Shown here: one piece after another, positions 1-64,000 of the stretch
How positions within the stretch are numbered: the stretch's first letter is position 1
Layout of the letters: each line of letters begins with the position of its first letter
Source of the DNA: Halobaculum marinum
Lineage (GTDB): Archaea > Halobacteriota > Halobacteria > Halobacteriales > Haloferacaceae
Length of the DNA: 64,000 bases
Assembly: GCF_029338555.1 (NCBI RefSeq)
Contig: NZ_CP119990.1
Span: 62,001 to 126,000 of the forward strand
Direction: 5' to 3'
Position numbers and translations under genes: made by a program
The notes under the pieces: generated by a model
The model's input: only the letters and a program-made list of their open reading frames with translations
Told to the model about the DNA's origin: nothing
The model's database searches: none

Positions 1-276
1 TCGGAGAACCCGTTGGCCTGCGTCCGTGAGGAAGTACTTCCCGTCGATATTGGTCAGCAGTTCCTTGTCAGTGAGTGATCCGAGGGCCGAATTGTGCGCC
101 CCATAGTCGAGATCCCGCTCCGGAATCAGCCGCTCCAGCGTTCGCTCAGTGACCTCTCGATTCTGCTCGTCTCGATCGCGTTCGATACGCGCAAGCATGT
201 AGAGAATTGTTCGCTCGGTGCTGGAGAGATCGGTCCAAGACGGTGTTTCGTCGCCGGTGTGGTGTGGGTTCTTCAT
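1..276 (-). CDS. Winged-helix DNA-binding protein (3' end outside window)
   Basis: Reading the minus strand from an ATG at 276 gives 92 codons that run in frame off the left edge, so only the N-terminal part is present. The visible protein has an opening helix (STERTILYMLARIERD), a stretch rich in Glu and Arg, and then a recognition-helix/wing pattern ending in DGKYFLTDAGQRVL, which is typical of haloarchaeal winged-helix repressors. I infer that it binds DNA. Upstream of the ATG the frame is arginine/proline-rich and non-coding in character, which supports this start. The target and effector cannot be judged. Confidence 0.7.
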   Translation of the reverse strand, partial: MKNPHHTGDETPSWTDLSSTERTILYMLARIERDRDEQNREVTERTLERLIPERDLDYGAHNSALGSLTDKELLTNIDGKYFLTDAGQRVLR

Positions 277-406
277 TGGACGTTGTTTCGGAGGGTGGTG
301 GTGAACTGGTTGCAGCGAGTGGGGAACTGAGCGTGACCGACATCGGCGTTCAGCCTGAACAGCTCGAGTTCGGTCGAAGTGCCGGGTCGACCGCCGGTGT
401 CGACGC

Positions 407-652
407 TCATTCTGATTCACCCCCATCGGTGGCCACTCGGGGTGCGCCGTCGTCGAGGACGAACGCGAGCTCGCGGAGCGTCACGGCGGCGACGTCGAAC
501 CCGCACGGTGCGAGCGTCGTCCGTCCGGGGCCGGCTGAAGTCAGGCCGTGGTCCGCGAGCGCGCGTCCGTAGTCGGGACAGTCGGTTCTCGGGGTGAGTG
601 GTACGTCCTCTCGTTCGGGGGTTTGATGGCCCCCCGTAGCGTCGTCGTACAT
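407..652 (-). CDS. Small haloarchaeal protein of unknown function
   Basis: This 81-residue acidic protein starts at an ATG at 652. It contains a motif with two cysteines about 20 residues apart (DCPDYGRALADHG and TLAPCGFDVAAVTLREL) and ends in a disordered Asp/Gly/Glu tail. The open frame continues far upstream, but that part is proline/arginine-rich and looks antisense, so I use the ATG at 652; another in-frame methionine about 29 codons upstream is possible. I do not recognise the family. It lies just upstream of the winged-helix gene on the same strand and could be co-transcribed with it. Confidence 0.55.
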   Translation of the reverse strand: MYDDATGGHQTPEREDVPLTPRTDCPDYGRALADHGLTSAGPGRTTLAPCGFDVAAVTLRELAFVLDDGAPRVATDGGESE

Positions 653-894
653 GGCTTTCGTGGCTATCTCACGAAGGCCCGCGCGGGCCGGCGTCCCAAG
701 CGCCGGGTCCGCAATCTTCTGCGAGTGGGGACCCATCGGGGAGCGACGGGTCCGCGAAGTGCCTTCGTTACAACCCTGTGAGAACAGTGGGTGCTTAAGC
801 TTTAGCACATATCTGCTATTGACAAAGCTATAATGTGCTATCAAGTCCTCCGAACCTCCGGTAATAAAGGGGCTGAAATGGGTGTAGTAGCCGA

Positions 895-1167
895 ATGCGA
901 CCTCGGCCGGATTGGATGTCGTTGAACGACTCTGTCGTGCTTGAATTCCTATCTGAGCATGATCTTGAGCTTCCGCCGAAGTCTGTGTACGTGAACCTGA
1001 ACCGCCATGGACACGACATCGGCTATTCGACAGTCCGACTCCGGCTGAACACGCTCGAAGAGCATGGACTGTTGAGGAAGACCGACTCCGGATATTACGA
1101 GGTGAGTCAGAAGGGGCAACTTTGGCTGGACGACGAACTCGACGCTTCTGAGTTGGAAGACGACTAG
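895..1167 (+). CDS. PhiH1-repressor-like winged-helix protein
   Basis: A 90-residue protein beginning MRPRPDWMSLNDS, an N-terminus shared by the small haloarchaeal repressors related to the phage PhiH1 repressor. The order is helix (DSVVLEFLSEHDLELPP), a turn and recognition helix (GYSTVRLRLNTLEEHGLL), then the wing (KTDSGYYEVSQKG), followed by an acidic tail. It should act as a dimeric transcription repressor. Such genes are common at the edges of integrated elements and small islands, which fits the surrounding accessory DNA. Confidence 0.8.
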   Translation: MRPRPDWMSLNDSVVLEFLSEHDLELPPKSVYVNLNRHGHDIGYSTVRLRLNTLEEHGLLRKTDSGYYEVSQKGQLWLDDELDASELEDD

Positions 1168-1169
1168 CA

Positions 1170-1265
1170 GTGAGATACGGAACGCCGCTCTCCGTGAAAC
1201 TGTTCGTCGTCCTCGTGTTCGGCGGCACGTTCGCGCTGCTGGCGCTCGTCTTGTTCTGGCTCTGA
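1170..1265 (+). CDS. Single-helix small membrane protein (31 aa)
   Basis: A GTG-started ORF of 31 residues begins 3 nt after the stop of the winged-helix gene. It has a short polar N-terminus (MRYGTPLSVK) and one strong membrane segment (LFVVLVFGGTFALLALVLFW). Its tight spacing suggests translational coupling with the regulator. The hydrophobic pattern and GC-rich third positions support coding, but its length is near the limit of what can be trusted. Its role is unknown. Confidence 0.5.
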   Translation: MRYGTPLSVKLFVVLVFGGTFALLALVLFWL

Positions 1266-1281
1266 GTCGCGAGCATCTGAC

Positions 1282-1533
1282 TCACTCCGTGATCACGTCG
1301 AGGTGTAGTCCCAACCGCTGGACCTTCGCCTCACACCACACCGGGACGAAGCCGGGTCCCTCGTAGATCGCTTCGTCCTCGTCGGTGACGCGGAACCGTT
1401 CGCGGTCGTCGCCGAGACGGAGCGTCGGTCCGACTTCGCTGGAGGGGTACGCCTCTTCGTCGATGCTGAACCGGATCTCCGCCGTGTCGTCGGCGGTGTC
1501 CTGCGGGGACAGGACGCGATCTCTCGTCGACAT
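1282..1533 (-). CDS. Haloarchaeal hypothetical protein (83 aa), intact copy
   Basis: A small acidic protein starting MSTRDRVLSPQD. It has a central block (IRFSIDEEAYPSSEVGPTL) and a C-terminal block (ERFRVTDEDEAIYEGPGF, then VPVWCEAKVQ). The pattern of alternating strands suggests a small beta-rich domain, but I do not recognise a named family. A clearly related, inactivated copy in the same orientation lies 2.6 kb away at 3960-4190. The pair brackets a nuclease-like gene, which points to a duplication or insertion in this stretch. Confidence 0.7.
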   Translation of the reverse strand: MSTRDRVLSPQDTADDTAEIRFSIDEEAYPSSEVGPTLRLGDDRERFRVTDEDEAIYEGPGFVPVWCEAKVQRLGLHLDVITE

Positions 1534-1914
1534 CGAGCGAACGGAGTGGCGTTTCGGGTTTGAATAGGTGAGAGAAGCTGACTATCTTTCGCGCTTCAGA
1601 AAGAGAATCACCATACTGCGGTGAGTCATTAATTCACTTCCGGACAATCATCGTCCAAATTGCGGCACTTCCGGACACGAAACTTGTCTCAACTCCGATT
1701 CCGGCAGAGCAAATGGGCGGCTCTCGGGAAATCTATGTCTAGAGCAACTTTGCTTATCTGGAACTAATCACGCAATTTGTTAGGTAATTTTAATTAAAGG
1801 GCTGAATCAGCGTGAATGGGCTAAGAAAGTGCGCTATTTTCTGTATCCATCTTCTCTCAAGAATGGTTAGGAAGCCTAAAGGAGTTATATCTGGGGCATT
1901 TCAACGTACAGACG
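1534..1914. other. AT-rich intergenic region
   Basis: About 380 bases without a convincing gene. Composition drops sharply in GC compared with the flanks and contains several A/T runs (for example around 1780-1800). The last 35 bases hold the likely promoter of the next gene. Confidence 0.5.
1882..1889 (+). promoter_or_regulatory. TATA-like box for the nuclease-like gene
   Basis: GTTATATC lies 26-33 nt before the ATG at 1915, the spacing expected for a haloarchaeal leaderless transcript. No Shine-Dalgarno sequence precedes the ATG. Confidence 0.45.
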
Positions 1915-3912
1915 ATGAAGAATTGCGAGCTCTGTGGAAAACCGACCAAGAGCCATACGGCTAGAGACATCGCAATCTGTCACTCCTGCTATACAGAGGA
2001 AGACATAGCTAAGAGTCTCTTGGCCGAAGCTGAGGGCAAGGCAGAGGAGGATGAGATGGACGAAGTGTTTGAACAACTCCCGAAACATGAGACGGAAGAC
2101 GCGTTCTATACTGATCTCTCCCCACTCTATGATTCACTTCGTGACTCAGTGGACGATATGCGAGACGCGACACCGCCGCCTGACGACGTGATCCAAGAGC
2201 TACGAGACCTGCTCGGGAAGGCAGACACCCGGCAATTGATTGGGTCTCTTGGAGAGAATTTTGTTGGCTCAGCCACGATAGCTGTAGATCCGGATACTCA
2301 CGAAGACGGAGTGGGCATCCCGCCTAAGATGATCGAGTATCTGCTCGGATTGGTGTGCACAATTGACCCCAGTGAGGGAGGTGAAGTCCCGTACGATGAC
2401 ATCCATGACACCACAGACAAGCTCACCCAGTCGTTGCTCTTCCAACTCGTCGATGATGATGTCGACATCAAATCACTATCTGAAGAGGAACAGCAACAGC
2501 ACTTCATTGAGGGCGAGGTCCTAACCCGGGAACTGACCGCTGGCCGGTTCGTGTATCCCGGCCAGTTCCTTGATGCAGCAGAACGAGCCTATACGCCGCA
2601 CAACAACGTCCTAAAGGATGAGCTTGGGTTCACCATCCAGGAGGCGATCCAATTTGCCACGGAACTCTCACAGCTGTACAATGGACGGTACCAGCAGATG
2701 ATGGACCATTTTCAGGAGTTCGGGCGTATTTCGCGCACCATGCATGGTAGCTTCGTCCGGCATGTGGACGAGAACAAGAATGACGCGGAAGGTGCTGAGG
2801 CGTATCTTGAATCCGACGAGTTTGAGGAGGCCCGCCAGGAGGCTCACAATGCTTGGGACCGGTATGAAGAAGCCAAGCGGTGTCTCTGGGTCGCAGAGGA
2901 GACGCTCCTTGGCCAGTTCTCGGATAACGAATATGCCTTCAAGGCATTTCTTGAACGAATGTCCGTCACGGTCGGATCAGTGCCAGAGGCAAACTTCACC
3001 TATCCCTACGAACACAATCCCCTGCACGCATCCCCGATCCTGGAAGACGACGCTAGTTACATCATCCCACATTTCCATGCCTTCCTCCGTGCCCTCGCTG
3101 AGACATTCTACTACGATCTAATCGATCTCCCTGGCTATGGGAGCCAAGATCAACATGGCGGCGAATTCGGTGAAAAGTGGGGAGACTACGTCGAGGGATG
3201 GGCACACGACAGCCTACGAAACCTGTTCCCGGATGATGCAATCTACCTGAACCCGACTTACACGGTGAACGGTGACGACTATGAAACAGATCTCGTTATT
3301 ATCCACGAAGACACCTGTCTCGTGATTGAATGCAAGACACAGAAACTCACCCTTCCGACACGGCGCGGTGACTACCAACGAGTTAAAGATGACGTCCTTG
3401 ACGGAATTGGCGACGGCCACGACCAAGCCGCTCGCCTTATCGATCATATCCAAGACGGGACGGTCACCGAACTCAAAACGAATGGCGGTACTGAATGCAT
3501 CGATACCAGTTCCATCGATGACGTCCTTCCTATCGTTGTACTCCGCGAACAGTACGACTGGATCGCCACGACCGAATACGGCACCATCGCTGACATTGAC
3601 GATGATCTGTCCTACGTCGTAAGTGTCTACGACTTAGAAGTCATTACCGAGTGTCTCGAGTCACCTGATCGGTTTACCGACTATGTCACGAAACGGATCG
3701 AGCTTTCCCGGACACAGAAACTCGCCAGTCCCGATGAACTTGATTACCTCGGCGCCTACATTGACAATGATCTGGAAGTCATAGAATTTGAAGATGATCT
3801 ACGTGTCCAAATGACCGACTTCGCGCATATTGTCGAAGACCGCGTCGGCAACCAGTTCTATCCGGACGAACTTGGGCCCAACGAGATATTCATTGATGAG
3901 CCAGACGACTAA
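1915..3912 (+). CDS. Zinc-finger protein with PD-(D/E)XK nuclease-like domain
   Basis: This 665-residue protein starts with a CxxC...CxxC zinc finger (Cys4, Cys7, Cys22, Cys25). A long acidic helical middle part follows. Near residues 440-500 is a restriction-endonuclease-like core: a strand with Asp459 (ETDLVIIHED) followed by Glu472-Cys-Lys474 (CLVIECKTQKL). This is the D...ExK signature of PD-(D/E)XK and NERD-type nucleases. I infer a DNA- or RNA-cleaving or binding role. The lower GC, lone position and accessory neighbours fit a defence or element-encoded function, but no partner is evident. A pseudo-nuclease is possible, because the catalytic set was judged by eye only. Confidence 0.6.
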   Translation: MKNCELCGKPTKSHTARDIAICHSCYTEEDIAKSLLAEAEGKAEEDEMDEVFEQLPKHETEDAFYTDLSPLYDSLRDSVDDMRDATPPPDDVIQELRDLLGKADTRQLIGSLGENFVGSATIAVDPDTHEDGVGIPPKMIEYLLGLVCTIDPSEGGEVPYDDIHDTTDKLTQSLLFQLVDDDVDIKSLSEEEQQQHFIEGEVLTRELTAGRFVYPGQFLDAAERAYTPHNNVLKDELGFTIQEAIQFATELSQLYNGRYQQMMDHFQEFGRISRTMHGSFVRHVDENKNDAEGAEAYLESDEFEEARQEAHNAWDRYEEAKRCLWVAEETLLGQFSDNEYAFKAFLERMSVTVGSVPEANFTYPYEHNPLHASPILEDDASYIIPHFHAFLRALAETFYYDLIDLPGYGSQDQHGGEFGEKWGDYVEGWAHDSLRNLFPDDAIYLNPTYTVNGDDYETDLVIIHEDTCLVIECKTQKLTLPTRRGDYQRVKDDVLDGIGDGHDQAARLIDHIQDGTVTELKTNGGTECIDTSSIDDVLPIVVLREQYDWIATTEYGTIADIDDDLSYVVSVYDLEVITECLESPDRFTDYVTKRIELSRTQKLASPDELDYLGAYIDNDLEVIEFEDDLRVQMTDFAHIVEDRVGNQFYPDELGPNEIFIDEPDD

Positions 3913-3959
3913 ACTGTCACCGAAATACCTGGCCGAGACAAACTCACCTCAAAGCAATC

Positions 3960-4190
3960 TACAAGATTGTCCACTTGAACCGTGACCTCACACCACGCCG
4001 GAACGAAGCCGGGTTCCTTGTGGATCGCATCGTCTTTGAGGGTGACACGGAACCATTCGCGGTCGTTGCCACGTTAAAGCGTCAGTCTGACTTCGCTGGA
4101 GTGGTACGCCGCCTCGTGGATGCCGAACCAAATCTCCGGTGTGTCTCCGTCGGTTTCTTCCACGGACTAGACGCGATTGCAGTAGGATAA
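3960..4190 (-). pseudogene. Broken copy of the 1282-1533 gene
   Basis: On the minus strand this stretch translates to a relative of the intact 83-aa protein: IWFGIHEAAYHSSEV matches IRFSIDEEAYPSSEV, and DREWFRVTLKDDAIHKEPGFVP matches the equivalent C-terminal block. The start codon is lost. Two in-frame stops interrupt it: TAG (plus-strand 4167-4169) where the intact copy has Leu, and TAA (4074-4076) after the SSEVRLTL segment. It is therefore a decayed paralog, not a functional gene. Confidence 0.8.
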
Positions 4191-4245
4191 ATGATAATTC
4201 ATCCATCGATAAGTATACCACATTCCAGAAAGTTTTGACGAGGGA

Positions 4246-5124
4246 ATGGAGACGGTTACCGTATCTGGCCTAACGGGATATTCCATTACTGACCATTATC
4301 GTAAGGCCATCCGCGCCATTGACCGGATTGGTGAACTTGAGGAGGGCAGTAGTATCACAATTGACCTTAGTAACAACAACTGGTTTACTCCAGTTTTCCT
4401 GACTCCCCTGTCAGTTAAACTCAACCAACTACGGAATAGAGGGACAGAGGTATCTGTAAACCTCCCGCGCCACACAGGCATTCAGATTTATATGGATCAA
4501 ATTGGGTTCCCATTTGGAGCTAATAACCCCCGGCAGCAGTACAAGCGTCATTTGCCTCTGTGCCGGTTGAATACAGATGATGATGATGATGCAATCGACG
4601 TAATCGGTCAAGAACTCCGTCGAATCATAAAGCGGCATTTCGGTGGTTTAGATGCAGGCCAAACACAGGGGATTAACCTCCCAATCAGTGAGATCATCGA
4701 TAATGTGGACCAACACTCAGAATGTAATTGTGGAGCGGTTCTTGTTCAACAATATGAGGATCGAGGCTGTCTTGATATCTGTATCGTAGACGATGGAGTG
4801 ACCATTCCTGGCAACTTTGAAAAACATGGCAAGGAATTTGACTCAGACTACGACGCCATTCGATTAGCTGCCACGGGGGAAGTTTCCACGAGAGGGAATG
4901 AAGGACACCGTGCCCGTGGGTACGGGATCAGATCAATGACTAAGCTGATTACTGATGGTCTCAACGGAAAGGTTCTGATATCCTCGCGAGACGCAACTCA
5001 CTTTCATGCGGCGGGTCAATCACCGAGGCAGGTACTACATGGTAGGAGTTGGGCTGGAACATTGTTTCTCGGTCGGATGGACCTCCCCGGTGAAGACTTT
5101 CGGGTAAATGACTACGTCTACTAA
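4246..5124 (+). CDS. GHKL-type ATPase with N-terminal STAS-like region
   Basis: A 292-residue protein. Residues 1-100 form a Rossmann-like alpha/beta part reminiscent of STAS domains (SSITIDLSNNNWFTPVFLTP). Residues 145-245 carry a Bergerat ATP-binding fold: the N-box (SEIIDNVDQH, with Glu149, Asn153 and His157), the G1 box (IVDDGVTIPG, Asp182-Gly184) and a glycine lid (RARGYGIRSM, residues 223-231). No phosphoacceptor histidine domain is seen, so it resembles anti-sigma or MutL-like ATPases more than a sensor kinase. A small STAS-like gene follows, suggesting a partner-switch pair. Confidence 0.75.
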   Translation: METVTVSGLTGYSITDHYRKAIRAIDRIGELEEGSSITIDLSNNNWFTPVFLTPLSVKLNQLRNRGTEVSVNLPRHTGIQIYMDQIGFPFGANNPRQQYKRHLPLCRLNTDDDDDAIDVIGQELRRIIKRHFGGLDAGQTQGINLPISEIIDNVDQHSECNCGAVLVQQYEDRGCLDICIVDDGVTIPGNFEKHGKEFDSDYDAIRLAATGEVSTRGNEGHRARGYGIRSMTKLITDGLNGKVLISSRDATHFHAAGQSPRQVLHGRSWAGTLFLGRMDLPGEDFRVNDYVY

Positions 5125-5145
5125 TGGCATATGTAAATCATAACA

Positions 5146-5155
5146 AATATATCGC
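5146..5155 (+). promoter_or_regulatory. TATA-like box for the STAS-like gene
   Basis: CAAATATATC lies about 30-39 nt before the second ATG of the next ORF (5185). It lies too close to the first ATG (5167), which favours 5185 as the true start and shows that the small gene can be transcribed on its own. Confidence 0.4.
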
Positions 5156-5184
5156 CCCTCTGTATTGTGTATCGTGATAGCCCA

Positions 5185-5433
5185 ATGAGCCACGTTTATG
5201 TGGTTGAATCAGATGCAATTATAACGCGGAATAAGGCCGAACAAATTGCATCTGCCGCAAAAGAGCAAGAGTGCTCCGCGATTGACCTGATTAATGTTGA
5301 GTTCGTCAGCCGATCAGTCGCTGATGAGCTTAATCATCATAGCAAGCAGTACGATCTGGAGTTGGTGAATGTCCAGGACCCAGTTCAGTCTCTCCTGGAT
5401 GTCGTGTCAGGGGATCCGCAAGCAACTGCTTGA
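5185..5433 (+). CDS. Small STAS-like (DUF4325-type) protein
   Basis: From the ATG at 5185 this is an 82-residue alpha/beta protein (MSHVYVVESDAIITRNKAEQ; a central strand AIDLINVEFVSRSVADEL; then a helix and strand YDLELVNVQDPVQSLLDVV). The pattern of a strand followed by SRSVADEL matches the small STAS-like DUF4325 proteins, which are often encoded next to GHKL ATPases as here. An upstream ATG at 5167 would add six residues. By analogy with SpoIIAA/SpoIIAB modules I infer that it binds the ATPase. What the pair controls is unknown. Confidence 0.65.
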   Translation: MSHVYVVESDAIITRNKAEQIASAAKEQECSAIDLINVEFVSRSVADELNHHSKQYDLELVNVQDPVQSLLDVVSGDPQATA

Positions 5434-5652
5434 CCAGGTAATTCTGGAGGTCTTACTCGTTCTTCTTATCAATCCCTGACAGTCAGGAACTGAAACTTTC
5501 ATATTCGGATTGGCAAGCGAAAGCAAGATTTAGACAACGAAAGAATTCGCTCTGGGATTCCATTGACTTCATCCCACTCGATATCTGTGCACGCTTTAGA
5601 AAAATCACGGTGCACTCGTCAGCTACAACGATTTTATCAGAGAGTGCAACAT

Positions 5653-6666
5653 CTATCGGGCAGCCTCAATCGATAGATACCGCGTCCCCCGTCCACTCCC
5701 CTGCTTCCGGATACACCCGTACCGAACGAGGACGTTCAGATACCGGCGACGGTCGCGACCGTGCGCGTCCGGATACTCCACTTCGAACAGGTCGGCCAAC
5801 TCCCCGGCCCGAATCTCGCCCGCGTCGTCGATCATGTGCTTCAACAGTCGATGCGGCGTGTCCAGCCGCTCGACGTTGTACCGACGGATCGATTCCATCG
5901 CCGGTTCGCGGACGTCGGCGATCAGCGCCGGGGTGACTCGTTCGTCGCGGGCTTTTCCCTCGACGTAGGCTTCTCGGAGGATCGAGATCGCCTCGCGAGC
6001 GTTCCCGGCGGCGGTGTCCGCGATCAGCTCCAGCGTCCCGTCCGTGATCCCCGAGAGGTCGCCCGCGTCGACGCGCGACTGGAGGATGTCGACGAGTTCC
6101 GACTGACTGTACCGCTTGAGTTCGATGTGGGGGCCCGTGCGGAGGCGCGAGGATGTCGCGGCGTCGAGGCGTGCCGCGAACCGCTCGTACTCGTGGACGA
6201 CGAAGATCGGCGTCACGCCGTCCGCCTCGAAGAGGACGTGCGGGAGGTGTTCGTCCTCGATGTGTTCCGCCTCGTCGAGCGTGAGGACGATGGGCGAGTC
6301 GGCGTCCTCCAGTTGCGCGAGGTACGACGACGCGGCGTCCGCCTTCGGCGACGAGCGCGTCTTGAGGTCGGCGTCGACCAACGCCTCTTCGAGGATCGCA
6401 GCGCGTGAGCGTGTCCGGAGGCAATCGACGTGTGCGGTGTTCACCGCCGTCTCCCGGCGCAGCTCGCGGACGGCGAACCGCGACACGGCCGTCTTGCCCG
6501 CGCCCGTCGGCCCCGAGATACAGATCGGGTACGCTGGGCGGTCCGAGCGCAGCGGGTCGAGGGCGTTCGCGAGCTGCCCAAGCGCGGCGTCGCGGTGGGG
6601 CATCCGCTCGGGGACGCGGTCGAGTTCCAGGACCCGCGGGACGGATGTACTCACTCCCCCCGCCAT
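5653..6666 (-). CDS. Orc1/Cdc6-like AAA+ ATPase
   Basis: A 337-residue AAA+ protein. The Walker A motif is GPTGAGKT near residue 50 and Walker B is IVLTLDEAEH near residue 130. Sensor-type arginines (SSRLRTG) come next, then a lid domain (NAREAISILREAYVEGKA), and a C-terminal winged helix (DTPHRLLKHM through LVRYGCIRKQGSGRGTRYL). This is the layout of archaeal Orc1/Cdc6 initiators. It is shorter than typical initiators (about 400 residues) and no origin-like repeat cluster is visible beside it, so it is probably one of the extra haloarchaeal paralogs. Its start overlaps the end of the upstream gene by 16 nt, indicating an operon. Confidence 0.8.
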   Translation of the reverse strand: MAGGVSTSVPRVLELDRVPERMPHRDAALGQLANALDPLRSDRPAYPICISGPTGAGKTAVSRFAVRELRRETAVNTAHVDCLRTRSRAAILEEALVDADLKTRSSPKADAASSYLAQLEDADSPIVLTLDEAEHIEDEHLPHVLFEADGVTPIFVVHEYERFAARLDAATSSRLRTGPHIELKRYSQSELVDILQSRVDAGDLSGITDGTLELIADTAAGNAREAISILREAYVEGKARDERVTPALIADVREPAMESIRRYNVERLDTPHRLLKHMIDDAGEIRAGELADLFEVEYPDAHGRDRRRYLNVLVRYGCIRKQGSGRGTRYLSIEAAR

Positions 6667-7010
6667 TGGTGCCGTGGGTGGATCCAGTCCCAGTCGTCGA
6701 GGTCGACCTCGGCGAAGTACTCCTCACGTCCGGCGTACCGGATTTCCTCGGGTACGTCCCGAGCGAGATCGTCGACGCCGTCGACGTCGAACCCCGCGGC
6801 GACGACGTGGTTCCAGAAGTAGTCCCAGTACAGCGCGACCTCACACTCGTTCACGAGTCCGAGGAGTTCGTAACGTCCTTCGTCAGCGTCGGTGAGGTGG
6901 CGTGTGAGGGTGATCGCTTCGCTTGGGGAGCGATATTCGGCAATCGTCCACGCGAGTTCCCCTTTGATATGGGTGAAGACGCCCTGATTCGGGCTTGACT
7001 TTGACATCAA
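6651..7010 (-). CDS. Haloarchaeal protein of unknown function (paralog A)
   Basis: A 119-residue acidic protein with conserved blocks FTHIKGELAWTIAEYRS, ADEGRYELLGLVNECE, YWDYFWNHVVAAGFDV and a C-terminal WDWIHPRHQW. A close paralog lies at 20929-21276, and even the DNA upstream of the two genes is conserved. The 3' end overlaps the start of the Orc-like gene, so the two are likely co-expressed. The many Trp, His and acidic residues could form a metal site, but I do not recognise a family. The second methionine is an alternative start. Confidence 0.75.
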   Translation of the reverse strand: MMSKSSPNQGVFTHIKGELAWTIAEYRSPSEAITLTRHLTDADEGRYELLGLVNECEVALYWDYFWNHVVAAGFDVDGVDDLARDVPEEIRYAGREEYFAEVDLDDWDWIHPRHQWRGE

Positions 7011-7039
7011 TTCGTTACCATCGTGGTTCGGTATTAGAA

Positions 7040-7067
7040 GCGAGCCAAGGGCGGAGTGGAAGTAGAA
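7040..7067 (-). promoter_or_regulatory. Conserved upstream element of paralog A
   Basis: This 28-bp stretch (plus strand GCGAGCCAAGGGCGGAGTGG followed by AAGTAGAA) matches 26 of 28 bases at 21309-21336, at nearly the same distance upstream of the paralogous gene. A TATA-like CTAATACC lies between it and the start. It is a candidate shared operator or activator site. Confidence 0.45.
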
Positions 7068-7181
7068 GGACCCGGATGCGGGTGCAAATGCTAGATGAAA
7101 GTAGAGTGCAAGGCGTAATTATTACAGGCTGAACTTTCTTCCACAGATTCAAGACACCCACTCGAACAGTTGTTATTATCA

Positions 7182-8798
7182 ATGAAAGCGGATGCAGATA
7201 CCAGACGACTCGTTATCGCGTTCTCCGCGCTCCTAATTCTCGCCCCACTCGCAGGCTGTGGTGCGGCGATTGAGGCGACAGGCTTGGACAGTGGACCGAC
7301 TGTGTCGGACGTCCGACTCGAGGAGTATGAGAATCGACCGATCCTCGCATTCAACTACACTGTTGACGACTACTCTGACGCGCTTCTCGAGGGGCCATCC
7401 GGCCAAGTGATTCAAGAAGCAAAGCTGGAACCGGATCAGGAAATCGCAGCGTTCAGCCTCACTGATCCCCGTCCCGGGAATTACACGGTTATCCTCCAGC
7501 AAGGAGGCGAGACCCAATCCAAGACAACGGTCTCGTATGAAGGATCTTCAGCCGAGGTTACGAGTACCGAGGCGACTTGGTCTGGGAATACGCTCCAGCG
7601 CGTGAGCGTGACGGTGACCAACGGCGGCGACCTCCCTGTCCAGATCTCCGAAGCAGTCGTGAGTGCTCGCGACTCCGAGATGCAGTCGAGCCCGTATGCC
7701 TGGGTGATGCCTGGAGAGACGCAGACTTTCTCGGTCACACCATCTTTCGGAGAGGTGTCAATCGACTCAGCGGGCGAGGTTCGCGGCGCAGTCACGCTCT
7801 CAACCTCTGCCGACGATCTCAGCGGCTCGTTTACTAAGACATTCGAGGGACCTGATTTAGCCATCACAAACGTCGAGCCTGTCTGGGACGGAGGCTCTCT
7901 CCAATCCGCCCGCGTTACCGTGGAAAACCAGGGAGACCTCACGGCCAAAGCTTGGGCAGGCATCCAGAAAGGCGACGAAGTGCTTGCATCAACATACAAC
8001 GAATCAATCTCTCCCGGTCAGAGCGTAGAATACGAAATTACGCACTACAGCGGAACTGTCTACGAACCAGATACGTCCGGAGAGATTCAACTCCAGGCGA
8101 TTGTGAACTCTCCATCTGGATTCACAACTCAGGAGTTCACTCAGCAGGTCGCTTCAGCGAGTCTCAATATAGATTCGTTCACTCCTGTTTGGGAGAACGG
8201 GCAACTCGTTAGTGCGACCTTCACCGTGTCGAACGAGGGTGACGTCGCCACCGATTTCTCCGTGAGCCTCATGGTCAACGGGCAGGAAGTCCAGGAAGGA
8301 TCGACGAGTCAGTCGCTTGCTGGTGGTGCGACCGAAGAATACGAACTTACGGACGGTACTTGGGGTACTAGTTCTGCACTGTTCACCACAGATGGCGGTG
8401 AAGAGACCGTGAAACTCGAATTGACTGGTGCTGGGGATCCTGTTACTGCGAGTAGTAGCAGGGAGTTCACCGGACCAGACGCACGGCTCAATAGTGTCGA
8501 TGTGACCGCATACGGGAACTACAACAGCGATACCTCAGACCTTTCAAGCCTGACTCTTGAAGTTCAGAACACCGGCGATTCAGTTCTTGTATACGATTCC
8601 GTCGAATACGAGATCGATGGTGTGAGCGCGACTGAATCGCTCTCTTTTGACGCAGAGATCGATCCGGGCGCAAGCAAGACAGAATACCTCTACCCCGACC
8701 TCACGGTCACTCCGGGAGACCACGAACTGACGATCAAGTTCATCCACGACGGAGAAGTCATTGACACCGAAACAGCGTCTGTGACAATCTCGGGCTAA
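7182..8798 (+). CDS. Lipoprotein with repeated Ig-like (CARDB-type) domains
   Basis: Starting at the ATG at 7182 the protein has 538 residues. It begins with an arginine pair and hydrophobic core ending in a lipobox (LAPLAGC, Cys26), so it should be exported and lipid-anchored outside the cell. A small N-terminal module follows, then about four related beta-sandwich repeats. Each opens with a line such as STEATWSGNTLQRVSVTV, NVEPVWDGGSLQSARVTV or SFTPVWENGQLVSATFTV and continues with N(G/Q/E)GD and a GETQTF or GQSVEYE turn, as in CARDB/Ig-like domains. No enzymatic motif is seen, so an adhesive or structural surface role is likely. An ATG four codons upstream is less likely. Confidence 0.8.
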   Translation: MKADADTRRLVIAFSALLILAPLAGCGAAIEATGLDSGPTVSDVRLEEYENRPILAFNYTVDDYSDALLEGPSGQVIQEAKLEPDQEIAAFSLTDPRPGNYTVILQQGGETQSKTTVSYEGSSAEVTSTEATWSGNTLQRVSVTVTNGGDLPVQISEAVVSARDSEMQSSPYAWVMPGETQTFSVTPSFGEVSIDSAGEVRGAVTLSTSADDLSGSFTKTFEGPDLAITNVEPVWDGGSLQSARVTVENQGDLTAKAWAGIQKGDEVLASTYNESISPGQSVEYEITHYSGTVYEPDTSGEIQLQAIVNSPSGFTTQEFTQQVASASLNIDSFTPVWENGQLVSATFTVSNEGDVATDFSVSLMVNGQEVQEGSTSQSLAGGATEEYELTDGTWGTSSALFTTDGGEETVKLELTGAGDPVTASSSREFTGPDARLNSVDVTAYGNYNSDTSDLSSLTLEVQNTGDSVLVYDSVEYEIDGVSATESLSFDAEIDPGASKTEYLYPDLTVTPGDHELTIKFIHDGEVIDTETASVTISG

Positions 8799-8934
8799 TC
8801 ACCTCATAGGTTTAGTTCGCACCCGTCACGATTCATTATCTACACTTGGTCTCCCCAAGAGTTCTGAATCAACTTCTTAGGGGTCTTTGACTCGGATACG
8901 GGTGGGGTCGCGCGCCAATGTCACGGGGATCCGC

Positions 8935-8995
8935 GATGTATGCACGCCGACCGTATGCACACCCACCGCGAGCGGGGGTCCTCGTGCATACATCC
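8935..8995. repeat. Inverted and direct GTATGCAC repeats
   Basis: The octamer GTATGCAC occurs at 8938-8945 and 8953-8960, and inverted at 8984-8991. The outer copies lie in a perfect 12-bp inverted repeat, GATGTATGCACG (8935-8946) and CGTGCATACATC (8983-8994), with a 36-nt spacer. The cluster sits about 150-210 bp ahead of a broken regulator gene in an otherwise empty 340-bp gap. It may be an operator array or a terminus of an element. Confidence 0.5.
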
Positions 8996-9112
8996 GGACG
9001 GTCGCTCGCGTCGAGTCCGCATCTCCGAGCGACCGCGCAGGTGGGGGTATATAATGCGCGACCCGTCCAGTAACTCCAGATCGACGCGATCCGGACTCCG
9101 CTCATACATACG

Positions 9113-9130
9113 GTTATAAACGGGGGAGGT
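9113..9130 (+). promoter_or_regulatory. TATA box and Shine-Dalgarno of the broken regulator
   Basis: GTTATAAA at 9113-9120 is a good TATA box, and GGAGGT at 9125-9130 is a Shine-Dalgarno sequence 13 nt before the ATG at 9143. The control signals are intact although the gene is frameshifted. Confidence 0.5.
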
Positions 9131-9142
9131 CAGCCGCCGAAC

Positions 9143-9405
9143 ATGGGCACCGACCGAACGACCCTACGCCTCTCGGACGAACGGAACGACTGCTGGACCA
9201 AGCCGCCGGGATCGTCGCGGCTGGCACCGACGACGATCCGCCGCGGTCCGACGTGATCGACGTGGCGCTTACTCACCTCGTCCAGTCGGCGCGGAACGTC
9301 GAGGACGCGAGGGAGGACTACGACCCGCGGACGATCCAAGATATTGCGAACACCGACGTCCTCTGGTTGTATTACCGGACGAGTATCGAGAGCCGGTGGC
9401 GATAG
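9143..9405 (+). pseudogene. Frameshifted small DNA-binding-type protein
   Basis: The ATG at 9143 opens MGTDRTTLRLSDER and then shifts frame. The continuation in the next frame reads ERLLDQAAGIVAAGTDDD, DPPRSDVIDVALTHLV and finally YYRTSIESRWR, stopping at 9405. The two halves fit end to end as one protein of about 87 residues, and the total length is one base short of a multiple of three. This points to a single-base deletion near 9180-9190. The N-terminal strand followed by helices suggests a ribbon-helix-helix-like regulator. It is probably inactive unless the shift is bypassed or is a sequencing error. Confidence 0.7.
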
Positions 9406-9494
9406 CTCGATCTGAATCACCTGTTAGTGTCGAATTCACTTTCACTCCGCTCTGAACACATTTTTCCCCCTACTTCTCCATCAAACAATAGATA

Positions 9495-10484
9495 ATGCCC
9501 CGTACAAGTTCATACGTTTTTGATGTCCGATTTTGGGATGTCGACCATGGCAGCGCAGCATATCTAAGGGTCGGAAGTAAAGATGTGGTGCTGGACTGTG
9601 GAGCCAACACCCAGTTCTCACCGCTCAGATGGCTGAATGACTCGTACTATGGGCTGAATACCATAGACTATCTCATTATCAGCCACCCGCATCAGGATCA
9701 CATCGCTGATCTTGACGTAATGAAAGAGCTGGAATTGCTCTCTTCCGATACACTTCTTCAGCGCCCGAAAGATGCTACAGAACTTGTTGAAGAAAATCTG
9801 GATGAGGCCTATGAAAAGGGAATGGAAGATTACATCGAGGACGCGGAGTTCTACCTAAACAGACTGGACGAATTCGACACAACCCCGGATCTCTTCCCAT
9901 CAAATCCTGAGTGGGCACTAGATAACCCATATACGACAGAGGCGAGAACTGATGGTGGAATACCCGACCAAGGAGCGACTATTCATAACTTTTCAGCTGA
10001 TGATATCGTTGGTAACGATAACTATGAGAAACTGAACAACCTCAGCCGACTCACAGTTTTCAACAGCTATGGCTTTACTATGGTTTCTGCCGGAGATATA
10101 CTCCAAGGCGGGATCAATCAAATAAAAGAGGATGAAGAGGCGATGGCTGCGATTTCTGACGCGGATGTACTAGTCGCTCCTCACCATGGTAGGGACAGCA
10201 GCTTCGACAGTGAATTCGTTCGCCATATCAACCCTGATTTAGTCATATTCTCCGACAAGACTGCCGAGCATACGGTTAGTGGAAAATATGGGAACCTGGC
10301 AAACGGAGCCGCTGTCGAGAACGAACAATCCGGTGAGACGCGGGAACGATTCGTAGTTTCGACTAATTCTGACGGTCGAATCCGGATTCAGGCAAACAAC
10401 CACTCCGACTGGACAGCAAGTGTCTATGGGCGAGATTATGCCTCGGAGAAAGCTGCATCCAAGAGATATAAAAACTCAGACTGA
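9495..10484 (+). CDS. ComEC-like metallo-beta-lactamase-fold hydrolase
   Basis: A 329-residue soluble protein. The metal motif SHPHQDH is at residues 63-69 (His64, His66, Asp68, His69). A second acidic ligand is in SAGD (Asp201) and a later histidine pair in APHHGRDSS (His230-His231). This arrangement matches the ComEC/Rec2-type metallo-beta-lactamase domain, where DNA is a proposed substrate. A helical insert occupies residues about 95-135. It lacks ComEC's membrane channel domain, but the next gene, 12 nt downstream, encodes a four-helix membrane protein. Base composition is lower in GC than the surroundings. A nuclease or phosphodiesterase activity is inferred only. Confidence 0.7.
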   Translation: MPRTSSYVFDVRFWDVDHGSAAYLRVGSKDVVLDCGANTQFSPLRWLNDSYYGLNTIDYLIISHPHQDHIADLDVMKELELLSSDTLLQRPKDATELVEENLDEAYEKGMEDYIEDAEFYLNRLDEFDTTPDLFPSNPEWALDNPYTTEARTDGGIPDQGATIHNFSADDIVGNDNYEKLNNLSRLTVFNSYGFTMVSAGDILQGGINQIKEDEEAMAAISDADVLVAPHHGRDSSFDSEFVRHINPDLVIFSDKTAEHTVSGKYGNLANGAAVENEQSGETRERFVVSTNSDGRIRIQANNHSDWTASVYGRDYASEKAASKRYKNSD

Positions 10485-10496
10485 ATCTAGTAAACA

Positions 10497-11192
10497 ATGA
10501 GTATAGCACGGACGTTTCAAGCACTGGAGATCTATGATATACTCACAAATCTTGTACCCGGCGGAATCTTGCTTCTCTCGGTGTCTGTCGTCATAAAAAT
10601 TGAAGAATATGTGAGCTTCCAGAATAGTGGAATTTCTATAGGGATCAGTCTAATCGCAGCATTCGTACTTGGTCACGTAATTCAGGCTATCGCAAGTCAA
10701 CTTAACGGGACACCCACTCTCTTTGGAAGGATAGTCCGGTCATCTAAAGGTGAAGATGTCGACGACCTTTCGGTTAGAATCACTCATATAGAGGAGTCTC
10801 TGTGGCCGATGGTCAAACGGAAATTCAGCCTACCAGAAGATTTCGATGACTACGGAGCTTTGATGCGATTATTGATTAGTCATCTCGAAACGATACCCGC
10901 AACTAGGGCCCTACGATTCCAAGCCTTGTTCTCATTTCATCGTAGTATGTGGGCAGTCTCGATGATTGTAGCGGGGTTAGTAATGGTCGGAGTGTTCCTC
11001 AAGTGTCTCGGAATTGTCGCAGTTCGGTCATATTTGATACTGGTAGTGACTGCGATTGGTTCTCTGATGTCGATTCTGATCTTTAGATCGAGGAAAGAGA
11101 AATTCAACCGACTGTTTGTTCAATATACAATTGTAGACTTCTACTCTGACCAGATAGACGAAGTATCTCGTCTTAAGCGCCCGGCTGAATAA
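10497..11192 (+). CDS. Four-helix membrane protein, partner of the hydrolase
   Basis: A 231-residue protein with two N-terminal membrane helices (YDILTNLVPGGILLLSVSVV and ISIGISLIAAFVLGHVIQAI). A soluble helical part of about 85 residues follows, then two more helices (MWAVSMIVAGLVMVGVFL and YLILVVTAIGSLMSILIF) and a charged C-terminal tail. I do not recognise a named family. It follows the hydrolase by 12 nt and shares its lower GC content, so the two form an operon. The architecture recalls small four-helix membrane effectors of prokaryotic conflict systems, which is an inference from shape alone. Confidence 0.65.
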   Translation: MSIARTFQALEIYDILTNLVPGGILLLSVSVVIKIEEYVSFQNSGISIGISLIAAFVLGHVIQAIASQLNGTPTLFGRIVRSSKGEDVDDLSVRITHIEESLWPMVKRKFSLPEDFDDYGALMRLLISHLETIPATRALRFQALFSFHRSMWAVSMIVAGLVMVGVFLKCLGIVAVRSYLILVVTAIGSLMSILIFRSRKEKFNRLFVQYTIVDFYSDQIDEVSRLKRPAE

Positions 11193-11227
11193 TATTAGCC
11201 GCTCCCGGGACGAAGATCCCGTCCCAG

Positions 11228-11509
11228 TCAGTCGGCTCCCAGAGGCTTGCTTGAGCTGACTTCGTTCTCAAGGAATAGCTGTCCCGCGACCCGCCGGATC
11301 GGCGCGCACTCGTGCAGCTCCGGAACGTCCCCGTCCTCGGGGACGCGCACGAGGTACGTCCGCTCCCCCAGCCGTTCGGTGAACGCCGTGGTGTTCTCGG
11401 GAAGGTCGCCCTCGTCGTCGAGGATCCCGTCCCGCTCCAGAAAGTCCGACCGCTCCAGCACGATCCCGACGGAGTCGGTCCCGATCTTCCGTAGCTGTCT
11501 GTGTGGCAT
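11228..11509 (-). CDS. AbrB/SpoVT-like DNA-binding protein
   Basis: A 93-residue protein whose first 50 residues (MPHRQLRKIGTDSVGIVLER and the following SDFLERDGILDDEGDL) follow the swapped-hairpin AbrB pattern: basic strand, Gly-Ser-x-Gly-Ile-x-Leu turn, then a short helix. Such proteins are antitoxins or transcription regulators. No toxin gene is adjacent. The C-terminal half is acidic and unassigned. Confidence 0.6.
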   Translation of the reverse strand: MPHRQLRKIGTDSVGIVLERSDFLERDGILDDEGDLPENTTAFTERLGERTYLVRVPEDGDVPELHECAPIRRVAGQLFLENEVSSSKPLGAD

Positions 11510-11663
11510 ATTCGGCGGCTACCCTCGGGGTGTGATAAAACCCCGCCCGAGGGGAGGACACCCCAAGGGGACCCCTACGGGGAACCCGCTGTTCAAGTCA
11601 GGGTATTAGTGAGGGGGAGGGTTCGCCGCCCGTATCGGCCCGCGGTTGGCCGACGGAGAACCT

Positions 11664-11940
11664 ATGAGTACGAAACGCGGGGCTGACGCCCCCACGACGG
11701 ACGGTGAATCGGACGGAACTACTCTCGCGGACCGGCGGACGTTCATCAAGGGCGTGGGCGCGACAGCCGCGACGCTCGCGACGGCTGGAGCTGCGAGCGC
11801 CCAAGAGACGACAACCGCGGACGGACCGGAGTGGACGACGGGACGCGACGGCCTCGCGTGGTCCTCGGACTACGTCCAAGACCCGTATATCGCGGAGGGG
11901 GCGCTGACGCGCGCCCGGCACCGCATGGTGTGGTGCCGTT
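11664..11940 (+). pseudogene. Truncated Tat-exported protein
   Basis: From the ATG at 11664 the sequence gives a disordered N-terminus, a twin-arginine signal (DRRTFIKGVGATAATLATAG then AASA) and the start of a mature protein (GPEWTTGRDGLAWSSDYVQD). After about 90 residues the reading becomes arginine/cysteine-rich (MVWCRFSRRRGACW) and runs antisense into the 3' end of the convergent gene. I read this as the 5' fragment of an exported protein gene whose remainder was lost at a breakpoint near 11930-11940. Confidence 0.6.
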
Positions 11941-12939
11941 TCAGCCGCCGGCGGGGGGCGTGCTGGGACCGGCAGGGCCGCGGGGGCCCGAGGGTGTCGG
12001 TTTAGTCGGTGCATCTTCGGGCGACTTCTCGCCGGAGACGAGGAAGTCCGCGAGGTTACCGATCAACACCTCGTTGTCACCGCGGTAGGCGTCGTCGGGC
12101 GCGAGGAAGTCGCTGTCTCCGATGACCGCGACGTTCCCCTGCTGCGCGGCGACGGCGTAGCTGCCGTCGCGGCGGGTCGTCGACCGGGTCGTTCCGTCGG
12201 CGCTCGCGAGCGCGACGGTCGCGTCTCCACCGACGACGACTGGCGCGGCGTCGCGAAGGACAGCGTTCTCGACGCCGTCACCGAGCGATCCGTTCGCTCC
12301 AGCCGCCGAGACAGCCGCGTAGTTCCGCTCGGAGTCGGTTTCGTAGAGGTACCCCGCTTGGAACGCCATCTCGTACTGCGAGGAGAGGTGCGTCGTCGAC
12401 GGGCCGCTCGATGCCGTCGGGAGGCCGAGAAGGCCGCCGAGGAGGCTGCTCAGGCCACCCGAACTCGCGGGATCTGAGAGCACGACGAGCCGGCCGCCAG
12501 CGTCGGTGAACGCCGCAATTCCGGAGAGTTCGGCGTCGCTGTAGCGCTGGGTCGGCGCGATCGTCAAGAACGCGTCTGCCTCACGCAGCGAGTCGTTCAG
12601 CGTCGCCCGCCGGTCTGCCTGGGGGTCGAAGAACTCGACCGTGTGGCCGTTGGCGACGAGCGTCGAGACGAGTGGGTCGATCGACTTGGCCGACGGTGCG
12701 GCGCCGTGGCCGGCGTCGACGACGATCGTCTTCGGCTCGGCGTCTGCCTCCATCTCGATGCTCCCGTCTTGCGGGGCTTCGTCGATGAGGGTGTTCCCGG
12801 GTTGGAATTGCGGGTTGTCGAGTTGTGTGGGCGCGGGCGTCTGTTGACTCGTCACGAGTGGGACCGCTGCCGCGGCGCCGACGATAACGACGACAACGAG
12901 CAGGAACGTCCCGACGAGTCGGAGGGGATTAGCTTGCAT
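11941..12939 (-). CDS. DUF4350-type membrane-anchored protein
   Basis: A 332-residue protein with an N-terminal signal-anchor (LVGTFLLVVVVIVGAAAAVP). A Rossmann-like extracytoplasmic domain follows: TIVVDAGHGAAPSAKSIDPL, then a GHTVEFFDP strand and GGRLVVLSDPA, and later NVAVIGDSDFLAPD and IGNLADFLVSGE. This is the layout of DUF4350/GATase-like proteins, which often accompany membrane peptidases or ATPases. The C-terminus is Pro/Gly-rich. It overlaps the upstream sppA-like gene by 11 nt and so is translated from the same message. The exact biochemical role is unknown. Confidence 0.7.
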   Translation of the reverse strand: MQANPLRLVGTFLLVVVVIVGAAAAVPLVTSQQTPAPTQLDNPQFQPGNTLIDEAPQDGSIEMEADAEPKTIVVDAGHGAAPSAKSIDPLVSTLVANGHTVEFFDPQADRRATLNDSLREADAFLTIAPTQRYSDAELSGIAAFTDAGGRLVVLSDPASSGGLSSLLGGLLGLPTASSGPSTTHLSSQYEMAFQAGYLYETDSERNYAAVSAAGANGSLGDGVENAVLRDAAPVVVGGDATVALASADGTTRSTTRRDGSYAVAAQQGNVAVIGDSDFLAPDDAYRGDNEVLIGNLADFLVSGEKSPEDAPTKPTPSGPRGPAGPSTPPAGG

Positions 12940-13792
12940 TGTAGATCACCACCTCGTCGGCGGGTTCGCCGACGGTCATGTAGTAGCGGTACGGTGAGTC
13001 AGTCGACTCCGAGAGGACGACGGTGCCGTTTGCGGTCTCCTCGAACAAGAGGAGCCCCATGCTCGGGCTGGCGTCGCGACGGGTCACGTCGTAACTGTCG
13101 AGGCCAGCCTCGTTGGCGGCGTAGTCGACCGCGTCGGCGGTCGTGCCGACCTCGTCGACGAGCCCGTTCTCGACGGCACGGATGCCGATGTACGTCTTCG
13201 CGTGTTCGAGTTCGGTGCGGCTCATGTTCAGGTCGCGGTGCTTCAGGACGCTCTCGACGAACGCCGACTGGAGTTCCTCGACCTCGCGTCGCGTCTGGTC
13301 AGCGCGCCCAGACGCCTTGTCCGGGCCGCTCTTGATGTAGCTGGAGGGTGTGTCAGGCGGTGACGTCGCGATCACACCGACAGAGCCGACCTCTGCGGCG
13401 GGCAGCGTGAAGATCCGGTCGGTCGGCGCGACGGCGTAGTAGCCGCCGGAGGCCGCCATCCCTTGGACGCTGGAGACGACTGGCATCACGGCCGCGGTCC
13501 GTTCGACGGCCATGTAGAGCCGTTCGCTCTGGGCGGCCGATCCGCCGGGGCTGTCGACGCTCAGTACAACTGCCTCGATCGAGTCGTTCGTCCGTGCGTC
13601 TCGCAGGTGGGCGACGGCCTCGTCGACCGAGGACCCGGAGATGGAACTGCCGATGGAGACGACCATCACCGTTCCGTCCGGGCCGCTCGTGGCCTGGTGC
13701 GCCACCGGCGCGAGCACGGCACTCGTGAGGAGGGCTGCGACCACGACGAGCAGGAGTATCGTCCTGCTCGACGGGTCTGGTTTAGAGGGCAT
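12929..13792 (-). CDS. sppA: Signal peptide peptidase SppA-like (S49) serine protease
   Basis: A 287-residue membrane-anchored protease. It has an N-terminal helix (TILLLVVVAALLTSAVLAPV), the S49 strand and substrate groove (SIEAVVLSVDSPGGSAAQSE), the nucleophile motif GMAASGGYYA with Ser115, and a lysine-containing segment (SSYIKSGPDKASGR) that would supply the general base. SppA proteases degrade signal peptides and other membrane-embedded fragments. The coupled DUF4350 gene suggests a joint membrane quality-control function. A TATA-like AATTATATTG precedes the start and a palindrome lies just upstream. Confidence 0.85.
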   Translation of the reverse strand: MPSKPDPSSRTILLLVVVAALLTSAVLAPVAHQATSGPDGTVMVVSIGSSISGSSVDEAVAHLRDARTNDSIEAVVLSVDSPGGSAAQSERLYMAVERTAAVMPVVSSVQGMAASGGYYAVAPTDRIFTLPAAEVGSVGVIATSPPDTPSSYIKSGPDKASGRADQTRREVEELQSAFVESVLKHRDLNMSRTELEHAKTYIGIRAVENGLVDEVGTTADAVDYAANEAGLDSYDVTRRDASPSMGLLLFEETANGTVVLSESTDSPYRYYMTVGEPADEVVIYNAS

Positions 13793-13836
13793 TGCGTCTG
13801 GACGTTTCGACTACCCAATATAATTCATTCGAAATT

Positions 13837-13848
13837 ACTGAACGTTCA
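13837..13848. promoter_or_regulatory. Palindrome CTGAACGTTCAG upstream of sppA
   Basis: A perfect 12-base palindrome about 45 nt upstream of the sppA start, just beyond its TATA-like box on the minus strand. The position suits an activator or repressor site. Confidence 0.4.
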
Positions 13849-13849
13849 G

Positions 13850-14190
13850 CTAGTGAATAACCGCAAGACGGCGGAACATCACCTATCGGGAAAGTTGCCA
13901 GTGAGTGGGAGAATTATCAACTATCAGGAGATACTTTGTCCAGCGGGAAGACTGGCAACCGACGGGAAACTGCGAGTGTCGTCTACGGGCCGAGCGGGAC
14001 CTCGTTCGGCGTCGCGAAGATCGTTCACCGCGACCGACGACTGACGATCCAAGAGGCCTACGCGCTATTTTTGACGTCGTGCGTTCCGGATGTCAGGTCG
14101 ACCACAGTGTGGCCGTGTTTCACCGACGCAGTAGTAGCGGCTCTGCGTAGTCACGCTCCTCTGCGATGTTCTTCGACAGCTCCAGCCGGA
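13850..14190. other. Intergenic region without a clear gene
   Basis: About 340 bases between sppA and the permease gene. The plus-strand frame is open through this part, but its continuation is antisense to the permease gene and has no family-like motif, so I call no gene. Confidence 0.5.
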
Positions 14191-16392
14191 CTACTCCAAC
14201 TCCGCTCGCGACCCACGTATCAGGGCGACGTTGCCCGGGACGTCGTGCACGACGCGCTCGGTGACCGCGCCGTAGGGTATCTTCGCGCCGTCAGCACGCC
14301 CCGAGAGCCCGACACAGACCGTGTCGTACTCGCTGGCCGCCTCGACGACGGCACGCCCGACGTCGTCGTCGACGACGACCTGCGTGTCGTACTCGCTCGG
14401 GTCGAGCCCGGCTGCCTCGGCGGCGTCGGCGATCACTGCTCGCCCGCGTTCCTCGGCGTCGAAGTCGTGCTCGTGTCGTGGCGTCTGGACGTTCAGCAGT
14501 GTCGGAACGGTATCGTCGACGCTCGCGAACTCGACAGCCTGGTGTGCGACGACGGGCGCGTTCGCCCCCGGCGCGACGAACGCCACCGGCACCCCGATGG
14601 TGTCGGATTCGAGGTTGACGAGCGAGATGTCACATCTGCACTGGCGGACCACCGGGTCGACGACTGGTCCGAAGACGTGGTCGTCGCCGTCGTCGAGCGT
14701 TCCATCCCAACCGAGGATGACCTCGTCCGCCGCCTCCTCCTCGATGACGTCGAGTATCGCCTCGCCGACGTTGGAGGCGACCACCGCTCTGGTACGGAGG
14801 GTGACGTCCATCTTCGTCGCGATGTCGTGGGCGTTCTCCAGGAGGGTCCGCTGGTGGTCCGCGCGGTCGGCTTCGAGGTTCACGAGCGCCGAGGGGTTGT
14901 CGACCGGTGTGACGTTGACCGCGACGACCTCTGGCGTCCCACGGTCCTCGTTTGTGTGTGCACTCGCAGCCGCGAGTTGGAGCAACCCCCGCTGTGTCGC
15001 GGGGTTCGCCACCGGCACGACAACGCGGAACGGTTCGGCCGGGGGCCCGTAGATCGCCTCTCTCAGGAGTCCTTCGCTCACGACGCGTCCTCGGGTGTAC
15101 GTGAGGTACCAGGCGACGCCGAAGGCGACGATACCCGTCCCGATGACGACGACGACGGTCGCCATCTGCGAGACGACGACGACCGACGAGACGACTCCCA
15201 GAATCGGGACAGCAGGGTAGAGGGGTTTCGGGAGCGTGAACGAGGGGTCGTAGTCCTCCGGGTCAGCACGCCGGAAGACGACGAGCGAGACGTGGACGAG
15301 CGAGTAGGCGACGAGGAAGCTGAAGCTCGCGGCCTCCGCGAGCAGTGCGATGATCGTGTCCACCTGCAAGCCGGCGAGGATCAGTAGCGTCGTCACGCCG
15401 CCGGTGGCCGCGATCGCTCGATGGGGTGTGTAGAAGCGCGGGTGGTTCACGTTGAACCAGTCGGTCACCACGCCGTCTCTGCCCATGGCGTAGATGACTC
15501 GCGAGGCCGCGAGGATCGAGGAGTTCGAACTGGATATCGCCGCGATGATGGCCGCGAAGACGATGGCGACCACCCCCGCCGGACCGAGGTAGACGACGGC
15601 GACGTCCGAGACAGGAATCGGCGAGTCGCCCAGCGACTCGAAGGGGACAACGCCGGTGCTGACGAGCATGACGAGGACGTACAGGAGCGTCACCAGCACC
15701 ACCGAGAGGATCATCGACAGTGGGATGACCCGACTCGGGTTCTTGATCTCGCCGGCGACGGTGGCGATGATCTCGAATCCCAGAAACGAGATGAAGACGA
15801 TGCCGGTCGTGGCGACGATCCCAGCCGGACCGAAGGGGGCGAACGGCTCGAGGTTCCCGGGGTCGATGAAGAACACGCCGACCGCGACGAACACGAGGAT
15901 GATTGCGGTCTCGGTGCCGATGGTGACGTTCTGGAAGGCGCTCGACTCCTCAGTCCCGTAGTAGTTGACGCCGAGGAGGAGCGCCAGCCCGACGAGCCCC
16001 AGCGCGACGATGAAGATCCGGCCGTCGAGAAACGGAATCGGCTCGACGAGGTACTGGCCGAAGCCGATCATGTAGAACGCGCTCGCGAACATCAGCCCCG
16101 TCCACATCCCCCAGCCGACGATGGCACCGAACAGCCCACCGAGGGCGCGGTTGACGTAGTGGTAGCTCCCGCCCGCGATCGGCATCCCCGTCGCCAGTTC
16201 GGACAGCGAGAGTGCCGCGAGTAACGCGACGAATCCGGCGAGCGCGTAGGAGATCGAACTCGCGGGGCCGGCGGTCTCGGCGGCGATGCCCGGGAGGATG
16301 AAGATGCCTGCACCAATCATCGTGCCGCCGCCGAGCGTCATCGCCTCGACGAAGCCGAGCGTTCGCTCGAGTTCGCCGCTTTGCCCGCTCAT
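14191..16392 (-). CDS. APC-family permease fused to two universal-stress domains
   Basis: A 733-residue protein. Residues 1-430 are an amino-acid/polyamine/cation (APC) transporter: the first helix carries the family's GGGTMIGAGIFILPG motif and about 12 membrane segments follow. The remaining 300 residues are soluble and contain two UspA-like domains (RVVVPVANPATQRGLL and later VAFVAPGANAPVVAHQ). Known haloarchaeal homologs share this fusion. The cytosolic Usp part probably senses nucleotide or energy state and tunes uptake. Substrate cannot be assigned. A separate tandem Usp gene lies just upstream on the same strand. Confidence 0.85.
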   Translation of the reverse strand: MSGQSGELERTLGFVEAMTLGGGTMIGAGIFILPGIAAETAGPASSISYALAGFVALLAALSLSELATGMPIAGGSYHYVNRALGGLFGAIVGWGMWTGLMFASAFYMIGFGQYLVEPIPFLDGRIFIVALGLVGLALLLGVNYYGTEESSAFQNVTIGTETAIILVFVAVGVFFIDPGNLEPFAPFGPAGIVATTGIVFISFLGFEIIATVAGEIKNPSRVIPLSMILSVVLVTLLYVLVMLVSTGVVPFESLGDSPIPVSDVAVVYLGPAGVVAIVFAAIIAAISSSNSSILAASRVIYAMGRDGVVTDWFNVNHPRFYTPHRAIAATGGVTTLLILAGLQVDTIIALLAEAASFSFLVAYSLVHVSLVVFRRADPEDYDPSFTLPKPLYPAVPILGVVSSVVVVSQMATVVVVIGTGIVAFGVAWYLTYTRGRVVSEGLLREAIYGPPAEPFRVVVPVANPATQRGLLQLAAASAHTNEDRGTPEVVAVNVTPVDNPSALVNLEADRADHQRTLLENAHDIATKMDVTLRTRAVVASNVGEAILDVIEEEAADEVILGWDGTLDDGDDHVFGPVVDPVVRQCRCDISLVNLESDTIGVPVAFVAPGANAPVVAHQAVEFASVDDTVPTLLNVQTPRHEHDFDAEERGRAVIADAAEAAGLDPSEYDTQVVVDDDVGRAVVEAASEYDTVCVGLSGRADGAKIPYGAVTERVVHDVPGNVALIRGSRAELE

Positions 16393-16423
16393 CGATCCCG
16401 CCCCCCACGCCCGATCGGTGGTG

Positions 16424-17131
16424 TCACTCGACGTTCCTCACGATGAGCGCCGGCACGTCGAGCGCGTCGACGATAGTCGACAGCCGGTCACCGATGATCC
16501 GTTCGCGCAGTGAGGGTTCGGTCTCGCCGAGGACGACGAGGTCGTACGTCGCTCCGAGGTCGACGATATCCGCCACCGGGTCACTGTCCTGTGAGACCTG
16601 CCAGTCGACTCGGTCGCGGTCGACACCGTACTCGGCCAGCCGGTCGACGGCACCCATGAGCAGGAGTTCTCCCTGACTCGGGTCGGTATCCTCCCCGACC
16701 GAGTGGAACAGCGTGACCGTCTCGTCGCCCGCCAGCAGTAGGTCGGCGACGACCCCGAGGATCCGGTCGAGGTTCACATCTCCCCGGAGGGGGACGAGCA
16801 CGCGACCAGTGCCAGCCGAACGACCGGTCGTCAGCACTGTGCTGCTGTCGTACTCGTCTGCGATCCGGTCGATGGTGGCCTCGCGGTCGTGGGTGAAGAC
16901 GAGCACGTCGTCGACGGCACCGTACTGGTCGGCGAGGGCGGCCAACTGGCCTGCAGCTTCGGAGCCGTGCTGGTCTCTGACCAGCGCCGGTTCGGCTTGG
17001 TCGGGGACTGGAAAGTACCCAAGGAGGACGACCTCGACGGCACCGAGCTCTTCGAGGACGTCGAGCTCGGGCGGCGCTGGCTCCGAGACGTCGAACGGGA
17101 CGAGGATTGTTAGCTCGCCGATACGAACCAT
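16424..17131 (-). CDS. Tandem universal stress (UspA-like) protein
   Basis: Starting at the ATG at 17131 (MVRIGELTILVPFDVS), 235 residues form two Usp-like halves. The first contains VLLGYFPVPDQAE, and the second starts at RVLVPLRGDVNLDRIL and ends with ADIVDLGATYDLVVLGETEP and VPALIVRNVE. The gene lies 31 nt upstream of the APC-Usp permease on the same strand, so the two are likely co-transcribed and the protein may regulate the transporter. An in-frame ATG at 17164 would add 11 residues. Confidence 0.8.
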   Translation of the reverse strand: MVRIGELTILVPFDVSEPAPPELDVLEELGAVEVVLLGYFPVPDQAEPALVRDQHGSEAAGQLAALADQYGAVDDVLVFTHDREATIDRIADEYDSSTVLTTGRSAGTGRVLVPLRGDVNLDRILGVVADLLLAGDETVTLFHSVGEDTDPSQGELLLMGAVDRLAEYGVDRDRVDWQVSQDSDPVADIVDLGATYDLVVLGETEPSLRERIIGDRLSTIVDALDVPALIVRNVE

Positions 17132-17224
17132 GCTGGATCCACAATCCACGTCAGATCGTTTCAATGCTTCGCGCAGTGGGTCGTCACCGCCGAGGGCGCC
17201 GCGTTTTGAACGAGGACGTCGCCG

Positions 17225-17461
17225 TCAACCGACCAACACGACGACGACTGCGACCGCCCGCTCACCCGGGTGGCGGCGTTGCGAGCGCGTCCACACTCCC
17301 CAGCCGCCGCCGATCCGACAGTCATCCGCGGTGTCGAACTGGTCGAGCTCCGCCGCCGCTTCGGGGTCGACGACGTGCGTCTCCCGAGGCACCTGTGTGT
17401 CCTCGACTTCGGACAGCACGTCGACTCGCCGTCGGTGCCCGGTCCCGGTTAGCAGGATCAC
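17225..17461 (-). CDS. Possible small protein of unknown function
   Basis: In the 440-base gap between the Usp and opsin-like genes one minus-strand frame is open and has coding-like third positions (VLSEVEDTQVPRETHVVDP, then EAAAELDQFDTADDCRIGG). The start is unclear: the open frame continues upstream without a good initiation site, and another frame there begins MTDESSVLQDSN. It may be a small gene or a remnant carrying a frameshift. No family is recognised. Confidence 0.3.
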   Translation of the reverse strand: MILLTGTGHRRRVDVLSEVEDTQVPRETHVVDPEAAAELDQFDTADDCRIGGGWGVWTRSQRRHPGERAVAVVVVLVG

Positions 17462-17571
17462 GTACCATACTGTGGTCGTCGAGGAGGTTCGAGTCCTGGA
17501 GCACGCTGCTCTCGTCGGTCACTCGTCTTCGCTGAAATGGCGGCAGAAGGGCCTGTTAACGGAAGTGCTCG

Positions 17572-18288
17572 TCAGTCGTCGGCCGGCGTCAGCAGATGCG
17601 AGCGCCGTTCGACTTCGTTGCTCGCCACTGCTCCGATCGCGTCGGCGTTCACGAACAACAGCCCGGCGATGCCGACACGCATGAGCAGATCGATGTAGAG
17701 GTTCACGGAGGTGTTGACGAACTCGCCGAGTACGCCGAATAGGGCACAGACTGCGTACACGATCAGCATCGCCATGAGGAACAACACGAGGTTCCGGCAC
17801 TTCCAGTGGAGCAGTCGTCGGTCGGCGGCCATCGATTCGGCGGCGCGCCAGATGGGGCGCACGAACAGTGCGGCGACGACGAACCAACCGACGATCACCA
17901 CCGCTGCAGCAGCGAGTGCCCCCGTCTCTCCGACGTAGCCGGCGTACGGGAGTTCGAACGCGACTCGTTGGATCGTCACGATGATCGCGGCGGCACCGAT
18001 CAGTCGGACGGATGCGCCCGCCAACGCGGCGGTGATCGCGTACACCCCAGCGTACGCGATCACGTCGTCGACGAGGTTCGGGAGGTCGAGCGTCCCGCCG
18101 GCGAACTCCACGGTGACGCCCAGCCCCATCAGCACGTACGCGACCGTCGACACGCCGATGATCGCCGTGGCAGCGCCGCCGATTCGGCGTGCCGGCCCCT
18201 CGAGCGAGCGGAGGCGGACGAGCAGCACCGCGAACACCGCTGCGTACGCAAGCGCCGCACCGAAGTACATCGTCGAGTCGGCGATCAT
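17572..18288 (-). CDS. Sensory-rhodopsin-like protein lacking the retinal lysine
   Basis: A 238-residue seven-helix protein, the same size as sensory rhodopsin II. It aligns along its length with SRII as I recall it: [10 protein letters not shown] in helix B, PNLVDD in helix C and KCRNLVLFL in helix F, with helix G reading [13 protein letters not shown]. Asp200 and Asp74 fall at the SRII counterion positions (D201, D75). The Schiff-base Lys205 is Arg204. Arg72 is Asn71, and the pocket residues Trp76, Trp171, Tyr174 and Trp178 are Asp75, Met172, Leu175 and Ala179. The only lysine (Lys163) is at a membrane edge, so retinal binding is unlikely. Tyr198, equivalent to the transducer-contacting Tyr199, is kept. 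Its ATGA start overlaps the transducer stop by 4 nt. Confidence 0.85.
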
Positions 18289-19889
18289 CGTGCCCCTCCA
18301 TCGGTCGCGACGGCACCTGCCTCACCGGGTGCGGTCGCGGCTCCGGTTGGCCCTGTAGCACGCGTCTCGAAGCTCTCGAGTTCCTCCTGCAGTTCCGCGG
18401 TCGCGTCCGTCAGCTGTTCCATCCGCGACTGCATCTCGCTGAGTGTCTCGGCGTTGGTCTCGGCGTCCTCGGCGACAGCGAGGCCACGTTCGGCGACGGA
18501 CCGAGCGCGTCCGGCCACCGAGTCGATGGTCGCGGTCACCTCCTCGGTCGTCGCCGCGGTGTCGTCCGTCGCCCTCGCGATCTCGGTGACGGAGTCGTCG
18601 ACCTTCGCGGCGATCGCGTCGAGGTCGACGAACGTCTCGCCGCTGGCTTTCGCGGTCTCGATCCCGTCTCGAAGACGTTCGCGTGCCGTCTCCAGTTCCG
18701 CAGTCACGTCGTCGACGTCGGCTTGCGTCTGCGACACCGCCGTCGTGATCGCTTCGGACTGTGACCGTGTCTCTTCGGCCAACGTCTTGACCTCGTTGGC
18801 GACGACGGCGAACCCGTCACCGTCCGCCCCCGACCGGGCGGCTTCGATGTTCGCGTTCAACGCAAGCATGTTGGTCTGCTCGGCGATCTCGTCGATGAGT
18901 TCGGTCGACTCACCGACCTCGCTCATCCGTTCGTTCAACGACCCGACGACGGCCGAGAGCTCGTCGAATGCGGATTCCAACTCGATCATCTCGTCGATGG
19001 TGTCGGTGGCCTGCTGGCTCCCCGACTCACTCAACGACGCCGCCTCGGCGCTTTGCCCGGCGACGGACTCCGCCGTCGCGGCGATCTCTTCGACGGCGGC
19101 CGACAGGTCGGCGGCTTCCGCGCTGGCCGACTCAAGTTCGTCAGCCTGTTCAAGGATCTCTTCGGCGTACTCCCGGAGGTCGTCGGCGAACTCGTACTGC
19201 GTCGACTCGACGGCAGTTGCGTCCTCGTGGAGCGACTCGCCGACGGTGTCGACCTCGGCGGCGAACTGTCGGATCCCACGAATCGTCTCCGAGAGCTCGA
19301 CCGTCATCTCGGTGTAGGCGGTACCGATCGCGTCCATCGCCTCGATGTCCGTCTGCGTCGGCACGTCTGCGACGAACACGCCGTCGGAGACGTCGTCCAT
19401 CGCGTCTGCGAACGTCGCGGCGTGGTCGAGCAGTTCCTCGTTCAACCGCTCGGACTCCTCGCGGGCGTTGACGGCTCGAGCTTCCGCAGCCTCCGACTCC
19501 TCGAAGGCGTCCCGCAGCGAAATCCGCATCTCTTCGAACGCGTCGGCCAGTTCACCGAACTCGTCGTTCCGCTGTGACGACACGTCGACGTGTTCGTACT
19601 CACCGCGACCGATCGCCGACGCGGCGGCGATCAATCGACGGAGTTCGACGCCGACGTTGCCGCCGATGACGATACCGACGACGCCGATGTTGAGCGTCAT
19701 GACGAGTAGCGTACCGACGAGCGCTCCCAGGCCGTTCGATCCCGTCGTCGTCACGTACACGGCGAATGTCGCGCCGAATCCCAACGTCACGACGACTGCA
19801 CCCACCAGCGCGACCGCGATTCGCCGTGTGTACTTCCTTGTAACTCGTTGAAAAGGTCTCATTTGCTTCGACCGGGATGACCCCACCAT
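18285..19889 (-). CDS. Htr-type methyl-accepting transducer
   Basis: A 534-residue transducer with two membrane helices ([20 protein letters not shown], about 24-46, and [20 protein letters not shown], about 54-78) and only a tiny extracellular loop. A HAMP domain (about 80-130), a long coiled coil and the MCP signalling tip ([18 protein letters not shown], about 337-354) follow. Length and layout match HtrII. Asn67 in [12 protein letters not shown] sits where HtrII Asn74 contacts the receptor. With so small an outer loop it cannot bind ligand alone and should rely on the membrane partner encoded next. It would signal to CheA/CheW. Met10 (19862) is an alternative start that suits a leaderless message. 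Confidence 0.9.
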
Positions 19890-20152
19890 TTAACGATAAC
19901 TAGCTGGGTTTCAATACTGAGAACAGAAAAAGGCGTGGACGAGACCGCCGTGCTCAGTTCGCACGTCCTCGCCGACGCGACCCGGCTACGTCGTGAGGTC
20001 GCTGCTGTCGCGACGTGAGCGGCGTGTGAAGGACGGCGAGTGGAACTCTCCTGTCAAATGCTACCGAGCGACTGTACAGTGCGGTCCCACTCACGACGCC
20101 GACGACACTGTCGCTGCGTACGTGTGTTGCAAAGAGTGGGACGCTCCGTCGG
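19890..20152. other. Intergenic region upstream of the transducer
   Basis: Holds the minus-strand promoter of the transducer operon near its left end (TATA-like TTATCGTTAA around 19890-19905). No gene was recognised in the rest. Confidence 0.4.
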
Positions 20153-20344
20153 TTATTGGCGGCCGGCTCCCGTTCGGATTTGGAACACTCGTGACCGTGG
20201 GACCCAGTTCGACCCGTCCCCGCCAGTGATCTTCACCCACCCCGAGTAGATCTCCACCGCGACGCCGTCGAGTCCGTACTCGTCGCCGCGTTCGCTCTCG
20301 TACGTCACCGTGGCGTTCTGGATACGCTCGATCGGTTCGTCCAT
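20153..20344 (-). CDS. Small haloarchaeal protein (63 aa)
   Basis: From the ATG at 20344 the protein reads MDEPIERIQNATVTYESERG, then a central DGVAVEIYSGWVKITGGDGS and WVPRSRVFQIRTG. The alternating pattern predicts a small beta-barrel or sheet. The open frame extends upstream, but that part is Arg/Pro-rich and overlaps the promoter. A TATA-like CTATTTCA lies 26 nt upstream within a repeated 38-bp sequence, indicating a leaderless transcript. Function unknown. Confidence 0.65.
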   Translation of the reverse strand: MDEPIERIQNATVTYESERGDEYGLDGVAVEIYSGWVKITGGDGSNWVPRSRVFQIRTGAGRQ

Positions 20345-20348
20345 GCGA

Positions 20349-20386
20349 GTGGGGTCGGCGTCCCGCTTTGAAATAGCTATGCGAGG
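20349..20386 (+). repeat. 38-bp imperfect direct repeat, left copy
   Basis: This stretch (core AAATAGCTATGCG at 20371-20383) matches 32 of 38 bases at 30092-30129 in the same orientation. It overlaps the promoter of the small gene ending at 20344. The two copies bracket the integrase and a string of accessory genes. Confidence 0.55.
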
Positions 20387-20537
20387 GCGTGCGGATACCG
20401 GGCCAGCGATCTCACGCACTCGGCGCGGGCCCTCTTCAGCGTCGCGAGCAGGAGCGTGCCGAACCCCCATCCACCGTGACCACCTCCGCATCGCAGACCG
20501 ATGGCGTTTACAGGTGATTGACCATTCGCGCTACTAT

Positions 20538-20762
20538 ATGGCAGACTCGCCCTCCACCGAGGAACTGCGCCGCATCAGGTACCTCCTCCTCTGGCTGATT
20601 CTCGTCGTCGCCGCGAACGGGGTGTACGCGCCGGGCGAGTACGGGGGACTGACCGAGGTCGGCTACCTCGTGCTCGTCGTCCCCCTGTTCGTCGTCCCGT
20701 TGTACTTCGTCGTGAAGGTGGTCGACGTCGCGACGACCACGACGCCCAGCGACGACTCCTGA
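20538..20762 (+). CDS. Two-helix small membrane protein (74 aa)
   Basis: The ATG at 20538 opens MADSPSTEELRRIRYLLLWL. Two hydrophobic helices are separated by a short loop (YAPGEYGGLTEVGY), and the second helix (LVLVVPLFVVPLYFVVKVV) leads into a polar tail. The ORF extends upstream only through non-coding-like sequence. Similar small paired-helix proteins are widespread in haloarchaea, with no known role. Confidence 0.65.
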   Translation: MADSPSTEELRRIRYLLLWLILVVAANGVYAPGEYGGLTEVGYLVLVVPLFVVPLYFVVKVVDVATTTTPSDDS

Positions 20763-20928
20763 GTCGGTGCGCTCGCGGTCACGGGATCACTCATCGTCGG
20801 CCTCACCCACCCGAGGACCTGTCCGACGACGGTCTGTGATGGACTGGACGATATCCCGATTGCTGGTGGCGACGTGGGGAGTGAACTGAGACGTGTCGGT
20901 CAGGGTCGGGTGATCCGGTGATCAGCCT

Positions 20929-21276
20929 TCATTCCAACCACTGGTGGCGCGGATGCACTAGGTCCCACTCCTCCAACTCCGCGTTCTGCAGGTACTCGCC
21001 CTTCCCGACGTCGCCCGTCGTCTCCGTGCGCTCTTCGTCGAGATTGTCGACGCCGTGCGCGTCGAACCCGACCTCGACGACACCCCGCCAGATGTGGTCC
21101 CAGAAGACGGCCGTCTCGCAGTCGTCGCGCAGGCCGAGTAGCTCGAACTGTCCCTCGTCGGCGGCGTCGAGGTGCTTCACCATCAGAATCGCCTCGTTCG
21201 CCGAGCGGTGCTCCGCGATGGTCCAGGCCAGCTCCCCGCGAACGTGTGTGAACGTCCCGTCGCTCCTGTTCGACAT
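20929..21276 (-). CDS. Haloarchaeal protein of unknown function (paralog B)
   Basis: From the ATG at 21276 (MSNRSDGTFTHVRGELAWTI) this 115-residue protein is clearly related to the gene at 6651-7010, sharing FTH(I/V)(K/R)GELAWTIAE, ADEG...ELLGL, a WDHIW segment and the C-terminal HPRHQW. Both genes carry an almost identical 28-bp sequence upstream. This copy has no Orc-like gene after it, which separates the protein's function from that ATPase. Confidence 0.75.
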   Translation of the reverse strand: MSNRSDGTFTHVRGELAWTIAEHRSANEAILMVKHLDAADEGQFELLGLRDDCETAVFWDHIWRGVVEVGFDAHGVDNLDEERTETTGDVGKGEYLQNAELEEWDLVHPRHQWLE

Positions 21277-21308
21277 CGTCTGTGGTGGTGGGCGCCGGGC
21301 TAATAGGG

Positions 21309-21336
21309 GCGAGCCATGGGCGGAGTGGAAGTGAAA
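21309..21336 (-). promoter_or_regulatory. Conserved upstream element of paralog B
   Basis: Matches the element at 7040-7067 at 26 of 28 positions and lies at the same relative place, 33 nt upstream of the start, with a TATA-like CTATTA between. Coding sequence is not expected to explain this conservation. Confidence 0.45.
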
Positions 21337-21511
21337 GTAGTCGAGAGATATGCTATTCACCCTAGATGTTTATCAGGCCATATCTAGTAGACCGAAATGC
21401 CGGCAAGACGATACCGCCGGCACACGGTGACTGTGGGCCTTGATCGATATGGAAGGGGAGAGACTCGACGAACAGGTGTACGACTAAGTCAGCCACAAAG
21501 GAGGTGAGCAC

Positions 21512-21607
21512 ATGGCTCCAGATACTGCGATTGACCTGGTTCAATCGGCGTTCATCCTCATCGTTGGAGGGTGGGTGCTGATGACCCTGATCGTGAACCT
21601 TCCCTGA
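21512..21607 (+). CDS. Single-helix small membrane protein with strong Shine-Dalgarno
   Basis: A 31-residue ORF, MAPDTAIDLVQSAFILIVGG continuing WVLMTLIVNLP, with one membrane helix. The sequence GGAGGTGA (21500-21507), complementary to the 3' end of 16S rRNA, lies 4 nt before the ATG, which is unusually strong for a haloarchaeon. The upstream codons are in frame back to a TAA (21485-21487) and, before it, to an ATG at 21449 (MEGERLDEQVYD), so a short leader peptide or a stop-interrupted longer gene is possible. A GTG at 21488 is an alternative start. Confidence 0.55.
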   Translation: MAPDTAIDLVQSAFILIVGGWVLMTLIVNLP

Positions 21608-21615
21608 AGGTCCAC

Positions 21616-21629
21616 GCCTTGCGGTTTTT
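21616..21629 (+). terminator. T-rich terminator-like tract
   Basis: GCGGTTTTTT (21617-21626) follows the small membrane ORF and fits an archaeal U-tract terminator for the plus-strand transcript, at the 3' end of the convergent integrase. Confidence 0.4.
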
Positions 21630-22177
21630 TACCACAACTCCTCAGCCTCAGCGTCCAACTGCGTCCCCGCGTACTGTAGGTAGTCGTTCGCGCTCGAGAG
21701 GTCCGCGTGACCCATCGTCTGCCGGATGTACTGCGGCGTCGCCCCTCGAGCCGCGATCAACGTCCCGTAGGTGTGCCGCAGGACGTGCGGCGAGATCTTC
21801 TTGCGGATTTCCGTCGACGCCGCGACGCCCTTTACCCGATTCGTCACCGTCTGCCGCGTCGCCCCGTACTCGGCGTGGTACCCGAAGTAGTCGCGGAGTC
21901 GCCGAAGCGTCCCCGGCTGCTTGATCGGGATGCTCCGCGCCGCGTGGTCGGTCTTCGGCGACCAGTCGCCCTCGCGGGCGGGCACGCGGAGCCGTTCGTT
22001 CTGCCAGTCGACCCAGTCGTCGGTCATGTGCGCCAGCTCGTCGGCGCGCATCCCGGTGTGGGCAAGCGTGTAGATCGTCACCTGATGGGTGAGGTCGCGC
22101 TCGTCGGCGGCCTCGAGCAGGTCGGCCAGTTCGTCTTCCCTGAGGGGTTCGCGTTTCCACTCCATCTGTGTCTGCAA
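21629..22177 (-). CDS. Tyrosine recombinase, catalytic domain only
   Basis: A 182-residue integrase with the full catalytic set: Arg44 (HTGMRADELAH), Lys75 (SPKTDHAARSIPIK), His131 and Arg134 (SPHVLRHTYGTL), His157 (TMGHADL) and the nucleophile Tyr166 (SANDYLQYAG). The usual N-terminal core-binding domain is missing, so it may be a short recombinase, a truncated integrase or a single-domain relative. Met5 is an alternative start. A 12-bp inverted repeat lies 56 nt upstream. It suggests that the surrounding DNA is or was an integrated element. Confidence 0.85.
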   Translation of the reverse strand: MQTQMEWKREPLREDELADLLEAADERDLTHQVTIYTLAHTGMRADELAHMTDDWVDWQNERLRVPAREGDWSPKTDHAARSIPIKQPGTLRRLRDYFGYHAEYGATRQTVTNRVKGVAASTEIRKKISPHVLRHTYGTLIAARGATPQYIRQTMGHADLSSANDYLQYAGTQLDAEAEELW

Positions 22178-22232
22178 ACCCGTTTGACAGCAAAGACCTA
22201 GAACGTGGGGTAGGGGCGGGGGTATCGCGGCG

Positions 22233-22264
22233 CGATTTTACAGACGTGTACCTCTGTAAAATCG
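22233..22264. repeat. Perfect 12-bp inverted repeat upstream of the integrase
   Basis: CGATTTTACAGA (22233-22244) and TCTGTAAAATCG (22253-22264) are separated by an 8-nt spacer, CGTGTACC. The arms, spacer length and position beside a tyrosine recombinase gene fit a recombination core site. They also fit an operator controlling the integrase. As a hairpin it has no U-tract, so a terminator is less likely. Confidence 0.65.
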
Positions 22265-22375
22265 ATGTGACCTCATTGTGAGTCTGAGAACTGTTTGTCG
22301 GTGGCTGAAATGCCACAAGGACGGCAACTCGGTAGATAATTGCTTCAGAACCATTTCTGACAATCTCGTACAAAG

Positions 22376-22388
22376 GTATATTAAATAG
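22376..22388 (+). promoter_or_regulatory. TATA-like box of the 22.4-kb gene
   Basis: GGTATATTAAATA lies about 29-41 nt before the GTG at 22417, the distance expected for a short-leader or leaderless transcript. Confidence 0.4.
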
Positions 22389-22416
22389 AATACTTGAGCA
22401 GAGTTTGGCGATAAGA

Positions 22417-23058
22417 GTGTCAAATATTTGGTTCAGAAACTACGGTTCGCCTTCGCCTGCTCGTGTTGTTCATCGGGATGGTGGTCTCTTTGTGGACACA
22501 GCAGACATCAAAGGCGAGATTGCGCTCCTTGGTGCGACGCCGGAGGAATTGAATATCTCTAGGGTCGGGATGAGTGCCGACGTTCAACTTACACCGGAAT
22601 CTTTCAGAGAATCGCTAGGTTCCGGTCCCCACTATTTGACTGCGGACATCAATCGCGTGATTGATACAAAGTTTCCAGATTGCACCCCTGGAACAGAGGA
22701 GAAGCGTGCTAAGAACCAGCAATATGACGTAGTTAGTTTGGATGAAATCAAGCACCAAGACGGACCTGTGACGGTAGAAGCTTGGGTAAACGTTGTAGGA
22801 GTGTTTAACACAGGATATATTCAGCAAAAACTCTGGATCGGTGACAGAGAAACCTCTGAATTCCCTCTTGTAATTAATCAAAAATACGACGGGTATCTTG
22901 TTAGAGATGAGAACAAGTACCGGTTTGAAAATGTGATGCCGAATTATAATGAAGAGAAGTTAGAGCTCCAGTTGATCGGAAATGGCTATACTACGATCTC
23001 GCATATCACAACAAAGCGAGGTAGCTCAAAGCCAAAATGGCGATGGATGCCCAGATAA
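22417..23058 (+). CDS. AT-rich accessory protein of unknown function
   Basis: From the GTG at 22417 (a TTG at 22405 is the alternative) this is a 213-residue protein. Its N-terminus SNIWFRNYGSPSPARVVHRD is followed by mixed alpha/beta sequence. The later stretch GPVTVEAWVNVVGVFNTGYI resembles the first strands of an OB-fold but is not decisive. The C-terminus is basic (TTKRGSSKPKWRWMPR). Base composition is far lower in GC than the core genes, indicating recent transfer with the nearby integrase. I assign no function. Confidence 0.6.
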   Translation: MSNIWFRNYGSPSPARVVHRDGGLFVDTADIKGEIALLGATPEELNISRVGMSADVQLTPESFRESLGSGPHYLTADINRVIDTKFPDCTPGTEEKRAKNQQYDVVSLDEIKHQDGPVTVEAWVNVVGVFNTGYIQQKLWIGDRETSEFPLVINQKYDGYLVRDENKYRFENVMPNYNEEKLELQLIGNGYTTISHITTKRGSSKPKWRWMPR

Positions 23059-23150
23059 CTCAGGAGCTTAAATACGGGGTATAAATACTCTATCGGTTGT
23101 CCGCACCTCAATGCTACAGGTTTATTTGGAGGTGATAATTTCCAATCACA

Positions 23151-23636
23151 GTGAAGTATCCCTATGGACTGTCTGAGAGCGAAGTTGTAGAGACGTATGA
23201 ACGGAGTATTGGCTCAGATTGGCTCCAAAGAAACTTGGACAAAATTGTTCTGTCACTGAAGTATAATGAAACAGAGCCACATGCCTATACGTACGGCGTT
23301 GAAGGGATGGTAATTCATCGCATCTCAGAAAGTGTGTTCCAAGTAACTTCGTCTGGACATGTTGGTAGTACGATTAGAGTCAACCGTGAGGGTGTAACGA
23401 CGGTTGCCGACAGTCTCCTATCGGACCGGAAGGAGATCCCGAAGTGGATCATCACTAATATCGACTCAGAGTCTGAGTTGCCAAGTTTCGTCCCATCTGA
23501 TGTAGAATTGGGGCCAACGGTCCGATGCCAAGATTGTGGGGAAGAGGCCAGGGCTGACAAAGTGTATACTCAGGGCGATGATGGTCCAATATGTGATGGC
23601 TGCTGGGAGTGGCCGTTCGGCCCTAAGAATCGTTGA
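23151..23636 (+). CDS. Zinc-ribbon accessory protein
   Basis: A GTG-started 161-residue protein. The first 120 residues are unassigned alpha/beta sequence (YPYGLSESEVVETYERSIGS; VFQVTSSGHVGSTIRVNREG). The C-terminus carries a zinc ribbon (RCQDCGEEARAD and PICDGCWEW), with CxxC pairs about 22 residues apart. Low GC and isolation from core genes suggest that it belongs with the preceding gene to the imported cluster. Nucleic-acid binding through the ribbon is possible but not shown. Confidence 0.6.
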   Translation: MKYPYGLSESEVVETYERSIGSDWLQRNLDKIVLSLKYNETEPHAYTYGVEGMVIHRISESVFQVTSSGHVGSTIRVNREGVTTVADSLLSDRKEIPKWIITNIDSESELPSFVPSDVELGPTVRCQDCGEEARADKVYTQGDDGPICDGCWEWPFGPKNR

Positions 23637-23729
23637 GAATCATTAGGATAGAGCGGCTAGCACTGAGCAAATCTGAATAATAGTAGATCTGACACATCGA
23701 TTTTTACAGGGGAACTTCAACTGACAAAC

Positions 23730-23993
23730 ATGAGACATTGCGATGGATGTGGTGAAACTATTCTGAATGGTGAATGCAAGGGTTGTGGTACGGAGATTGA
23801 GTCAGTGGATCCATTTGTTGAGCGATTAAACGAGAGAAGAACATCCGACCGTGCTCAATGTCCGAAGTGCGTGAACAGAATGTACTCAAATATCAGCGGA
23901 CCAGGGGAACGGGTATCTGCTCAGATGCGCGATCTCGTGACCGAACCGATTCAAATGGGACGGAAGTGTCCGAGTTGTGGACACACAGAATAG
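23730..23993 (+). CDS. Multi-zinc-ribbon protein (87 aa)
   Basis: An 87-residue protein with four CxxC-like pairs: CDGCGE, CKGCGTE, CPKCVNR and CPSCGHTE. The last pair ends like a TFIIS/RpoM-type ribbon, but the core residues of those factors are not all visible. It is the third gene in a row of low-GC ORFs near the integrase. A role as a small nucleic-acid- or protein-binding adaptor is inferred from the ribbons only. Confidence 0.65.
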   Translation: MRHCDGCGETILNGECKGCGTEIESVDPFVERLNERRTSDRAQCPKCVNRMYSNISGPGERVSAQMRDLVTEPIQMGRKCPSCGHTE

Positions 23994-24005
23994 AATTCGA
24001 ATAGC

Positions 24006-24500
24006 TCAGGAGATGCTTCTGACAGGAACCTTCGCCTGTTCGTCCCACTCCTCGTGACCCGACGGGCCCCAACCCACTGACTCCCCCACCAGGTCCCGCA
24101 CCGACCGCGCGTGCATCCGTCACACGTCGACCGGCGTGTCGCCGTCGAATAGCACGAACGCGACCCACGTCGTCCCCAAGTCGCCCGCGAACCGTGGCGC
24201 GACAAGCAACCGGAGCTGTCGCCGCCACAGCCGGAACCGTCCCTCGGCCGGGTACTCGTCACCCACCTGCTTGTGCACGGAGTTCATCTCGATCTTCGTC
24301 GACGAGCTTCTCCGCGAGGACGTGGTCCTCCCCGCGACTCGCCTCGTCGATCCGCCGCAACTCCGAGCGCGGGAGGTCGCCGATCTCCTTCACCGTCCCC
24401 CCGACCGTCGCGAACGCCGCGCGGTCGTAGACCCCAATCGCTGATCCACAGCACACCGGTCAGTGTCAGTCCGACCACACGCTCATAGGCACGTAGCACG
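24006..24500 (-). pseudogene. Decayed membrane-type protein gene with several lesions
   Basis: Reading the minus strand across three frames gives one protein-like string: VLRAYERVVGLTLTGVLWI, then AIGVYDRAAFATVGGTVKEI and LRRIDEASRGEDHVLAEKLV, then MNSVHKQVGDEYPAEGRFRL and FAGDLGTTWVAFVLFDGDTP. It finally continues past a TGA (24120-24122) with ARSVRDLVGESVGWGPSGHE. Joining the parts needs frame changes near 24440 and 24275 and readthrough of that stop. The pieces flow naturally, so I read it as one inactivated gene, not three small ones. Confidence 0.6.
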
Positions 24501-24511
24501 ACTCGATCAGC

Positions 24512-25750
24512 ATGGGTGACGAACGTGTGTCCCGACGCCGGCTCCTCGCAGCGGTTGCCCTCTCTGGCACGATAGCAGGCTGTACAGGCACCTTCCAGAG
24601 CGGGTCCGGTGCGGCCCCATCGAGTGACGGGGCATCGGCCGGCCAAGCGACCTCAGCGGACGCGTCTGGCTCGGCCACCAGCGTCGAGGTCACGGAGGCG
24701 GTGACCGGCATCTCAACTCCGTGGGGACTCGCCTTCCTCCCGGACGAGTCTGGGCTCTTGATCACCGAACAGGACGGGAACCTGCTACTGGCGGACGTGG
24801 AGTCCGACGAGCAGACAGAACTCGAAGGCGTCCCGGAGGTCTATGCTCGCGGTCAGGGTGGGCTCCTGGACGTGACGCTGCACCCCGACTTCGACGCGAA
24901 CGGATTCGTCTACCTCACCTACTCCGTCGCGGGCGACGGCGGCTCGACCACACGAGTCGGTCGCGGCCGACTCGAACGCGACGAGGGTCGACTCGCCGAC
25001 TTCGAACCGATCTACACCGCCCGGCCGTTCGTCGAGTCGACCGGCCACTTCGGCTCGCGAGCGGTCTTCGATCCCGAGGGGTATCTGTACGTGAGCGTCG
25101 GCGACCGGCAGTTCAAGAACTTCGGCCCGGACCACGTCGCACAGCAGTTGGACAACGACCTCGGGTCGGTGCTGCGACTCAACGACGACGGGTCTATCCC
25201 CGACTCGAACCCGTTCGTCGACGACCCAGACGCCTCGGACGCCGTGTTCACCTACGGCAACCGGAACCCGCAGGGGCTCACAGTCCACCCCGAGACTGGT
25301 GCGGTGTGGGAGACGGAGTACGGCGAGCGCGACGGCGACGAGATCAACATCCTCGAAGCGGGAGCGAACTACGGTTGGCCCGTCGCGGACAACTCCTGTG
25401 AGTACGGCAGCAGCGACGCGGTCGGCGTCCCACACGAAGAGCGCGACGACGTCGTCGCACCCGTCTACGGCTGGCCCTGTGGGAGCGGCGGCTTCCCCCC
25501 GAGTGGGACCACCTTCTACGACGGCGACGCGTTCCCCGACTGGCGCGGCGACCTGTTCGTCGCCGGCACGGCGAAGCAGTACCTCGCGCACTTCACGGTC
25601 GACGGCCGGACTGTGACGGAGGTGTCGCCGCTGCTGGCCGATCGCGGTCAGCGGCTCCGTGACGTGACGGTGTCGCCCGTCTCGGGCCACCTCTACGTGG
25701 CGGTGGATGCCGACGACGCGCCGATCTACCGGATCGAACCTGGCCAATAA
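24512..25750 (+). CDS. PQQ-dependent aldose sugar dehydrogenase-like lipoprotein
   Basis: A 412-residue protein exported by a twin-arginine lipoprotein signal (SRRRLLAAVALSGTIAGC, Cys24) with a Ser/Ala-rich linker. The mature part is a six-bladed beta-propeller of the soluble glucose/aldose dehydrogenase family: ISTPWGLAFLPDESGLLIT, the QGGLLDVTLHPDF segment with its catalytic-type His, GHFGSRAVFDPEGYLYVSVG, the GNRNPQGLTVHPETG motif, and the ANYGWPVADNS strand. It would oxidise sugars outside the cell, using PQQ and calcium and passing electrons to the respiratory chain. No PQQ biosynthesis genes are in the window. Confidence 0.85.
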   Translation: MGDERVSRRRLLAAVALSGTIAGCTGTFQSGSGAAPSSDGASAGQATSADASGSATSVEVTEAVTGISTPWGLAFLPDESGLLITEQDGNLLLADVESDEQTELEGVPEVYARGQGGLLDVTLHPDFDANGFVYLTYSVAGDGGSTTRVGRGRLERDEGRLADFEPIYTARPFVESTGHFGSRAVFDPEGYLYVSVGDRQFKNFGPDHVAQQLDNDLGSVLRLNDDGSIPDSNPFVDDPDASDAVFTYGNRNPQGLTVHPETGAVWETEYGERDGDEINILEAGANYGWPVADNSCEYGSSDAVGVPHEERDDVVAPVYGWPCGSGGFPPSGTTFYDGDAFPDWRGDLFVAGTAKQYLAHFTVDGRTVTEVSPLLADRGQRLRDVTVSPVSGHLYVAVDADDAPIYRIEPGQ

Positions 25751-25758
25751 CGTCGGCT

Positions 25759-25774
25759 GGGTCTGTTGAAGTCC
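25759..25774 (+). repeat. Insertion-sequence-end-like 16-mer (copy 1)
   Basis: GGGTCTGTTGAAGTCC is the reverse complement, at 14 of 16 bases, of the sequence at 27122-27137. Together they bracket the PAS histidine kinase as a pair of inverted 16-mers. Such GGCTCTGTTGAA... ends resemble termini of haloarchaeal insertion sequences as I remember them. Confidence 0.4.
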
Positions 25775-25993
25775 TCAACACCTGATAGGTGTCGGGTGCT
25801 GAATAGAGAGCGCAAGTCGGCTACTGTTGAGCCACCATCGGCGGTAGCACCCAGTGGTAGATACAGGGGACTTGTCTATCAAGGCAAATTATAAATTCTA
25901 TTATTTTGTCAGTGTTCGTTGCCAGTTTCAGCATTTATATACCGGTGGCTCGGATAAGCATTATATGATGAGTGATGCTCTGGGTGAATTTAA

Positions 25994-27010
25994 TTGACGG
26001 AGAAGGTGTTCCCGACGGTGTTCGGGAAACTGGAGGCAGCCGTGCTTCTGTTTTCGGAAGATGGAGCCCCGAGGGAATGCAATCCAGCGACCGAACAGCT
26101 ACTGGGCTACAGCCAGACGGAATTGTCCCACACATCGCTGGCCGATCTGATCGCACCACAGGCCGAAGTCGGCGAGGCGCAGGTCTACGACTACATCAAC
26201 AGTGCCGCCAGTGGCGAGACGCAGACGTTCGAGTGGAAGATCCAGCGCGCCAACGGTGAACCTCGATGGGTACAGGTAACCCTCTCTTCTATCTCACTGG
26301 ACGGCGGCCAGTACGTGCTCGGAGAGTTCCAAGATCTGACGGCACACAAAGCCCGAGGACGACGCCTTCAGTTGCTCTACCGAGTACTGCGTCACAACCT
26401 TCGTAACGATATGAACGTTATCCTGGGATACGCCGACGACCTCCAGGAGGCGGTCGAAGACGCTGACATCGAGCGCCAACTCGATATTGTCAAAAGAACT
26501 GCCCAGAAAGTCGGGGGCTTGAGCGATTCGGTGGCAGATCTGGAGCGGCTCATCGAGAAGGACGCCTCGGAACGCCACCGAATGAACGTCGTCGAGATCG
26601 TCCGGACGGTCGTCGCCGAAGTAGAAGACAAGTCCCCCGAGACAAGCATCGAAGTAAGCAGCGAGATGGAGGAGACGTATGTCAGCGTTGACGAGGGATT
26701 CAAAATTGCGCTGGAACACGTCATAGTCAACGGCATCGAACACAACGACACCGACGACCCCCACGTAACCATCAGTCAGGACGTCTCCGATCACGGCGTT
26801 GTCATCAGGGTCGCTGATAATGGCCCCGGCATCCCCGAGATGGAGATTAATGCGCTAGAGAATGGACCCACACCCCTTGAGCATGGTAGCGGACTGGGGC
26901 TGTCGATCATTCAATGGTGTACTCGCTCGCTTGGCGGTGACATCGATATCGATACTCACGAAGACACCGGAACCACCGTGTCGATCCACCTCCCTCGCCT
27001 CGTCCGATAG
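25994..27010 (+). CDS. PAS-domain sensor histidine kinase
   Basis: A 338-residue soluble kinase. A PAS domain spans residues 1-120 (FGKLEAAVLLFSEDGAPREC and WKIQRANGEPRWVQVTLSSI). The phosphoacceptor region contains LYRVLRHNLRNDMNVILGYA, typical of haloarchaeal HisKA domains. The C-terminal ATPase has an N-box (HVIVNGIEHNDTD), a G1 box (VADNGPGIP) and a G2 box (GSGLGLSIIQW). No membrane helix is present, so it reads an intracellular signal. An in-frame stop directly precedes the TTG at 25994, so the start is this TTG or the GTG at 26006. No response regulator is adjacent. Confidence 0.85.
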   Translation: MTEKVFPTVFGKLEAAVLLFSEDGAPRECNPATEQLLGYSQTELSHTSLADLIAPQAEVGEAQVYDYINSAASGETQTFEWKIQRANGEPRWVQVTLSSISLDGGQYVLGEFQDLTAHKARGRRLQLLYRVLRHNLRNDMNVILGYADDLQEAVEDADIERQLDIVKRTAQKVGGLSDSVADLERLIEKDASERHRMNVVEIVRTVVAEVEDKSPETSIEVSSEMEETYVSVDEGFKIALEHVIVNGIEHNDTDDPHVTISQDVSDHGVVIRVADNGPGIPEMEINALENGPTPLEHGSGLGLSIIQWCTRSLGGDIDIDTHEDTGTTVSIHLPRLVR

Positions 27011-27121
27011 ATATGCAGCACCTTCCTATCGGCTAATTCAGCCATTCGTCGATGAATCCAAGAACAGTGATTTGCTGACTACACCCTCTGAATCTTGCAC
27101 GTTGGTTCTGTCAGCTCCAGA

Positions 27122-27137
27122 GGATTTCAACAGAGCC
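27122..27137 (+). repeat. Insertion-sequence-end-like 16-mer (copy 2)
   Basis: GGATTTCAACAGAGCC. About 60 bases before it (from TGCTGACTA near 27074) also resemble the bases before copy 3 (from TGCTGACTA near 29964). A longer terminal region of the same element therefore seems to be duplicated. No transposase gene is nearby. Confidence 0.45.
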
Positions 27138-27151
27138 TTTGCAGTCTGTTC

Positions 27152-28201
27152 CTATTCCCAGGAGAACCCCTGAGGGGCAGTCGGTGGTGTGAGTGGACTC
27201 GACGGGAGGTCAGTGCTCGGCTCTGGGTCGTTATACGCCTTCGGAGCCACGTCGTTCGGTGCGCTCGGATAGAACAGCGACGCAATCGCGTGGATGTGTT
27301 GGCGACCGACGTCTAGTTCGAACTGGCCGCCACCGAACATCTGTATCTCGTGTTCGCAACAGTAGTCAACCGTGTCGAAGAGCGACTGGACTGACCCGAA
27401 CCGCGACGGTTTGATGTTGAGCCACTCAGGTTCCCACGGTAGGTCCTTCACCGTCTCAACCCCACGAATCGGGTAATCCCATGTGACACGAGCCTCCTCT
27501 CCTTCGAACAGTGGTTGTGTCTGTTCGTTCAGTTCTGGATCCTCGATGAGCGCCTCAGGGAAGCCTTCAATGACCTGTTTGTACAGCTCCGGATCAGCTG
27601 GTTGGTCGACCGTCGTCCCATGGTACTGGCCCTTCAGGTCGAGCGTCTGAACTGCATCGGTCGCCGCAAGGCGTTCGATGACCTCTTCGCTCCACTCAGA
27701 AGTTGGATCGAGTTTGAACTCCAACTCAGGGTTTCGGTTGAGCCAATCGATGATTCGATCCCCAGTTGGTGGCTCCTCCAAACGCGTGCTCACAACGAAC
27801 CGGACCGGCTCGTACGTACGCCCTAGTTGCTCGGCGAGGTTCGTATCGGCCTGTTTGAGTGCAAGATCCAACGCAGCGCTCTCGAATGCCCACTGCCGAT
27901 AATTGTGGAAAATTGACTGCCCCGGTTCGTCACCGAAGAAGAAATCAATCTCAGAGAGCTGGTTCGAGAACTCGCTGAGAGTGTATTCGCCCGTGATGGG
28001 AAATTCCGCGCCGGCGTCGTGAAGTGTGTCGTGTGCCTCGTTGTCGTATGTGACGTCCTCGCCACGTCCAGTACTCCCATTGCCGTGTAACGAGACGATA
28101 GTCGTTGCTCGGGTGAAACCACTAGACGTGTCTCGTTCGAGTTGTTCGAGACTATAGTCCTCAATCCGGAGTTCGAGATCGGCGACGTGGTCGTACAGCA
28201 T
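27152..28201 (-). CDS. Enolase-superfamily (muconate cycloisomerase-like) protein
   Basis: A 349-residue protein. An N-terminal capping domain precedes a (beta/alpha) barrel with superfamily-like strands: ELEFKLDPTSEW, AVQTLDLKGQYHG, EEARVTWDYPI, WLNIKPSRFGSV and MFGGGQFELDVGRQH. The ordered Lys, Asp, Glu and Lys positions resemble mandelate racemase/muconate-lactonising enzymes, which remove a proton next to a carboxylate. The metal ligands are not all certain by eye, so a divergent or inactive member is possible. The substrate is unknown. It stands alone on the minus strand between two insertion-sequence-like ends. Confidence 0.7.
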   Translation of the reverse strand: MLYDHVADLELRIEDYSLEQLERDTSSGFTRATTIVSLHGNGSTGRGEDVTYDNEAHDTLHDAGAEFPITGEYTLSEFSNQLSEIDFFFGDEPGQSIFHNYRQWAFESAALDLALKQADTNLAEQLGRTYEPVRFVVSTRLEEPPTGDRIIDWLNRNPELEFKLDPTSEWSEEVIERLAATDAVQTLDLKGQYHGTTVDQPADPELYKQVIEGFPEALIEDPELNEQTQPLFEGEEARVTWDYPIRGVETVKDLPWEPEWLNIKPSRFGSVQSLFDTVDYCCEHEIQMFGGGQFELDVGRQHIHAIASLFYPSAPNDVAPKAYNDPEPSTDLPSSPLTPPTAPQGFSWE

Positions 28202-28302
28202 TGTCTATTTTTTACGAGAGAGGGAAGTAAAGGTAGTGGAGACACCGGTCGAACTAGGTAACATCCGTGTCACTGCGTGTGCGATTCTCTGGAGCCAGTC
28301 AA

Positions 28303-28644
28303 TCACGGGACCTTGATGTAGCGATACCCCTCGTCTTGTAGTCTGGTCAGCACACCGACTGACGTCGGGGCTGTCTCAGCTGCGTCATGAATATCGTCGA
28401 TTGTTAATCCTGCTGCCTGCATCGATTTTTCGCACGCGATGAACTGAACGTCGCCTTTGGATAGCTCAGCGATATCCTCGGCGTACGTGGAGTCCGCTCG
28501 AACGAGGTCGATACCAGAGGCGTTTGCCACGACTGCAACGGCATCGATCTCCACGGAGTCGTCGTCGAAGATTCCTCCGGCATACCGAATCGTTGCGTCC
28601 TGAATGTCGTCGTCTCCATCTGCGAGGTGGAAGACAGTCTTCAT
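28303..28644 (-). CDS. DsrE-family protein
   Basis: A 113-residue protein starting MKTVFHLADGDDDIQDATIR. The family's alternating strands follow: IDAVAVVANASGIDLVRAD, the cysteine-bearing DVQFIACEKSMQAAGL, and the C-terminal VGVLTRLQDEGYRYIKVP. DsrE/DsrF-like proteins take part in sulfur relay. Cys at the end of the fourth strand is the conserved candidate sulfur carrier. The open frame extends 16 codons upstream, but the family start is this methionine. It is divergent from the CoA-binding gene. Confidence 0.8.
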   Translation of the reverse strand: MKTVFHLADGDDDIQDATIRYAGGIFDDDSVEIDAVAVVANASGIDLVRADSTYAEDIAELSKGDVQFIACEKSMQAAGLTIDDIHDAAETAPTSVGVLTRLQDEGYRYIKVP

Positions 28645-28824
28645 ACCGCATTCGTCAGTGGGGTGTCGGTAAGTGTTTTCGACGCCGCACAATTGGAAGG
28701 TGGAGGCTGGGATATCAGAGCCGCCAATGTGGACTGAGGATAGGTCGGTCGTAGCGCAGCTAGTTGAAGAAAGGGACAGGGTTTCCGGCGAAACACTGAT
28801 CTTCTGTCTCTTGCTAACGGATGT

Positions 28825-29247
28825 ATGCCCATCGAAGACGCCGACGGGCTCCGTCGGATTCTTGGATACAATCGCGTCGCCGTAGTCGGGGCGTCGACAT
28901 CCTACGAGAAGTCAGCGCACATCGTGCCAGCATATCTTCAGCGCCACGGATATGAACTTCGTCCGGTCAACCCAACCGCCGACGAGATATTCGGCATCCA
29001 AGCGTACGACTCCCTGGCCGACGTTATCGACCCGATTGACATTGTCGAGATTTTTCGGCCGGGCGATGAGGTTCCTGGAATCGTCGAACAGGCTCTCGAT
29101 CGAGACGACGTGAAGGCAATCTGGATACAACCCGGAATCCGAAACGATGAGGCGGTTCAAAAAGCGGAAGCAAACGGAATTGAAGTCGTCCAAGACCGGT
29201 GTATGAAGGTCGAACACGGACAACTGATTCGTCATCCTATGGACTGA
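28825..29247 (+). CDS. CoA-binding domain protein (YccU type)
   Basis: A 140-residue Rossmann protein beginning with RILGYNRVAVVGASTSYEKS and containing GYELRPVNPTADEIFGIQAY and DIVEIFRPGDEVPGIVEQAL. The end reads KAIWIQPGIRNDEAVQKAEA, EVVQDRCMKVEHGQL. This is the standalone CoA-binding fold related to succinyl-CoA synthetase alpha. It lies divergent to the DsrE gene. No partner catalytic subunit is adjacent. Confidence 0.85.
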   Translation: MPIEDADGLRRILGYNRVAVVGASTSYEKSAHIVPAYLQRHGYELRPVNPTADEIFGIQAYDSLADVIDPIDIVEIFRPGDEVPGIVEQALDRDDVKAIWIQPGIRNDEAVQKAEANGIEVVQDRCMKVEHGQLIRHPMD

Positions 29248-29535
29248 GTCGTGGAAGGACTGACTTGCGCCCTGAATTCAGCACGACCGTAGAAACCTCA
29301 CCGAATGCTGTCAGGAGCGGCGTGCAAGACTTAGAGGGTGTATGCAGCAGCGACATTCGGATTATCTACTCAATTCATGCTGAACTGGCCCGCTCGGTGG
29401 GGTTGCGTACCTTGCGGTTGGATCGCAAGGGACGGGTGATGGGTCGTCGGTATCGGTTGTGGACTCTCCGACGGACGTTCAGCCACCCGAATAAGCGCGT
29501 CGTACTGTAAAATCACTCTCAATAACTAACCGTGG
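29248..29535. other. Intergenic region, possible remnant
   Basis: One plus-strand frame stays open from before 29248 to 29510 (LARSVGLRTLRLDRKGRVMG, RRYRLWTLRRTFSHPNKRVV) but has no start of its own and matches no family I know. I treat it as non-coding or as a remnant. Confidence 0.3.
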
Positions 29536-29559
29536 GTGGCTCCCATGTCGATGTGTACC

Positions 29560-29808
29560 ATGCCACTCTATATGGACGTTCATAGGGACGTCGATGCAAG
29601 CGTTGAGGATGTTGTAGAAGCTCACAAAAAGGATCTCGAAACCCAGGAGAAACACGGCGTGAAATACTTGAGATATTGGGTGGATGAAGACAAGGGAGCC
29701 GTCTTTTGCCTTTTTGAGGGGCCCAGCAAAGAAGCGGGTGAGAAAGTCCACAAAGAAGCCCACGGGCTCACTGCAGACGAGATCTTCGAAGTCGAACAGG
29801 GCGAGTGA
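29560..29808 (+). CDS. DUF4242 (SCO4226-like) small protein
   Basis: From the ATG at 29560 this is an 82-residue ferredoxin-like protein opening MPLYMDVHRDVDASVEDVVE. It continues with KHGVKYLRYWVDEDKGAVFC, LFEGPSKEAGEKVHKEAHGL and an acidic end. The His8 position and the GVKYLRYW / GAVFCLFEGPS strands match DUF4242 proteins, some of which bind nickel. Upstream starts (29536 GTG, 29545 ATG) are possible but less like the family. Confidence 0.8.
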   Translation: MPLYMDVHRDVDASVEDVVEAHKKDLETQEKHGVKYLRYWVDEDKGAVFCLFEGPSKEAGEKVHKEAHGLTADEIFEVEQGE

Positions 29809-30015
29809 ATCAGGCCTCTCGAAACACCTACGTTTGACAACCCCCAAGAATTCCCTCTGTCTCTACGAACCAGCTCTGCTGAGGTTCCTTCGATAGATTG
29901 GGCGGTCTGTATGCTACCTATATTGGGCACTCAGTGTATGCCAACACCAGTAACTTCCCGATGCTGACTATGCGTTCTGTAATCAGCACGGCCTCAGCAA
30001 ATCATCAGCAGCCAA

Positions 30016-30031
30016 GGGTTTCAACAGAGCC
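30016..30031 (+). repeat. Insertion-sequence-end-like 16-mer (copy 3)
   Basis: GGGTTTCAACAGAGCC, 15 of 16 bases identical to the copy at 27122 and in the same orientation. The preceding 60 bases are also related. The two copies bracket the enolase-like, DsrE, CoA-binding and DUF4242 genes. Confidence 0.45.
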
Positions 30032-30091
30032 CGTCGGCTGTAGATCGCTCCGGATCCGTTTTCTAACGGCGGTTGTCCGAGATCGACTTCT

Positions 30092-30129
30092 GTGGAGTCG
30101 GTATCCCGTTTTCAAATAGCTATGCGGGG
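30092..30129 (+). repeat. 38-bp imperfect direct repeat, right copy
   Basis: Matches 20349-20386 at 32 of 38 positions with the core AAATAGCTATGCG. No gene start follows on the minus strand here, unlike at the left copy. It may be a detached promoter fragment or one side of an integrated element. Confidence 0.5.
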
Positions 30130-30239
30130 TGTGGATGTGGCGTCGAGAGTCCTCTCGGACCCAGGCTTAAACTTCCACACCGAACCGGCTCCGGATCTGC
30201 TTCCTCAACGTCTTTGCCGGTCCGGGCACAAAGAGGGAT

Positions 30240-30425
30240 ATGGAGTACGACTTCACACGCTCGGTGGTCCCACTCGTCGCGATCGTCGCCATCGCGGCGG
30301 TCGCGCTCACGTCCGTGATGACTCCGTCGACGGTCTTCATGATGGTCCTGCCCTCGATGATCATCTTCTCGATCGTCGCGTACTTCTTCGGGATGAAACA
30401 CGGCGAGTTCCGCGCCAGTCCCTGA
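30240..30425 (+). CDS. Two-helix small membrane protein (61 aa)
   Basis: MEYDFTRSVVPLVAIVAIAA starts a first membrane helix. A second (VFMMVLPSMIIFSIVAYFFG) ends in a short basic tail (MKHGEFRASP). The GC-rich third positions and clear hydrophobic pattern support coding. Function unknown. Confidence 0.65.
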   Translation: MEYDFTRSVVPLVAIVAIAAVALTSVMTPSTVFMMVLPSMIIFSIVAYFFGMKHGEFRASP

Positions 30426-30593
30426 CGGCTCACCTCGCTCGCCGACGCCCGCGGAGTCGCGGCCCACGCTTGACCCGAGTAGCTTGCCCGCTTCGCGACC
30501 CACGGCGAGGCGTTCACCCCTCCGACACGGGGGTCCCCGCCGGATAGACAGACCAACGGAGACGGCTATCTCGACTCGACTGCGGCGCTCCTC

Positions 30594-31610
30594 TCAGCCG
30601 ATGGTGACCACGGCCGTCCCGCGCTTGTGGCCGGTGTCGACGTAGCGATGGGCGTCGGCGATCTCAGCCATCGGATACCGTCGCCCGATCACCGCGCGGA
30701 TATCTCCGGCGTCGAGGAGCTCGGTGAGTTCTCGCAGCGCCGGCTTCCGTACTTCTGTTGGCTTCATCCCCGTCGCCGCGAAGACGGCCCGCTTGTCACC
30801 CACCAGTCTCGTTCGAGCCATGTCGACGAGGACCCGTGCCGACGGGACGGTCGTCAGGTACAGTCCGCCCGGGCGCAGCGCCTGCTCGAACTGCCCGAAC
30901 GACCCCTTGCCAACGGCGTCGAAGATCACGTCGTACCGCTCACCCGTCCTGGCGGCGTCGGTAGTCGTGTAGTCGACGACGGCGTCAGCCCCGAGCGACC
31001 GGACGAGGTCGACGTTCTGCGTGCTGCAGACGCCGGTGACCTCGGCGCCGATGTGGTGCGCGAGTTGGACGGCGAACGTCCCGATCCCGCCCGAGGCGCC
31101 GTTGACGAGGATGGACTGTCCGGGTTTGAGGTCGGCCACGTCTCGGAGGAACAGGATCGCCGTGACGCCGTTGTCGGCGACGGCGGCGGCTTCGGCGTCG
31201 CTCACACCCGTCGGCGTGCGTTCGAGGATGCCGTCTTCGGGGACGCAGACGTACTCGGCGTGAGCGCCCGACTCGGGTGCCGTCGACCCGAACACCCGGT
31301 CGCCGACGGCGAACTGCGTGACGTCCCGCCCGACGTCTGCGACCTCCCCGGCGAACGCGTCGCCCGGGATCGACGTGGGTCGCCGCAGGCCGCTGAAGAA
31401 GCGAACGGGGAACGGTCGCCCCTCGCGCATGGCCGAGTTGGCCGGACCGACTGTGGACGCCCGAACGTGGACAAGGACCTCGTCGGGTTCCGGGGTGGGT
31501 TTCGGCGCCGAGTAGAGTCCGAGCACCTCCGGACCGCCGTACTTGGTAGCCGCTACGGCTTTCATTCTCGTGTCGGTCTCGGTCGTCCGCTCGGTGGCAG
31601 TCGTCGGCAT
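30594..31610 (-). CDS. MDR-family NAD(P)H quinone oxidoreductase-like protein
   Basis: A 338-residue medium-chain reductase. The N-terminal GroES-like domain contains KYGGPEVLGLYSAPKPTPEP and IPGDAFAGEVADVGRDVTQF. The Rossmann domain has the loop SILVNGASGGIGTFAVQLAH. The C-terminus ends EIADAHRYVDTGHKRGTAVV. It lacks the catalytic and structural zinc cysteines, so it belongs with quinone oxidoreductases or enoyl reductases, using NADPH. Family members usually start at MKAVAATKYGG (31565), so the first 15 residues may be absent in vivo. Confidence 0.85.
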   Translation of the reverse strand: MPTTATERTTETDTRMKAVAATKYGGPEVLGLYSAPKPTPEPDEVLVHVRASTVGPANSAMREGRPFPVRFFSGLRRPTSIPGDAFAGEVADVGRDVTQFAVGDRVFGSTAPESGAHAEYVCVPEDGILERTPTGVSDAEAAAVADNGVTAILFLRDVADLKPGQSILVNGASGGIGTFAVQLAHHIGAEVTGVCSTQNVDLVRSLGADAVVDYTTTDAARTGERYDVIFDAVGKGSFGQFEQALRPGGLYLTTVPSARVLVDMARTRLVGDKRAVFAATGMKPTEVRKPALRELTELLDAGDIRAVIGRRYPMAEIADAHRYVDTGHKRGTAVVTIG

Positions 31611-31832
31611 TCCGACATCGAAGTACGACGGCGAACGTCCTAAGCTGAGTGCTTGAGAGACTGGCTCCCCGACTCGGCAGCGGTCGGACTGATAGGGATC
31701 GAGAGGGTGTCAGCGGGCGGACCACCCACGGGAGCAGTGCAGAGCGTCTAGCGACAGCCGTCTGCCCGATCGTCCTCCAGCAGAGTGATAACGCACAGTA
31801 GCTTCAGTATCGCCACCGTCGACGGACTAGCT

Positions 31833-32219
31833 ATGCTACGAAGTGTATTCACCGCGATCCTCGCCCCCATCGCCGTGGCTCCGGACGCCTCCGTGGCGTG
31901 GGGAGAGCGACTCGCACTCGACAATCCCGACGAGTGTGAACGTCGGTCGTGGGTGGTGCCCGGTGCGCGACTGGAGGCGGTGGTCTTCCTCGCGATGCTG
32001 TGGCGAAGCGACGCCTCGTACTCGGCGTTCAAGCGACTCTTGGGGATCGTCGGGCTCCTCGTGTTCCTGGCTCCCCGCGCGTACGTCGACCGTGGCGGCG
32101 GGCTCGCGTACGCTTCGGAGCCGACCCCTCAGTGGAAGCCGTGGGTGTACCGCGCGACCCGCCTGATCGGCGTAGTGTACCTGCTCGTCGGGGCCAACGA
32201 GTTGCGCCGCGGGGAGTGA
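31833..32219 (+). CDS. Small membrane-associated protein (128 aa)
   Basis: The ATG at 31833 opens MLRSVFTAILAPIAVAPDAS. An Arg/Trp-rich segment (WGERLALDNPDECERRSWVV) follows, then two hydrophobic stretches (LEAVVFLAMLWRSD and LLGIVGLLVFLAPRAYVD) and a final one (TRLIGVVYLLVGANELRRGE). It is probably a membrane protein of three short helices. I do not recognise a family, though such proteins occur singly in many haloarchaea. Confidence 0.6.
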   Translation: MLRSVFTAILAPIAVAPDASVAWGERLALDNPDECERRSWVVPGARLEAVVFLAMLWRSDASYSAFKRLLGIVGLLVFLAPRAYVDRGGGLAYASEPTPQWKPWVYRATRLIGVVYLLVGANELRRGE

Positions 32220-32477
32220 CTCCCGTCGTCGATTGACCCCACGATCCGAACGTGGGTTATCGTGGAAAATTCAGCGCCGACGTTCGATGTACCAGCCCGA
32301 GGGCGGTGGTGGTCTTCACTCGTACTGCCTGCGGCGGCGGCGCCGAGTTCCTCGTCCTCGTCCGCCACGACTCGGTGACTTCGTCGAGGATACCCTCCCC
32401 CACGGGATAAGAAGCAGACGGCGCCGAATCTGACGGAGTGCGTCCAATGGAAACTGCTTGCAGCTACTGCTACGGGT

Positions 32478-32984
32478 TCACTCGAGTAGCGACCGTGCCC
32501 GTTGCACGTAGCTGTTCGCGTCCCAACTGCGAGCGGAACTGATCGCGGCCAGCACTGCCCGTGCGTCTGTCGCCGGCACCCATCCGTTCCGAACGAACAC
32601 TGAGAGTAACGTCGGCGTCGTCACTAGGCGCGTATCGACGAGCGACGCATGGATCAGTCCAAGCCTATTGAACTCGTCACACAGTAGCAGGTCGGCATCC
32701 TCCTCGTTTGCAAGCGTCACAGCTGCATTCTCACCGTCGTCGAGCGGGAACTCGGCATCAAGTTCGACTACCCTGGTCGAGAATGCCTCCATTCGTTCGA
32801 GTACCCGACTCGCAGCACGCCCGTGATCGTCGTCGTAGGACGCGACCTCTTGGAGTTCGTCGACGACAACGTCTGGGGCAAGAATCGAGTACTCGTCGAG
32901 CGCAACCGCTAGTGGATCAACGTCGAGATCGGCGGCGATACCGAGACTCACGAGTGCAGACGTATCGGCGACCACCCGCGCCAT
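32478..32984 (-). CDS. PIN-domain ribonuclease toxin
   Basis: A 168-residue PIN domain with the first acidic residue in MARVVADTSALVSLG (Asp7), a second in VVVDELQEVA, a third in LDDGENAAVTLANEEDADLL and a fourth in LLCDEFNRLGL. These are the four metal-binding acids expected of VapC-type RNases. The gene starts directly after the stop of the RHH gene upstream, so the two form a toxin-antitoxin operon. Confidence 0.85.
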   Translation of the reverse strand: MARVVADTSALVSLGIAADLDVDPLAVALDEYSILAPDVVVDELQEVASYDDDHGRAASRVLERMEAFSTRVVELDAEFPLDDGENAAVTLANEEDADLLLCDEFNRLGLIHASLVDTRLVTTPTLLSVFVRNGWVPATDARAVLAAISSARSWDANSYVQRARSLLE

Positions 32985-33287
32985 CTATACGTCCGCGACC
33001 TCGTCGACGAAGTCATCGCTGAGCTGCTGTTTCAACACACGAAGATTCGCCGCCTCCTCAGCACCGACCAGAGACTTGAGCTGCTCGAACGAGATCTCGT
33101 CGTCGTAGTACGCATCGGCGATCTCCTGGAGAAGCGCATCATCGTGCGTGGCGTCTTGGAGATATTCCCGAAGCGCGGTCACCAAGATATCCGTCCGGTC
33201 TTCACCGAGAACCGTCGCGAGTGCGTCTGTCCGGTCGATGAGCCGGTCAGGGGCCCGAAATTGGACGCGTTTCTTCTCGGTGCTCAT
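32985..33287 (-). CDS. Ribbon-helix-helix antitoxin
   Basis: From the ATG at 33287 this 100-residue protein starts MSTEKKRVQFRAPDRLIDRT, a ribbon strand followed by DALATVLGEDRTDILVTALR and EYLQDATHDDALLQEI, the RHH DNA-binding pattern. Its C-terminal helices (FEQLKSLVGAEEAANLRVLK) would bind the PIN toxin. It should repress its own promoter, and two copies of a 16-bp sequence flank that promoter. Confidence 0.8.
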   Translation of the reverse strand: MSTEKKRVQFRAPDRLIDRTDALATVLGEDRTDILVTALREYLQDATHDDALLQEIADAYYDDEISFEQLKSLVGAEEAANLRVLKQQLSDDFVDEVADV

Positions 33288-33290
33288 GAT

Positions 33291-33343
33291 GTGTACAGTG
33301 TGAGCCACGCTATTTAGCCATTGCCGTGTGTACACTGTGAGCC
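33291..33343 (-). promoter_or_regulatory. Toxin-antitoxin promoter with tandem operators
   Basis: GTGTACAGTGTGAGCC (33291-33306) and GTGTACACTGTGAGCC (33328-33343) are 15/16 identical direct repeats 37 nt apart. The TATA-like element (minus strand CTAAATAG, 33311-33318) lies between them, and the start codon is 24 nt further on. One repeat covers the transcription start and the other lies upstream of the TATA box, as expected for autorepression by the RHH antitoxin. Confidence 0.65.
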
Positions 33344-33393
33344 CACCAGGTGCGTTGAGCGTGGCACTGTCATCTCATACGATACTCGACAAT

Positions 33394-33436
33394 CTCTCCC
33401 CTTCCCCTCTCTCGCGCTCTCTCCCCTTCCCCTCTC
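33394..33436 (+). repeat. Tandem 18-nt polypyrimidine repeat
   Basis: CTCTCCCCTTCCCCTCTC occurs exactly at 33394-33411 and 33419-33436. It sits in the empty 300 bases between the antitoxin and the next gene. A hairpin CGTCTTTC/GAAAGACG (33467-33488) follows. No function is clear. Confidence 0.5.
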
Positions 33437-33586
33437 GTGTCCTCCGCCCTGATCGCTCGGTACGCTCGTCTTTCGCACCGGAAAGACGGCCGTACGTCGG
33501 GCCAGAACGTCTGCGAGACGCGTCAGCGACCCTGAAAACACGCTTATATCTCGTGGGCGTCCGTACGACAGTAGGTATCGAGTACC

Positions 33587-33757
33587 ATGTTCAGATCCCA
33601 ACGGTCCTCGTCTGACGTGACGACCCGGATCGACTGTGAGAACACCGGCGGCTACTCCGTCAAGCCCGGTCTCTTCGGCTACGAGTACTGCCCGTTCTGT
33701 GGGCACGACGTCGCCGAGGGTGAGAGCCACCGCGTGACGCTCGCCGCGCCGCCCTGA
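33587..33757 (+). CDS. Small zinc-finger-like protein (56 aa)
   Basis: An ATG at 33587, preceded by a TATA box (CTTATATC, 33543-33550), opens a 56-residue protein with RIDCENTGGYSVKPG and EYCPFCGHDVAEG. Cys17, Cys35, Cys38 and His40 could bind one zinc. It resembles the many small CPxCG-type zinc proteins of haloarchaea. Coding is supported by the motif, promoter and base composition. Confidence 0.65.
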   Translation: MFRSQRSSSDVTTRIDCENTGGYSVKPGLFGYEYCPFCGHDVAEGESHRVTLAAPP

Positions 33758-33897
33758 CGGAGGCTCGCCGACCGCCCGTCTGAATAACCGAGTAACACCG
33801 TGCTACGGACTAGTACGCCCGGAACGACCGAGCTTACTCGGAGAGCGCTGTCCAGCGACGAACTCATAACAATCCGACCGGTTTGCGACTTGGCCGT

Positions 33898-36216
33898 GTG
33901 GCACAAGATCAGTTCCACGGCCGTATCGGCCGCACGTACGACGAATCGGAGCCGTGGTGGCCCGAACAGACCCGAGCCCCAGATGACGCCCCCAACGTCC
34001 TCACCATCGTCCTCGACGACGTGGGGTTCGGACAGTTGGGTTGTTACGGCGGCCTGATCGACACGCCGAACATCGACAGCCTCGCCGAGGAAGGCCTCCG
34101 CTACAACAGTTTCCAGACGACAGCGCTGTGCTCGCCGACTCGGTCGTGTCTGATGACTGGGCGCAACCACCACTCGAACGCGATGGCGGGCATCGCCGAG
34201 ATCTCCACCGGCTTCCCGGGGTACAACGGACACATCCCCCACGAGAACGGGATGCTCTCGGAGATCCTCGCCGAGGAGGGGTACAGCACCTATCACACCG
34301 GCAAGTGGCACCTGACCCCCGCCGAGGCGACGAGCGCGGCCGGCCCGTACGACCAGTGGCCGCTCGGACGCGGATTCGAACGCTTCTACGGCTTCCTCGG
34401 CGGCGACACCGACCAGTACACGCCCGCGTTGATCCACGACAACCACCAGGTGGACCCACCGGCGACCGCCGAGGAGGGGTACCACCTGACCGAAGACCTC
34501 GCACAACGAACCATCGAGTTCATCGGCGACACCAAACAGGTCGACCCCGACAAGCCGTTCTTCACGTACTTCTGCCCCGGTGCGTGTCACGCACCCCACC
34601 AAGTCCCGGCTGAGTGGGCAGACAAGTACGCCGGCGAGTTCGACATGGGGTGGGACGAGGCTCGCGAGCAGATCCTCGCGCACCAGAAGGAACTCGGCAT
34701 CGTCCCCGAGGACACCGACCTCTCGCCGCGCAACCCCGACGTGCGCGAGTGGGACTCCCTCTCAGAAGACGAACAGCGCCTGTACGCGCGGATGATGGAG
34801 GTGTTCGCGGGGTTCCTCGAACACACGGACGCCCAGATCGGAAAGGTCCTCGACTACCTCGAAGAGATCGGCGAACTCGACGACACGCTCGTCGTCGTCG
34901 TTTCCGACAACGGTGCCAGCGCCGAGGGTGGCCCGGACGGCTCGATCGACGAGAACCACTTCTTCAACAACGTCCCCGAGTCCTTGGAGGATAATCTGGA
35001 GGCGATGGACGAGTTGGGCGGTCCCGACTACTTCAACCACTATCCGTGGGGCTGGACGTGGGCCGGCGACACGCCGTTCCAGCGCTGGAAGCGCGAGACG
35101 TACCGCGGCGGCACGTCCGACCCGCTCGTCGTCTCGTGGCCCGAGGGGATCGAGGCGCGGGGGGAGATCCGCGAGCAGTTCGTCCACGCCATCGACCTCG
35201 TGCCGACGGTGTTGGAGTGCATCGGGATCGACCCGCCCGAGGAGATCGGCGGCGTCACGCAGTCTCCCATCGAAGGAACGAGCTTCGCGTACTCGTTCGA
35301 GAACGCCGACGCACCCGAACTCCACACCACCCAGTACTTCGAGATGCTCGGCACCCGCGCCATCTACCACGACGGCTGGCGCGCGGTCCACCCGTGGCCG
35401 CTCGGGACGCCGATGACCGCCGAAGACCTGTCGGCGACCTCGCTCGAAGACTCCGGCTGGGAGCTGTACAACCTCCGGGAGGACTTCTCGGAGGCACACG
35501 ACGTGGCGAGTGAACATCCGGAGAAGGTGCTCGAACTCGCGCAGTTGTGGTGGGCGGAGGCTGGCAAGCACAACGTCCTCCCGCTCGATGGTCGAGGGGT
35601 CGAACGCCTTGCAGAGGAGCGGCCCGAACCGGGTCGGCCGCGTGACCAGTACGTGTACTACCCGGGCGGGCAGTACATCCCCGAGAACGCAGCGGTCCGG
35701 GTGTTGAACCGGGACCACAGCATTACGGCGGATCTGTCCATCCCGGTCGGCGGCGTCGAGGGGACGATCCTCTCGCACGGGTCGAAGTCGGGCGGCTACT
35801 CGCTGTACGTGCTGGACAACCACCTTCGGTACGTCCACAACTACGTCGGCAAGGAGGAGTTCGAGGTCGTCGCCGACGAACCGCTCCCCGAAGGCGAACT
35901 GCAGGTTCGCATGGAGTTCGAGACGACCGGCGAGCCGAACCTCGACGAAGGGCTCGGCACGCCGGGGGTCGTCCGTCTGTTCCACGGCGACGACCAGGTC
36001 GCAGAGGGTGAGATCCCCAAGACGATCCCGATCACGATGGGACTGGCCGCCGGACTCAGTTGCGGCCGCGACGCACTCAACGCGACGACCGACGTGTACC
36101 GCGACCGCACGCCGTTCGAGTTCACCGGCGACATCACCCGCGTCACCGTCGACGTGAGCGGCGACACCGTCGTCCACCCAGAGGCGGCGATGGAGCAAAT
36201 CGTCACGCGCGAATGA
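33898..36216 (+). CDS. Arylsulfatase-type sulfatase
   Basis: From the GTG at 33898 (MAQDQFHGRIGRTYDESE) the protein has 772 residues. It shows the sulfatase metal site (LTIVLDDVGFG), the formylglycine motif CSPTRSCLMTG with Cys78 as the residue to be converted, a lysine/histidine site (YHTGKWHL) and the later Asp-Asn pair (VVVSDNGASAEGG). It hydrolyses sulfate esters. There is no signal peptide, so it acts in the cytoplasm. The C-terminal 180 residues look like a separate beta domain. The gene encoding the activating enzyme lies 2 kb downstream, and a LURP-one-like gene follows by 10 nt. Confidence 0.9.
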   Translation: MAQDQFHGRIGRTYDESEPWWPEQTRAPDDAPNVLTIVLDDVGFGQLGCYGGLIDTPNIDSLAEEGLRYNSFQTTALCSPTRSCLMTGRNHHSNAMAGIAEISTGFPGYNGHIPHENGMLSEILAEEGYSTYHTGKWHLTPAEATSAAGPYDQWPLGRGFERFYGFLGGDTDQYTPALIHDNHQVDPPATAEEGYHLTEDLAQRTIEFIGDTKQVDPDKPFFTYFCPGACHAPHQVPAEWADKYAGEFDMGWDEAREQILAHQKELGIVPEDTDLSPRNPDVREWDSLSEDEQRLYARMMEVFAGFLEHTDAQIGKVLDYLEEIGELDDTLVVVVSDNGASAEGGPDGSIDENHFFNNVPESLEDNLEAMDELGGPDYFNHYPWGWTWAGDTPFQRWKRETYRGGTSDPLVVSWPEGIEARGEIREQFVHAIDLVPTVLECIGIDPPEEIGGVTQSPIEGTSFAYSFENADAPELHTTQYFEMLGTRAIYHDGWRAVHPWPLGTPMTAEDLSATSLEDSGWELYNLREDFSEAHDVASEHPEKVLELAQLWWAEAGKHNVLPLDGRGVERLAEERPEPGRPRDQYVYYPGGQYIPENAAVRVLNRDHSITADLSIPVGGVEGTILSHGSKSGGYSLYVLDNHLRYVHNYVGKEEFEVVADEPLPEGELQVRMEFETTGEPNLDEGLGTPGVVRLFHGDDQVAEGEIPKTIPITMGLAAGLSCGRDALNATTDVYRDRTPFEFTGDITRVTVDVSGDTVVHPEAAMEQIVTRE

Positions 36217-36226
36217 GGCTGATGAG

Positions 36227-36754
36227 ATGAGACGCACCAACCGGCGGATGCGACGGCAGGCCCGACGCGAGGGCACCGGCCGCCCGACGCGCTACCGGAT
36301 GCGCGAGCGACTGGTCTCCATCGGCGACGACTTCGACATCGAGGACGCGGACGGCAACCGCGCGTTCCACGTCGACGCCAAGGCACTCAGGCTCCGCGAC
36401 ACCATCGTCCTCAAGGACGTGTCGGGGGGTGAGCTGTACCGGATTCGCGAGCGCGTCGTCAGACTGCGCGAGACGATGTCCATCGAGCGCGGCCGGAGAC
36501 GGGTCGCGACGATCCAGAAGGCGTTCATCACCCCACTGCGCGACCGGTTCACCGTCGACATGGCGGACGGGTCATCGTGGACGGTTACGGGGAACATCGT
36601 CGACCACGAGTACACGATAGCGCAGGGCGGCCAGCCGATCGCCACCGTCTCGAAGCGGTGGTTCCGCGTGCGCGACACCTACGGGGTCGAGGTCCAACCG
36701 ACGGTCGACCACGCGCTCGTGCTCGCCGTCGTCACGGCCATCGACACGATCTGA
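36227..36754 (+). CDS. LURP-one-related (tubby-like) protein
   Basis: A 175-residue basic protein with a repeated strand pattern: RERLVSIGDDFDIEDADGNR, RDTIVLKDVSGGELYRIRER, SIERGRRRVATIQKAFITPL and YTIAQGGQPIATVSKRWF. This is the LURP-one/phospholipid-scramblase-like barrel. It begins 10 nt after the sulfatase and is likely cotranscribed. A membrane- or lipid-associated role is inferred from the fold only. Confidence 0.75.
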   Translation: MRRTNRRMRRQARREGTGRPTRYRMRERLVSIGDDFDIEDADGNRAFHVDAKALRLRDTIVLKDVSGGELYRIRERVVRLRETMSIERGRRRVATIQKAFITPLRDRFTVDMADGSSWTVTGNIVDHEYTIAQGGQPIATVSKRWFRVRDTYGVEVQPTVDHALVLAVVTAIDTI

Positions 36755-36757
36755 TCA

Positions 36758-38017
36758 CTAGCGATCCACTCGGTCAGACGGACCGCCGTCGGCGACTGTC
36801 GCGGCGTCGCTCGACGAGGTCGCCGCCCCCGACCGCTCGTGTCGGTGGTACGCACCGTATCCGAGGCGGACGAGGGAACCCAGTCCGAGTGCGAGCACGA
36901 GCGCGTCGACGGCAGCACCCACGACGGGGAGTTGGACGACGAGCCAGACGAGCACGACGCCGACGAACAGGTCCAGCCAGCGATTCTCGGGGAGTTCGAT
37001 CTCTGCGTCGAGGCGTCGAGTACCGCGAGCGACCGTCGACACGGCCCAGGCGCCGACGGCGTACCGGCCGTACACCGACCCGACCCAACTCGCGACCGCG
37101 AGCAGCGCGGCGCCCGCGAGTGCCAGCGGCAGGCCGAACACGCTCAACGCGAGGACGAGCAATATCGTCGGCGTCACGATCAGGACGGCGAACCCCGCGA
37201 GGGCGACGGGCCCCGGGTGCGTCACCACGGCGTCCGCCACGTCGGCGGAGAAGCGGGGGAGGAGCAACAGCAGGAGGCCGCCGAGCAGCATCGTCACGAC
37301 GAGTCGGTAGGCGTCGAACAGCGACACGCGGAGCCCCCCGATCTGTGCCGGGAGGGCCTCGACGGCGGGTGCGACGACGGCGGTGGCGGTACCCGGCCCC
37401 GCGAATGGCGTCTGGGCCGGGATGGCCGCGAGGCGTAGCGGATTGGGGACGAAGACCGCGGCTGAAGTGTTCTCCGTGGGGACGCCGCTCCCGGGTGACT
37501 CACCGGCGCCGACGCGCCCGTCGACGCTGGTGACGACCGCGGTCGTGCGGAGGCCGCCGTCGACTCGCGCGTCGGGCGACACCGCGACGAACCCGCCGAC
37601 AGCGTCGACGTCTCCGCCGACGCGGCCGGTGAGGCTAGTGTTCACCACTACGGCGTCGACGTCCCCGCTCACCGCGCCGTCGACGGTCGTCGCACCGCCG
37701 ATCGTCCGGAGGTCGCCGTCGACGACGCCGTCGACCTCGACCCGTCCGGCCACTGCGGTGACGTCGCCCGTCACTCGCCCGCGGACGGTCACCTGACCCG
37801 CGAGGGCGGTCACGTCACCATCGACCGTGCCGAGGATAACGACCGAGGCGGCGACAGTCGTCAGATCGCCGTCGAGCGTCTCACCCGCGGCGACGGTGAC
37901 CTGTGGCTGGACCCGGGTGTCTGCCGACACGACGCCGGGGAACGCCGCGAGCACGAGGAACGCGACGACGAGCGCCACGGCCACCCGTCTGGTCCGTGTG
38001 TGGCCGAGCGGATGCAC
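36758..38017 (-). CDS. Bactofilin-like repeat protein with C-terminal membrane domain
   Basis: A GTG at 38017 opens MHPLGHTRTRRVAVALVVAF, a signal peptide ending near VVSA. A right-handed beta-helix follows, built of short repeats such as VDGDVTALAGQVTVRGRV, TGDVTAVAGRVEVDGVVDG and SGDVDAVVVNTSLTGRVG, as in polymer-forming (bactofilin-type) proteins. The C-terminal half has about five membrane helices (VTMLLGGLLLLLLPRF and following). In this layout the repeats lie outside the cell. It converges with the LURP-one gene and is divergent from the sulfatase-activating gene. Confidence 0.75.
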   Translation of the reverse strand: MHPLGHTRTRRVAVALVVAFLVLAAFPGVVSADTRVQPQVTVAAGETLDGDLTTVAASVVILGTVDGDVTALAGQVTVRGRVTGDVTAVAGRVEVDGVVDGDLRTIGGATTVDGAVSGDVDAVVVNTSLTGRVGGDVDAVGGFVAVSPDARVDGGLRTTAVVTSVDGRVGAGESPGSGVPTENTSAAVFVPNPLRLAAIPAQTPFAGPGTATAVVAPAVEALPAQIGGLRVSLFDAYRLVVTMLLGGLLLLLLPRFSADVADAVVTHPGPVALAGFAVLIVTPTILLVLALSVFGLPLALAGAALLAVASWVGSVYGRYAVGAWAVSTVARGTRRLDAEIELPENRWLDLFVGVVLVWLVVQLPVVGAAVDALVLALGLGSLVRLGYGAYHRHERSGAATSSSDAATVADGGPSDRVDR

Positions 38018-38251
38018 GTGGTCTTGTCGGGTGGCTGTCCGGTTAGCTATGATCGCGTTATTCGCCGGTACTGTCGCGTTGTCTCGACCGTCCAGAGCCG
38101 AGCGGCGTGGGAGTACGCAAGCGCACACGACCGGCCAGGGGGCGGCGGAGTTCGGGGTGAGTCGACGGCGCCGGACGACTAGGCCGCGCCGAGCCGACCT
38201 TCCACTCCGACTAACAATGCGCCCGCACCGCCAGGTACGACGCGACCACCC

Positions 38252-39283
38252 GTGGTGAGCGAGCGCGACACACAAGACGCAACACCCGAGACAGGAGTCG
38301 ACGACCGGGAGCCACCGGACGACGGCATGGTCAGGATACCCGGCGGGACGTTCGCGATGGGATCCGAGGAGGCATACCCGGAGGAGGCGCCGGTCCGGGA
38401 TGTCGCCGTCGACGGCTTCTGGATGGACGCGACCCACGTGACGAACGCGGCGTTCGCGGCGTTCGTGGACGACACGGGCTACACTACGATCGCCGAGCGC
38501 GACCCGGACCCCGACGACTACCCCGGCGTCGACCCGGCCGACCTCGTCGCGGGGTCGGCCGTGTTCCGCTCGCCGGACGCCCCCGTCAACCTCCGCGAAC
38601 CGAGCGGCTGGTGGGAGTACGTTCCGGGCGCGGACTGGCGACACCCGCTCGGCCCCGACTCCGACCTCGACGGCCTGGCGGACCACCCCGTCGTCCACGT
38701 CGCGTACGAGGACGCCGAGCGCTACGCCGAGTGGGCTGGCAAGCGACTCCCGACGGAGGCCGAGTGGGAGCGCGCCGCGCGGGGCGGCCTCGACGGCGCT
38801 CGCTTCGTCTGGGGTGACGAGCACGCGCCCGACGGCGAACCGATGGGGAACACGTGGCAGGGGCAGTTCCCGTACGAGAACAAGACGCTGGACGGCTACC
38901 ACCGAACCTCGCCCGTCGGTGCCTTCCCCGCCAACGAGTACGGACTGTACGACGTGGCCGGCAACGTGTGGGACTGGACTGCCGACTGGTACGGCGCCGG
39001 TGGCGACCGCGGCGGCGGGGCCGCCGGGGACGCGCCGGCGTGTTGTACGCCACGGAACCCCCGCGGCGTCACCGCTGCCGAGAGCGTCGACCCTCGCGAC
39101 CCGACCGCCGTCCCGCGGAAGGTCCTCAAGGGTGGCTCGCACCTGTGCGCACCGAACTACTGCTTCCGATACCGTCCATCCGCCCGATACCCGGAACCGG
39201 TCGACACCTCGACGAGCCACGTGGGGTTCCGGTGTGTCGCGGGGGGTTGGGGACGCGACGCGTCTGCCGAGACGAGTCGGTGA
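38252..39283 (+). CDS. Formylglycine-generating enzyme (sulfatase activator)
   Basis: A 343-residue FGE/SUMF1-type enzyme. The fold starts at MVRIPGGTFAMGSEEAYPEE and includes VTNAAFAAFVDDTGYTT, GKRLPTEAEWERAARGG, EYGLYDVAGNVWDWTADWYG and the C-terminal GGSHLCAPNYCFRYRPSAR. Cys299 and Cys304 form the copper-binding pair of aerobic FGEs. It converts the Cys in CxPxR of sulfatases to formylglycine using oxygen. Its likely client is the sulfatase at 33898, which carries that motif. It starts at GTG; the next codon is another GTG. Confidence 0.88.
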   Translation: MVSERDTQDATPETGVDDREPPDDGMVRIPGGTFAMGSEEAYPEEAPVRDVAVDGFWMDATHVTNAAFAAFVDDTGYTTIAERDPDPDDYPGVDPADLVAGSAVFRSPDAPVNLREPSGWWEYVPGADWRHPLGPDSDLDGLADHPVVHVAYEDAERYAEWAGKRLPTEAEWERAARGGLDGARFVWGDEHAPDGEPMGNTWQGQFPYENKTLDGYHRTSPVGAFPANEYGLYDVAGNVWDWTADWYGAGGDRGGGAAGDAPACCTPRNPRGVTAAESVDPRDPTAVPRKVLKGGSHLCAPNYCFRYRPSARYPEPVDTSTSHVGFRCVAGGWGRDASAETSR

Positions 39284-39334
39284 CGGCGGCGTCGATGGCC
39301 GACATGGCCGACTTGGTCGGTCCGATCGACCGGA

Positions 39335-40699
39335 TCAGTCGTCCTGCACCGTGTCGGGCGTCGTCGCCACGACAGGGTCGTCTGCGCCCTCGGAGGCACC
39401 CGCGACGACGGTCCGCGCCGGAATCGGGTCGTCGCCGCGAGGCGCGAGCGTCAGGAGTCGCTCGAGCACCGTGAGGTCGTGCGGTTGCTGCTTCTGGATC
39501 GTCTCGTACTCGACGACGATGTCGCCGTCGACCTCGCGGATCCGGACGTAGTTGAGCCGGAACGACGGGTAGTAGACGAGCGGGAGTAAGCCGAGCACGA
39601 CCGACCGTCGGCGGAACCGCTTCAGCCACGTCCCGGTGTTGACGACGACGCGCCCGTCGACGGGCGTGACGGCCGCACGGTGGGTGTGGCCGTACACGAA
39701 CGCGGCGACGTCGGGGCGCTCGGCGAACACTTCGCGGGCGGCCTCGACGTAGCGGTCGGCGACCGTCTCGGGCGCCTCCTCGCGAACCAGTCCGAACCGC
39801 GAGAGTGTCCCCCGAACGTCGCGCGCGAGGACGTAGAGGGGGATGGCCATCACGAACAGCAACAGCATGACGACGATGTTGACCACGATCACGAAGTCGA
39901 TGACCACCCCGACGACGCTGAGTGACGCCAGTATCTCAGAGAAGGTGGCATACGGCCACGACCAGATCCCGGTGATCGCGAGGAGGAACGTGAGGAACAC
40001 GAGGACGCTGGTGTTGAACAACAGCAAGAACGGGAGGAACACGTAGCGGAGCAGCGGGTTCATCTCCCGGTAGAAGTACATCGACGCGATCCACGACGGA
40101 ATCTCCGTCATCGGCGTCACCGACTGGATGTCCTTGAGCCAGTTGTACTTCCCTCGCTGGGAGAGTTTCCCCGCTCGACTCGTGATGTGTTGGTTCACGA
40201 AGTAGCCCGGCGGGTTCGCGTACGGGTTGCCGAACTCGGGGCTGGTGTTGTTCGGGTCGCGCTGTTGGCCGTGTTCGACCCACACCGTCCGGCCGGCGAC
40301 CTCGCGGGTGATCACCACCTCCTGTTCCAGCCGCACGTTGTACGCGGCGAGGCGCTCGACGTACTCGGGGTAGCACGCGAGTTCGTAGTCGTGGTTCCCG
40401 GGGATGATCGTGATGGGGACCCGCTCACCGGTGGCGCGGAGTTGCTCGAACAACTCGGGGTAGCGCTCGACGAGAGCGTCGAACTTCTCCATCCCCTCCA
40501 GTTCCGTGAACTCCCACAGCCCGAACAGGTCGCCGTTGACGATCAACTCGGCGTCCTCGTCGCTGCGTTCGAGGTCGCGCAGGAACGCGAGCAGTTCGGC
40601 CTCGAACTCCATTTCCTGGAGCGCCTCGTCGCCGCCGATGTGGAGGTCGCTGATGAAGTAGTACTGCGTCGCGTCCGTCGGTGCGATGTGGGTCGTCAT
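39335..40699 (-). CDS. Membrane-inserted metallophosphoesterase
   Basis: A 454-residue calcineurin-like phosphoesterase. The metal motifs are FISDLHIGG (Asp18, His20), VNGDLFG (Asp57), PGNHDYE (Asn102, His103), VEHGQQ (His143) and VYGHTHRA (His338, His340). Between the fourth and fifth motifs is a block of about four membrane helices (residues 216-295). The catalytic head therefore sits on an internal membrane anchor. It would cleave a phosphoester at the inner face of the membrane. The substrate is unknown. It converges with the FGE gene. Confidence 0.85.
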   Translation of the reverse strand: MTTHIAPTDATQYYFISDLHIGGDEALQEMEFEAELLAFLRDLERSDEDAELIVNGDLFGLWEFTELEGMEKFDALVERYPELFEQLRATGERVPITIIPGNHDYELACYPEYVERLAAYNVRLEQEVVITREVAGRTVWVEHGQQRDPNNTSPEFGNPYANPPGYFVNQHITSRAGKLSQRGKYNWLKDIQSVTPMTEIPSWIASMYFYREMNPLLRYVFLPFLLLFNTSVLVFLTFLLAITGIWSWPYATFSEILASLSVVGVVIDFVIVVNIVVMLLLFVMAIPLYVLARDVRGTLSRFGLVREEAPETVADRYVEAAREVFAERPDVAAFVYGHTHRAAVTPVDGRVVVNTGTWLKRFRRRSVVLGLLPLVYYPSFRLNYVRIREVDGDIVVEYETIQKQQPHDLTVLERLLTLAPRGDDPIPARTVVAGASEGADDPVVATTPDTVQDD

Positions 40700-40828
40700 C
40701 AGGTGTCGGTCGTGAGAAGTCGATTCGGGCCCCAGTTCACCAGGGTCCCGGGTAGTCTATCGCGCTACTCGGACAGTGCGACCCCGCTGGCCCGCCGACC
40801 ACGTCGGTCGGGCCGAGGTGAAGTCGAT

Positions 40829-41224
40829 TCAGGCCGCGGGGCGGCCCATCTCGACCTCTTCGTTGCCGTGAAGCAGGCCACCGACGGCACCGCCGACGAT
40901 GCCGGGCACCGCGGTGAAGACGATGAACGCTAGCGCCGCCAGCCCGAGTCCGAGGCCGAGGAAGCCGGTGACGAGGGTCCCCAGCAGCGTCAAGATCAGA
41001 GTGACGATCACGGCGCCGAGCGTCGTCGCCAGCGCGCCGTGGAACGCGTCGCTCAGGAGCGACCGGTTGTTCATGTAGCCGGCGACGCCGCCCGCGATCA
41101 GGCCGGCCAGCCCGGCACCGACCACGGGGAGGCTCGCGTTCGTGAACGGCAGCCCCAACCCACTGACGAGTCCGATGATGATCGACGCGACAAACCCCGC
41201 AAGCACCGCTCTCCAGTTGACCAT
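40829..41224 (-). CDS. DUF5518 membrane protein
   Basis: A 131-residue protein with four hydrophobic helices: AVLAGFVASIIIGLVSGLGL, VGAGLAGLIAGGVAGYMNNR, LGAVIVTLILTLLGTLVTGF and FIVFTAVPGIVGGAVGGLLH. The Gly-rich GYMN loop and VPGIVGGAVGG end define the haloarchaeal DUF5518 family. A second member is at 53143-53541. Function unknown. Confidence 0.8.
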   Translation of the reverse strand: MVNWRAVLAGFVASIIIGLVSGLGLPFTNASLPVVGAGLAGLIAGGVAGYMNNRSLLSDAFHGALATTLGAVIVTLILTLLGTLVTGFLGLGLGLAALAFIVFTAVPGIVGGAVGGLLHGNEEVEMGRPAA

Positions 41225-41337
41225 GACAGTGTATCGACGCGTCGGATATTAACCACAGTTTCCCGATACGGACGGCTGCTCGCCACCAACGGTCCGGCTT
41301 GTACCCCGTTCCGCCCGGTGGTCGGTCCATCGGCCGG

Positions 41338-42003
41338 TCACCGGTTGGTCGAGTCGCCGCCGAGTCGGGCGGCGAGTTGGTCGGAGATGTCTGTCAGGTG
41401 GGCCGTCCCGAGCACCGCGACGATCAGCCCGCCGATGGAGTTGTACACGAGGTCGAGGATCGTGTCGTCGAGACCGTACTGGGTGAGCACCTCCGTCAGC
41501 CCGAGGAGCGTCGAGACGACGCCGATGTAGAACTCGATCAGCTCCCAGATCACGCCGAACGCCATCACGAACATGAGGAGGTACGCGAACGTGAACAGCG
41601 GCGGGAGCTCGATGTGCTCGGAGTGGACCTGGAACGCGCGGATCACCGCGTAGGCGGCGCCAGCGACCAGCGACGACGACAGCGCGTGGGTCATGTGGTC
41701 CCACCAGTCGAGCGCCTTGTACGGGCTGAGGAACTCCAACCCCGGGAGCGGGAGCGTCCCGAGCGCGTGCAGGAACATCGCCACCGAGATCCACACCACG
41801 AGGCCGACGCTCATCGTCACGTCGAAGCGCCGCCGCAACAGCGCAGGCAGGAACGTGACGAGCAGGCCGACGCCGGCGTTGACCGCGACCCCGGAGTTGC
41901 CGTACACCAGCCCGAGCGCGAACATGATCCCCATCAGCACCTGCAGGAGCCTGACGACCGCTTGCCCCGTCGTTCCGGGGAACGTCCGGCGTTCGGTGAT
42001 CAC
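41338..42003 (-). CDS. DUF2238-like membrane protein
   Basis: From the GTG at 42003 this is a 221-residue protein (MITERRTFPGTTGQAVVRLL) with about seven helices. It contains the loop segments KALDWWDHMTHALSSSLVAG and MFVMAFGVIWELIEFYIGVV, and the end YGLDDTILDLVYNSIGGLIV. The Asp/His loop motif fits DUF2238/YjdF. The start overlaps the stop of the upstream membrane gene by 3 nt within GTGA, so the two are translationally coupled. Confidence 0.75.
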   Translation of the reverse strand: MITERRTFPGTTGQAVVRLLQVLMGIMFALGLVYGNSGVAVNAGVGLLVTFLPALLRRRFDVTMSVGLVVWISVAMFLHALGTLPLPGLEFLSPYKALDWWDHMTHALSSSLVAGAAYAVIRAFQVHSEHIELPPLFTFAYLLMFVMAFGVIWELIEFYIGVVSTLLGLTEVLTQYGLDDTILDLVYNSIGGLIVAVLGTAHLTDISDQLAARLGGDSTNR

Positions 42004-42605
42004 GCCACCACCTCCGGCTCCTCGGCGGCGCTCGCACCGTCGCGGGCGAGCAGGCGGCGGAAGTACCACCGGAACAGCAGGCCGGCGACGACCCCCGCAA
42101 TCGCGGCGGCGGTGAACACGTACATCAACTCGTCGTTCGTCTGGACGAAGCGCGTCCCGAACAGGACGTTCGAGGCGGCCGAGCCGACCGCCCAGAATCC
42201 GGCGGTCGCCAGCGTCGCGACGACGACGAACGCGATGGCGAACCCGGGCGTCATGCGGACCGAGGTGACCAACTGGAGCGCGACGACGACCAACAGCGCC
42301 AGCGTCGCGACGCTCACGCCGATCACCACCTCGCCGAAGAACCCCGGCTGGCCGGTACCGACCGCCAGTGGGATCGCCGCGATCACGAGCAACGGCCACG
42401 AGACGGTGCGTGTCCACCGCTGGGCGACCAACGGCGGGACGACCGCTACGAACGCCGCGACACTCGCGATCGTGAGTATCGCGAGGAGGCCGGCGAAGAA
42501 CGCCAGCACGGCGATCGCGGCGATGACTGCGGTCACGACCCACGAGACGGCGGCGTTGACCCGCTCGTCGCGAACGAACCACTCTTCTGGAAGTTGTTGA
42601 CTCAT
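42000..42605 (-). CDS. Multi-pass membrane protein
   Basis: A 201-residue protein starting MSQQLPEEWFVRDERVNAAV. Its six hydrophobic helices are arranged as tight pairs, for example SWPLLVIAAIPLAVGTG and FAIAFVVVATLATAGFWAVG. A polar N-terminus carries the WF(V)RDERVNA motif also seen in other haloarchaeal membrane genes. It is coupled to the DUF2238-like gene downstream. I assign no function. Confidence 0.6.
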   Translation of the reverse strand: MSQQLPEEWFVRDERVNAAVSWVVTAVIAAIAVLAFFAGLLAILTIASVAAFVAVVPPLVAQRWTRTVSWPLLVIAAIPLAVGTGQPGFFGEVVIGVSVATLALLVVVALQLVTSVRMTPGFAIAFVVVATLATAGFWAVGSAASNVLFGTRFVQTNDELMYVFTAAAIAGVVAGLLFRWYFRRLLARDGASAAEEPEVVA

Positions 42606-42808
42606 GTTCTGCTCCGGTCGGCACGCGGTCGGCGGACGACCGATGCGCGAACTACCCTTCTAGTCGACATGACGACGCAAAAACGAACGTTCACGCTGCG
42701 TGCACGTCGTCGCCACGAAGCCGTCCCTCAGTCGGCACGGAACGGATCGGTTCCTATCTGGTGGGAGCGCGCAGTCGACTTCTTCGTCGCTCGCGAGGAC
42801 GTTCCACC

Positions 42809-43486
42809 GTGGAGTACGACATCACGTCCAGACCATCGTACGCGCTACTCACCGTCTCGCTCGACGCCACAGAGTCGATCCGTGCGGAGTCCGGTGCGAT
42901 GGTGAGTCACGACGCGGGCATCGACATCGAGACGAACGCGACCGGCGGATTCCTCAAGTCCGTCCGTCGCGCCTTCGGCGGCGAGAGTTTCTTCCAGAAC
43001 ACGTTCACGGCGCGCGAATCGGGTGACGTGTCGTTCGCCCCGCCGCTCCCGGGCGACGTCGACCACGTCGAACTGAACGCGGAGACGCTGTACGTCCAGT
43101 CGGGGTCGTACCTCGCGGGCGCCGAGGGACTCGACGTAGACACCGACTTCGGGGGCGCACGCTCCTTCTTCGGCGGGGAGGGGTTGTTCCTCCTGCGCGT
43201 CTCTGGGACTGGACCGCTGTTTCTGTCGAGCTACGGCGCCATCGAGTCGGTCGACCTCGACGAGCGCGGCTCGTTCGTCGTCGACACCGGCCACATCGTC
43301 GCGTTCGAGGACACCGCCGACTTCACCGTCCGGAAGGTGGGCGGTCTGCGCTCGACGCTCACCAGCGGCGAGGGGCTCGTCTGTGAGTTCTCCGGGTCGG
43401 GGACCGTCTGGCTCCAGTCGCGCAGTCAGGACGCGTTCCTCTCGTGGCTGATCCCGAAGCTCCCGACGCAGACGAACTCGGCCTGA
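42809..43486 (+). CDS. TIGR00266/AIM24-family protein
   Basis: From the GTG at 42809 (MEYDITSRPSYALLTVSLDA) this 225-residue protein carries the family's beta-rich signature: AESGAMVSHDAGIDIETNAT, the serine-rich SFFQNTFTARESGDVSFAPP, GGEGLFLLRVSGTGPLFLSS, and FVVDTGHIVAFEDTADFTVR. AIM24-like proteins form double-stranded beta-helices. The cellular role in archaea is unknown. No membrane helix is present. Confidence 0.85.
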   Translation: MEYDITSRPSYALLTVSLDATESIRAESGAMVSHDAGIDIETNATGGFLKSVRRAFGGESFFQNTFTARESGDVSFAPPLPGDVDHVELNAETLYVQSGSYLAGAEGLDVDTDFGGARSFFGGEGLFLLRVSGTGPLFLSSYGAIESVDLDERGSFVVDTGHIVAFEDTADFTVRKVGGLRSTLTSGEGLVCEFSGSGTVWLQSRSQDAFLSWLIPKLPTQTNSA

Positions 43487-43579
43487 GGCGCCACCGCTGG
43501 CGTCCCGTCCGGTCGCACGGTCCCAGCGCCGTGCGAATTCCCGCACCGGCTAACCGCCCGGTCCGTGAACCGGACGGCG

Positions 43580-44944
43580 ATGCGACTCGTCCGGACCCTC
43601 GTCCCCGAGGACGGCCTCGCGGCCGTCGAATCCGTCCTCGACGGCTACGACATCGACTACGTCGTCGTCAACGAGGCGGGCGACACAGACGCCGAGGGGC
43701 TCCTCGTCGAGTTTCCGGTGCCGACGCAGGCGGTCGAGTCCGTGCTGGCGGAGGTCCGCGAGGCGCGGGAGGCCGACCACGGCGGGTCGGAGGAGCCGCC
43801 GGAAGACGCCTACACCGTCGTCACGAGCGCCGAGTCCGTGTTCGCACCCCACGTCGACGAACTGGAGGCGCGGTTCGTCACCGGCACCGAGGAGGACGAC
43901 GCAATCCCGACCGAGGAGATTCGCTCGACGGCGCTGGACATGACGCCGAGTCCACTGACGTACTACTCGATGACGCTGTTGAGCGCGCTCGTCGCGACGG
44001 CGGGGCTGCTGCTCGACGCTCCCGCCATCGTCGTCGGGTCGATGGTGATCGCGCCGCTCATCGGGTCGGCGCTGACTGCGAGCGTCGGGACGGTGCTCGA
44101 CGAGCGGCGGATGCTGTGGGAGGGGCTCAAGACGCAACTCCTCGGGCTGGCGCTTGCGATCGCGGCGGCGACGGCGTTCAGCCTGGCGCTGCGATCGGCG
44201 GCGTTCCTCCCGCCGGCCCTCGACGTGACCACGACCCGCCAGATCGCCAACCGGATCTCGCCGGGGCTGTTGTCGGTCGTCGTCGGCGTCTGCGCGGGCG
44301 CTGCCGGGGCGTTCGGCCTCGCAACTGGTGTCTCCGTCGCACTCGTTGGCGTCATGGTCGCGGCGGCGCTGGTGCCGGCGGCCGCCGCCGTCGGCATCGG
44401 CATCGCGTGGCGCGTGCCGTCAGTCGCGCTCGGCGCGTTCCTCCTGTTGGTGTTGAACGCGCTGGCGATCCACCTCGCGGCGGCAGCCGTCTTGTGGCAC
44501 CTCGGCTACCGCCCGGACGACGCGACGGCCAACCGCGACGGCGGCCTCCCGTGGTCCCGCTACGCCTCCGTCGCCGCGGTCGCGCTGGTCGTCCTCGCAC
44601 TGTTCGTCGCTGCCGGCGCGACTGTCGGGACCCAGATCGCCTTCGAGCGACAGGCCAACGTCGTCGCCGCAGACGTGGTCGACGAGGAGCGCTACGAGGC
44701 GCTGGAACTCGTCTCCGTCACCACCGAGTTCGGGCTCCCGGACGCGCTCCTCGCTTCGGGAGACCGCGCGGTCACGGTCGTCGTCTCGCGCCCGGTCGAC
44801 CGGCGCTACCCGGACCTCGCGCGAACCATCGCCGACGGCATCGAACGCGAGACGGGTAACCGTGTGGCGGTGACCGTCGAGTTCGTCGACCGCCAACGCG
44901 TTTCCGCGCCGGCGAGGGCGGTCGGGAGCAGTCGATCGCGGTAA
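43580..44944 (+). CDS. TIGR00341/DUF389 membrane protein (copy 1)
   Basis: A 454-residue protein from MRLVRTLVPEDGLAAVESVL. Residues 1-120 are a soluble ferredoxin-like domain (YDIDYVVVNEAGDTDAEGLL). The DUF389 membrane core follows: YYSMTLLSALVATAGLLLDA, IVVGSMVIAPLIGSALTASV and VSVALVGVMVAAALVPAAAA. About nine helices end in a soluble tail. A related gene lies at 56539-57915. The transport or other function is unknown. The ATG at 43580 fits the family better than the one at 43565. Confidence 0.8.
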   Translation: MRLVRTLVPEDGLAAVESVLDGYDIDYVVVNEAGDTDAEGLLVEFPVPTQAVESVLAEVREAREADHGGSEEPPEDAYTVVTSAESVFAPHVDELEARFVTGTEEDDAIPTEEIRSTALDMTPSPLTYYSMTLLSALVATAGLLLDAPAIVVGSMVIAPLIGSALTASVGTVLDERRMLWEGLKTQLLGLALAIAAATAFSLALRSAAFLPPALDVTTTRQIANRISPGLLSVVVGVCAGAAGAFGLATGVSVALVGVMVAAALVPAAAAVGIGIAWRVPSVALGAFLLLVLNALAIHLAAAAVLWHLGYRPDDATANRDGGLPWSRYASVAAVALVVLALFVAAGATVGTQIAFERQANVVAADVVDEERYEALELVSVTTEFGLPDALLASGDRAVTVVVSRPVDRRYPDLARTIADGIERETGNRVAVTVEFVDRQRVSAPARAVGSSRSR

Positions 44945-44983
44945 CCCTCACGTTTTATCACCTAGTATCGACGATCGGTAGTC

Positions 44984-45160
44984 ATGGGAGTAACTGACAA
45001 GCGAGTGGGCGAGCCGGAGCGTCCGAGCGAGCCGCGGGAGGCGCCGCCGACGGGGGTTCGAGGACTTGTGACACGGGTGCGCGAACGGCTGGCCGAGTGG
45101 TCGCGAGTCCACGCGCGGATGCAGGTGGAACTGCTCGCGGGCCAACCGCGGGACCGCTGA
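44984..45160 (+). CDS. Small charged protein (58 aa)
   Basis: A TATA-like GTTTTATC (44952-44959) precedes the ATG at 44984. The 58-residue product starts MGVTDKRVGEPERPSEPREA and ends in an amphipathic helix (RVRERLAEWSRVHARMQVEL). Its third-position GC and promoter support coding, but it is small and matches no family I know. Confidence 0.5.
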   Translation: MGVTDKRVGEPERPSEPREAPPTGVRGLVTRVRERLAEWSRVHARMQVELLAGQPRDR

Positions 45161-45196
45161 GCGACCGCCGAGGCGCGTCGTGGGCTCGGCGCCGCC

Positions 45197-46345
45197 TCAG
45201 ACCGCGCAGTTGTTGCGTCCAGTCTCCAGCGTGACCGTCTCGGTCGCGTCTGCTGGCTCGTCGACGCCGCGGTTGATCCGGATCACGCGCTCGTAGTTCG
45301 CAGGCTTCTCCGGTAAGTCACCGGTCATCCGGTCGACGAACGCCGCCTCGTCGAGGCCGTACAGTGCGAGGCCGTCGAGCACGTCTCCCAGGCGGGCGCC
45401 GACGAGCGAGCCCGGTTCGGCGGTCGCCCACGTCCCGTCGGAGTCCACGTGGACGTGGCCCGGGAGGACGGTCAGATCTTCGGGCAAGGCTCCGAACACC
45501 TCGTGGAGCGTCTGGTGGGCCATCCGGGCGCCCTCGGCGGCGCCTTCCTCGCCGAACTGGAGTTCCGTCCGCCCCACCGAGTCGACGAACAGCGCGTCGC
45601 CGGTGAGCACGGCGTGGTCGCCGAGACGGTAGCTGACGAGTTCGGACGTGTGACCGGGCGTCGACAGCGCCGTCAGGTCGGTGTCGCCGACGGCGAGCGT
45701 CTCCCCGTCGGCGAGCGGCGCGTAGTCGATGGCCACGTCGCGCTCGATTGCGCCCTCGCCGAGTCGGTACGGGACGCCGAGCCGGTCCGCGAGCGCGCGG
45801 CCCCCACTGATGTGGTCGGCGTGGACGTGCGTGTCGAGCACCGCCGTAATCGTCAGGTCCCGCTCGGCGGCGGCCGCGAGGTACTGGTCGACGTGGCGAC
45901 CGGGGTCGACGACGACCGCCTCGCCCGCCGAGCGCGACCCGACGAGATACGAGAGGCAGCCCTTCCCGCGGCGGCCGAACTGGACGACGACGAGGTCGTC
46001 GGACGGTTCGAACACCGCCGTCTCGTACAGGTCGTTCCAGTCGCGCATCCCGCCGGAGACGGCGGCCACGTCGTCCCACCCGGCGCGGTCCATGCGGACC
46101 GCGAGGTTCGCTGAGGTGACCCCCTTCCCGCAGATGGTGAGCACCGGGCGCTCGGAGGGGGCGACCTCGCGCAACGTCGCGAGTTGCTCATCGGAGAGCG
46201 CCTCGGTCGGGCCGAACGGGAACGACACCGCGCCCGGGACGCGCCACGACTCGTAGCTGTCGACGGGTCTCGTATCGAGCAGCGTGAACTCTCGGCGGTC
46301 GTCGATCGCGTCCGCGAGCCACCGCGCGCTGTGTACCTCGATCAT
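45197..46345 (-). CDS. Rhodanese and persulfide-dioxygenase-like fusion
   Basis: A 382-residue protein. Residues 1-105 form a rhodanese domain with catalytic Cys72 in LTICGKGVTSAN. Residues 115-350 form a metallo-beta-lactamase domain with THVHADHISGG (His173, His175, Asp177, His178) and the later STPGHTSELVSY and VLPGHVHV histidines. This domain pair is typical of sulfur-transfer and persulfide-oxidising enzymes, but here the rhodanese comes first. It would handle glutathione or other low-molecular persulfides in the cytoplasm. The C-terminal CAV end is conserved-looking. Confidence 0.85.
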   Translation of the reverse strand: MIEVHSARWLADAIDDRREFTLLDTRPVDSYESWRVPGAVSFPFGPTEALSDEQLATLREVAPSERPVLTICGKGVTSANLAVRMDRAGWDDVAAVSGGMRDWNDLYETAVFEPSDDLVVVQFGRRGKGCLSYLVGSRSAGEAVVVDPGRHVDQYLAAAAERDLTITAVLDTHVHADHISGGRALADRLGVPYRLGEGAIERDVAIDYAPLADGETLAVGDTDLTALSTPGHTSELVSYRLGDHAVLTGDALFVDSVGRTELQFGEEGAAEGARMAHQTLHEVFGALPEDLTVLPGHVHVDSDGTWATAEPGSLVGARLGDVLDGLALYGLDEAAFVDRMTGDLPEKPANYERVIRINRGVDEPADATETVTLETGRNNCAV

Positions 46346-46610
46346 GCTGTCTTGTGTTCGGCGGACACTATAATGCGTTCCGGAGGGGCACTCGTCCGCG
46401 TCCGCTACGTACGTCGGTCGCTCCGAGCCAGCGAACGCTTGTCGGGTTCACGCAATCGAGTCCGGTGGCTACCGGGGGTACCCGACACCGCCGCCGGATG
46501 TGGGAGTAGGGTGGGCGTTCGTCCGCGGACGGCGAGAGAAACTCCGCGTCTGTCGCTGACTTGGGCGGATTAGCTAGCGAACGGTGTGCTGTTCCGGTGG
46601 AACATCGACA

Positions 46611-46628
46611 AACCAAACGTATTTGGTT
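46611..46628 (+). promoter_or_regulatory. Inverted repeat AACCAAA-CGTA-TTTGGTT
   Basis: A perfect 7-bp inverted repeat with a 4-nt centre lies 29 nt before the ATG at 46657, over the expected promoter region. A regulator binding site is likely, plausibly for the HTH protein encoded downstream. Confidence 0.55.
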
Positions 46629-46656
46629 GCCACACTCGAATCCCGAGTAGACGCAG

Positions 46657-47166
46657 ATGGACCTGACCAGCAGCCAGCGCGACATCCTCAACACCCTCGT
46701 CAACGGGTACGAGACCGACGAGTCACCGATGCCGGCGACCGAGATCGCGGAGGTCTGCGACCGGCACGTCGGCACGATCCGCAACTTGATGCAGATGATG
46801 AAGTCGTTGGGCCTCGTCGAGGGCGTTCCGGGGTCAGAGGGAGGGTACGTCCCCACCGACGCGGCGTACGAGGCACTCGACCGCGACCGCGCGGGCGGCG
46901 AGGAGATGCTCGGCCTCGCCCACGACTTCGACCGCGTCGACGTGGCGGTGGAGTCGATCGGCTTCACGAACGTCCACCACCCGGAGAAGTGCCGCGCTCG
47001 CGTGACGTTCCGCGAGTCCGTCGCCCGTTTCGACGTCGGTGACCCGGTGATCGTCGGCCCGACGCCGAACGGCCTCGTCATCGCGGGCGAAGTCGAGGCG
47101 ACCGACGAGGGACACAACGTCCTCCATCTCGCAGTGTACAACCTCGAGGCGCCCCTCTCCGAGTAG
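46657..47166 (+). CDS. HTH transcriptional regulator with C-terminal sensor-like domain
   Basis: A 169-residue protein. A winged helix covers residues 1-70 (LTSSQRDILNTLVNGYETDE, TEIAEVCDRHVGTIRNLMQM, GLVEGVPGSEGGYVPTDAAY). The C-terminal 90 residues are alpha/beta (VAVESIGFTNVHHPEKCRAR, GDPVIVGPTPNGLVIAGEVE). Haloarchaeal proteins of this shape are Rrf2- or TrmB-like repressors. An inverted repeat 29 nt upstream of the start suggests autoregulation. Confidence 0.8.
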   Translation: MDLTSSQRDILNTLVNGYETDESPMPATEIAEVCDRHVGTIRNLMQMMKSLGLVEGVPGSEGGYVPTDAAYEALDRDRAGGEEMLGLAHDFDRVDVAVESIGFTNVHHPEKCRARVTFRESVARFDVGDPVIVGPTPNGLVIAGEVEATDEGHNVLHLAVYNLEAPLSE

Positions 47167-47187
47167 CGGCGTCGCGACGCTGGGTCG

Positions 47188-48906
47188 CTACTCCCCCGTC
47201 TCGAACTTCAGTTCTAACTCGTGGAACGGCCCCGGGTCGGGCCGATCTGCCGTCGTCGGCGGCGTGGAGCGTTTGTGCTGCGACCGCACGTGCGCTTGCG
47301 CACAGCGGCGCACGACCACCGGATCGACCCCCTGCGCCGCGGCGGTCCGGGTGATGCCGATGTCCCGATCGACGAGGCCCTCGAGCACGCCGTCGACGGT
47401 CGCTGCGGACCGTTCGATGTCCATCTCGGCGTCGGGCTCTGCTCCGACCGTCGCTCCCACGTCGGCGGACTGCTCGACCACGGAGTCAGGGAGGTCGAGG
47501 TGGCGACCCAGCGCCGCGACCTCTGTACGGTACAGCCCACCGAGGGGGCGGAGGTCGACGGCTTCGTCGCCGAACTTCGTCACGCGGCCCAACTGGAGGT
47601 CGGTCCGGTCGGTCGTCCCGAGCACGAGGTCAGTCTCCGTGTTGGCGACGTAGTAGGCGCACGCCATCCGCACTCGGGAGACGAGGTTCGCGAGTTCGCG
47701 GACGCCTGCGCGTTCGGTAACCTCGTGGGGGAGTGCCGACTCCATCTCGACGACGAGCGGGCGGACGTTGACGCGGTCGAACTCGATGCCGAGGTCGTCC
47801 GCGATCACGGCGGGGTCGGGACGGTCGAGGCGGCTAGTCTTGTGACACGGAAGGTGGAGACCGTACACACGCTCTGGGCCGAGCGCGTCGGCGGCGAGGG
47901 CGGCGACGACGCTGGAGCCGACATCGCCCGATAGCCGGACGACGACGCGCCGTGCGCCGGCGGTTTCGACGCGCTCGCGGACGAACGAGGTGAGGTCGTC
48001 GGCGACGTGGCCGACTCGCTCGCCCCCGGTCACGAGGCCGTCGCCGCCGTCGAGTACACGGAGTGGTCGCGGCGGGGCCGACGGTCGCGTCCGCTTGTGT
48101 GCCGTGCGGTGCATCCGCGCGGCCTGTTCGGCGACCGTCGCCGGGTCCGCGTCGAGTCGGTCGACGACAGCCGCCGGGGGTCTGACGCCCCGCTCGCCGG
48201 CGTCGAGGGCGTCGACGACGCGGTCGAGGGTCGCGTACGTGGCCCCAAGGTCGGCCTCGTCGGTCTGCCCGTCCCAGAAGCCCGCAGTCGGCGCCTTCTC
48301 GCGGATCTGCTCGGGGACTCCGAGGTGGGCGGCGAGCGTGCGCACCTCTCCTTTGTCGTACTCACCGAGCGGGAGGAGGTCGACGCCGCCGTCGCCGTAC
48401 TTCGTGTAGTAGCCGAGGAGTCGCTCCGTCCGGTTGGCGGTGCCGACCACGAGCCGGTTGGTCGCGTTCGCGACGAAGTACGCTGCCGCCATGCGGAGAC
48501 GCGCCGCCAGGTTACCAGCGGCGTACTCGTCGCCGGCAGGGGCGATCCGAGGGGCGAGGTGTCGCCTGAACACGTCGACCGCCGGGGCGAGCGGCGCCGT
48601 CGCGTGGTCGACACCGAGGGTCGTCGCCCACTCGCGGGCGTCGTCTGTGTCCTCGTCGCGCGTCTCGGCGGTCGGCAACGCCAGCGTGTACACGTTGTCC
48701 GCCCCGAGCGCCTCCACGGCCACCGCCGCGGTCGTCGCTGAATCGACGCCCCCGGACAGCGCGACGACCGCGCCGTCCGCATCGGCGTCGTCGACTGTCT
48801 CGCGGACGAGACGGACCGCGCGGTCACACAGGAGTTCGGGTGGCCGGGACTCGCTGGTGTTCGCGGTGGTGTCCCGTATCCCGTGACTGCCGATCGACAC
48901 GGTCAC
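47188..48906 (-). CDS. nadE: Tandem NAD synthetase, second half degenerate
   Basis: A 572-residue fusion of two NAD-synthetase-like domains. The first has the ATP pyrophosphatase loop LSGGVDSATTA (Ser51-Ser56), GTANRTERLLGYYTKYGDGG and EKAPTAGFWDGQTDEADLG, all standard for NadE, which makes NAD from deamido-NAD, ATP and ammonia. The second half (from about residue 300) is homologous, but its loop reads LSGDVGSSVVA (Ser326-Ser331), losing the second Gly and the Asp, and its downstream segment is altered. It may serve as an internal dimer partner. NadE is normally a homodimer of about 260-residue subunits. Overlaps the upstream small gene by 4 nt. Confidence 0.88.
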   Translation of the reverse strand: MTVSIGSHGIRDTTANTSESRPPELLCDRAVRLVRETVDDADADGAVVALSGGVDSATTAAVAVEALGADNVYTLALPTAETRDEDTDDAREWATTLGVDHATAPLAPAVDVFRRHLAPRIAPAGDEYAAGNLAARLRMAAAYFVANATNRLVVGTANRTERLLGYYTKYGDGGVDLLPLGEYDKGEVRTLAAHLGVPEQIREKAPTAGFWDGQTDEADLGATYATLDRVVDALDAGERGVRPPAAVVDRLDADPATVAEQAARMHRTAHKRTRPSAPPRPLRVLDGGDGLVTGGERVGHVADDLTSFVRERVETAGARRVVVRLSGDVGSSVVAALAADALGPERVYGLHLPCHKTSRLDRPDPAVIADDLGIEFDRVNVRPLVVEMESALPHEVTERAGVRELANLVSRVRMACAYYVANTETDLVLGTTDRTDLQLGRVTKFGDEAVDLRPLGGLYRTEVAALGRHLDLPDSVVEQSADVGATVGAEPDAEMDIERSAATVDGVLEGLVDRDIGITRTAAAQGVDPVVVRRCAQAHVRSQHKRSTPPTTADRPDPGPFHELELKFETGE

Positions 48907-49124
48907 TCACCTCCACCCGTCGCGCGGTCGACGTCGGGCGGCGCCTCCCCGGCGGACGGGCCGCTCGGGAGCGGGACGGCGACGTCGGACTGGATCCACG
49001 CGCTCGTGTGGTTCCGGTCGTAGACGATGATGGCGCCGTCTTGGAGCGAGATGCGTGCGTACCGGTCGTCGTCGGACTGGTGGGTCGGCTCGGAGGCGGT
49101 GTCGGCGGGGATGTCGTCGCTCAT
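48903..49124 (-). CDS. Small haloarchaeal protein (73 aa)
   Basis: An acidic 73-residue protein, MSDDIPADTASEPTHQSDDD, with a central strand pattern YARISLQDGAIIVYDRNHTS and AWIQSDVAVPLPSG. The core matches a conserved family of small haloarchaeal proteins with a single sheet and unknown function. Its last 4 nt overlap the start of nadE, so it is probably transcribed and translated with it. Confidence 0.7.
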   Translation of the reverse strand: MSDDIPADTASEPTHQSDDDRYARISLQDGAIIVYDRNHTSAWIQSDVAVPLPSGPSAGEAPPDVDRATGGGE

Positions 49125-49678
49125 GGGGTTGGGACGGGTTCGGTTTGGCTTGGCTGGCGGCCCCTGCCGCTGCCGGGGAACTTCGATTGATCGATACGGG
49201 ATCTACCTGTGTGTGTAGTGCTCGTATGTGCTGTATTGCCTGAATCGTTGGAGGGTTCGTCAGTCAATTTGGGGACAAGCATTCCGAATCGGCTATTTCT
49301 GCTCACGCTGATGAACACCTCGTCAGGACCCTAAAGAGTTCCGTACAATGACCTAGTTATGATACGATACCGCCTGAGTATTATGACTGTATTAGGTTTC
49401 TGAGTTATGGATGGGAAGAACAAAGCCGGATCAATGTAGATCCGTTCAGAATTGGGTGGTGGGCTGAGATACGGCGAGATCGGGCCGTGATCGGTGGAAA
49501 TGACGTCGGCAGTGCCGCTGCGGGGCGATGGAGCGAATCGACGCGCCGAGTCAGGTCGGCAAGGTATGGATAACTCCCAACGTACGGACAAACTACTTCG
49601 ACGAGAGGGATCCGGTATCCACCCTGACTCGTCGGTGCCCGCGAATAACTAATTATGTACGAATGACACGTGGTCTCG
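49125..49678. other. Long intergenic region
   Basis: About 550 bases with a lower-GC middle part (49200-49420). Short open frames are present (for example MERIDAPSQVGKVWITPNVR from 49528), but they show no family pattern and no promoter of their own. A TATA-like TAATTATG (49649-49656) probably drives the next gene. Confidence 0.4.
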
Positions 49679-51103
49679 ATGAAAGTCACCTACCTCGAAT
49701 CAGCTGCGATTCTGGTCGAGACCGACGACGTCACCATCCTCTGTGACCCGTGGTTGCTCGACGGTGCGTACTACGGCTCGTGGGCACACTACCCCGAGCC
49801 ACCGTTCGAGCCGGAGGACTTCAACGACGTCGACTACATCTACGTCTCGCACGTCCACCCGGATCACTTCCACCCGCCGACGCTGGAACGACTGGACACC
49901 GACATCCCGATCCTGATCCACGACTACCGCTGGGACTACTTGCGCGACGCCGTCGAAGACCTCGGCTTTGAGGCGATCGAGTTGGCCGACGGCGAGCGAT
50001 TCGCTCTCGGCGGCGACACCGAGATCGCGATCCACGCCGCCGACGGCTGCGACCCGGAGCGGTGTGGCAACTTCTTCGGCTGTACGTGGTACGACAGCGA
50101 CGCCGACACTCCCGGGTCGACGCAGGTGGACTCGATGGCGGTGATCTCAGACGGCGGCGAGGTGCTCGTCGACACGAACGACTGTCCGTACTCCATCGCC
50201 TTGCCAACGTGCGAGCGGATCAAACAGGAGTACGGCGAGATCGATATGCTGTGTCACCAGTACAGCGCGGCGCAGTTCTACCCGCAGGCGGTGACCAACT
50301 ACGACCACGACAAGAAGATCGCCGAGCGCGACCGCGTGATCCAAGAGAAGTACGAGATCGCCACCCAGTTCATCGACCTGTTCGACCCGACGTACTACAT
50401 GCCGTTCGCGGGTGAGTACGTCCTCGCGGGCAACCTCGCGCACCTCAACGAGTACACCGCGAATCCGCCCCGGGCCGACGCCAAGGAGTTCTTCGACGCG
50501 AACACGCCGCCCGAGAACGAGTGCGTGTTCCTCAACTCCGGCGAGTGGCTCGACGTGACGACGGGCGAGGTCTCCGCCCCGTTCCAGCCGTCGGACCCGG
50601 CGGAGAAACAGCGGTACATCGAGGAGGAACTCGCGCCGCGTTCGTTCGACTACGAGGCTGACCCGAGGCCGACGCTGGAGGAGCTGCAGGCGTTCGTCGA
50701 GCCGGCGTACGAGCACATGGAGGCGAAGCGGCTGCGGATCGGGTACGAGACGGAGACGACAGTGCTGATCCCGCTGGTCGACGACGTCTGTCTCGAACTG
50801 TCGATGGACGGCTCCGGCTTCGACTACACGACGGCGCTCGACACCGACGCATACGACCGCTGGGTCAAGCTGGACGTGGACCCGCGTCTGCTCGCTCGCC
50901 TGTTCGAGAGCCCGCACGAGGCCTACTGGGCCGACGCGAAGATCGGTTCGCACGTCGGCATCAGCAAGAAGCCCGACGTGTACGAGCGTGGGCTGTTCAA
51001 CGTCTTGGGGTCGTTCCACACCGACGGTGCAGTCACCCGCCGGGGACCGGGCAAACAGGAGGAGGCCACGAGTATCACCACCGACGGCGGCGACACTCAG
51101 TAG
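49679..51103 (+). CDS. Metallo-beta-lactamase-fold hydrolase, CMAH/UlaG-like
   Basis: From the ATG at 49679 this 474-residue protein starts MKVTYLESAAILVETDDVTI and carries YVSHVHPDHFHPPTLERL, a VLVDTNDCPYS strand and PTYYMPFAGEYVLAGNLAHL. The long middle part and the later YEHMEAKRLRIGYETETTVL segment resemble the catalytic domain of CMP-N-acetylneuraminate hydroxylase-like hydrolases. A sugar- or lipid-modifying role is inferred only. Its 3' end overlaps the convergent ABC permease gene by 7 nt. Confidence 0.75.
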   Translation: MKVTYLESAAILVETDDVTILCDPWLLDGAYYGSWAHYPEPPFEPEDFNDVDYIYVSHVHPDHFHPPTLERLDTDIPILIHDYRWDYLRDAVEDLGFEAIELADGERFALGGDTEIAIHAADGCDPERCGNFFGCTWYDSDADTPGSTQVDSMAVISDGGEVLVDTNDCPYSIALPTCERIKQEYGEIDMLCHQYSAAQFYPQAVTNYDHDKKIAERDRVIQEKYEIATQFIDLFDPTYYMPFAGEYVLAGNLAHLNEYTANPPRADAKEFFDANTPPENECVFLNSGEWLDVTTGEVSAPFQPSDPAEKQRYIEEELAPRSFDYEADPRPTLEELQAFVEPAYEHMEAKRLRIGYETETTVLIPLVDDVCLELSMDGSGFDYTTALDTDAYDRWVKLDVDPRLLARLFESPHEAYWADAKIGSHVGISKKPDVYERGLFNVLGSFHTDGAVTRRGPGKQEEATSITTDGGDTQ

Positions 51104-51909
51104 TCGCCGAGCACGCCGAGGCGGCGCGCTCGTCGCGTCGCCAGTTGGAACACGGCGTAGCCGGCGCCGAGGTAGACCCCCGCGACAGCGACCAACAGCG
51201 CCAGGTCAGTGAGCGGGAACTCCCACAGGCGCGTCCCGTCGACCATCGCGCGCTGGAGCAGCTCGCTCCCGTGGGCCAACGGGAAGACGGCGAGCCACGG
51301 CGCGTCGAGCGCGGGCGCCGACACGAGCACGACGAAGCCGAACTGGAGGAGGTTGAGCCAGTTACCGATCCGCTTGTAGAGGACGGCCAGGCCGCCGGCG
51401 GCGAAGCCCAAGCCGAGCACCGAACACACCGACAGCGTCGCGACGACGAGCACCGTGCCGACGTTGAGGCTGAGCGACGTGCCGGTGATGAGCAGCATCG
51501 CCGCGAGCACGACCGACGAGATGACGAAGGTACGCACCACCTTCGCGGCGCCCTTGAACAGCGCGACCGGTGCGAAGCCGAACGGCGTCATCACGTGTCG
51601 TTCGAGCGTCCCCCACTGCACCTCGCTGCCGATGTCGTTGGAGACGGCGGAGTACGCGCCCACCGACAGCGTCCACAGGAAGTAGCCGACGACGATGCCC
51701 TCGATGGAGTCGGCCAGCGCCGGCCCCGCGAGCATCCGGCCGCCGACGAACAGCACGCCGAAGAAGAACAGTGTCACCACGATGGCGCCGACCGCGTTCG
51801 CCGGGTAGCGCACGAAGATCAGGTACTCCCGGTACAGCACGGCGCGTGCGAGGTGCCAGTACGTCGCCGGTCGCGGTTCGTCCATGGCGTCGGCGCCCTC
51901 CCCGCTCAT
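51097..51909 (-). CDS. ABC transporter permease (ABC-2 type)
   Basis: A 270-residue protein with six membrane helices, including FVRYPANAVGAIVVTLFFFG, EGIVVGYFLWTLSVGAYSAV and NWLNLLQFGFVVLVSAPALD. The LERHVMTPFGFAPVALFKGA loop is typical of ABC-2 permeases. It pairs with the ATPase encoded upstream, whose stop overlaps this gene's start by 4 nt, to form an exporter. The cargo is unknown. Confidence 0.8.
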   Translation of the reverse strand: MSGEGADAMDEPRPATYWHLARAVLYREYLIFVRYPANAVGAIVVTLFFFGVLFVGGRMLAGPALADSIEGIVVGYFLWTLSVGAYSAVSNDIGSEVQWGTLERHVMTPFGFAPVALFKGAAKVVRTFVISSVVLAAMLLITGTSLSLNVGTVLVVATLSVCSVLGLGFAAGGLAVLYKRIGNWLNLLQFGFVVLVSAPALDAPWLAVFPLAHGSELLQRAMVDGTRLWEFPLTDLALLVAVAGVYLGAGYAVFQLATRRARRLGVLGDY

Positions 51910-53018
51910 CGGTCCGCCTCCGTCGTCCCCGACGCACCCGAGTCGTCGAGACCGGTCAACGACACGAACACGTCCTCCAGATTCGGTTCGACCGTGCGGA
52001 CAGCGTGGAGGCGTACGTCGCGCGAGCGCAAGAACGCAAGCAGGTCGTACAGCCCGTCGCTGTCGACGGCGACTTCGATTCGCGTTCCGTCTTCCCCGTC
52101 GAGTTCCGTCGCGTCGGTCACGTCGAACCGATCGCGAACGGTGTCCACGAGGGCGTCGTCGAGGTCGGGGCTCGCGACCCGGACGGCGCTCACGCCGCCG
52201 TTCCGCAGCAGCGCGTCGACGGTGTCGTCGGCGACGACGCGCCCGTCCGAGACGATGACGACGCGGTCGCAGACGGTCTCGATCACGTCCATGTCGTGAC
52301 TGGAGAGCACGACCGTCAGATCCTCCTCCTCGGCGAGTCGGCGCAGTTCGCGCTGGAGCGTCCGCGAGCTCTCGACGTCTAGGCCGAGCGTCGGTTCGTC
52401 GAGGAACACGACTTCCGCGCCGCCCGCGAGCACGGTCGCCAGCGACACCTTCTGTTTCATCCCGCGCGAGAGGTCGCGCACCGGCGTGTCCGCCTTGTCC
52501 GCGAGGTCGAGTTGGCGGAGGATGCGCTCGTGGCGGTCGGCGACGGAGTCGGGGTCGACGCCGCTGATCGTCGTGAAGTAGCGGAGGTTCTCGCGCACGG
52601 TGAGGCGCCAGTAGTCGTTGCGCGCCCCCTCCAGCATCGCGTCGACGCGACCGTACGCCCCGCGTGGGTCGTCGAGCACGTCAGCCCCGAGCAGGGTGAC
52701 GGACCCCTCGTCGGGGAGCACCATCCCGAGGATGGACTTGATCAGCGTCGTCTTCCCCGCACCGTTCGGTCCCAACAGCCCGACGACGGAGCCGCGCTCG
52801 ATCCGCAGGGAGACGCCGTCGACGGCGGTCACGGCGTCGTCGCCGCTCCCGAAGCGCTTGCGGAGGTTCTCGACGACGACCGCGTCCTCGCGGGCCGGTG
52901 ACGCCTCGGTGGCGCTCGCTCCGTGGGCTGTGGACCCGGACCGGTCGACTCGTTCGGCGCTCGACGCGGCGGCGTCGGCCCCGGATCCCCGTGTCATCGA
53001 CGGGAGTAGTACCCCCAC
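51906..53018 (-). CDS. ABC transporter ATP-binding protein
   Basis: A 370-residue ATPase. An unusually long disordered N-terminus (residues 1-45) precedes Walker A LLGPNGAGKTTLI, the Q-loop region, the signature LSRGMKQKVSLATVLAGG, Walker B EVVFLDEPTLGLDV and the H-loop VVLSSHDMDV. A C-terminal domain of about 90 residues (DDALVDTVRDRFDVTDATEL) is typical of exporters of the Nod/CcmA kind. It energises the permease encoded next. Met8 (52997) is an alternative start. Confidence 0.85.
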   Translation of the reverse strand: MGVLLPSMTRGSGADAAASSAERVDRSGSTAHGASATEASPAREDAVVVENLRKRFGSGDDAVTAVDGVSLRIERGSVVGLLGPNGAGKTTLIKSILGMVLPDEGSVTLLGADVLDDPRGAYGRVDAMLEGARNDYWRLTVRENLRYFTTISGVDPDSVADRHERILRQLDLADKADTPVRDLSRGMKQKVSLATVLAGGAEVVFLDEPTLGLDVESSRTLQRELRRLAEEEDLTVVLSSHDMDVIETVCDRVVIVSDGRVVADDTVDALLRNGGVSAVRVASPDLDDALVDTVRDRFDVTDATELDGEDGTRIEVAVDSDGLYDLLAFLRSRDVRLHAVRTVEPNLEDVFVSLTGLDDSGASGTTEADR

Positions 53019-53142
53019 CAGAAAAGACCGTTCGGTGAGATGGGACGTCTCGCTCCAACGGTAATCCGGCCCAATCGGACGAGCTTACCGACTCGACAGG
53101 GTACGACGAACAATCCGCCGGATCTGCGTTGTACTATTCGCT

Positions 53143-53541
53143 ATGAACATCAACTGGTACGCGGTACTGACAGGCTTCGCGGTCGCCCTCGGCTTGAGCA
53201 TCGTGATATCGTTGCTGACGCCCGTCGGGGGCACGTCGGTGCTGCTGTTGGCGGCGCCCGCGCTCGTCGGCGGGTTCGTCGCGGGGTACATGGTATCCGG
53301 CGCGAGCGACGGCGCGATCAACGGTGGTCTCGCGACGGTGATCGGCGCGATCGCCGTGCTCGTGTTCCTCCTCGTCATGGAGGTCCTCGTGGCTGGGCTC
53401 ATCGCAACCGTCGTCACCGCGACGATCGGGATCACCGCGATCCTCGTGCAGGCCATCCCCGGCGCCGCCGCCGGCGCACTCGGCGGGTGGATGAAAGACC
53501 GGCGCGAGCCAGCCCCCGCGGGCGCGACGACGCCCCGCTGA
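53143..53541 (+). CDS. DUF5518 membrane protein (second copy)
   Basis: A 132-residue four-helix protein: WYAVLTGFAVALGLSIVISL, LLLAAPALVGGFVAGYMVSG, GAIAVLVFLLVMEVLVAGLI and AIPGAAAGALGGWMKDR. The GYM loop and IPGAAAGALGG end match the gene at 40829-41224, so the window has two DUF5518 paralogs. Confidence 0.8.
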   Translation: MNINWYAVLTGFAVALGLSIVISLLTPVGGTSVLLLAAPALVGGFVAGYMVSGASDGAINGGLATVIGAIAVLVFLLVMEVLVAGLIATVVTATIGITAILVQAIPGAAAGALGGWMKDRREPAPAGATTPR

Positions 53542-53792
53542 CGGCGCCCTGCTGACGGCGCGTCGATCCTACGGCTGACGCCGCCACGGCTTGACGCCGC
53601 GGCGACGCCACTCGCCAGCGGAAAATGCGGCACACCTTCTTCGGCACGTTCCTTCCAGTCGTCGACTCGCTGCGCGACGAATCGCTGCAGCGGTCGGCGG
53701 TCGCCGTCCGGCATCGGTTTGTCGAGCTTACTACCGGGCCACTCCGACGTTGTCGACGCCTACTCTTGTCCCCGTGTGCCGAACCGACGGGC

Positions 53793-54422
53793 ATGGCTGC
53801 GGATCGTCTCGACGAGTCGAACGAGACCGGGCGGCTCCCGGCGTTGAGCGACGGCGTCATCGCCATCGTGATCACGCTCCTCGTGTTGGACATCACGGTC
53901 CCCGACCTGCCGCCGGGCGCGTCCGAGTCGGCGATCGTCGCCGCCGTGCTCGCACAGAGTGGGCAGTTCGTCGGCTACGTGTTGAGTTTCCTCACGATCG
54001 GGCTGTACTGGACGCTCCACCGTCGGGCGTTCACGTACATCGACCGCCACGACCGCGGAGTCGTCTGGCTCAACCTCCTGTTCTTGCTACTGGTCAGCTT
54101 CGTCCCGTTCGCGACGAGCGTGTTCAGCACCGCGGCGACGCGACTCGCCGTCGCGTTCTACGCGGCTGTGCTGGCTATCACCGGGCTGATCCTCACGGTA
54201 CTGTGGGTGTACGCGGGCCGCCAGCGACTCATGCGAGAGGGACTCGGCTCTCGCGTCGTCGTCATCGACGCCGCGCGCTTCCTCGCGACCCCGGCGGTGT
54301 TCGCACTGTCGATGGTGATCGCCACAGTGAGCACCCGGTGGGCGATCGCCTCGTGGCTTCTGTTGCTCCCGATCAACGGCGTGCTCCAATCTCGTCTCGC
54401 GGAGGCGTTCGAGTCGGAGTGA
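53793..54422 (+). CDS. TMEM175-like potassium channel
   Basis: From the ATG at 53793 (MAADRLDESNETGRLPALSD) the 209-residue protein has six helices. The first helix carries the family's RxxxxSD...A motif (GRLPALSDGVIAIVITLLVL), the defining sequence of prokaryotic TMEM175/DUF1211 channels, in which helix 1 lines the pore. Only one six-helix unit is present, so a homotetramer would be needed. It probably conducts potassium at the cytoplasmic membrane. Confidence 0.8.
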   Translation: MAADRLDESNETGRLPALSDGVIAIVITLLVLDITVPDLPPGASESAIVAAVLAQSGQFVGYVLSFLTIGLYWTLHRRAFTYIDRHDRGVVWLNLLFLLLVSFVPFATSVFSTAATRLAVAFYAAVLAITGLILTVLWVYAGRQRLMREGLGSRVVVIDAARFLATPAVFALSMVIATVSTRWAIASWLLLLPINGVLQSRLAEAFESE

Positions 54423-54587
54423 GGCGCCGCCGAATGACGATTCGACCCCAGACCCCCGCGTACACTCCCCTTATCGGTTGGTAACCCAGACCGACACGAC
54501 CGCCGCCGTGACATAACGAAGTGTGTTCTCCCCCTCAACCCCAGCAGGCGGCAGCGACGGGACTCCCGACGCGCCGACACCCATCCC

Positions 54588-55712
54588 ATGAGTTCCCACC
54601 TCGACGAACCACGACCGTTCAGATACGACGCCGAAGTCGACCCCGGCGAGAAGCGCCACATCGACTACGAGGTCGGCGAGACGTACCTCGGGAAGCCGGT
54701 CGAGATCCCGGTGACGATCATCAACGGCGAGCACCCCGGCCCGCGGCTGTTCCTCTCGGCGGCGATCCACGGCGACGAGGTCAACGGCGTGAAGGTGATG
54801 CAGGAGGTCGCCGATCGTTACGACCCGGCACAGCTCCACGGCACCATCGTCGTCGCGCACGTGCTGAACGTCCCGGGGTACATCGCGCAACAGCGCTACC
54901 TCCCGATCTACGACCAGGACATCAACCGGACGTTCCCCGGCACCGAACACGGCTCGACGGCCTCGCGGATGGCGAAGGTGATCTACGACCGGTTCGTCTC
55001 GCGGTGCGACTTCGGCTTGGACTTCCACACCTCGACGCGGAACCGGATGACGGTGTTCCACGCCCGCGCCGACATGGAGGACGAGGGCGTCCGGCGACTC
55101 GTCGAGCAGACCGGGATCCCGCTAACGATTGCCGGCGCGGGCGCCTCGGGGATGATGCGCCGCGTCGCCACGGAGGCGGGCACGCCGATCGTCACCGTCG
55201 AGATGGGCGAGGCGAACCGCTTCCAACCGCTGCTCATCGATCTTGGCCTCCAGGCGGTCGAGAACGTCCTCGCGGCCAACGAGATGTACCCGGACGCAGA
55301 GCCGGTGTACCCCGAGTTCACGAAGGTGCTCCGCTCGTCCGACGAGAAGCGGTGGATCCGAGCGGACCACGGCGGGCTCGTGGAGATGAAGTGGGGACCG
55401 TTGCCGATCGTCGACGAGGGCGAGACGATCTGCGTCGTCTCCGACCACTACAAGCGCGAACAGCACGTCGTCACGGCGCCGTTCGACGGGTTCCTCGTCG
55501 GTATCCTCGCAAACCCTCGCGTACTCCCCGGACACCCGCTGGTCCACCTCGTGTCGATCACCGAAGACGACCGCGAGGCGATCCGAGACACGTACGAGCG
55601 CGTCGGCTTCCTCCGGCACGGCACGTTCCACTGGATGGGCCGCACCGACCCCGACCGCCTCGCGCGACTACTGGCCGCGGACGACCGACGGGGGACCGAC
55701 GGCGGGGACTGA
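54588..55712 (+). CDS. Succinylglutamate desuccinylase/aspartoacylase-like enzyme
   Basis: A 374-residue zinc carboxypeptidase-fold protein. It has SAAIHGDEVNGVKVMQEVAD (zinc ligands His and Glu), QQRYLPIYDQDINRTFPGTE, the second metal region FGLDFHTSTRNRMTVF and the catalytic EMGEANRF. Members deacylate N-acyl amino acids. The C-terminal beta domain (VDEGETICVVSDHYKREQHV, PFDGFLVGILANPRVLPGHP) is the typical ending. No arginine-catabolism genes are adjacent, so the substrate is open. Confidence 0.85.
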   Translation: MSSHLDEPRPFRYDAEVDPGEKRHIDYEVGETYLGKPVEIPVTIINGEHPGPRLFLSAAIHGDEVNGVKVMQEVADRYDPAQLHGTIVVAHVLNVPGYIAQQRYLPIYDQDINRTFPGTEHGSTASRMAKVIYDRFVSRCDFGLDFHTSTRNRMTVFHARADMEDEGVRRLVEQTGIPLTIAGAGASGMMRRVATEAGTPIVTVEMGEANRFQPLLIDLGLQAVENVLAANEMYPDAEPVYPEFTKVLRSSDEKRWIRADHGGLVEMKWGPLPIVDEGETICVVSDHYKREQHVVTAPFDGFLVGILANPRVLPGHPLVHLVSITEDDREAIRDTYERVGFLRHGTFHWMGRTDPDRLARLLAADDRRGTDGGD

Positions 55713-55803
55713 GCCCGGCGTCGGCGTCTCGACCGACCCTACTTCGCGCATTTGCTGTATAACAACGACGCTGGGCGCCGTATCCGGGCGTCGGTGATAC
55801 TGA

Positions 55804-56406
55804 ATGACTGAGAGTCGATTGACCGACGGCGGGTCGACGATGGCGAGCGAACAGCGTCGAGAGAGCGTTCGGACCTTCCGGATCGCGGGTGTCCTGATCG
55901 CGATCATCGGGGTGTTCGGGATCGTGTTCCCGTTCGTCGCCGGGGTGTCGCTTTCGCTGTTGCTCGGTCTGGCGCTGGTCGTCGGCGGGGTCGTTCACGC
56001 GGTCCACGCGTTCCGATCGCGCAACTGGAAGGGGTTCCTCGGGTTGGGCCTGCTCGCACTCGTGTACGCAGTGGCCGGCGTCGCGCTGGTCGTGAACCCC
56101 ATCCTCGGGCTGACCTCATTGACGCTGCTCGTGATCGCGTACCTGCTCGTGTCCGGCGTGGCCGAGACCGCGATCGGGATCCAGATCCGCGGCGACCCGA
56201 ACTGGGGCTGGATCGTGTTCAGCGGCGCCCTCTCGGTGGTGCTTGGCCTGCTCCTGCTGGCGGGGTTCCCGGGGACGGCCGTGTGGGCGGTCGGACTCCT
56301 GTTCGGCATCAACCTCCTCTCGACCGGCATCGCGATGGTGTTCGTCGGGCGGGGGCTGGAGGAAGAACCGACCGTCGTCGAGGCGGATACCGGCGCGATG
56401 GGGTAG
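55804..56406 (+). CDS. DUF308/HdeD-family membrane protein
   Basis: A 200-residue protein of six helices in three pairs: GVLIAIIGVFGIVFPFVAGV, LLGLALVVGGVVHAVHAFRS, and so on to GTAVWAVGLLFGINLLSTGI. The WKGFLGLGLLALVYAVAGV and PNWGWIVFSGALSVVLGLL segments are typical of HdeD/DUF308 proteins. Met13 (55840) is an alternative start. Related bacterial genes are acid- or stress-induced. Here the role is unknown. Confidence 0.8.
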   Translation: MTESRLTDGGSTMASEQRRESVRTFRIAGVLIAIIGVFGIVFPFVAGVSLSLLLGLALVVGGVVHAVHAFRSRNWKGFLGLGLLALVYAVAGVALVVNPILGLTSLTLLVIAYLLVSGVAETAIGIQIRGDPNWGWIVFSGALSVVLGLLLLAGFPGTAVWAVGLLFGINLLSTGIAMVFVGRGLEEEPTVVEADTGAMG

Positions 56407-56538
56407 CCGACGAGCCTCCCCACGGCAGCACGTCCCGAGCGCGAACGTGGACCTGCGGGGTGGTGAGGGACGGGCGTGAACTCGTTTTCGAGACTGGACG
56501 GCCGGTTCCGTCACGACGATGCGCGCTGCGGCTACCTG

Positions 56539-57915
56539 TCAGACGGTCGCCACCGACGCCGACGCGCCGCGTTGCGGTATCGACTGAGACCGTGCTCGGA
56601 GGTCGCCGAACGGCGGGGTCGGATCCTCGCGCTCTGAGATCTGCGCCTCCAGGAAGCCGACGCGCACGACGACGTCACGGTCGAACTCCTGGCTCAACTC
56701 GTCGTCCCACCGCTGTGCGAGGTCGGGTGGCGCTTCCGTGTCCCGTGGCACCGCTACGAGGACGTTCACCTGCGGTTCGTTCCCGAGGACCAGGTCGATC
56801 GGTTCGTAGTCGACGGTCACGCTGACCAGTTCGACGCCTTCGATGTCTGCCTCTTCGAACCCCTGTTGGAACTCCGCCTGCACCTGCTGTTCGAAGGAGG
56901 CGGTCTGGAAGCTCGCCCAGGTGACCCCACCGAGGACGATCGAGAGCACGGCGATCCCGACGGCGATGACGAGGATCCGCGAGGTGAACGACTTCCGGAC
57001 GCGCTCGAACTGGCCGGCGTCGAGCGGCTTGTACCCCGCCCAGTAGAACAACAACAGCGCCGAGAGGTTGATCGCCAGCAGGTTGACGAGCACGAGCACG
57101 GCGGCCGCGATCGCCACGGCCGGCAGCCCGAACGCGATGCCGAGCCCCGCGGTGGCGGCCGGGGGGACGAGCGCCACCGCGATGGCGACGCCGACCAGCG
57201 TCGAGCCGGAGCCGCGCATGATGCTCAAGGCGCCGGCGAGCCCGGAGCCGAGCGCGAGGAACAACGACAGGAAGTTCGGCGAGGTGCGCTCGGCGACCTG
57301 TGGGATCTGGCGGATGTCGACGCCCGGCGGGATCAACACCGATCCCTGCAGCAGCAGGCCGAGGATCGCTCCCGTGGCGATGGCAGCCGCGAGGCCGATC
57401 ACCTGGAGTTTGACGCCGCGGCTGGCCATCTCGCGGTCGTCGAGGATCGTCCCCACGCTTGCGGAGATCGCCGGCCCCATGAGCGGCGCGACAACCATGG
57501 CGCCGATGATCGTCGCCGCCGAGTCGAGCAACAGTCCGGTTGCGGCGATTACCGTACTCAAGATCAGGAACGCGAAGAAGGTGGAATTGGCCGGTGCGAG
57601 GTCCTCGGCGCGGGCGTGCAACTCCTCGCGAGAGATTCGCAGCCCCGGGAACCGCTCGATCAACGCGTCGAGGCGCTGGGAGACGACGGTCTCGGTCGGG
57701 AGGACGATCGCGTACGAGTCCTCCGGGACCCCCGCCTCGCTGAGCCGCTCCATGATGGTCTCGACGCCGCTGGGCGGCACCGGGAACTGGACCATCGCCT
57801 CGAAGTCGCCGCGGCCGACCTCGTCGAACAGCGCGTAGTCGATTCCTTCGCCGTCCAACGCGTCGAGGACGGGTGCACGTGCTCCCTCGGGGATCAGGAC
57901 TTGTACGAGTCGCAT
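56539..57915 (-). CDS. TIGR00341/DUF389 membrane protein (copy 2)
   Basis: From the ATG at 57915 (MRLVQVLIPEGARAPVLDAL) this 458-residue protein parallels the gene at 43580: a soluble N-terminal domain, then FFAFLILSTVIAATGLLLDS, IGAMVVAPLMGPAISASVGT and STLVGVAIAVALVPPAATAG, and a soluble C-terminal domain (VELVSVTVDYEPIDLVLGNE). The repeated N-terminal MRLV(R/Q)(T/V)L(V/I)PE supports this start. The function is unknown. Confidence 0.8.
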   Translation of the reverse strand: MRLVQVLIPEGARAPVLDALDGEGIDYALFDEVGRGDFEAMVQFPVPPSGVETIMERLSEAGVPEDSYAIVLPTETVVSQRLDALIERFPGLRISREELHARAEDLAPANSTFFAFLILSTVIAATGLLLDSAATIIGAMVVAPLMGPAISASVGTILDDREMASRGVKLQVIGLAAAIATGAILGLLLQGSVLIPPGVDIRQIPQVAERTSPNFLSLFLALGSGLAGALSIMRGSGSTLVGVAIAVALVPPAATAGLGIAFGLPAVAIAAAVLVLVNLLAINLSALLLFYWAGYKPLDAGQFERVRKSFTSRILVIAVGIAVLSIVLGGVTWASFQTASFEQQVQAEFQQGFEEADIEGVELVSVTVDYEPIDLVLGNEPQVNVLVAVPRDTEAPPDLAQRWDDELSQEFDRDVVVRVGFLEAQISEREDPTPPFGDLRARSQSIPQRGASASVATV

Positions 57916-58043
57916 CTGTATGGAAATCACCGTGTGCGGGACCGGCTCCGGAGGGAGCACCCCGCGAGTATGTGTAGTCGGCGAGCGGTTCGCTCCCCCG
58001 GACGCCGAACGGGAAGCCGGGGGAGTGGTGGGCGCCGGTGGAA

Positions 58044-58541
58044 CTACCCGGCGACCTCCTCGGCGGCGAACGCCTCGCGGAGGCGGTCCTCGTCCTCGGG
58101 CGAGAGGTTCGTCTGGATGATCTCGAAGTCGACGTCCTGGAGTTCATCGACGATGCGATCGGTGTTGGCGTCGCGTGCCAGCAGGAACAGCGCCGACTCG
58201 CCGGGGTCGACGCTGTCGGCGACCTCCTCGATGAATTCGTCGTCGATGCCGATGTCGGTGAGCTTCCCGGAGATCGCACCCGTCACGGCGCCGATCGCCA
58301 TCCCGAGCCACGGCATCCAGAATATCATCCCGATCAACAGCCCCCAGAACGACCCGCCGAGTGCACCGGCGCCGACGAGGCTGTGGGCCTGCTTCACCTT
58401 CACGTGTCCATTCTCCTTGCGGACGGCGACAGCGGCGTCTTCCAGCGTGATCAACTCACGCCGTTGGAAGTCGTACATCCGATCGCGCATGTCGGATGCA
58501 CCGTCTTCGTCCCCGAACGCCATCACGATTAACGAGCTCAT
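58044..58541 (-). CDS. DUF1269 membrane protein
   Basis: From the ATG at 58541 (MSSLIVMAFGDEDGASDMRD) this 165-residue protein has the DUF1269 layout: a small ferredoxin-like N-terminus, a Gly-rich membrane hairpin (GGSFWGLLIGMIFWMPWLGM, AIGAVTGAISGKLTDIG) and an acidic tail ending with LSPEDEDRLREAF. Its role is unknown. The ORF extends six codons upstream. Confidence 0.75.
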   Translation of the reverse strand: MSSLIVMAFGDEDGASDMRDRMYDFQRRELITLEDAAVAVRKENGHVKVKQAHSLVGAGALGGSFWGLLIGMIFWMPWLGMAIGAVTGAISGKLTDIGIDDEFIEEVADSVDPGESALFLLARDANTDRIVDELQDVDFEIIQTNLSPEDEDRLREAFAAEEVAG

Positions 58542-58782
58542 CTGCAAGCGGCCTTTCACCCGTTCCAGTCATTGTAATGACGAGTGTACGCGACGGTATG
58601 CTCGCTGTACGTTGGAACCGCCCGAGGGCGCGGCGACAGTACGGTCGACCTTCGGCGACGAAGGAGGTGACTTTCCGCACGCAGGCGGGCAAGCGTTCGT
58701 CGCCGAACCGCCGGCGGCGCCTGCCGCCCGGCGACGGCGCACACCGAAATCTGTTTGACGGACGTGTCCGTCGCCCAACGTG

Positions 58783-59262
58783 ATGTCGCCCTCCACCGAC
58801 CCGTTCGCGCTGCCCGAATCACTCGCCAGATTCACGCCGGACAGTCGTCGGTGGCGGGCCGGTGTCGCCGCCGCGTGCGCCCTCGGGGCAGTCCTCTCGC
58901 TGTACGCGACGCTCGCCGTCGTCTCGGGGGTTAAAAGTGGGGCCGCGTACACGGCCTTGGCCCTGCTGTTTGCAGTACTGGCCGTCACTCTCCCGGCGGT
59001 CGCGAGCGCCGTCGCGCTCGCACCTGCGTCCGCGTACGCAGACGGCGCCGACGGCGGCGGCAAAGGCGACGGCGCGAGCGAAGCGGACGACGCCGTCGAG
59101 ACGCTGAAGCGACGCTACGCGACCGGCGAAATCGACGAAGCGGAGTTCGACGACCGCCTCGACACGCTCGTCGAACTCGACGCCGCGGCGCCCCACGACG
59201 CCGTGAACGACGGTCGATCGACGACGCAAAATCGGCTGCGCAAGGAGGCCAAGACCGAGTGA
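58783..59262 (+). CDS. SHOCT-domain membrane protein
   Basis: From the ATG at 58783 this 159-residue protein has two membrane helices (GVAAACALGAVLSLYATLAV and AAYTALALLFAVLAVTLPAV). A disordered Gly/Asp linker follows, and a C-terminal SHOCT motif (ETLKRRYATGEIDEAEFDDR, LDTLVELD). SHOCT segments are oligomerisation helices common in haloarchaeal membrane proteins. A GTG one codon upstream is possible. Confidence 0.8.
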   Translation: MSPSTDPFALPESLARFTPDSRRWRAGVAAACALGAVLSLYATLAVVSGVKSGAAYTALALLFAVLAVTLPAVASAVALAPASAYADGADGGGKGDGASEADDAVETLKRRYATGEIDEAEFDDRLDTLVELDAAAPHDAVNDGRSTTQNRLRKEAKTE

Positions 59263-59303
59263 CGCAGCCGTGACGGCGATGGGAACGGCGTCTGCTCCGA
59301 TCC

Positions 59304-60191
59304 TTACGACCCGGGCTCGAACTCGACCAGCTCGGCGGCCTCGTCGACGATCAGTCCAACACCGGGCGCGAACACTTTCTCGTCGCCGTCCTCGGGTCCC
59401 TCACCGCCCTCCAGCGGGTTCCACTCGCTGAGCGCGAGACAACCGTCGAACTCGCCGTACGGAACCGTCACCGACACGTCGGCGTCCGTGATCGCCGCGA
59501 CATCCTCGGCGACGCCGGGAGCGATCTCCCGCTGGAACACGCTTCCCACGACCGGCCAGGCGGGCATGTACACTCCCGGAGCGGTCGTCTCGCCGTCGGC
59601 GCGCCACGCGCCGGGGTTCCCGACGACCTCGCCGTCCTCGTACTCGTCGACGTCCTCGCCGAAGTACCAGACCGTGCCGTCGCTCGACTGCGCGAGGAAG
59701 TTGCGCGACACCTCGACCAGCGACTCCTCGTCAAACGAGTCGCCCTCCTCGGCCTCCCACTCTCGCTCTTCGACGACGCGGGTCGTCACGCCCGCGACCT
59801 CCTCGACCTCGTCGAGGACGGTGATCTCCACCCGAATGGTGACGGTGTCGCCGTCGTCGTCCTCATCCCCTTCGAGCACTGCGCGTTGGCCGACGGTGAA
59901 CGGAGCGAACTCGGCGTCGATATCGACCGAGTACCCGTCTCCACCACCGCCGTCCTGGTCACCTCCGTTCTCGCCGTCCGGTTCGCCCTCGCCATCGTCC
60001 CCGCCATCGTCGTCCTCTTGGGCAACGGCGGGACTGGTCGCCAGCGTGACGGCGCCCGCGCCGACGCCGGCGGCGCCCGCCAGTTCGAGGACAGTTCGTC
60101 GGGAGACGACCGGCAGGCGGGCCGCCGGCGGGTCGTGCTCTGGGTCATCTGCTGCCTGTTCTACCGCATCGCGTGGGTCTGTCTTCGTCAT
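59304..60191 (-). CDS. Tat-exported protein of unknown function
   Basis: From the ATG at 60191 (MTKTDPRDAVEQAADDPEHD) this is a 295-residue protein. A twin-arginine signal (VSRRTVLELAGAAGVGAGAV, then TSPAVAQ) precedes an Asp/Gly-rich low-complexity linker and a beta-rich mature domain: VTIRVEITVLDEVEEVAGVT, TVWYFGEDVDEYEDG and VFAPGVGLIVDEAAELVEF. It is exported folded to the outside. I know the architecture from other haloarchaea, but not a function. Confidence 0.7.
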   Translation of the reverse strand: MTKTDPRDAVEQAADDPEHDPPAARLPVVSRRTVLELAGAAGVGAGAVTLATSPAVAQEDDDGGDDGEGEPDGENGGDQDGGGGDGYSVDIDAEFAPFTVGQRAVLEGDEDDDGDTVTIRVEITVLDEVEEVAGVTTRVVEEREWEAEEGDSFDEESLVEVSRNFLAQSSDGTVWYFGEDVDEYEDGEVVGNPGAWRADGETTAPGVYMPAWPVVGSVFQREIAPGVAEDVAAITDADVSVTVPYGEFDGCLALSEWNPLEGGEGPEDGDEKVFAPGVGLIVDEAAELVEFEPGS

Positions 60192-60473
60192 GTCCAAGTA
60201 CACCTCGACGCCGCGGTCGGCACCCGCCAGTCTCCACAGTCCCGCCGGGATAGGTGTCGTGGCGTCCGTGAACGGTACGTGACAGGGGTGCATTGTTATC
60301 CAGTCGGCGCCGCTCGGTAGCCTGGTCCGAGGGGAAGTCTCGCTCGGGTCGCTGCTCCGATTGCGCCCGCACGTGGACGCGGGCCGGTAGCAGCGCCGTA
60401 CTCGCCCCCGCCGTCGCCGACCGGCCCCGACGTGACAGCGGGCTTTTGTCGCCGCCACCCCTCTCTGCCGACG

Positions 60474-61208
60474 ATGAATGTCGCGATCGTGACCGTCGGC
60501 GACGAGGTGCTCGCGGGGGAGACGACGAACACGAACGCGTCGTGGCTGGCCGGCGAGATCGCTGCTCGCGGTGGACGCGTCCGCCGGATTCTCACGATGC
60601 CGGACGACCGGGCGGCGATCACCGCCCGCGTCGGGACGTGGGCCGACGCCTACGACGCAGTGATCGTCACCGGTGGCCTCGGTGGCACCCACGACGACGT
60701 GACCGCCGACGCCATCGCCGACGCGTTCGACCGCGAGTTGGTCGTCCACGACGCCGTCCACGAGGACGTGATCGAGACGGTCGCCGCCTACCGCGACGCC
60801 AACCCGGACCTGGTCGAGGCGCACGACCTCGACATCGACGTGGCCGCGTGGGCCGCGCTCCCCGAGGGCGCTCGCTACGTGCTCAACGATGAGGGCCTGT
60901 GTCCGGGGTTCGTGCTGGAGAACGTGTACGCGATGCCGGGCGTCCCGGGCGAGGTGCGCGCCATCTTCGCCCGCGTCGCCGACGAGTTCGTCGGCGAGTC
61001 CGTCGCCGAGACGCTGTACACCCCGCAGCCGGAGGGGTCGATGCTGGCAGCACTCGACGGTGTCCGGGAGCGATTCGACGTCGCGGTCGGGAGCTACCCG
61101 GACACGGAGGGGTACAACCGGCTGACGGTCCGCGGCGAGGACCCCGGAGCCGTCGCCGATGCGGCAGCATGGCTCCGCGAACAGGTCGAGGTCGTCGACG
61201 AGGACTGA
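60474..61208 (+). CDS. CinA-like molybdopterin-binding-domain protein
   Basis: From the ATG at 60474 (MNVAIVTVGDEVLAGETTNT) the protein has 244 residues and the MoCF domain features NTNASWLAGEIAARG, DAVIVTGGLGGTHDDVTADA and YAMPGVPGEVRAIFARV. It equals the N-terminal part of CinA. The C-terminal amidase (PncC) part is absent. Archaeal CinA-like proteins act as ADP-ribose pyrophosphatases in nucleotide cleanup. This activity is inferred by family. Confidence 0.8.
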   Translation: MNVAIVTVGDEVLAGETTNTNASWLAGEIAARGGRVRRILTMPDDRAAITARVGTWADAYDAVIVTGGLGGTHDDVTADAIADAFDRELVVHDAVHEDVIETVAAYRDANPDLVEAHDLDIDVAAWAALPEGARYVLNDEGLCPGFVLENVYAMPGVPGEVRAIFARVADEFVGESVAETLYTPQPEGSMLAALDGVRERFDVAVGSYPDTEGYNRLTVRGEDPGAVADAAAWLREQVEVVDED

Positions 61209-61465
61209 CAGTGATTCGGCCGTGTGACCCGTCGTCCGACTGGTGAGCGCTGTCGCTCGCGAGTGTAGGACGACGGGGTAGGTCGGTCGGCGGTGACCGC
61301 GGATGCCCGCGGGAAAGGGTGCCGCCCGACCGTGCCGTCTTCTCATCGGAACGGGCGTGGCGGGATAACCCCGTCGGTCGCGTCGTCGCCACAGGTGACC
61401 TCCTGGTACCCCGGTAACACTCGTGTCCGCTCGCACTCAAGTTGGTGGGTGTCCTACAGGGGATA

Positions 61466-62455
61466 ATGGCAGCAGTCACACCCACACCGGGCATCCACCA
61501 CGTCACCTGTATCGCGGGCGACCCCCAGCGCAACCTCGACTTCTGGGTCGAGACGCTCGGCCTGCGTCTCGTGAAGCGGTCGATCAACCAGGACGACCCT
61601 GGCACGTACCACTTCTTCTTCGCCGACGCGGAGGGGACACCCGGCACGAGTATGACGTTCTTCCCGTGGGAGAACATGTCGCCGGGGAAGGTTGGGTCGG
61701 GGCAGGTGTCGCGCACTGCGTTCCGTGTGCCCGAGGGGAGTCTCGACTTCTGGGAGGCCCGCCTCGACGACCACGGAGTCGACTACGACGACCGCGTCGA
61801 GCGATTCGGCGAGACGGTCCTCCCGCTCACCGACCCCGACGGCCTCCCCATCGAATTGGTCGAGGTGGAAGTCCCCGACGACGACCCGACCGTGCCGTGG
61901 ACGGAGTTCGTCCCCGCCGAACACGCGATTCGCGGGTTCCACTCGGTGACGCTGTGGCTCGCGAACCCCGACGCGACGATGGACCTCCTCCGGACGATGG
62001 GGTTGGAGGAGGTCGGGACCGAGGAGTCGCAGGGAGACACGCCGGGCGACGAGCGGACGCGGTTCGCCGCCAGCGGGCCCGTCGGGAAGTACGTCGACGT
62101 GCTCCCGACGATCCAGGGCGGGCGACAGGGACACGGGACAGTCCACCACGTGGCGTTCCAGACGCCCACCGACGACGACCAATCGGCGATGCGCTCGGCC
62201 GTCCAGAGCGAGGGCCTGCGCCCGACCCAGCAGATCAACCGCCACTGGTTCCGGTCGGTGTACTTCCGCGAGCACAACGGCGTCCTGTTCGAATTGGCGA
62301 CGAGCGACCCGGGCTACGACAGCGACGAACCGCTCGACGACCTCGGCGGTCGCCTCGTGCTCCCCGGCCAGTTCGAGTCGCGGCGCGACGAGATCGAGGC
62401 GCAACTGACTGACGTGACGGTTCCGCGGGCGGACGCGGTCGAGGCCGACGACTGA
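61466..62455 (+). CDS. Ring-cleaving dioxygenase (VOC/glyoxalase family)
   Basis: From the ATG at 61466 (MAAVTPTPGIHHVTCIAGDP) this 329-residue protein has two pairs of VOC modules. The metal ligands are His in GIHHVTCI, His in GTVHHVAFQ and Glu in GVLFELATSDPGY. The FFAD(A)EGTPGTSMTFF and LPLTDPDGLPIELVE strands resemble PcpA/MhqO-type hydroquinone dioxygenases. It would open aromatic or quinol rings using Fe(II). The ORF extends eight codons upstream through weaker sequence. Confidence 0.82.
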   Translation: MAAVTPTPGIHHVTCIAGDPQRNLDFWVETLGLRLVKRSINQDDPGTYHFFFADAEGTPGTSMTFFPWENMSPGKVGSGQVSRTAFRVPEGSLDFWEARLDDHGVDYDDRVERFGETVLPLTDPDGLPIELVEVEVPDDDPTVPWTEFVPAEHAIRGFHSVTLWLANPDATMDLLRTMGLEEVGTEESQGDTPGDERTRFAASGPVGKYVDVLPTIQGGRQGHGTVHHVAFQTPTDDDQSAMRSAVQSEGLRPTQQINRHWFRSVYFREHNGVLFELATSDPGYDSDEPLDDLGGRLVLPGQFESRRDEIEAQLTDVTVPRADAVEADD

Positions 62456-62520
62456 GCGCCGCCGCCCACGGTCGCGAACCGACGCCGGCCTTTTTGTGAC
62501 GGAGCAGAGACACGAACACG

Positions 62521-63144
62521 ATGAGCGCCGGCAGCGAACACGTCGACAGACGGGACGGTGGTGCCGGGAAACGTGGTCGCGACGCCGACTGGTGGACCTC
62601 GCTCGGTTACCACGGCGTCTGGCAGGTGTTCGGGCTCGGCCTCCCGACGATCTGGCTCGCGTTCCAGTCGCCGACGACCGCGAACCTCCTCGGGCCCGCG
62701 GCGATCGCCGGCATCTACGGCCTCGCGCTGGGGATCGCGGCGGGCCGCCAGGGAGTCCTTCGCGGTGACTGGCCGCGCCTCTCCCGTCGGAAACTCGGCA
62801 CCGGCGTCGGCTACCGGCGGGTCCTCCGGCGCCACTGTCTCGTCGCCGGGACGCTCGCGCTCGCCACCTTCGGCGGCGTGCTCGTCGGCCGGGTCGGCGG
62901 CGCCGTCGTCGCCGGCGCGACGGGCCTCGTCGTCTCGCTAGCTGGCGCGGTCGCCTTCCCGCGACTGTCGGACGACGACCAGCGTGCGCTTGTTGGCCGT
63001 GCCTGCCTGTACACTGCGGGGCTGGCGGTGACGGTGCTCGTGGCGCGCCCGCTCGACCCGGCCACCGCGATCACGTCGGCGCCGCTCACGCTCGCGTTCC
63101 TCGCGGCGACCGCGGTCGTCGACCTCCGGCAGTCGGTCGCCTGA
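62521..63144 (+). CDS. Multi-pass membrane protein
   Basis: A 207-residue protein with a basic N-terminus and about six helices (WQVFGLGLPTIWLAFQSP, LGPAAIAGIYGLALGIAAGR, LVAGTLALATFGGVLVGRVG and on). The remaining segments are Ala/Val/Leu-rich and the end is RQSVA. I do not recognise a family. It is probably a haloarchaeal membrane protein of unknown role. Confidence 0.6.
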   Translation: MSAGSEHVDRRDGGAGKRGRDADWWTSLGYHGVWQVFGLGLPTIWLAFQSPTTANLLGPAAIAGIYGLALGIAAGRQGVLRGDWPRLSRRKLGTGVGYRRVLRRHCLVAGTLALATFGGVLVGRVGGAVVAGATGLVVSLAGAVAFPRLSDDDQRALVGRACLYTAGLAVTVLVARPLDPATAITSAPLTLAFLAATAVVDLRQSVA

Positions 63145-63242
63145 GAATGCGACCGCAGCGGTCGATGATCGCGACGGGTCGGGGACGGCGACCCGGTGCA
63201 CACGGGGTAGGTTTTTGAGGCCCACGGCGAACAACCGAGCAC

Positions 63243-64000
63243 ATGGATACGGGGACGGACCGCCGCCGAGCCGTCGACGTCGGGCCGGAGACGCCGCTGG
63301 CGGACGCCCATGCCGCGTTCGTGGCCCACGTCTCGAAGGGCGACACCGGCCGCCACCGCGGCGAAGTCGAGCGGGTCGTCGGCGAGTTCGTCGACCGCGC
63401 GAGCGCCGCCGGCGTCGAGACGGTCGGCGACCTGTCGGTCGGCCACGTCGAGACGTACGCCGCGTACCTCGCGCGACGGGCGTGGGCGCGCGAAGAAGAC
63501 CCCGACCAGGGGATCACCGGGCGGACGGCGCACCAGTACTTCGCGCTCGTCCGGTCGTTTTGCACGTACCTGCTCGAACGCGACGCGCTGGAGACGAACC
63601 CCGCCGCCAGCGCCGTCGCCCGCGAGGCGCTCCCCGACCGGAGCGTCGGCGTCCGCGACGACGACCGCGAGCAGTTCTGGAGCGCTGACACCCGCGAGGC
63701 TATCGTCCGCTGGATGGACTGGCGCGCCGAGGACGCACTCGACCACGGCTGGCTCGACCCCGCGCGTGCGACCCGCGACCGCGCGCTCGTCGCCGTGTTG
63801 GCGTACTCGGGCGCCCGCGGCGCCGAGTTGTTCCGGGACCCGCAGAACGACCGCAGACAGGGGATCCGGTGGCGCCACGTCGACCTCGACGCCGGGACCC
63901 TCCGCGTGTACGGCAAGACCCAAGAGTGGCAACGTACGCCGCTTCTCGAACCGGGTGTGGATCGTCTCCGTGCCCACTACCGCCGGCAGGACCCGCCGAC
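63243..64000 (+). CDS. Tyrosine recombinase (3' end outside window)
   Basis: The ATG at 63243 opens 252 codons that run off the right edge. Residues about 20-130 are a SAM-like core-binding domain (ADAHAAFVAHVSKGDTGRHR; TAHQYFALVRSFCTYLLERD), and the catalytic domain starts near residue 150 with the first arginine in AVLAYSGARGAELFRD, followed by GTLRVYGKTQEW. The later His, Arg and Tyr lie outside the window. It differs from the short integrase at 21629 in having the N-terminal domain, so it may be a chromosomal Xer-like protein or an element integrase. Confidence 0.8.
   Translation, partial: MDTGTDRRRAVDVGPETPLADAHAAFVAHVSKGDTGRHRGEVERVVGEFVDRASAAGVETVGDLSVGHVETYAAYLARRAWAREEDPDQGITGRTAHQYFALVRSFCTYLLERDALETNPAASAVAREALPDRSVGVRDDDREQFWSADTREAIVRWMDWRAEDALDHGWLDPARATRDRALVAVLAYSGARGAELFRDPQNDRRQGIRWRHVDLDAGTLRVYGKTQEWQRTPLLEPGVDRLRAHYRRQDPP

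Follow-up and report, generated by a model that had tools for sequence, protein, structure and literature searches.

A pair of overlapping genes in a 64,000-nucleotide stretch of Halobaculum marinum DNA (the window) raises the question of whether a relative of sensory rhodopsin II (SRII) that has no lysine for retinal could still serve as the receptor of a chemotaxis transducer. The transducer gene (18285-19889; all window coordinates given here are on the minus strand) encodes 534 amino acids, and the gene that follows it (17572-18288) encodes a 238-amino-acid protein that has the seven-helix fold of opsins but lacks the retinal lysine. A sequence-only reading of the window had placed both frames correctly and noted their 4-nt overlap, which is an ATGA start/stop overlap at 18285-18288; both frames are intact, and the same or a similar overlap is common to most relatives of the pair. 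The genes lie on a secondary replicon of 250,847 bp.

The relation of the 238-amino-acid protein to SRII needed proof, because neither Pfam and NCBIfam scans nor single-sequence phmmer and PDB searches gave a useful match. Against Bac_rhodopsin (PF01036), the protein stays below the gathering cut-off and gives no hit up to E 10. A profile built from seven relatives matches N. pharaonis SRII (NpSRII) over residues 1-239 at E 6.6e-18, well above other rhodopsins, which bears out the end-to-end alignment of the sequence-only reading. The AlphaFold2 model of the protein (mean pLDDT 90) contains seven transmembrane helices, and a Foldseek search with it ranks SRII/HtrII structures at the top with TM scores of 0.80-0.83. 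The similarity is greater than expected by chance, given the E-value of the group-A profile for NpSRII and the occurrence of homologs in 11 of 60 related genomes, at identities down to 25%. The protein thus has a seven-helix rhodopsin fold nearest to that of SRII, a kinship visible only via profiles and structure.

The window pair shares with N. pharaonis SRII/HtrII the fold, the gene pairing, the Tyr199-Asn74 contact, and the RNL motif of helix F. The protein differs from its SRII counterpart, to which it is ~22% identical, in having no Schiff-base lysine, no retinal pocket, and no Arg72. The lysine expected of an SRII photoreceptor at position 205 is replaced by Arg204 (codon 17677-17679), and the alignments with NpSRII reproduce the other substitutions read at first sight, namely R72 to N71, W76 to D75, W171 to Met, Y174 to Leu, and W178 to Ala. 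A one-base sequencing error at the lysine was considered as a cause of Arg204 and rejected, because the codon CGT is at least two base changes away from either lysine codon; moreover, 58 of 60 relatives carry Arg.

These features identify the window protein as a member of group A of the opsin-related proteins (ORPs), a family known since 2016 (Becker et al., PMC4915679). Group A was described there by the change of Lys to Arg, by W76D, Y174L, and W178A, and by the retained Tyr199, and 15 of its 16 members adjoined an MCP transducer (PMC4915679). The window protein has Arg204, W76D, Y174L, W178A, Tyr198 in the place of Tyr199, and an adjacent HAMP/MCP transducer. In our tree, it falls inside the ORP-A clade (support 100/100), which includes the Halorubrum distributum locus (L031). 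Its sister is group B, which lacks the lysine as well, and ORP A and B together stand apart from all canonical rhodopsins (100/99). Within group A, the window protein belongs to a separate subclade, at 53-58% identity, whose other members come from Halobium salinum, Halobaculum saliterrae, and a further Halobaculum-type genome. In the window protein, aspartate is retained at both 75 and 76, and the position of Asp189 in most members is occupied by Gly. The window gene therefore adds a member to a group already described and does not found a new family. Likewise, the earlier proposal of a rhodopsin-like receptor without retinal was right, but not new, because Becker et al. had published the family, the residue losses, and the same hypothesis of a retinal-less receptor-transducer complex (PMC4915679). 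In the open literature that was searched, no follow-up experiments on haloarchaeal ORPs after 2016 were found.

By our count, a group-A gene is present in 53 of the 391 genomes examined from the class. The named relatives belong to Halobaculum, Halobium, Haloarcula, Halosimplex, Halomicrobium, Halobacterium, Halorussus, Halovenus, Natrialba, Natrarchaeobius, and Halorubrum; the clade is old and spread over at least 11 genera, and the distribution of homologs within the host's genus is patchy. About 2 kb from the window pair on the secondary replicon, an open frame at 21629-22177 on the minus strand resembles, when read by eye, the C-terminal part of a tyrosine recombinase, which could bear on this patchiness.

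The loss of retinal binding could be judged from 60 distinct group-A proteins, compared here in SRII numbering. None has Lys at position 205, where 58 carry Arg and two Ser; W76, Y174, and W178 are gone in nearly all of them. The pocket losses bear on the idea that the receptor is still light-sensing through non-covalently bound retinal, a carotenoid, or another pigment. In favour of this idea, the host genome encodes Brp/Blh as well as two canonical rhodopsins that carry the lysine. Against it, a pocket stripped of its aromatics is shared by almost the whole group, and the Halorubrum distributum group-A ORP formed no retinal pigment, with no peak at 480-580 nm in the presence of retinal (PMC4915679); such a result has been shown for that protein and the Natrialba magadii ORP only (PMC4915679). 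In addition, G009, a genome of the same genus, and G025 have an ORP-A gene with neither a PF01036 rhodopsin nor Brp/Blh. Light sensing via another chromophore is thus improbable.

The output side of the complex is retained. The transducer consists of two transmembrane helices joined by a very short extracellular loop, a HAMP domain (Pfam E 1.5e-8), and an MCP signalling domain (MCPsignal, 1.9e-33). A PDB search with the membrane portion gives NpHtrII at E 2.1e-12, so that the protein has the make-up of an HtrII-type transducer. Its Asn67 (codon 19689-19691) aligns with HtrII Asn74, as had been claimed, and among the 52 alignable group-A partner transducers this position is Asn in 43 and His in nine. 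The equality in length with HtrII that had also been remarked on looks coincidental, because the frames of sister transducers vary from ~520 to 815 amino acids. On the receptor, the tyrosine that contacts the transducer is conserved as Tyr198 (SRII Tyr199; codon 17695-17697), which agrees with the earlier assignment, and this residue is invariant in all 60 proteins. An MCP gene lies directly before the ORP-A gene in 57 of 59 testable cases. The host genome contains CheW and archaellin genes, and a taxis output is therefore possible.

Two other residues are invariant in 60 of 60 proteins, Tyr80 (window Tyr79, Thr80 in SRII; codon 18052-18054) and Lys162 (window Lys163, Arg162 in SRII; codon 17800-17802). 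The latter is indeed the only lysine of the window protein, as the sequence-only reading stated, but its invariance at the cytoplasmic end of helix F shows that it is not the idle edge residue it was taken for. Similarly, the claim that the counterion aspartates are kept is true of the window protein (D75 to D74, D201 to D200), but not of the family, in which Asp201 is kept in 36 of 60 proteins and position 75 is often Thr, Ser, or Asn. The steadier acid is a newly acquired one at position 76, found in 50 of 60.

The dN/dS values (NG86) of group-A pairs are 0.18-0.66, compared with 0.08-0.38 for canonical sensory pairs, and most group-A pairs fall within the canonical range; the values of the window's own pairs are rough, being near dS saturation under strong GC3 bias. 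The estimates indicate purifying selection on group-A ORPs. Decay of a sensory rhodopsin toward a pseudogene, for which one could cite the patchy occurrence within the genus and one frame-broken copy, is hardly credible under such selection, given also an old clade of at least 11 genera, a replacement of lysine that is not random (Arg in 58 of 60), and the invariance of Tyr80, Lys162, and Tyr199. The broken copy (L167, G177:C1:2928700-2932400) is a frame-shifted, split gene and the only clearly broken one among the 53 genomes. The two Ser205 proteins (L042 and L166) are group-A-like, carry Gln at 76, and still follow an MCP gene.

Collectively, homology, the loss of the lysine and the pocket, the kept transducer contacts, the conserved gene pair, and purifying selection are all evident at the level of sequence. 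We consider it very probable on these grounds that the window protein is a retinal-free receptor homologous to SRII and that it forms a complex in the membrane with the Htr-type transducer of the preceding gene. The earlier idea that the complex is maintained while chromophore binding is gone has gained support from the homologs, which combine the Arg and the lost aromatics next to MCP genes across genomes with no Lys205 among the 60, from the comparison of dN/dS with canonical sensory rhodopsins, and from the two genomes without a canonical rhodopsin or Brp/Blh. ORP protein went undetected in native cells in the study of Becker et al. (PMC4915679).

Within the receptor, group-A conservation peaks in the half of helix F (0.82) and of helix G (0.73) that faces the cytoplasm, compared with 0.50-0.55 in most extracellular halves; in SRII-like proteins, it is higher in helix C and in the outer, extracellular half of F. 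Conservation in group A has thus shifted to the cytoplasmic, output half, away from the old retinal pocket. Since F and G are the transducer-contacting helices in SRII and the input half of the ORP is divergent, this pattern would also suit an ORP acting merely as a scaffold or assembly partner of a transducer that itself senses, for example, membrane state via its transmembrane helices or HAMP domain. The scaffold role is unlikely, since the transducer is nearly devoid of an extracellular domain and a scaffold would have no need of a buried charge pattern and an invariant Tyr80 in the receptor core.

The buried charges could be informative about how a retinal-free receptor would be switched. 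In the dark state of SRII, the protonated Schiff base on helix G forms a salt bridge with Asp75 on helix C, and breaking this bridge signals to the transducer; light shifts the Schiff-base proton to Asp75, and the Tyr199-Asn74 contact relays the motion (PMC3274258, PMC5292967). What is new in the present analysis is that, across the aligned ORPs, an acid at 75 or 76 goes with Arg205. In the window protein, the proposed acid partners of Arg204 are Asp74 and Asp75 (SRII Asp75 and Trp76; codons 18064-18069). The pattern was first seen in 31 proteins and then checked on 29 more, in which the acid is present in 27 of 28 Arg proteins and absent in one Ser protein. Over all group-A proteins, 57 of the 58 with Arg205 have the acid, the single exception being L159 with N75/N76; both Ser205 proteins lack an acid at either position.

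Group B resembles the window protein in the absence of the lysine, in the retained Tyr199, and in the location of many of its genes next to transducers, but differs in keeping Arg72 and Tyr51 and in having Tyr at 76. It was described with leucine or another hydrophobic residue at 205 (PMC4915679), and its Leu, Val, and Phe proteins have Gly75; all 33 group-B proteins with Leu, Val, Phe, or Thr205 are without the acid. One subclade has Arg instead, with Asp or Glu75 in 12 of 12 (L011, L170, L176, L178, L185, L186, L191, L195, L196, L197, L202, and L209). Four group-B proteins have His205, two with the acid and two without. In both groups, every ORP with Leu, Val, Phe, Ser, or Thr at 205 is without an acid at 75 or 76. 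The covariation statistics are weak, because only about four changes of charge occur on a tree from which these columns were left out, and the three pairs of an independent-pairs test (p 0.25-0.5) cannot reach significance.

The presence of the acid with Arg205 and its absence with aliphatic residues, Phe, Ser, and Thr suggest that, in Arg-type ORPs, an encoded pair of Arg205 and Asp/Glu75/76 replaced the Schiff base-counterion bridge and became a non-light receptor switch, and that lineages without the cation lost the acid too. We put this forward tentatively, as possible rather than probable. Counting against it is the loss in group A of Arg72 and often of Asp201, residues of the SRII signalling network. 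In group A, the buried cation would be encoded as Arg205, with its carboxylate at 75 or 76 and the invariant Tyr80 filling space. A non-light stimulus, such as a ligand, a proton, an ion, or a membrane change, would perturb the Arg-carboxylate pair; this would displace helices F and G and, through the Tyr199-Asn74 contact, rotate TM2 of the transducer and alter CheA activity. Because the extracellular, input half has diverged, members of group A may sense different things. The family could thus combine a conserved output with a diversified non-light input acting on the encoded pair.

The Arg-acid pattern points to specific residues for mutation, and the two genomes without a known retinal-making gene would be clean hosts for tests of ORP function. 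ORPs are a numerous class of type 1 opsins, making up nearly 30% of those of haloarchaea (PMC4915679), and appear to need no light for signalling. Were their stimulus identified, microbial rhodopsins could be regarded as a general receptor family, by analogy with GPCRs (Becker et al., PMC4915679).

The host genome also carries, outside the window, a bacteriorhodopsin-like gene (L095, G000:C1:224373-225032), ~1.2 kb from brp, whose product has lost both the lysine (K to T) and the counterion (D to G) and has kept the tryptophans of the retinal pocket and the Arg72 equivalent. It is placed on a long branch next to the ordinary bacteriorhodopsins of Halobaculum and represents, besides the window ORP, an independent second case of a lysine-less rhodopsin in this genome.
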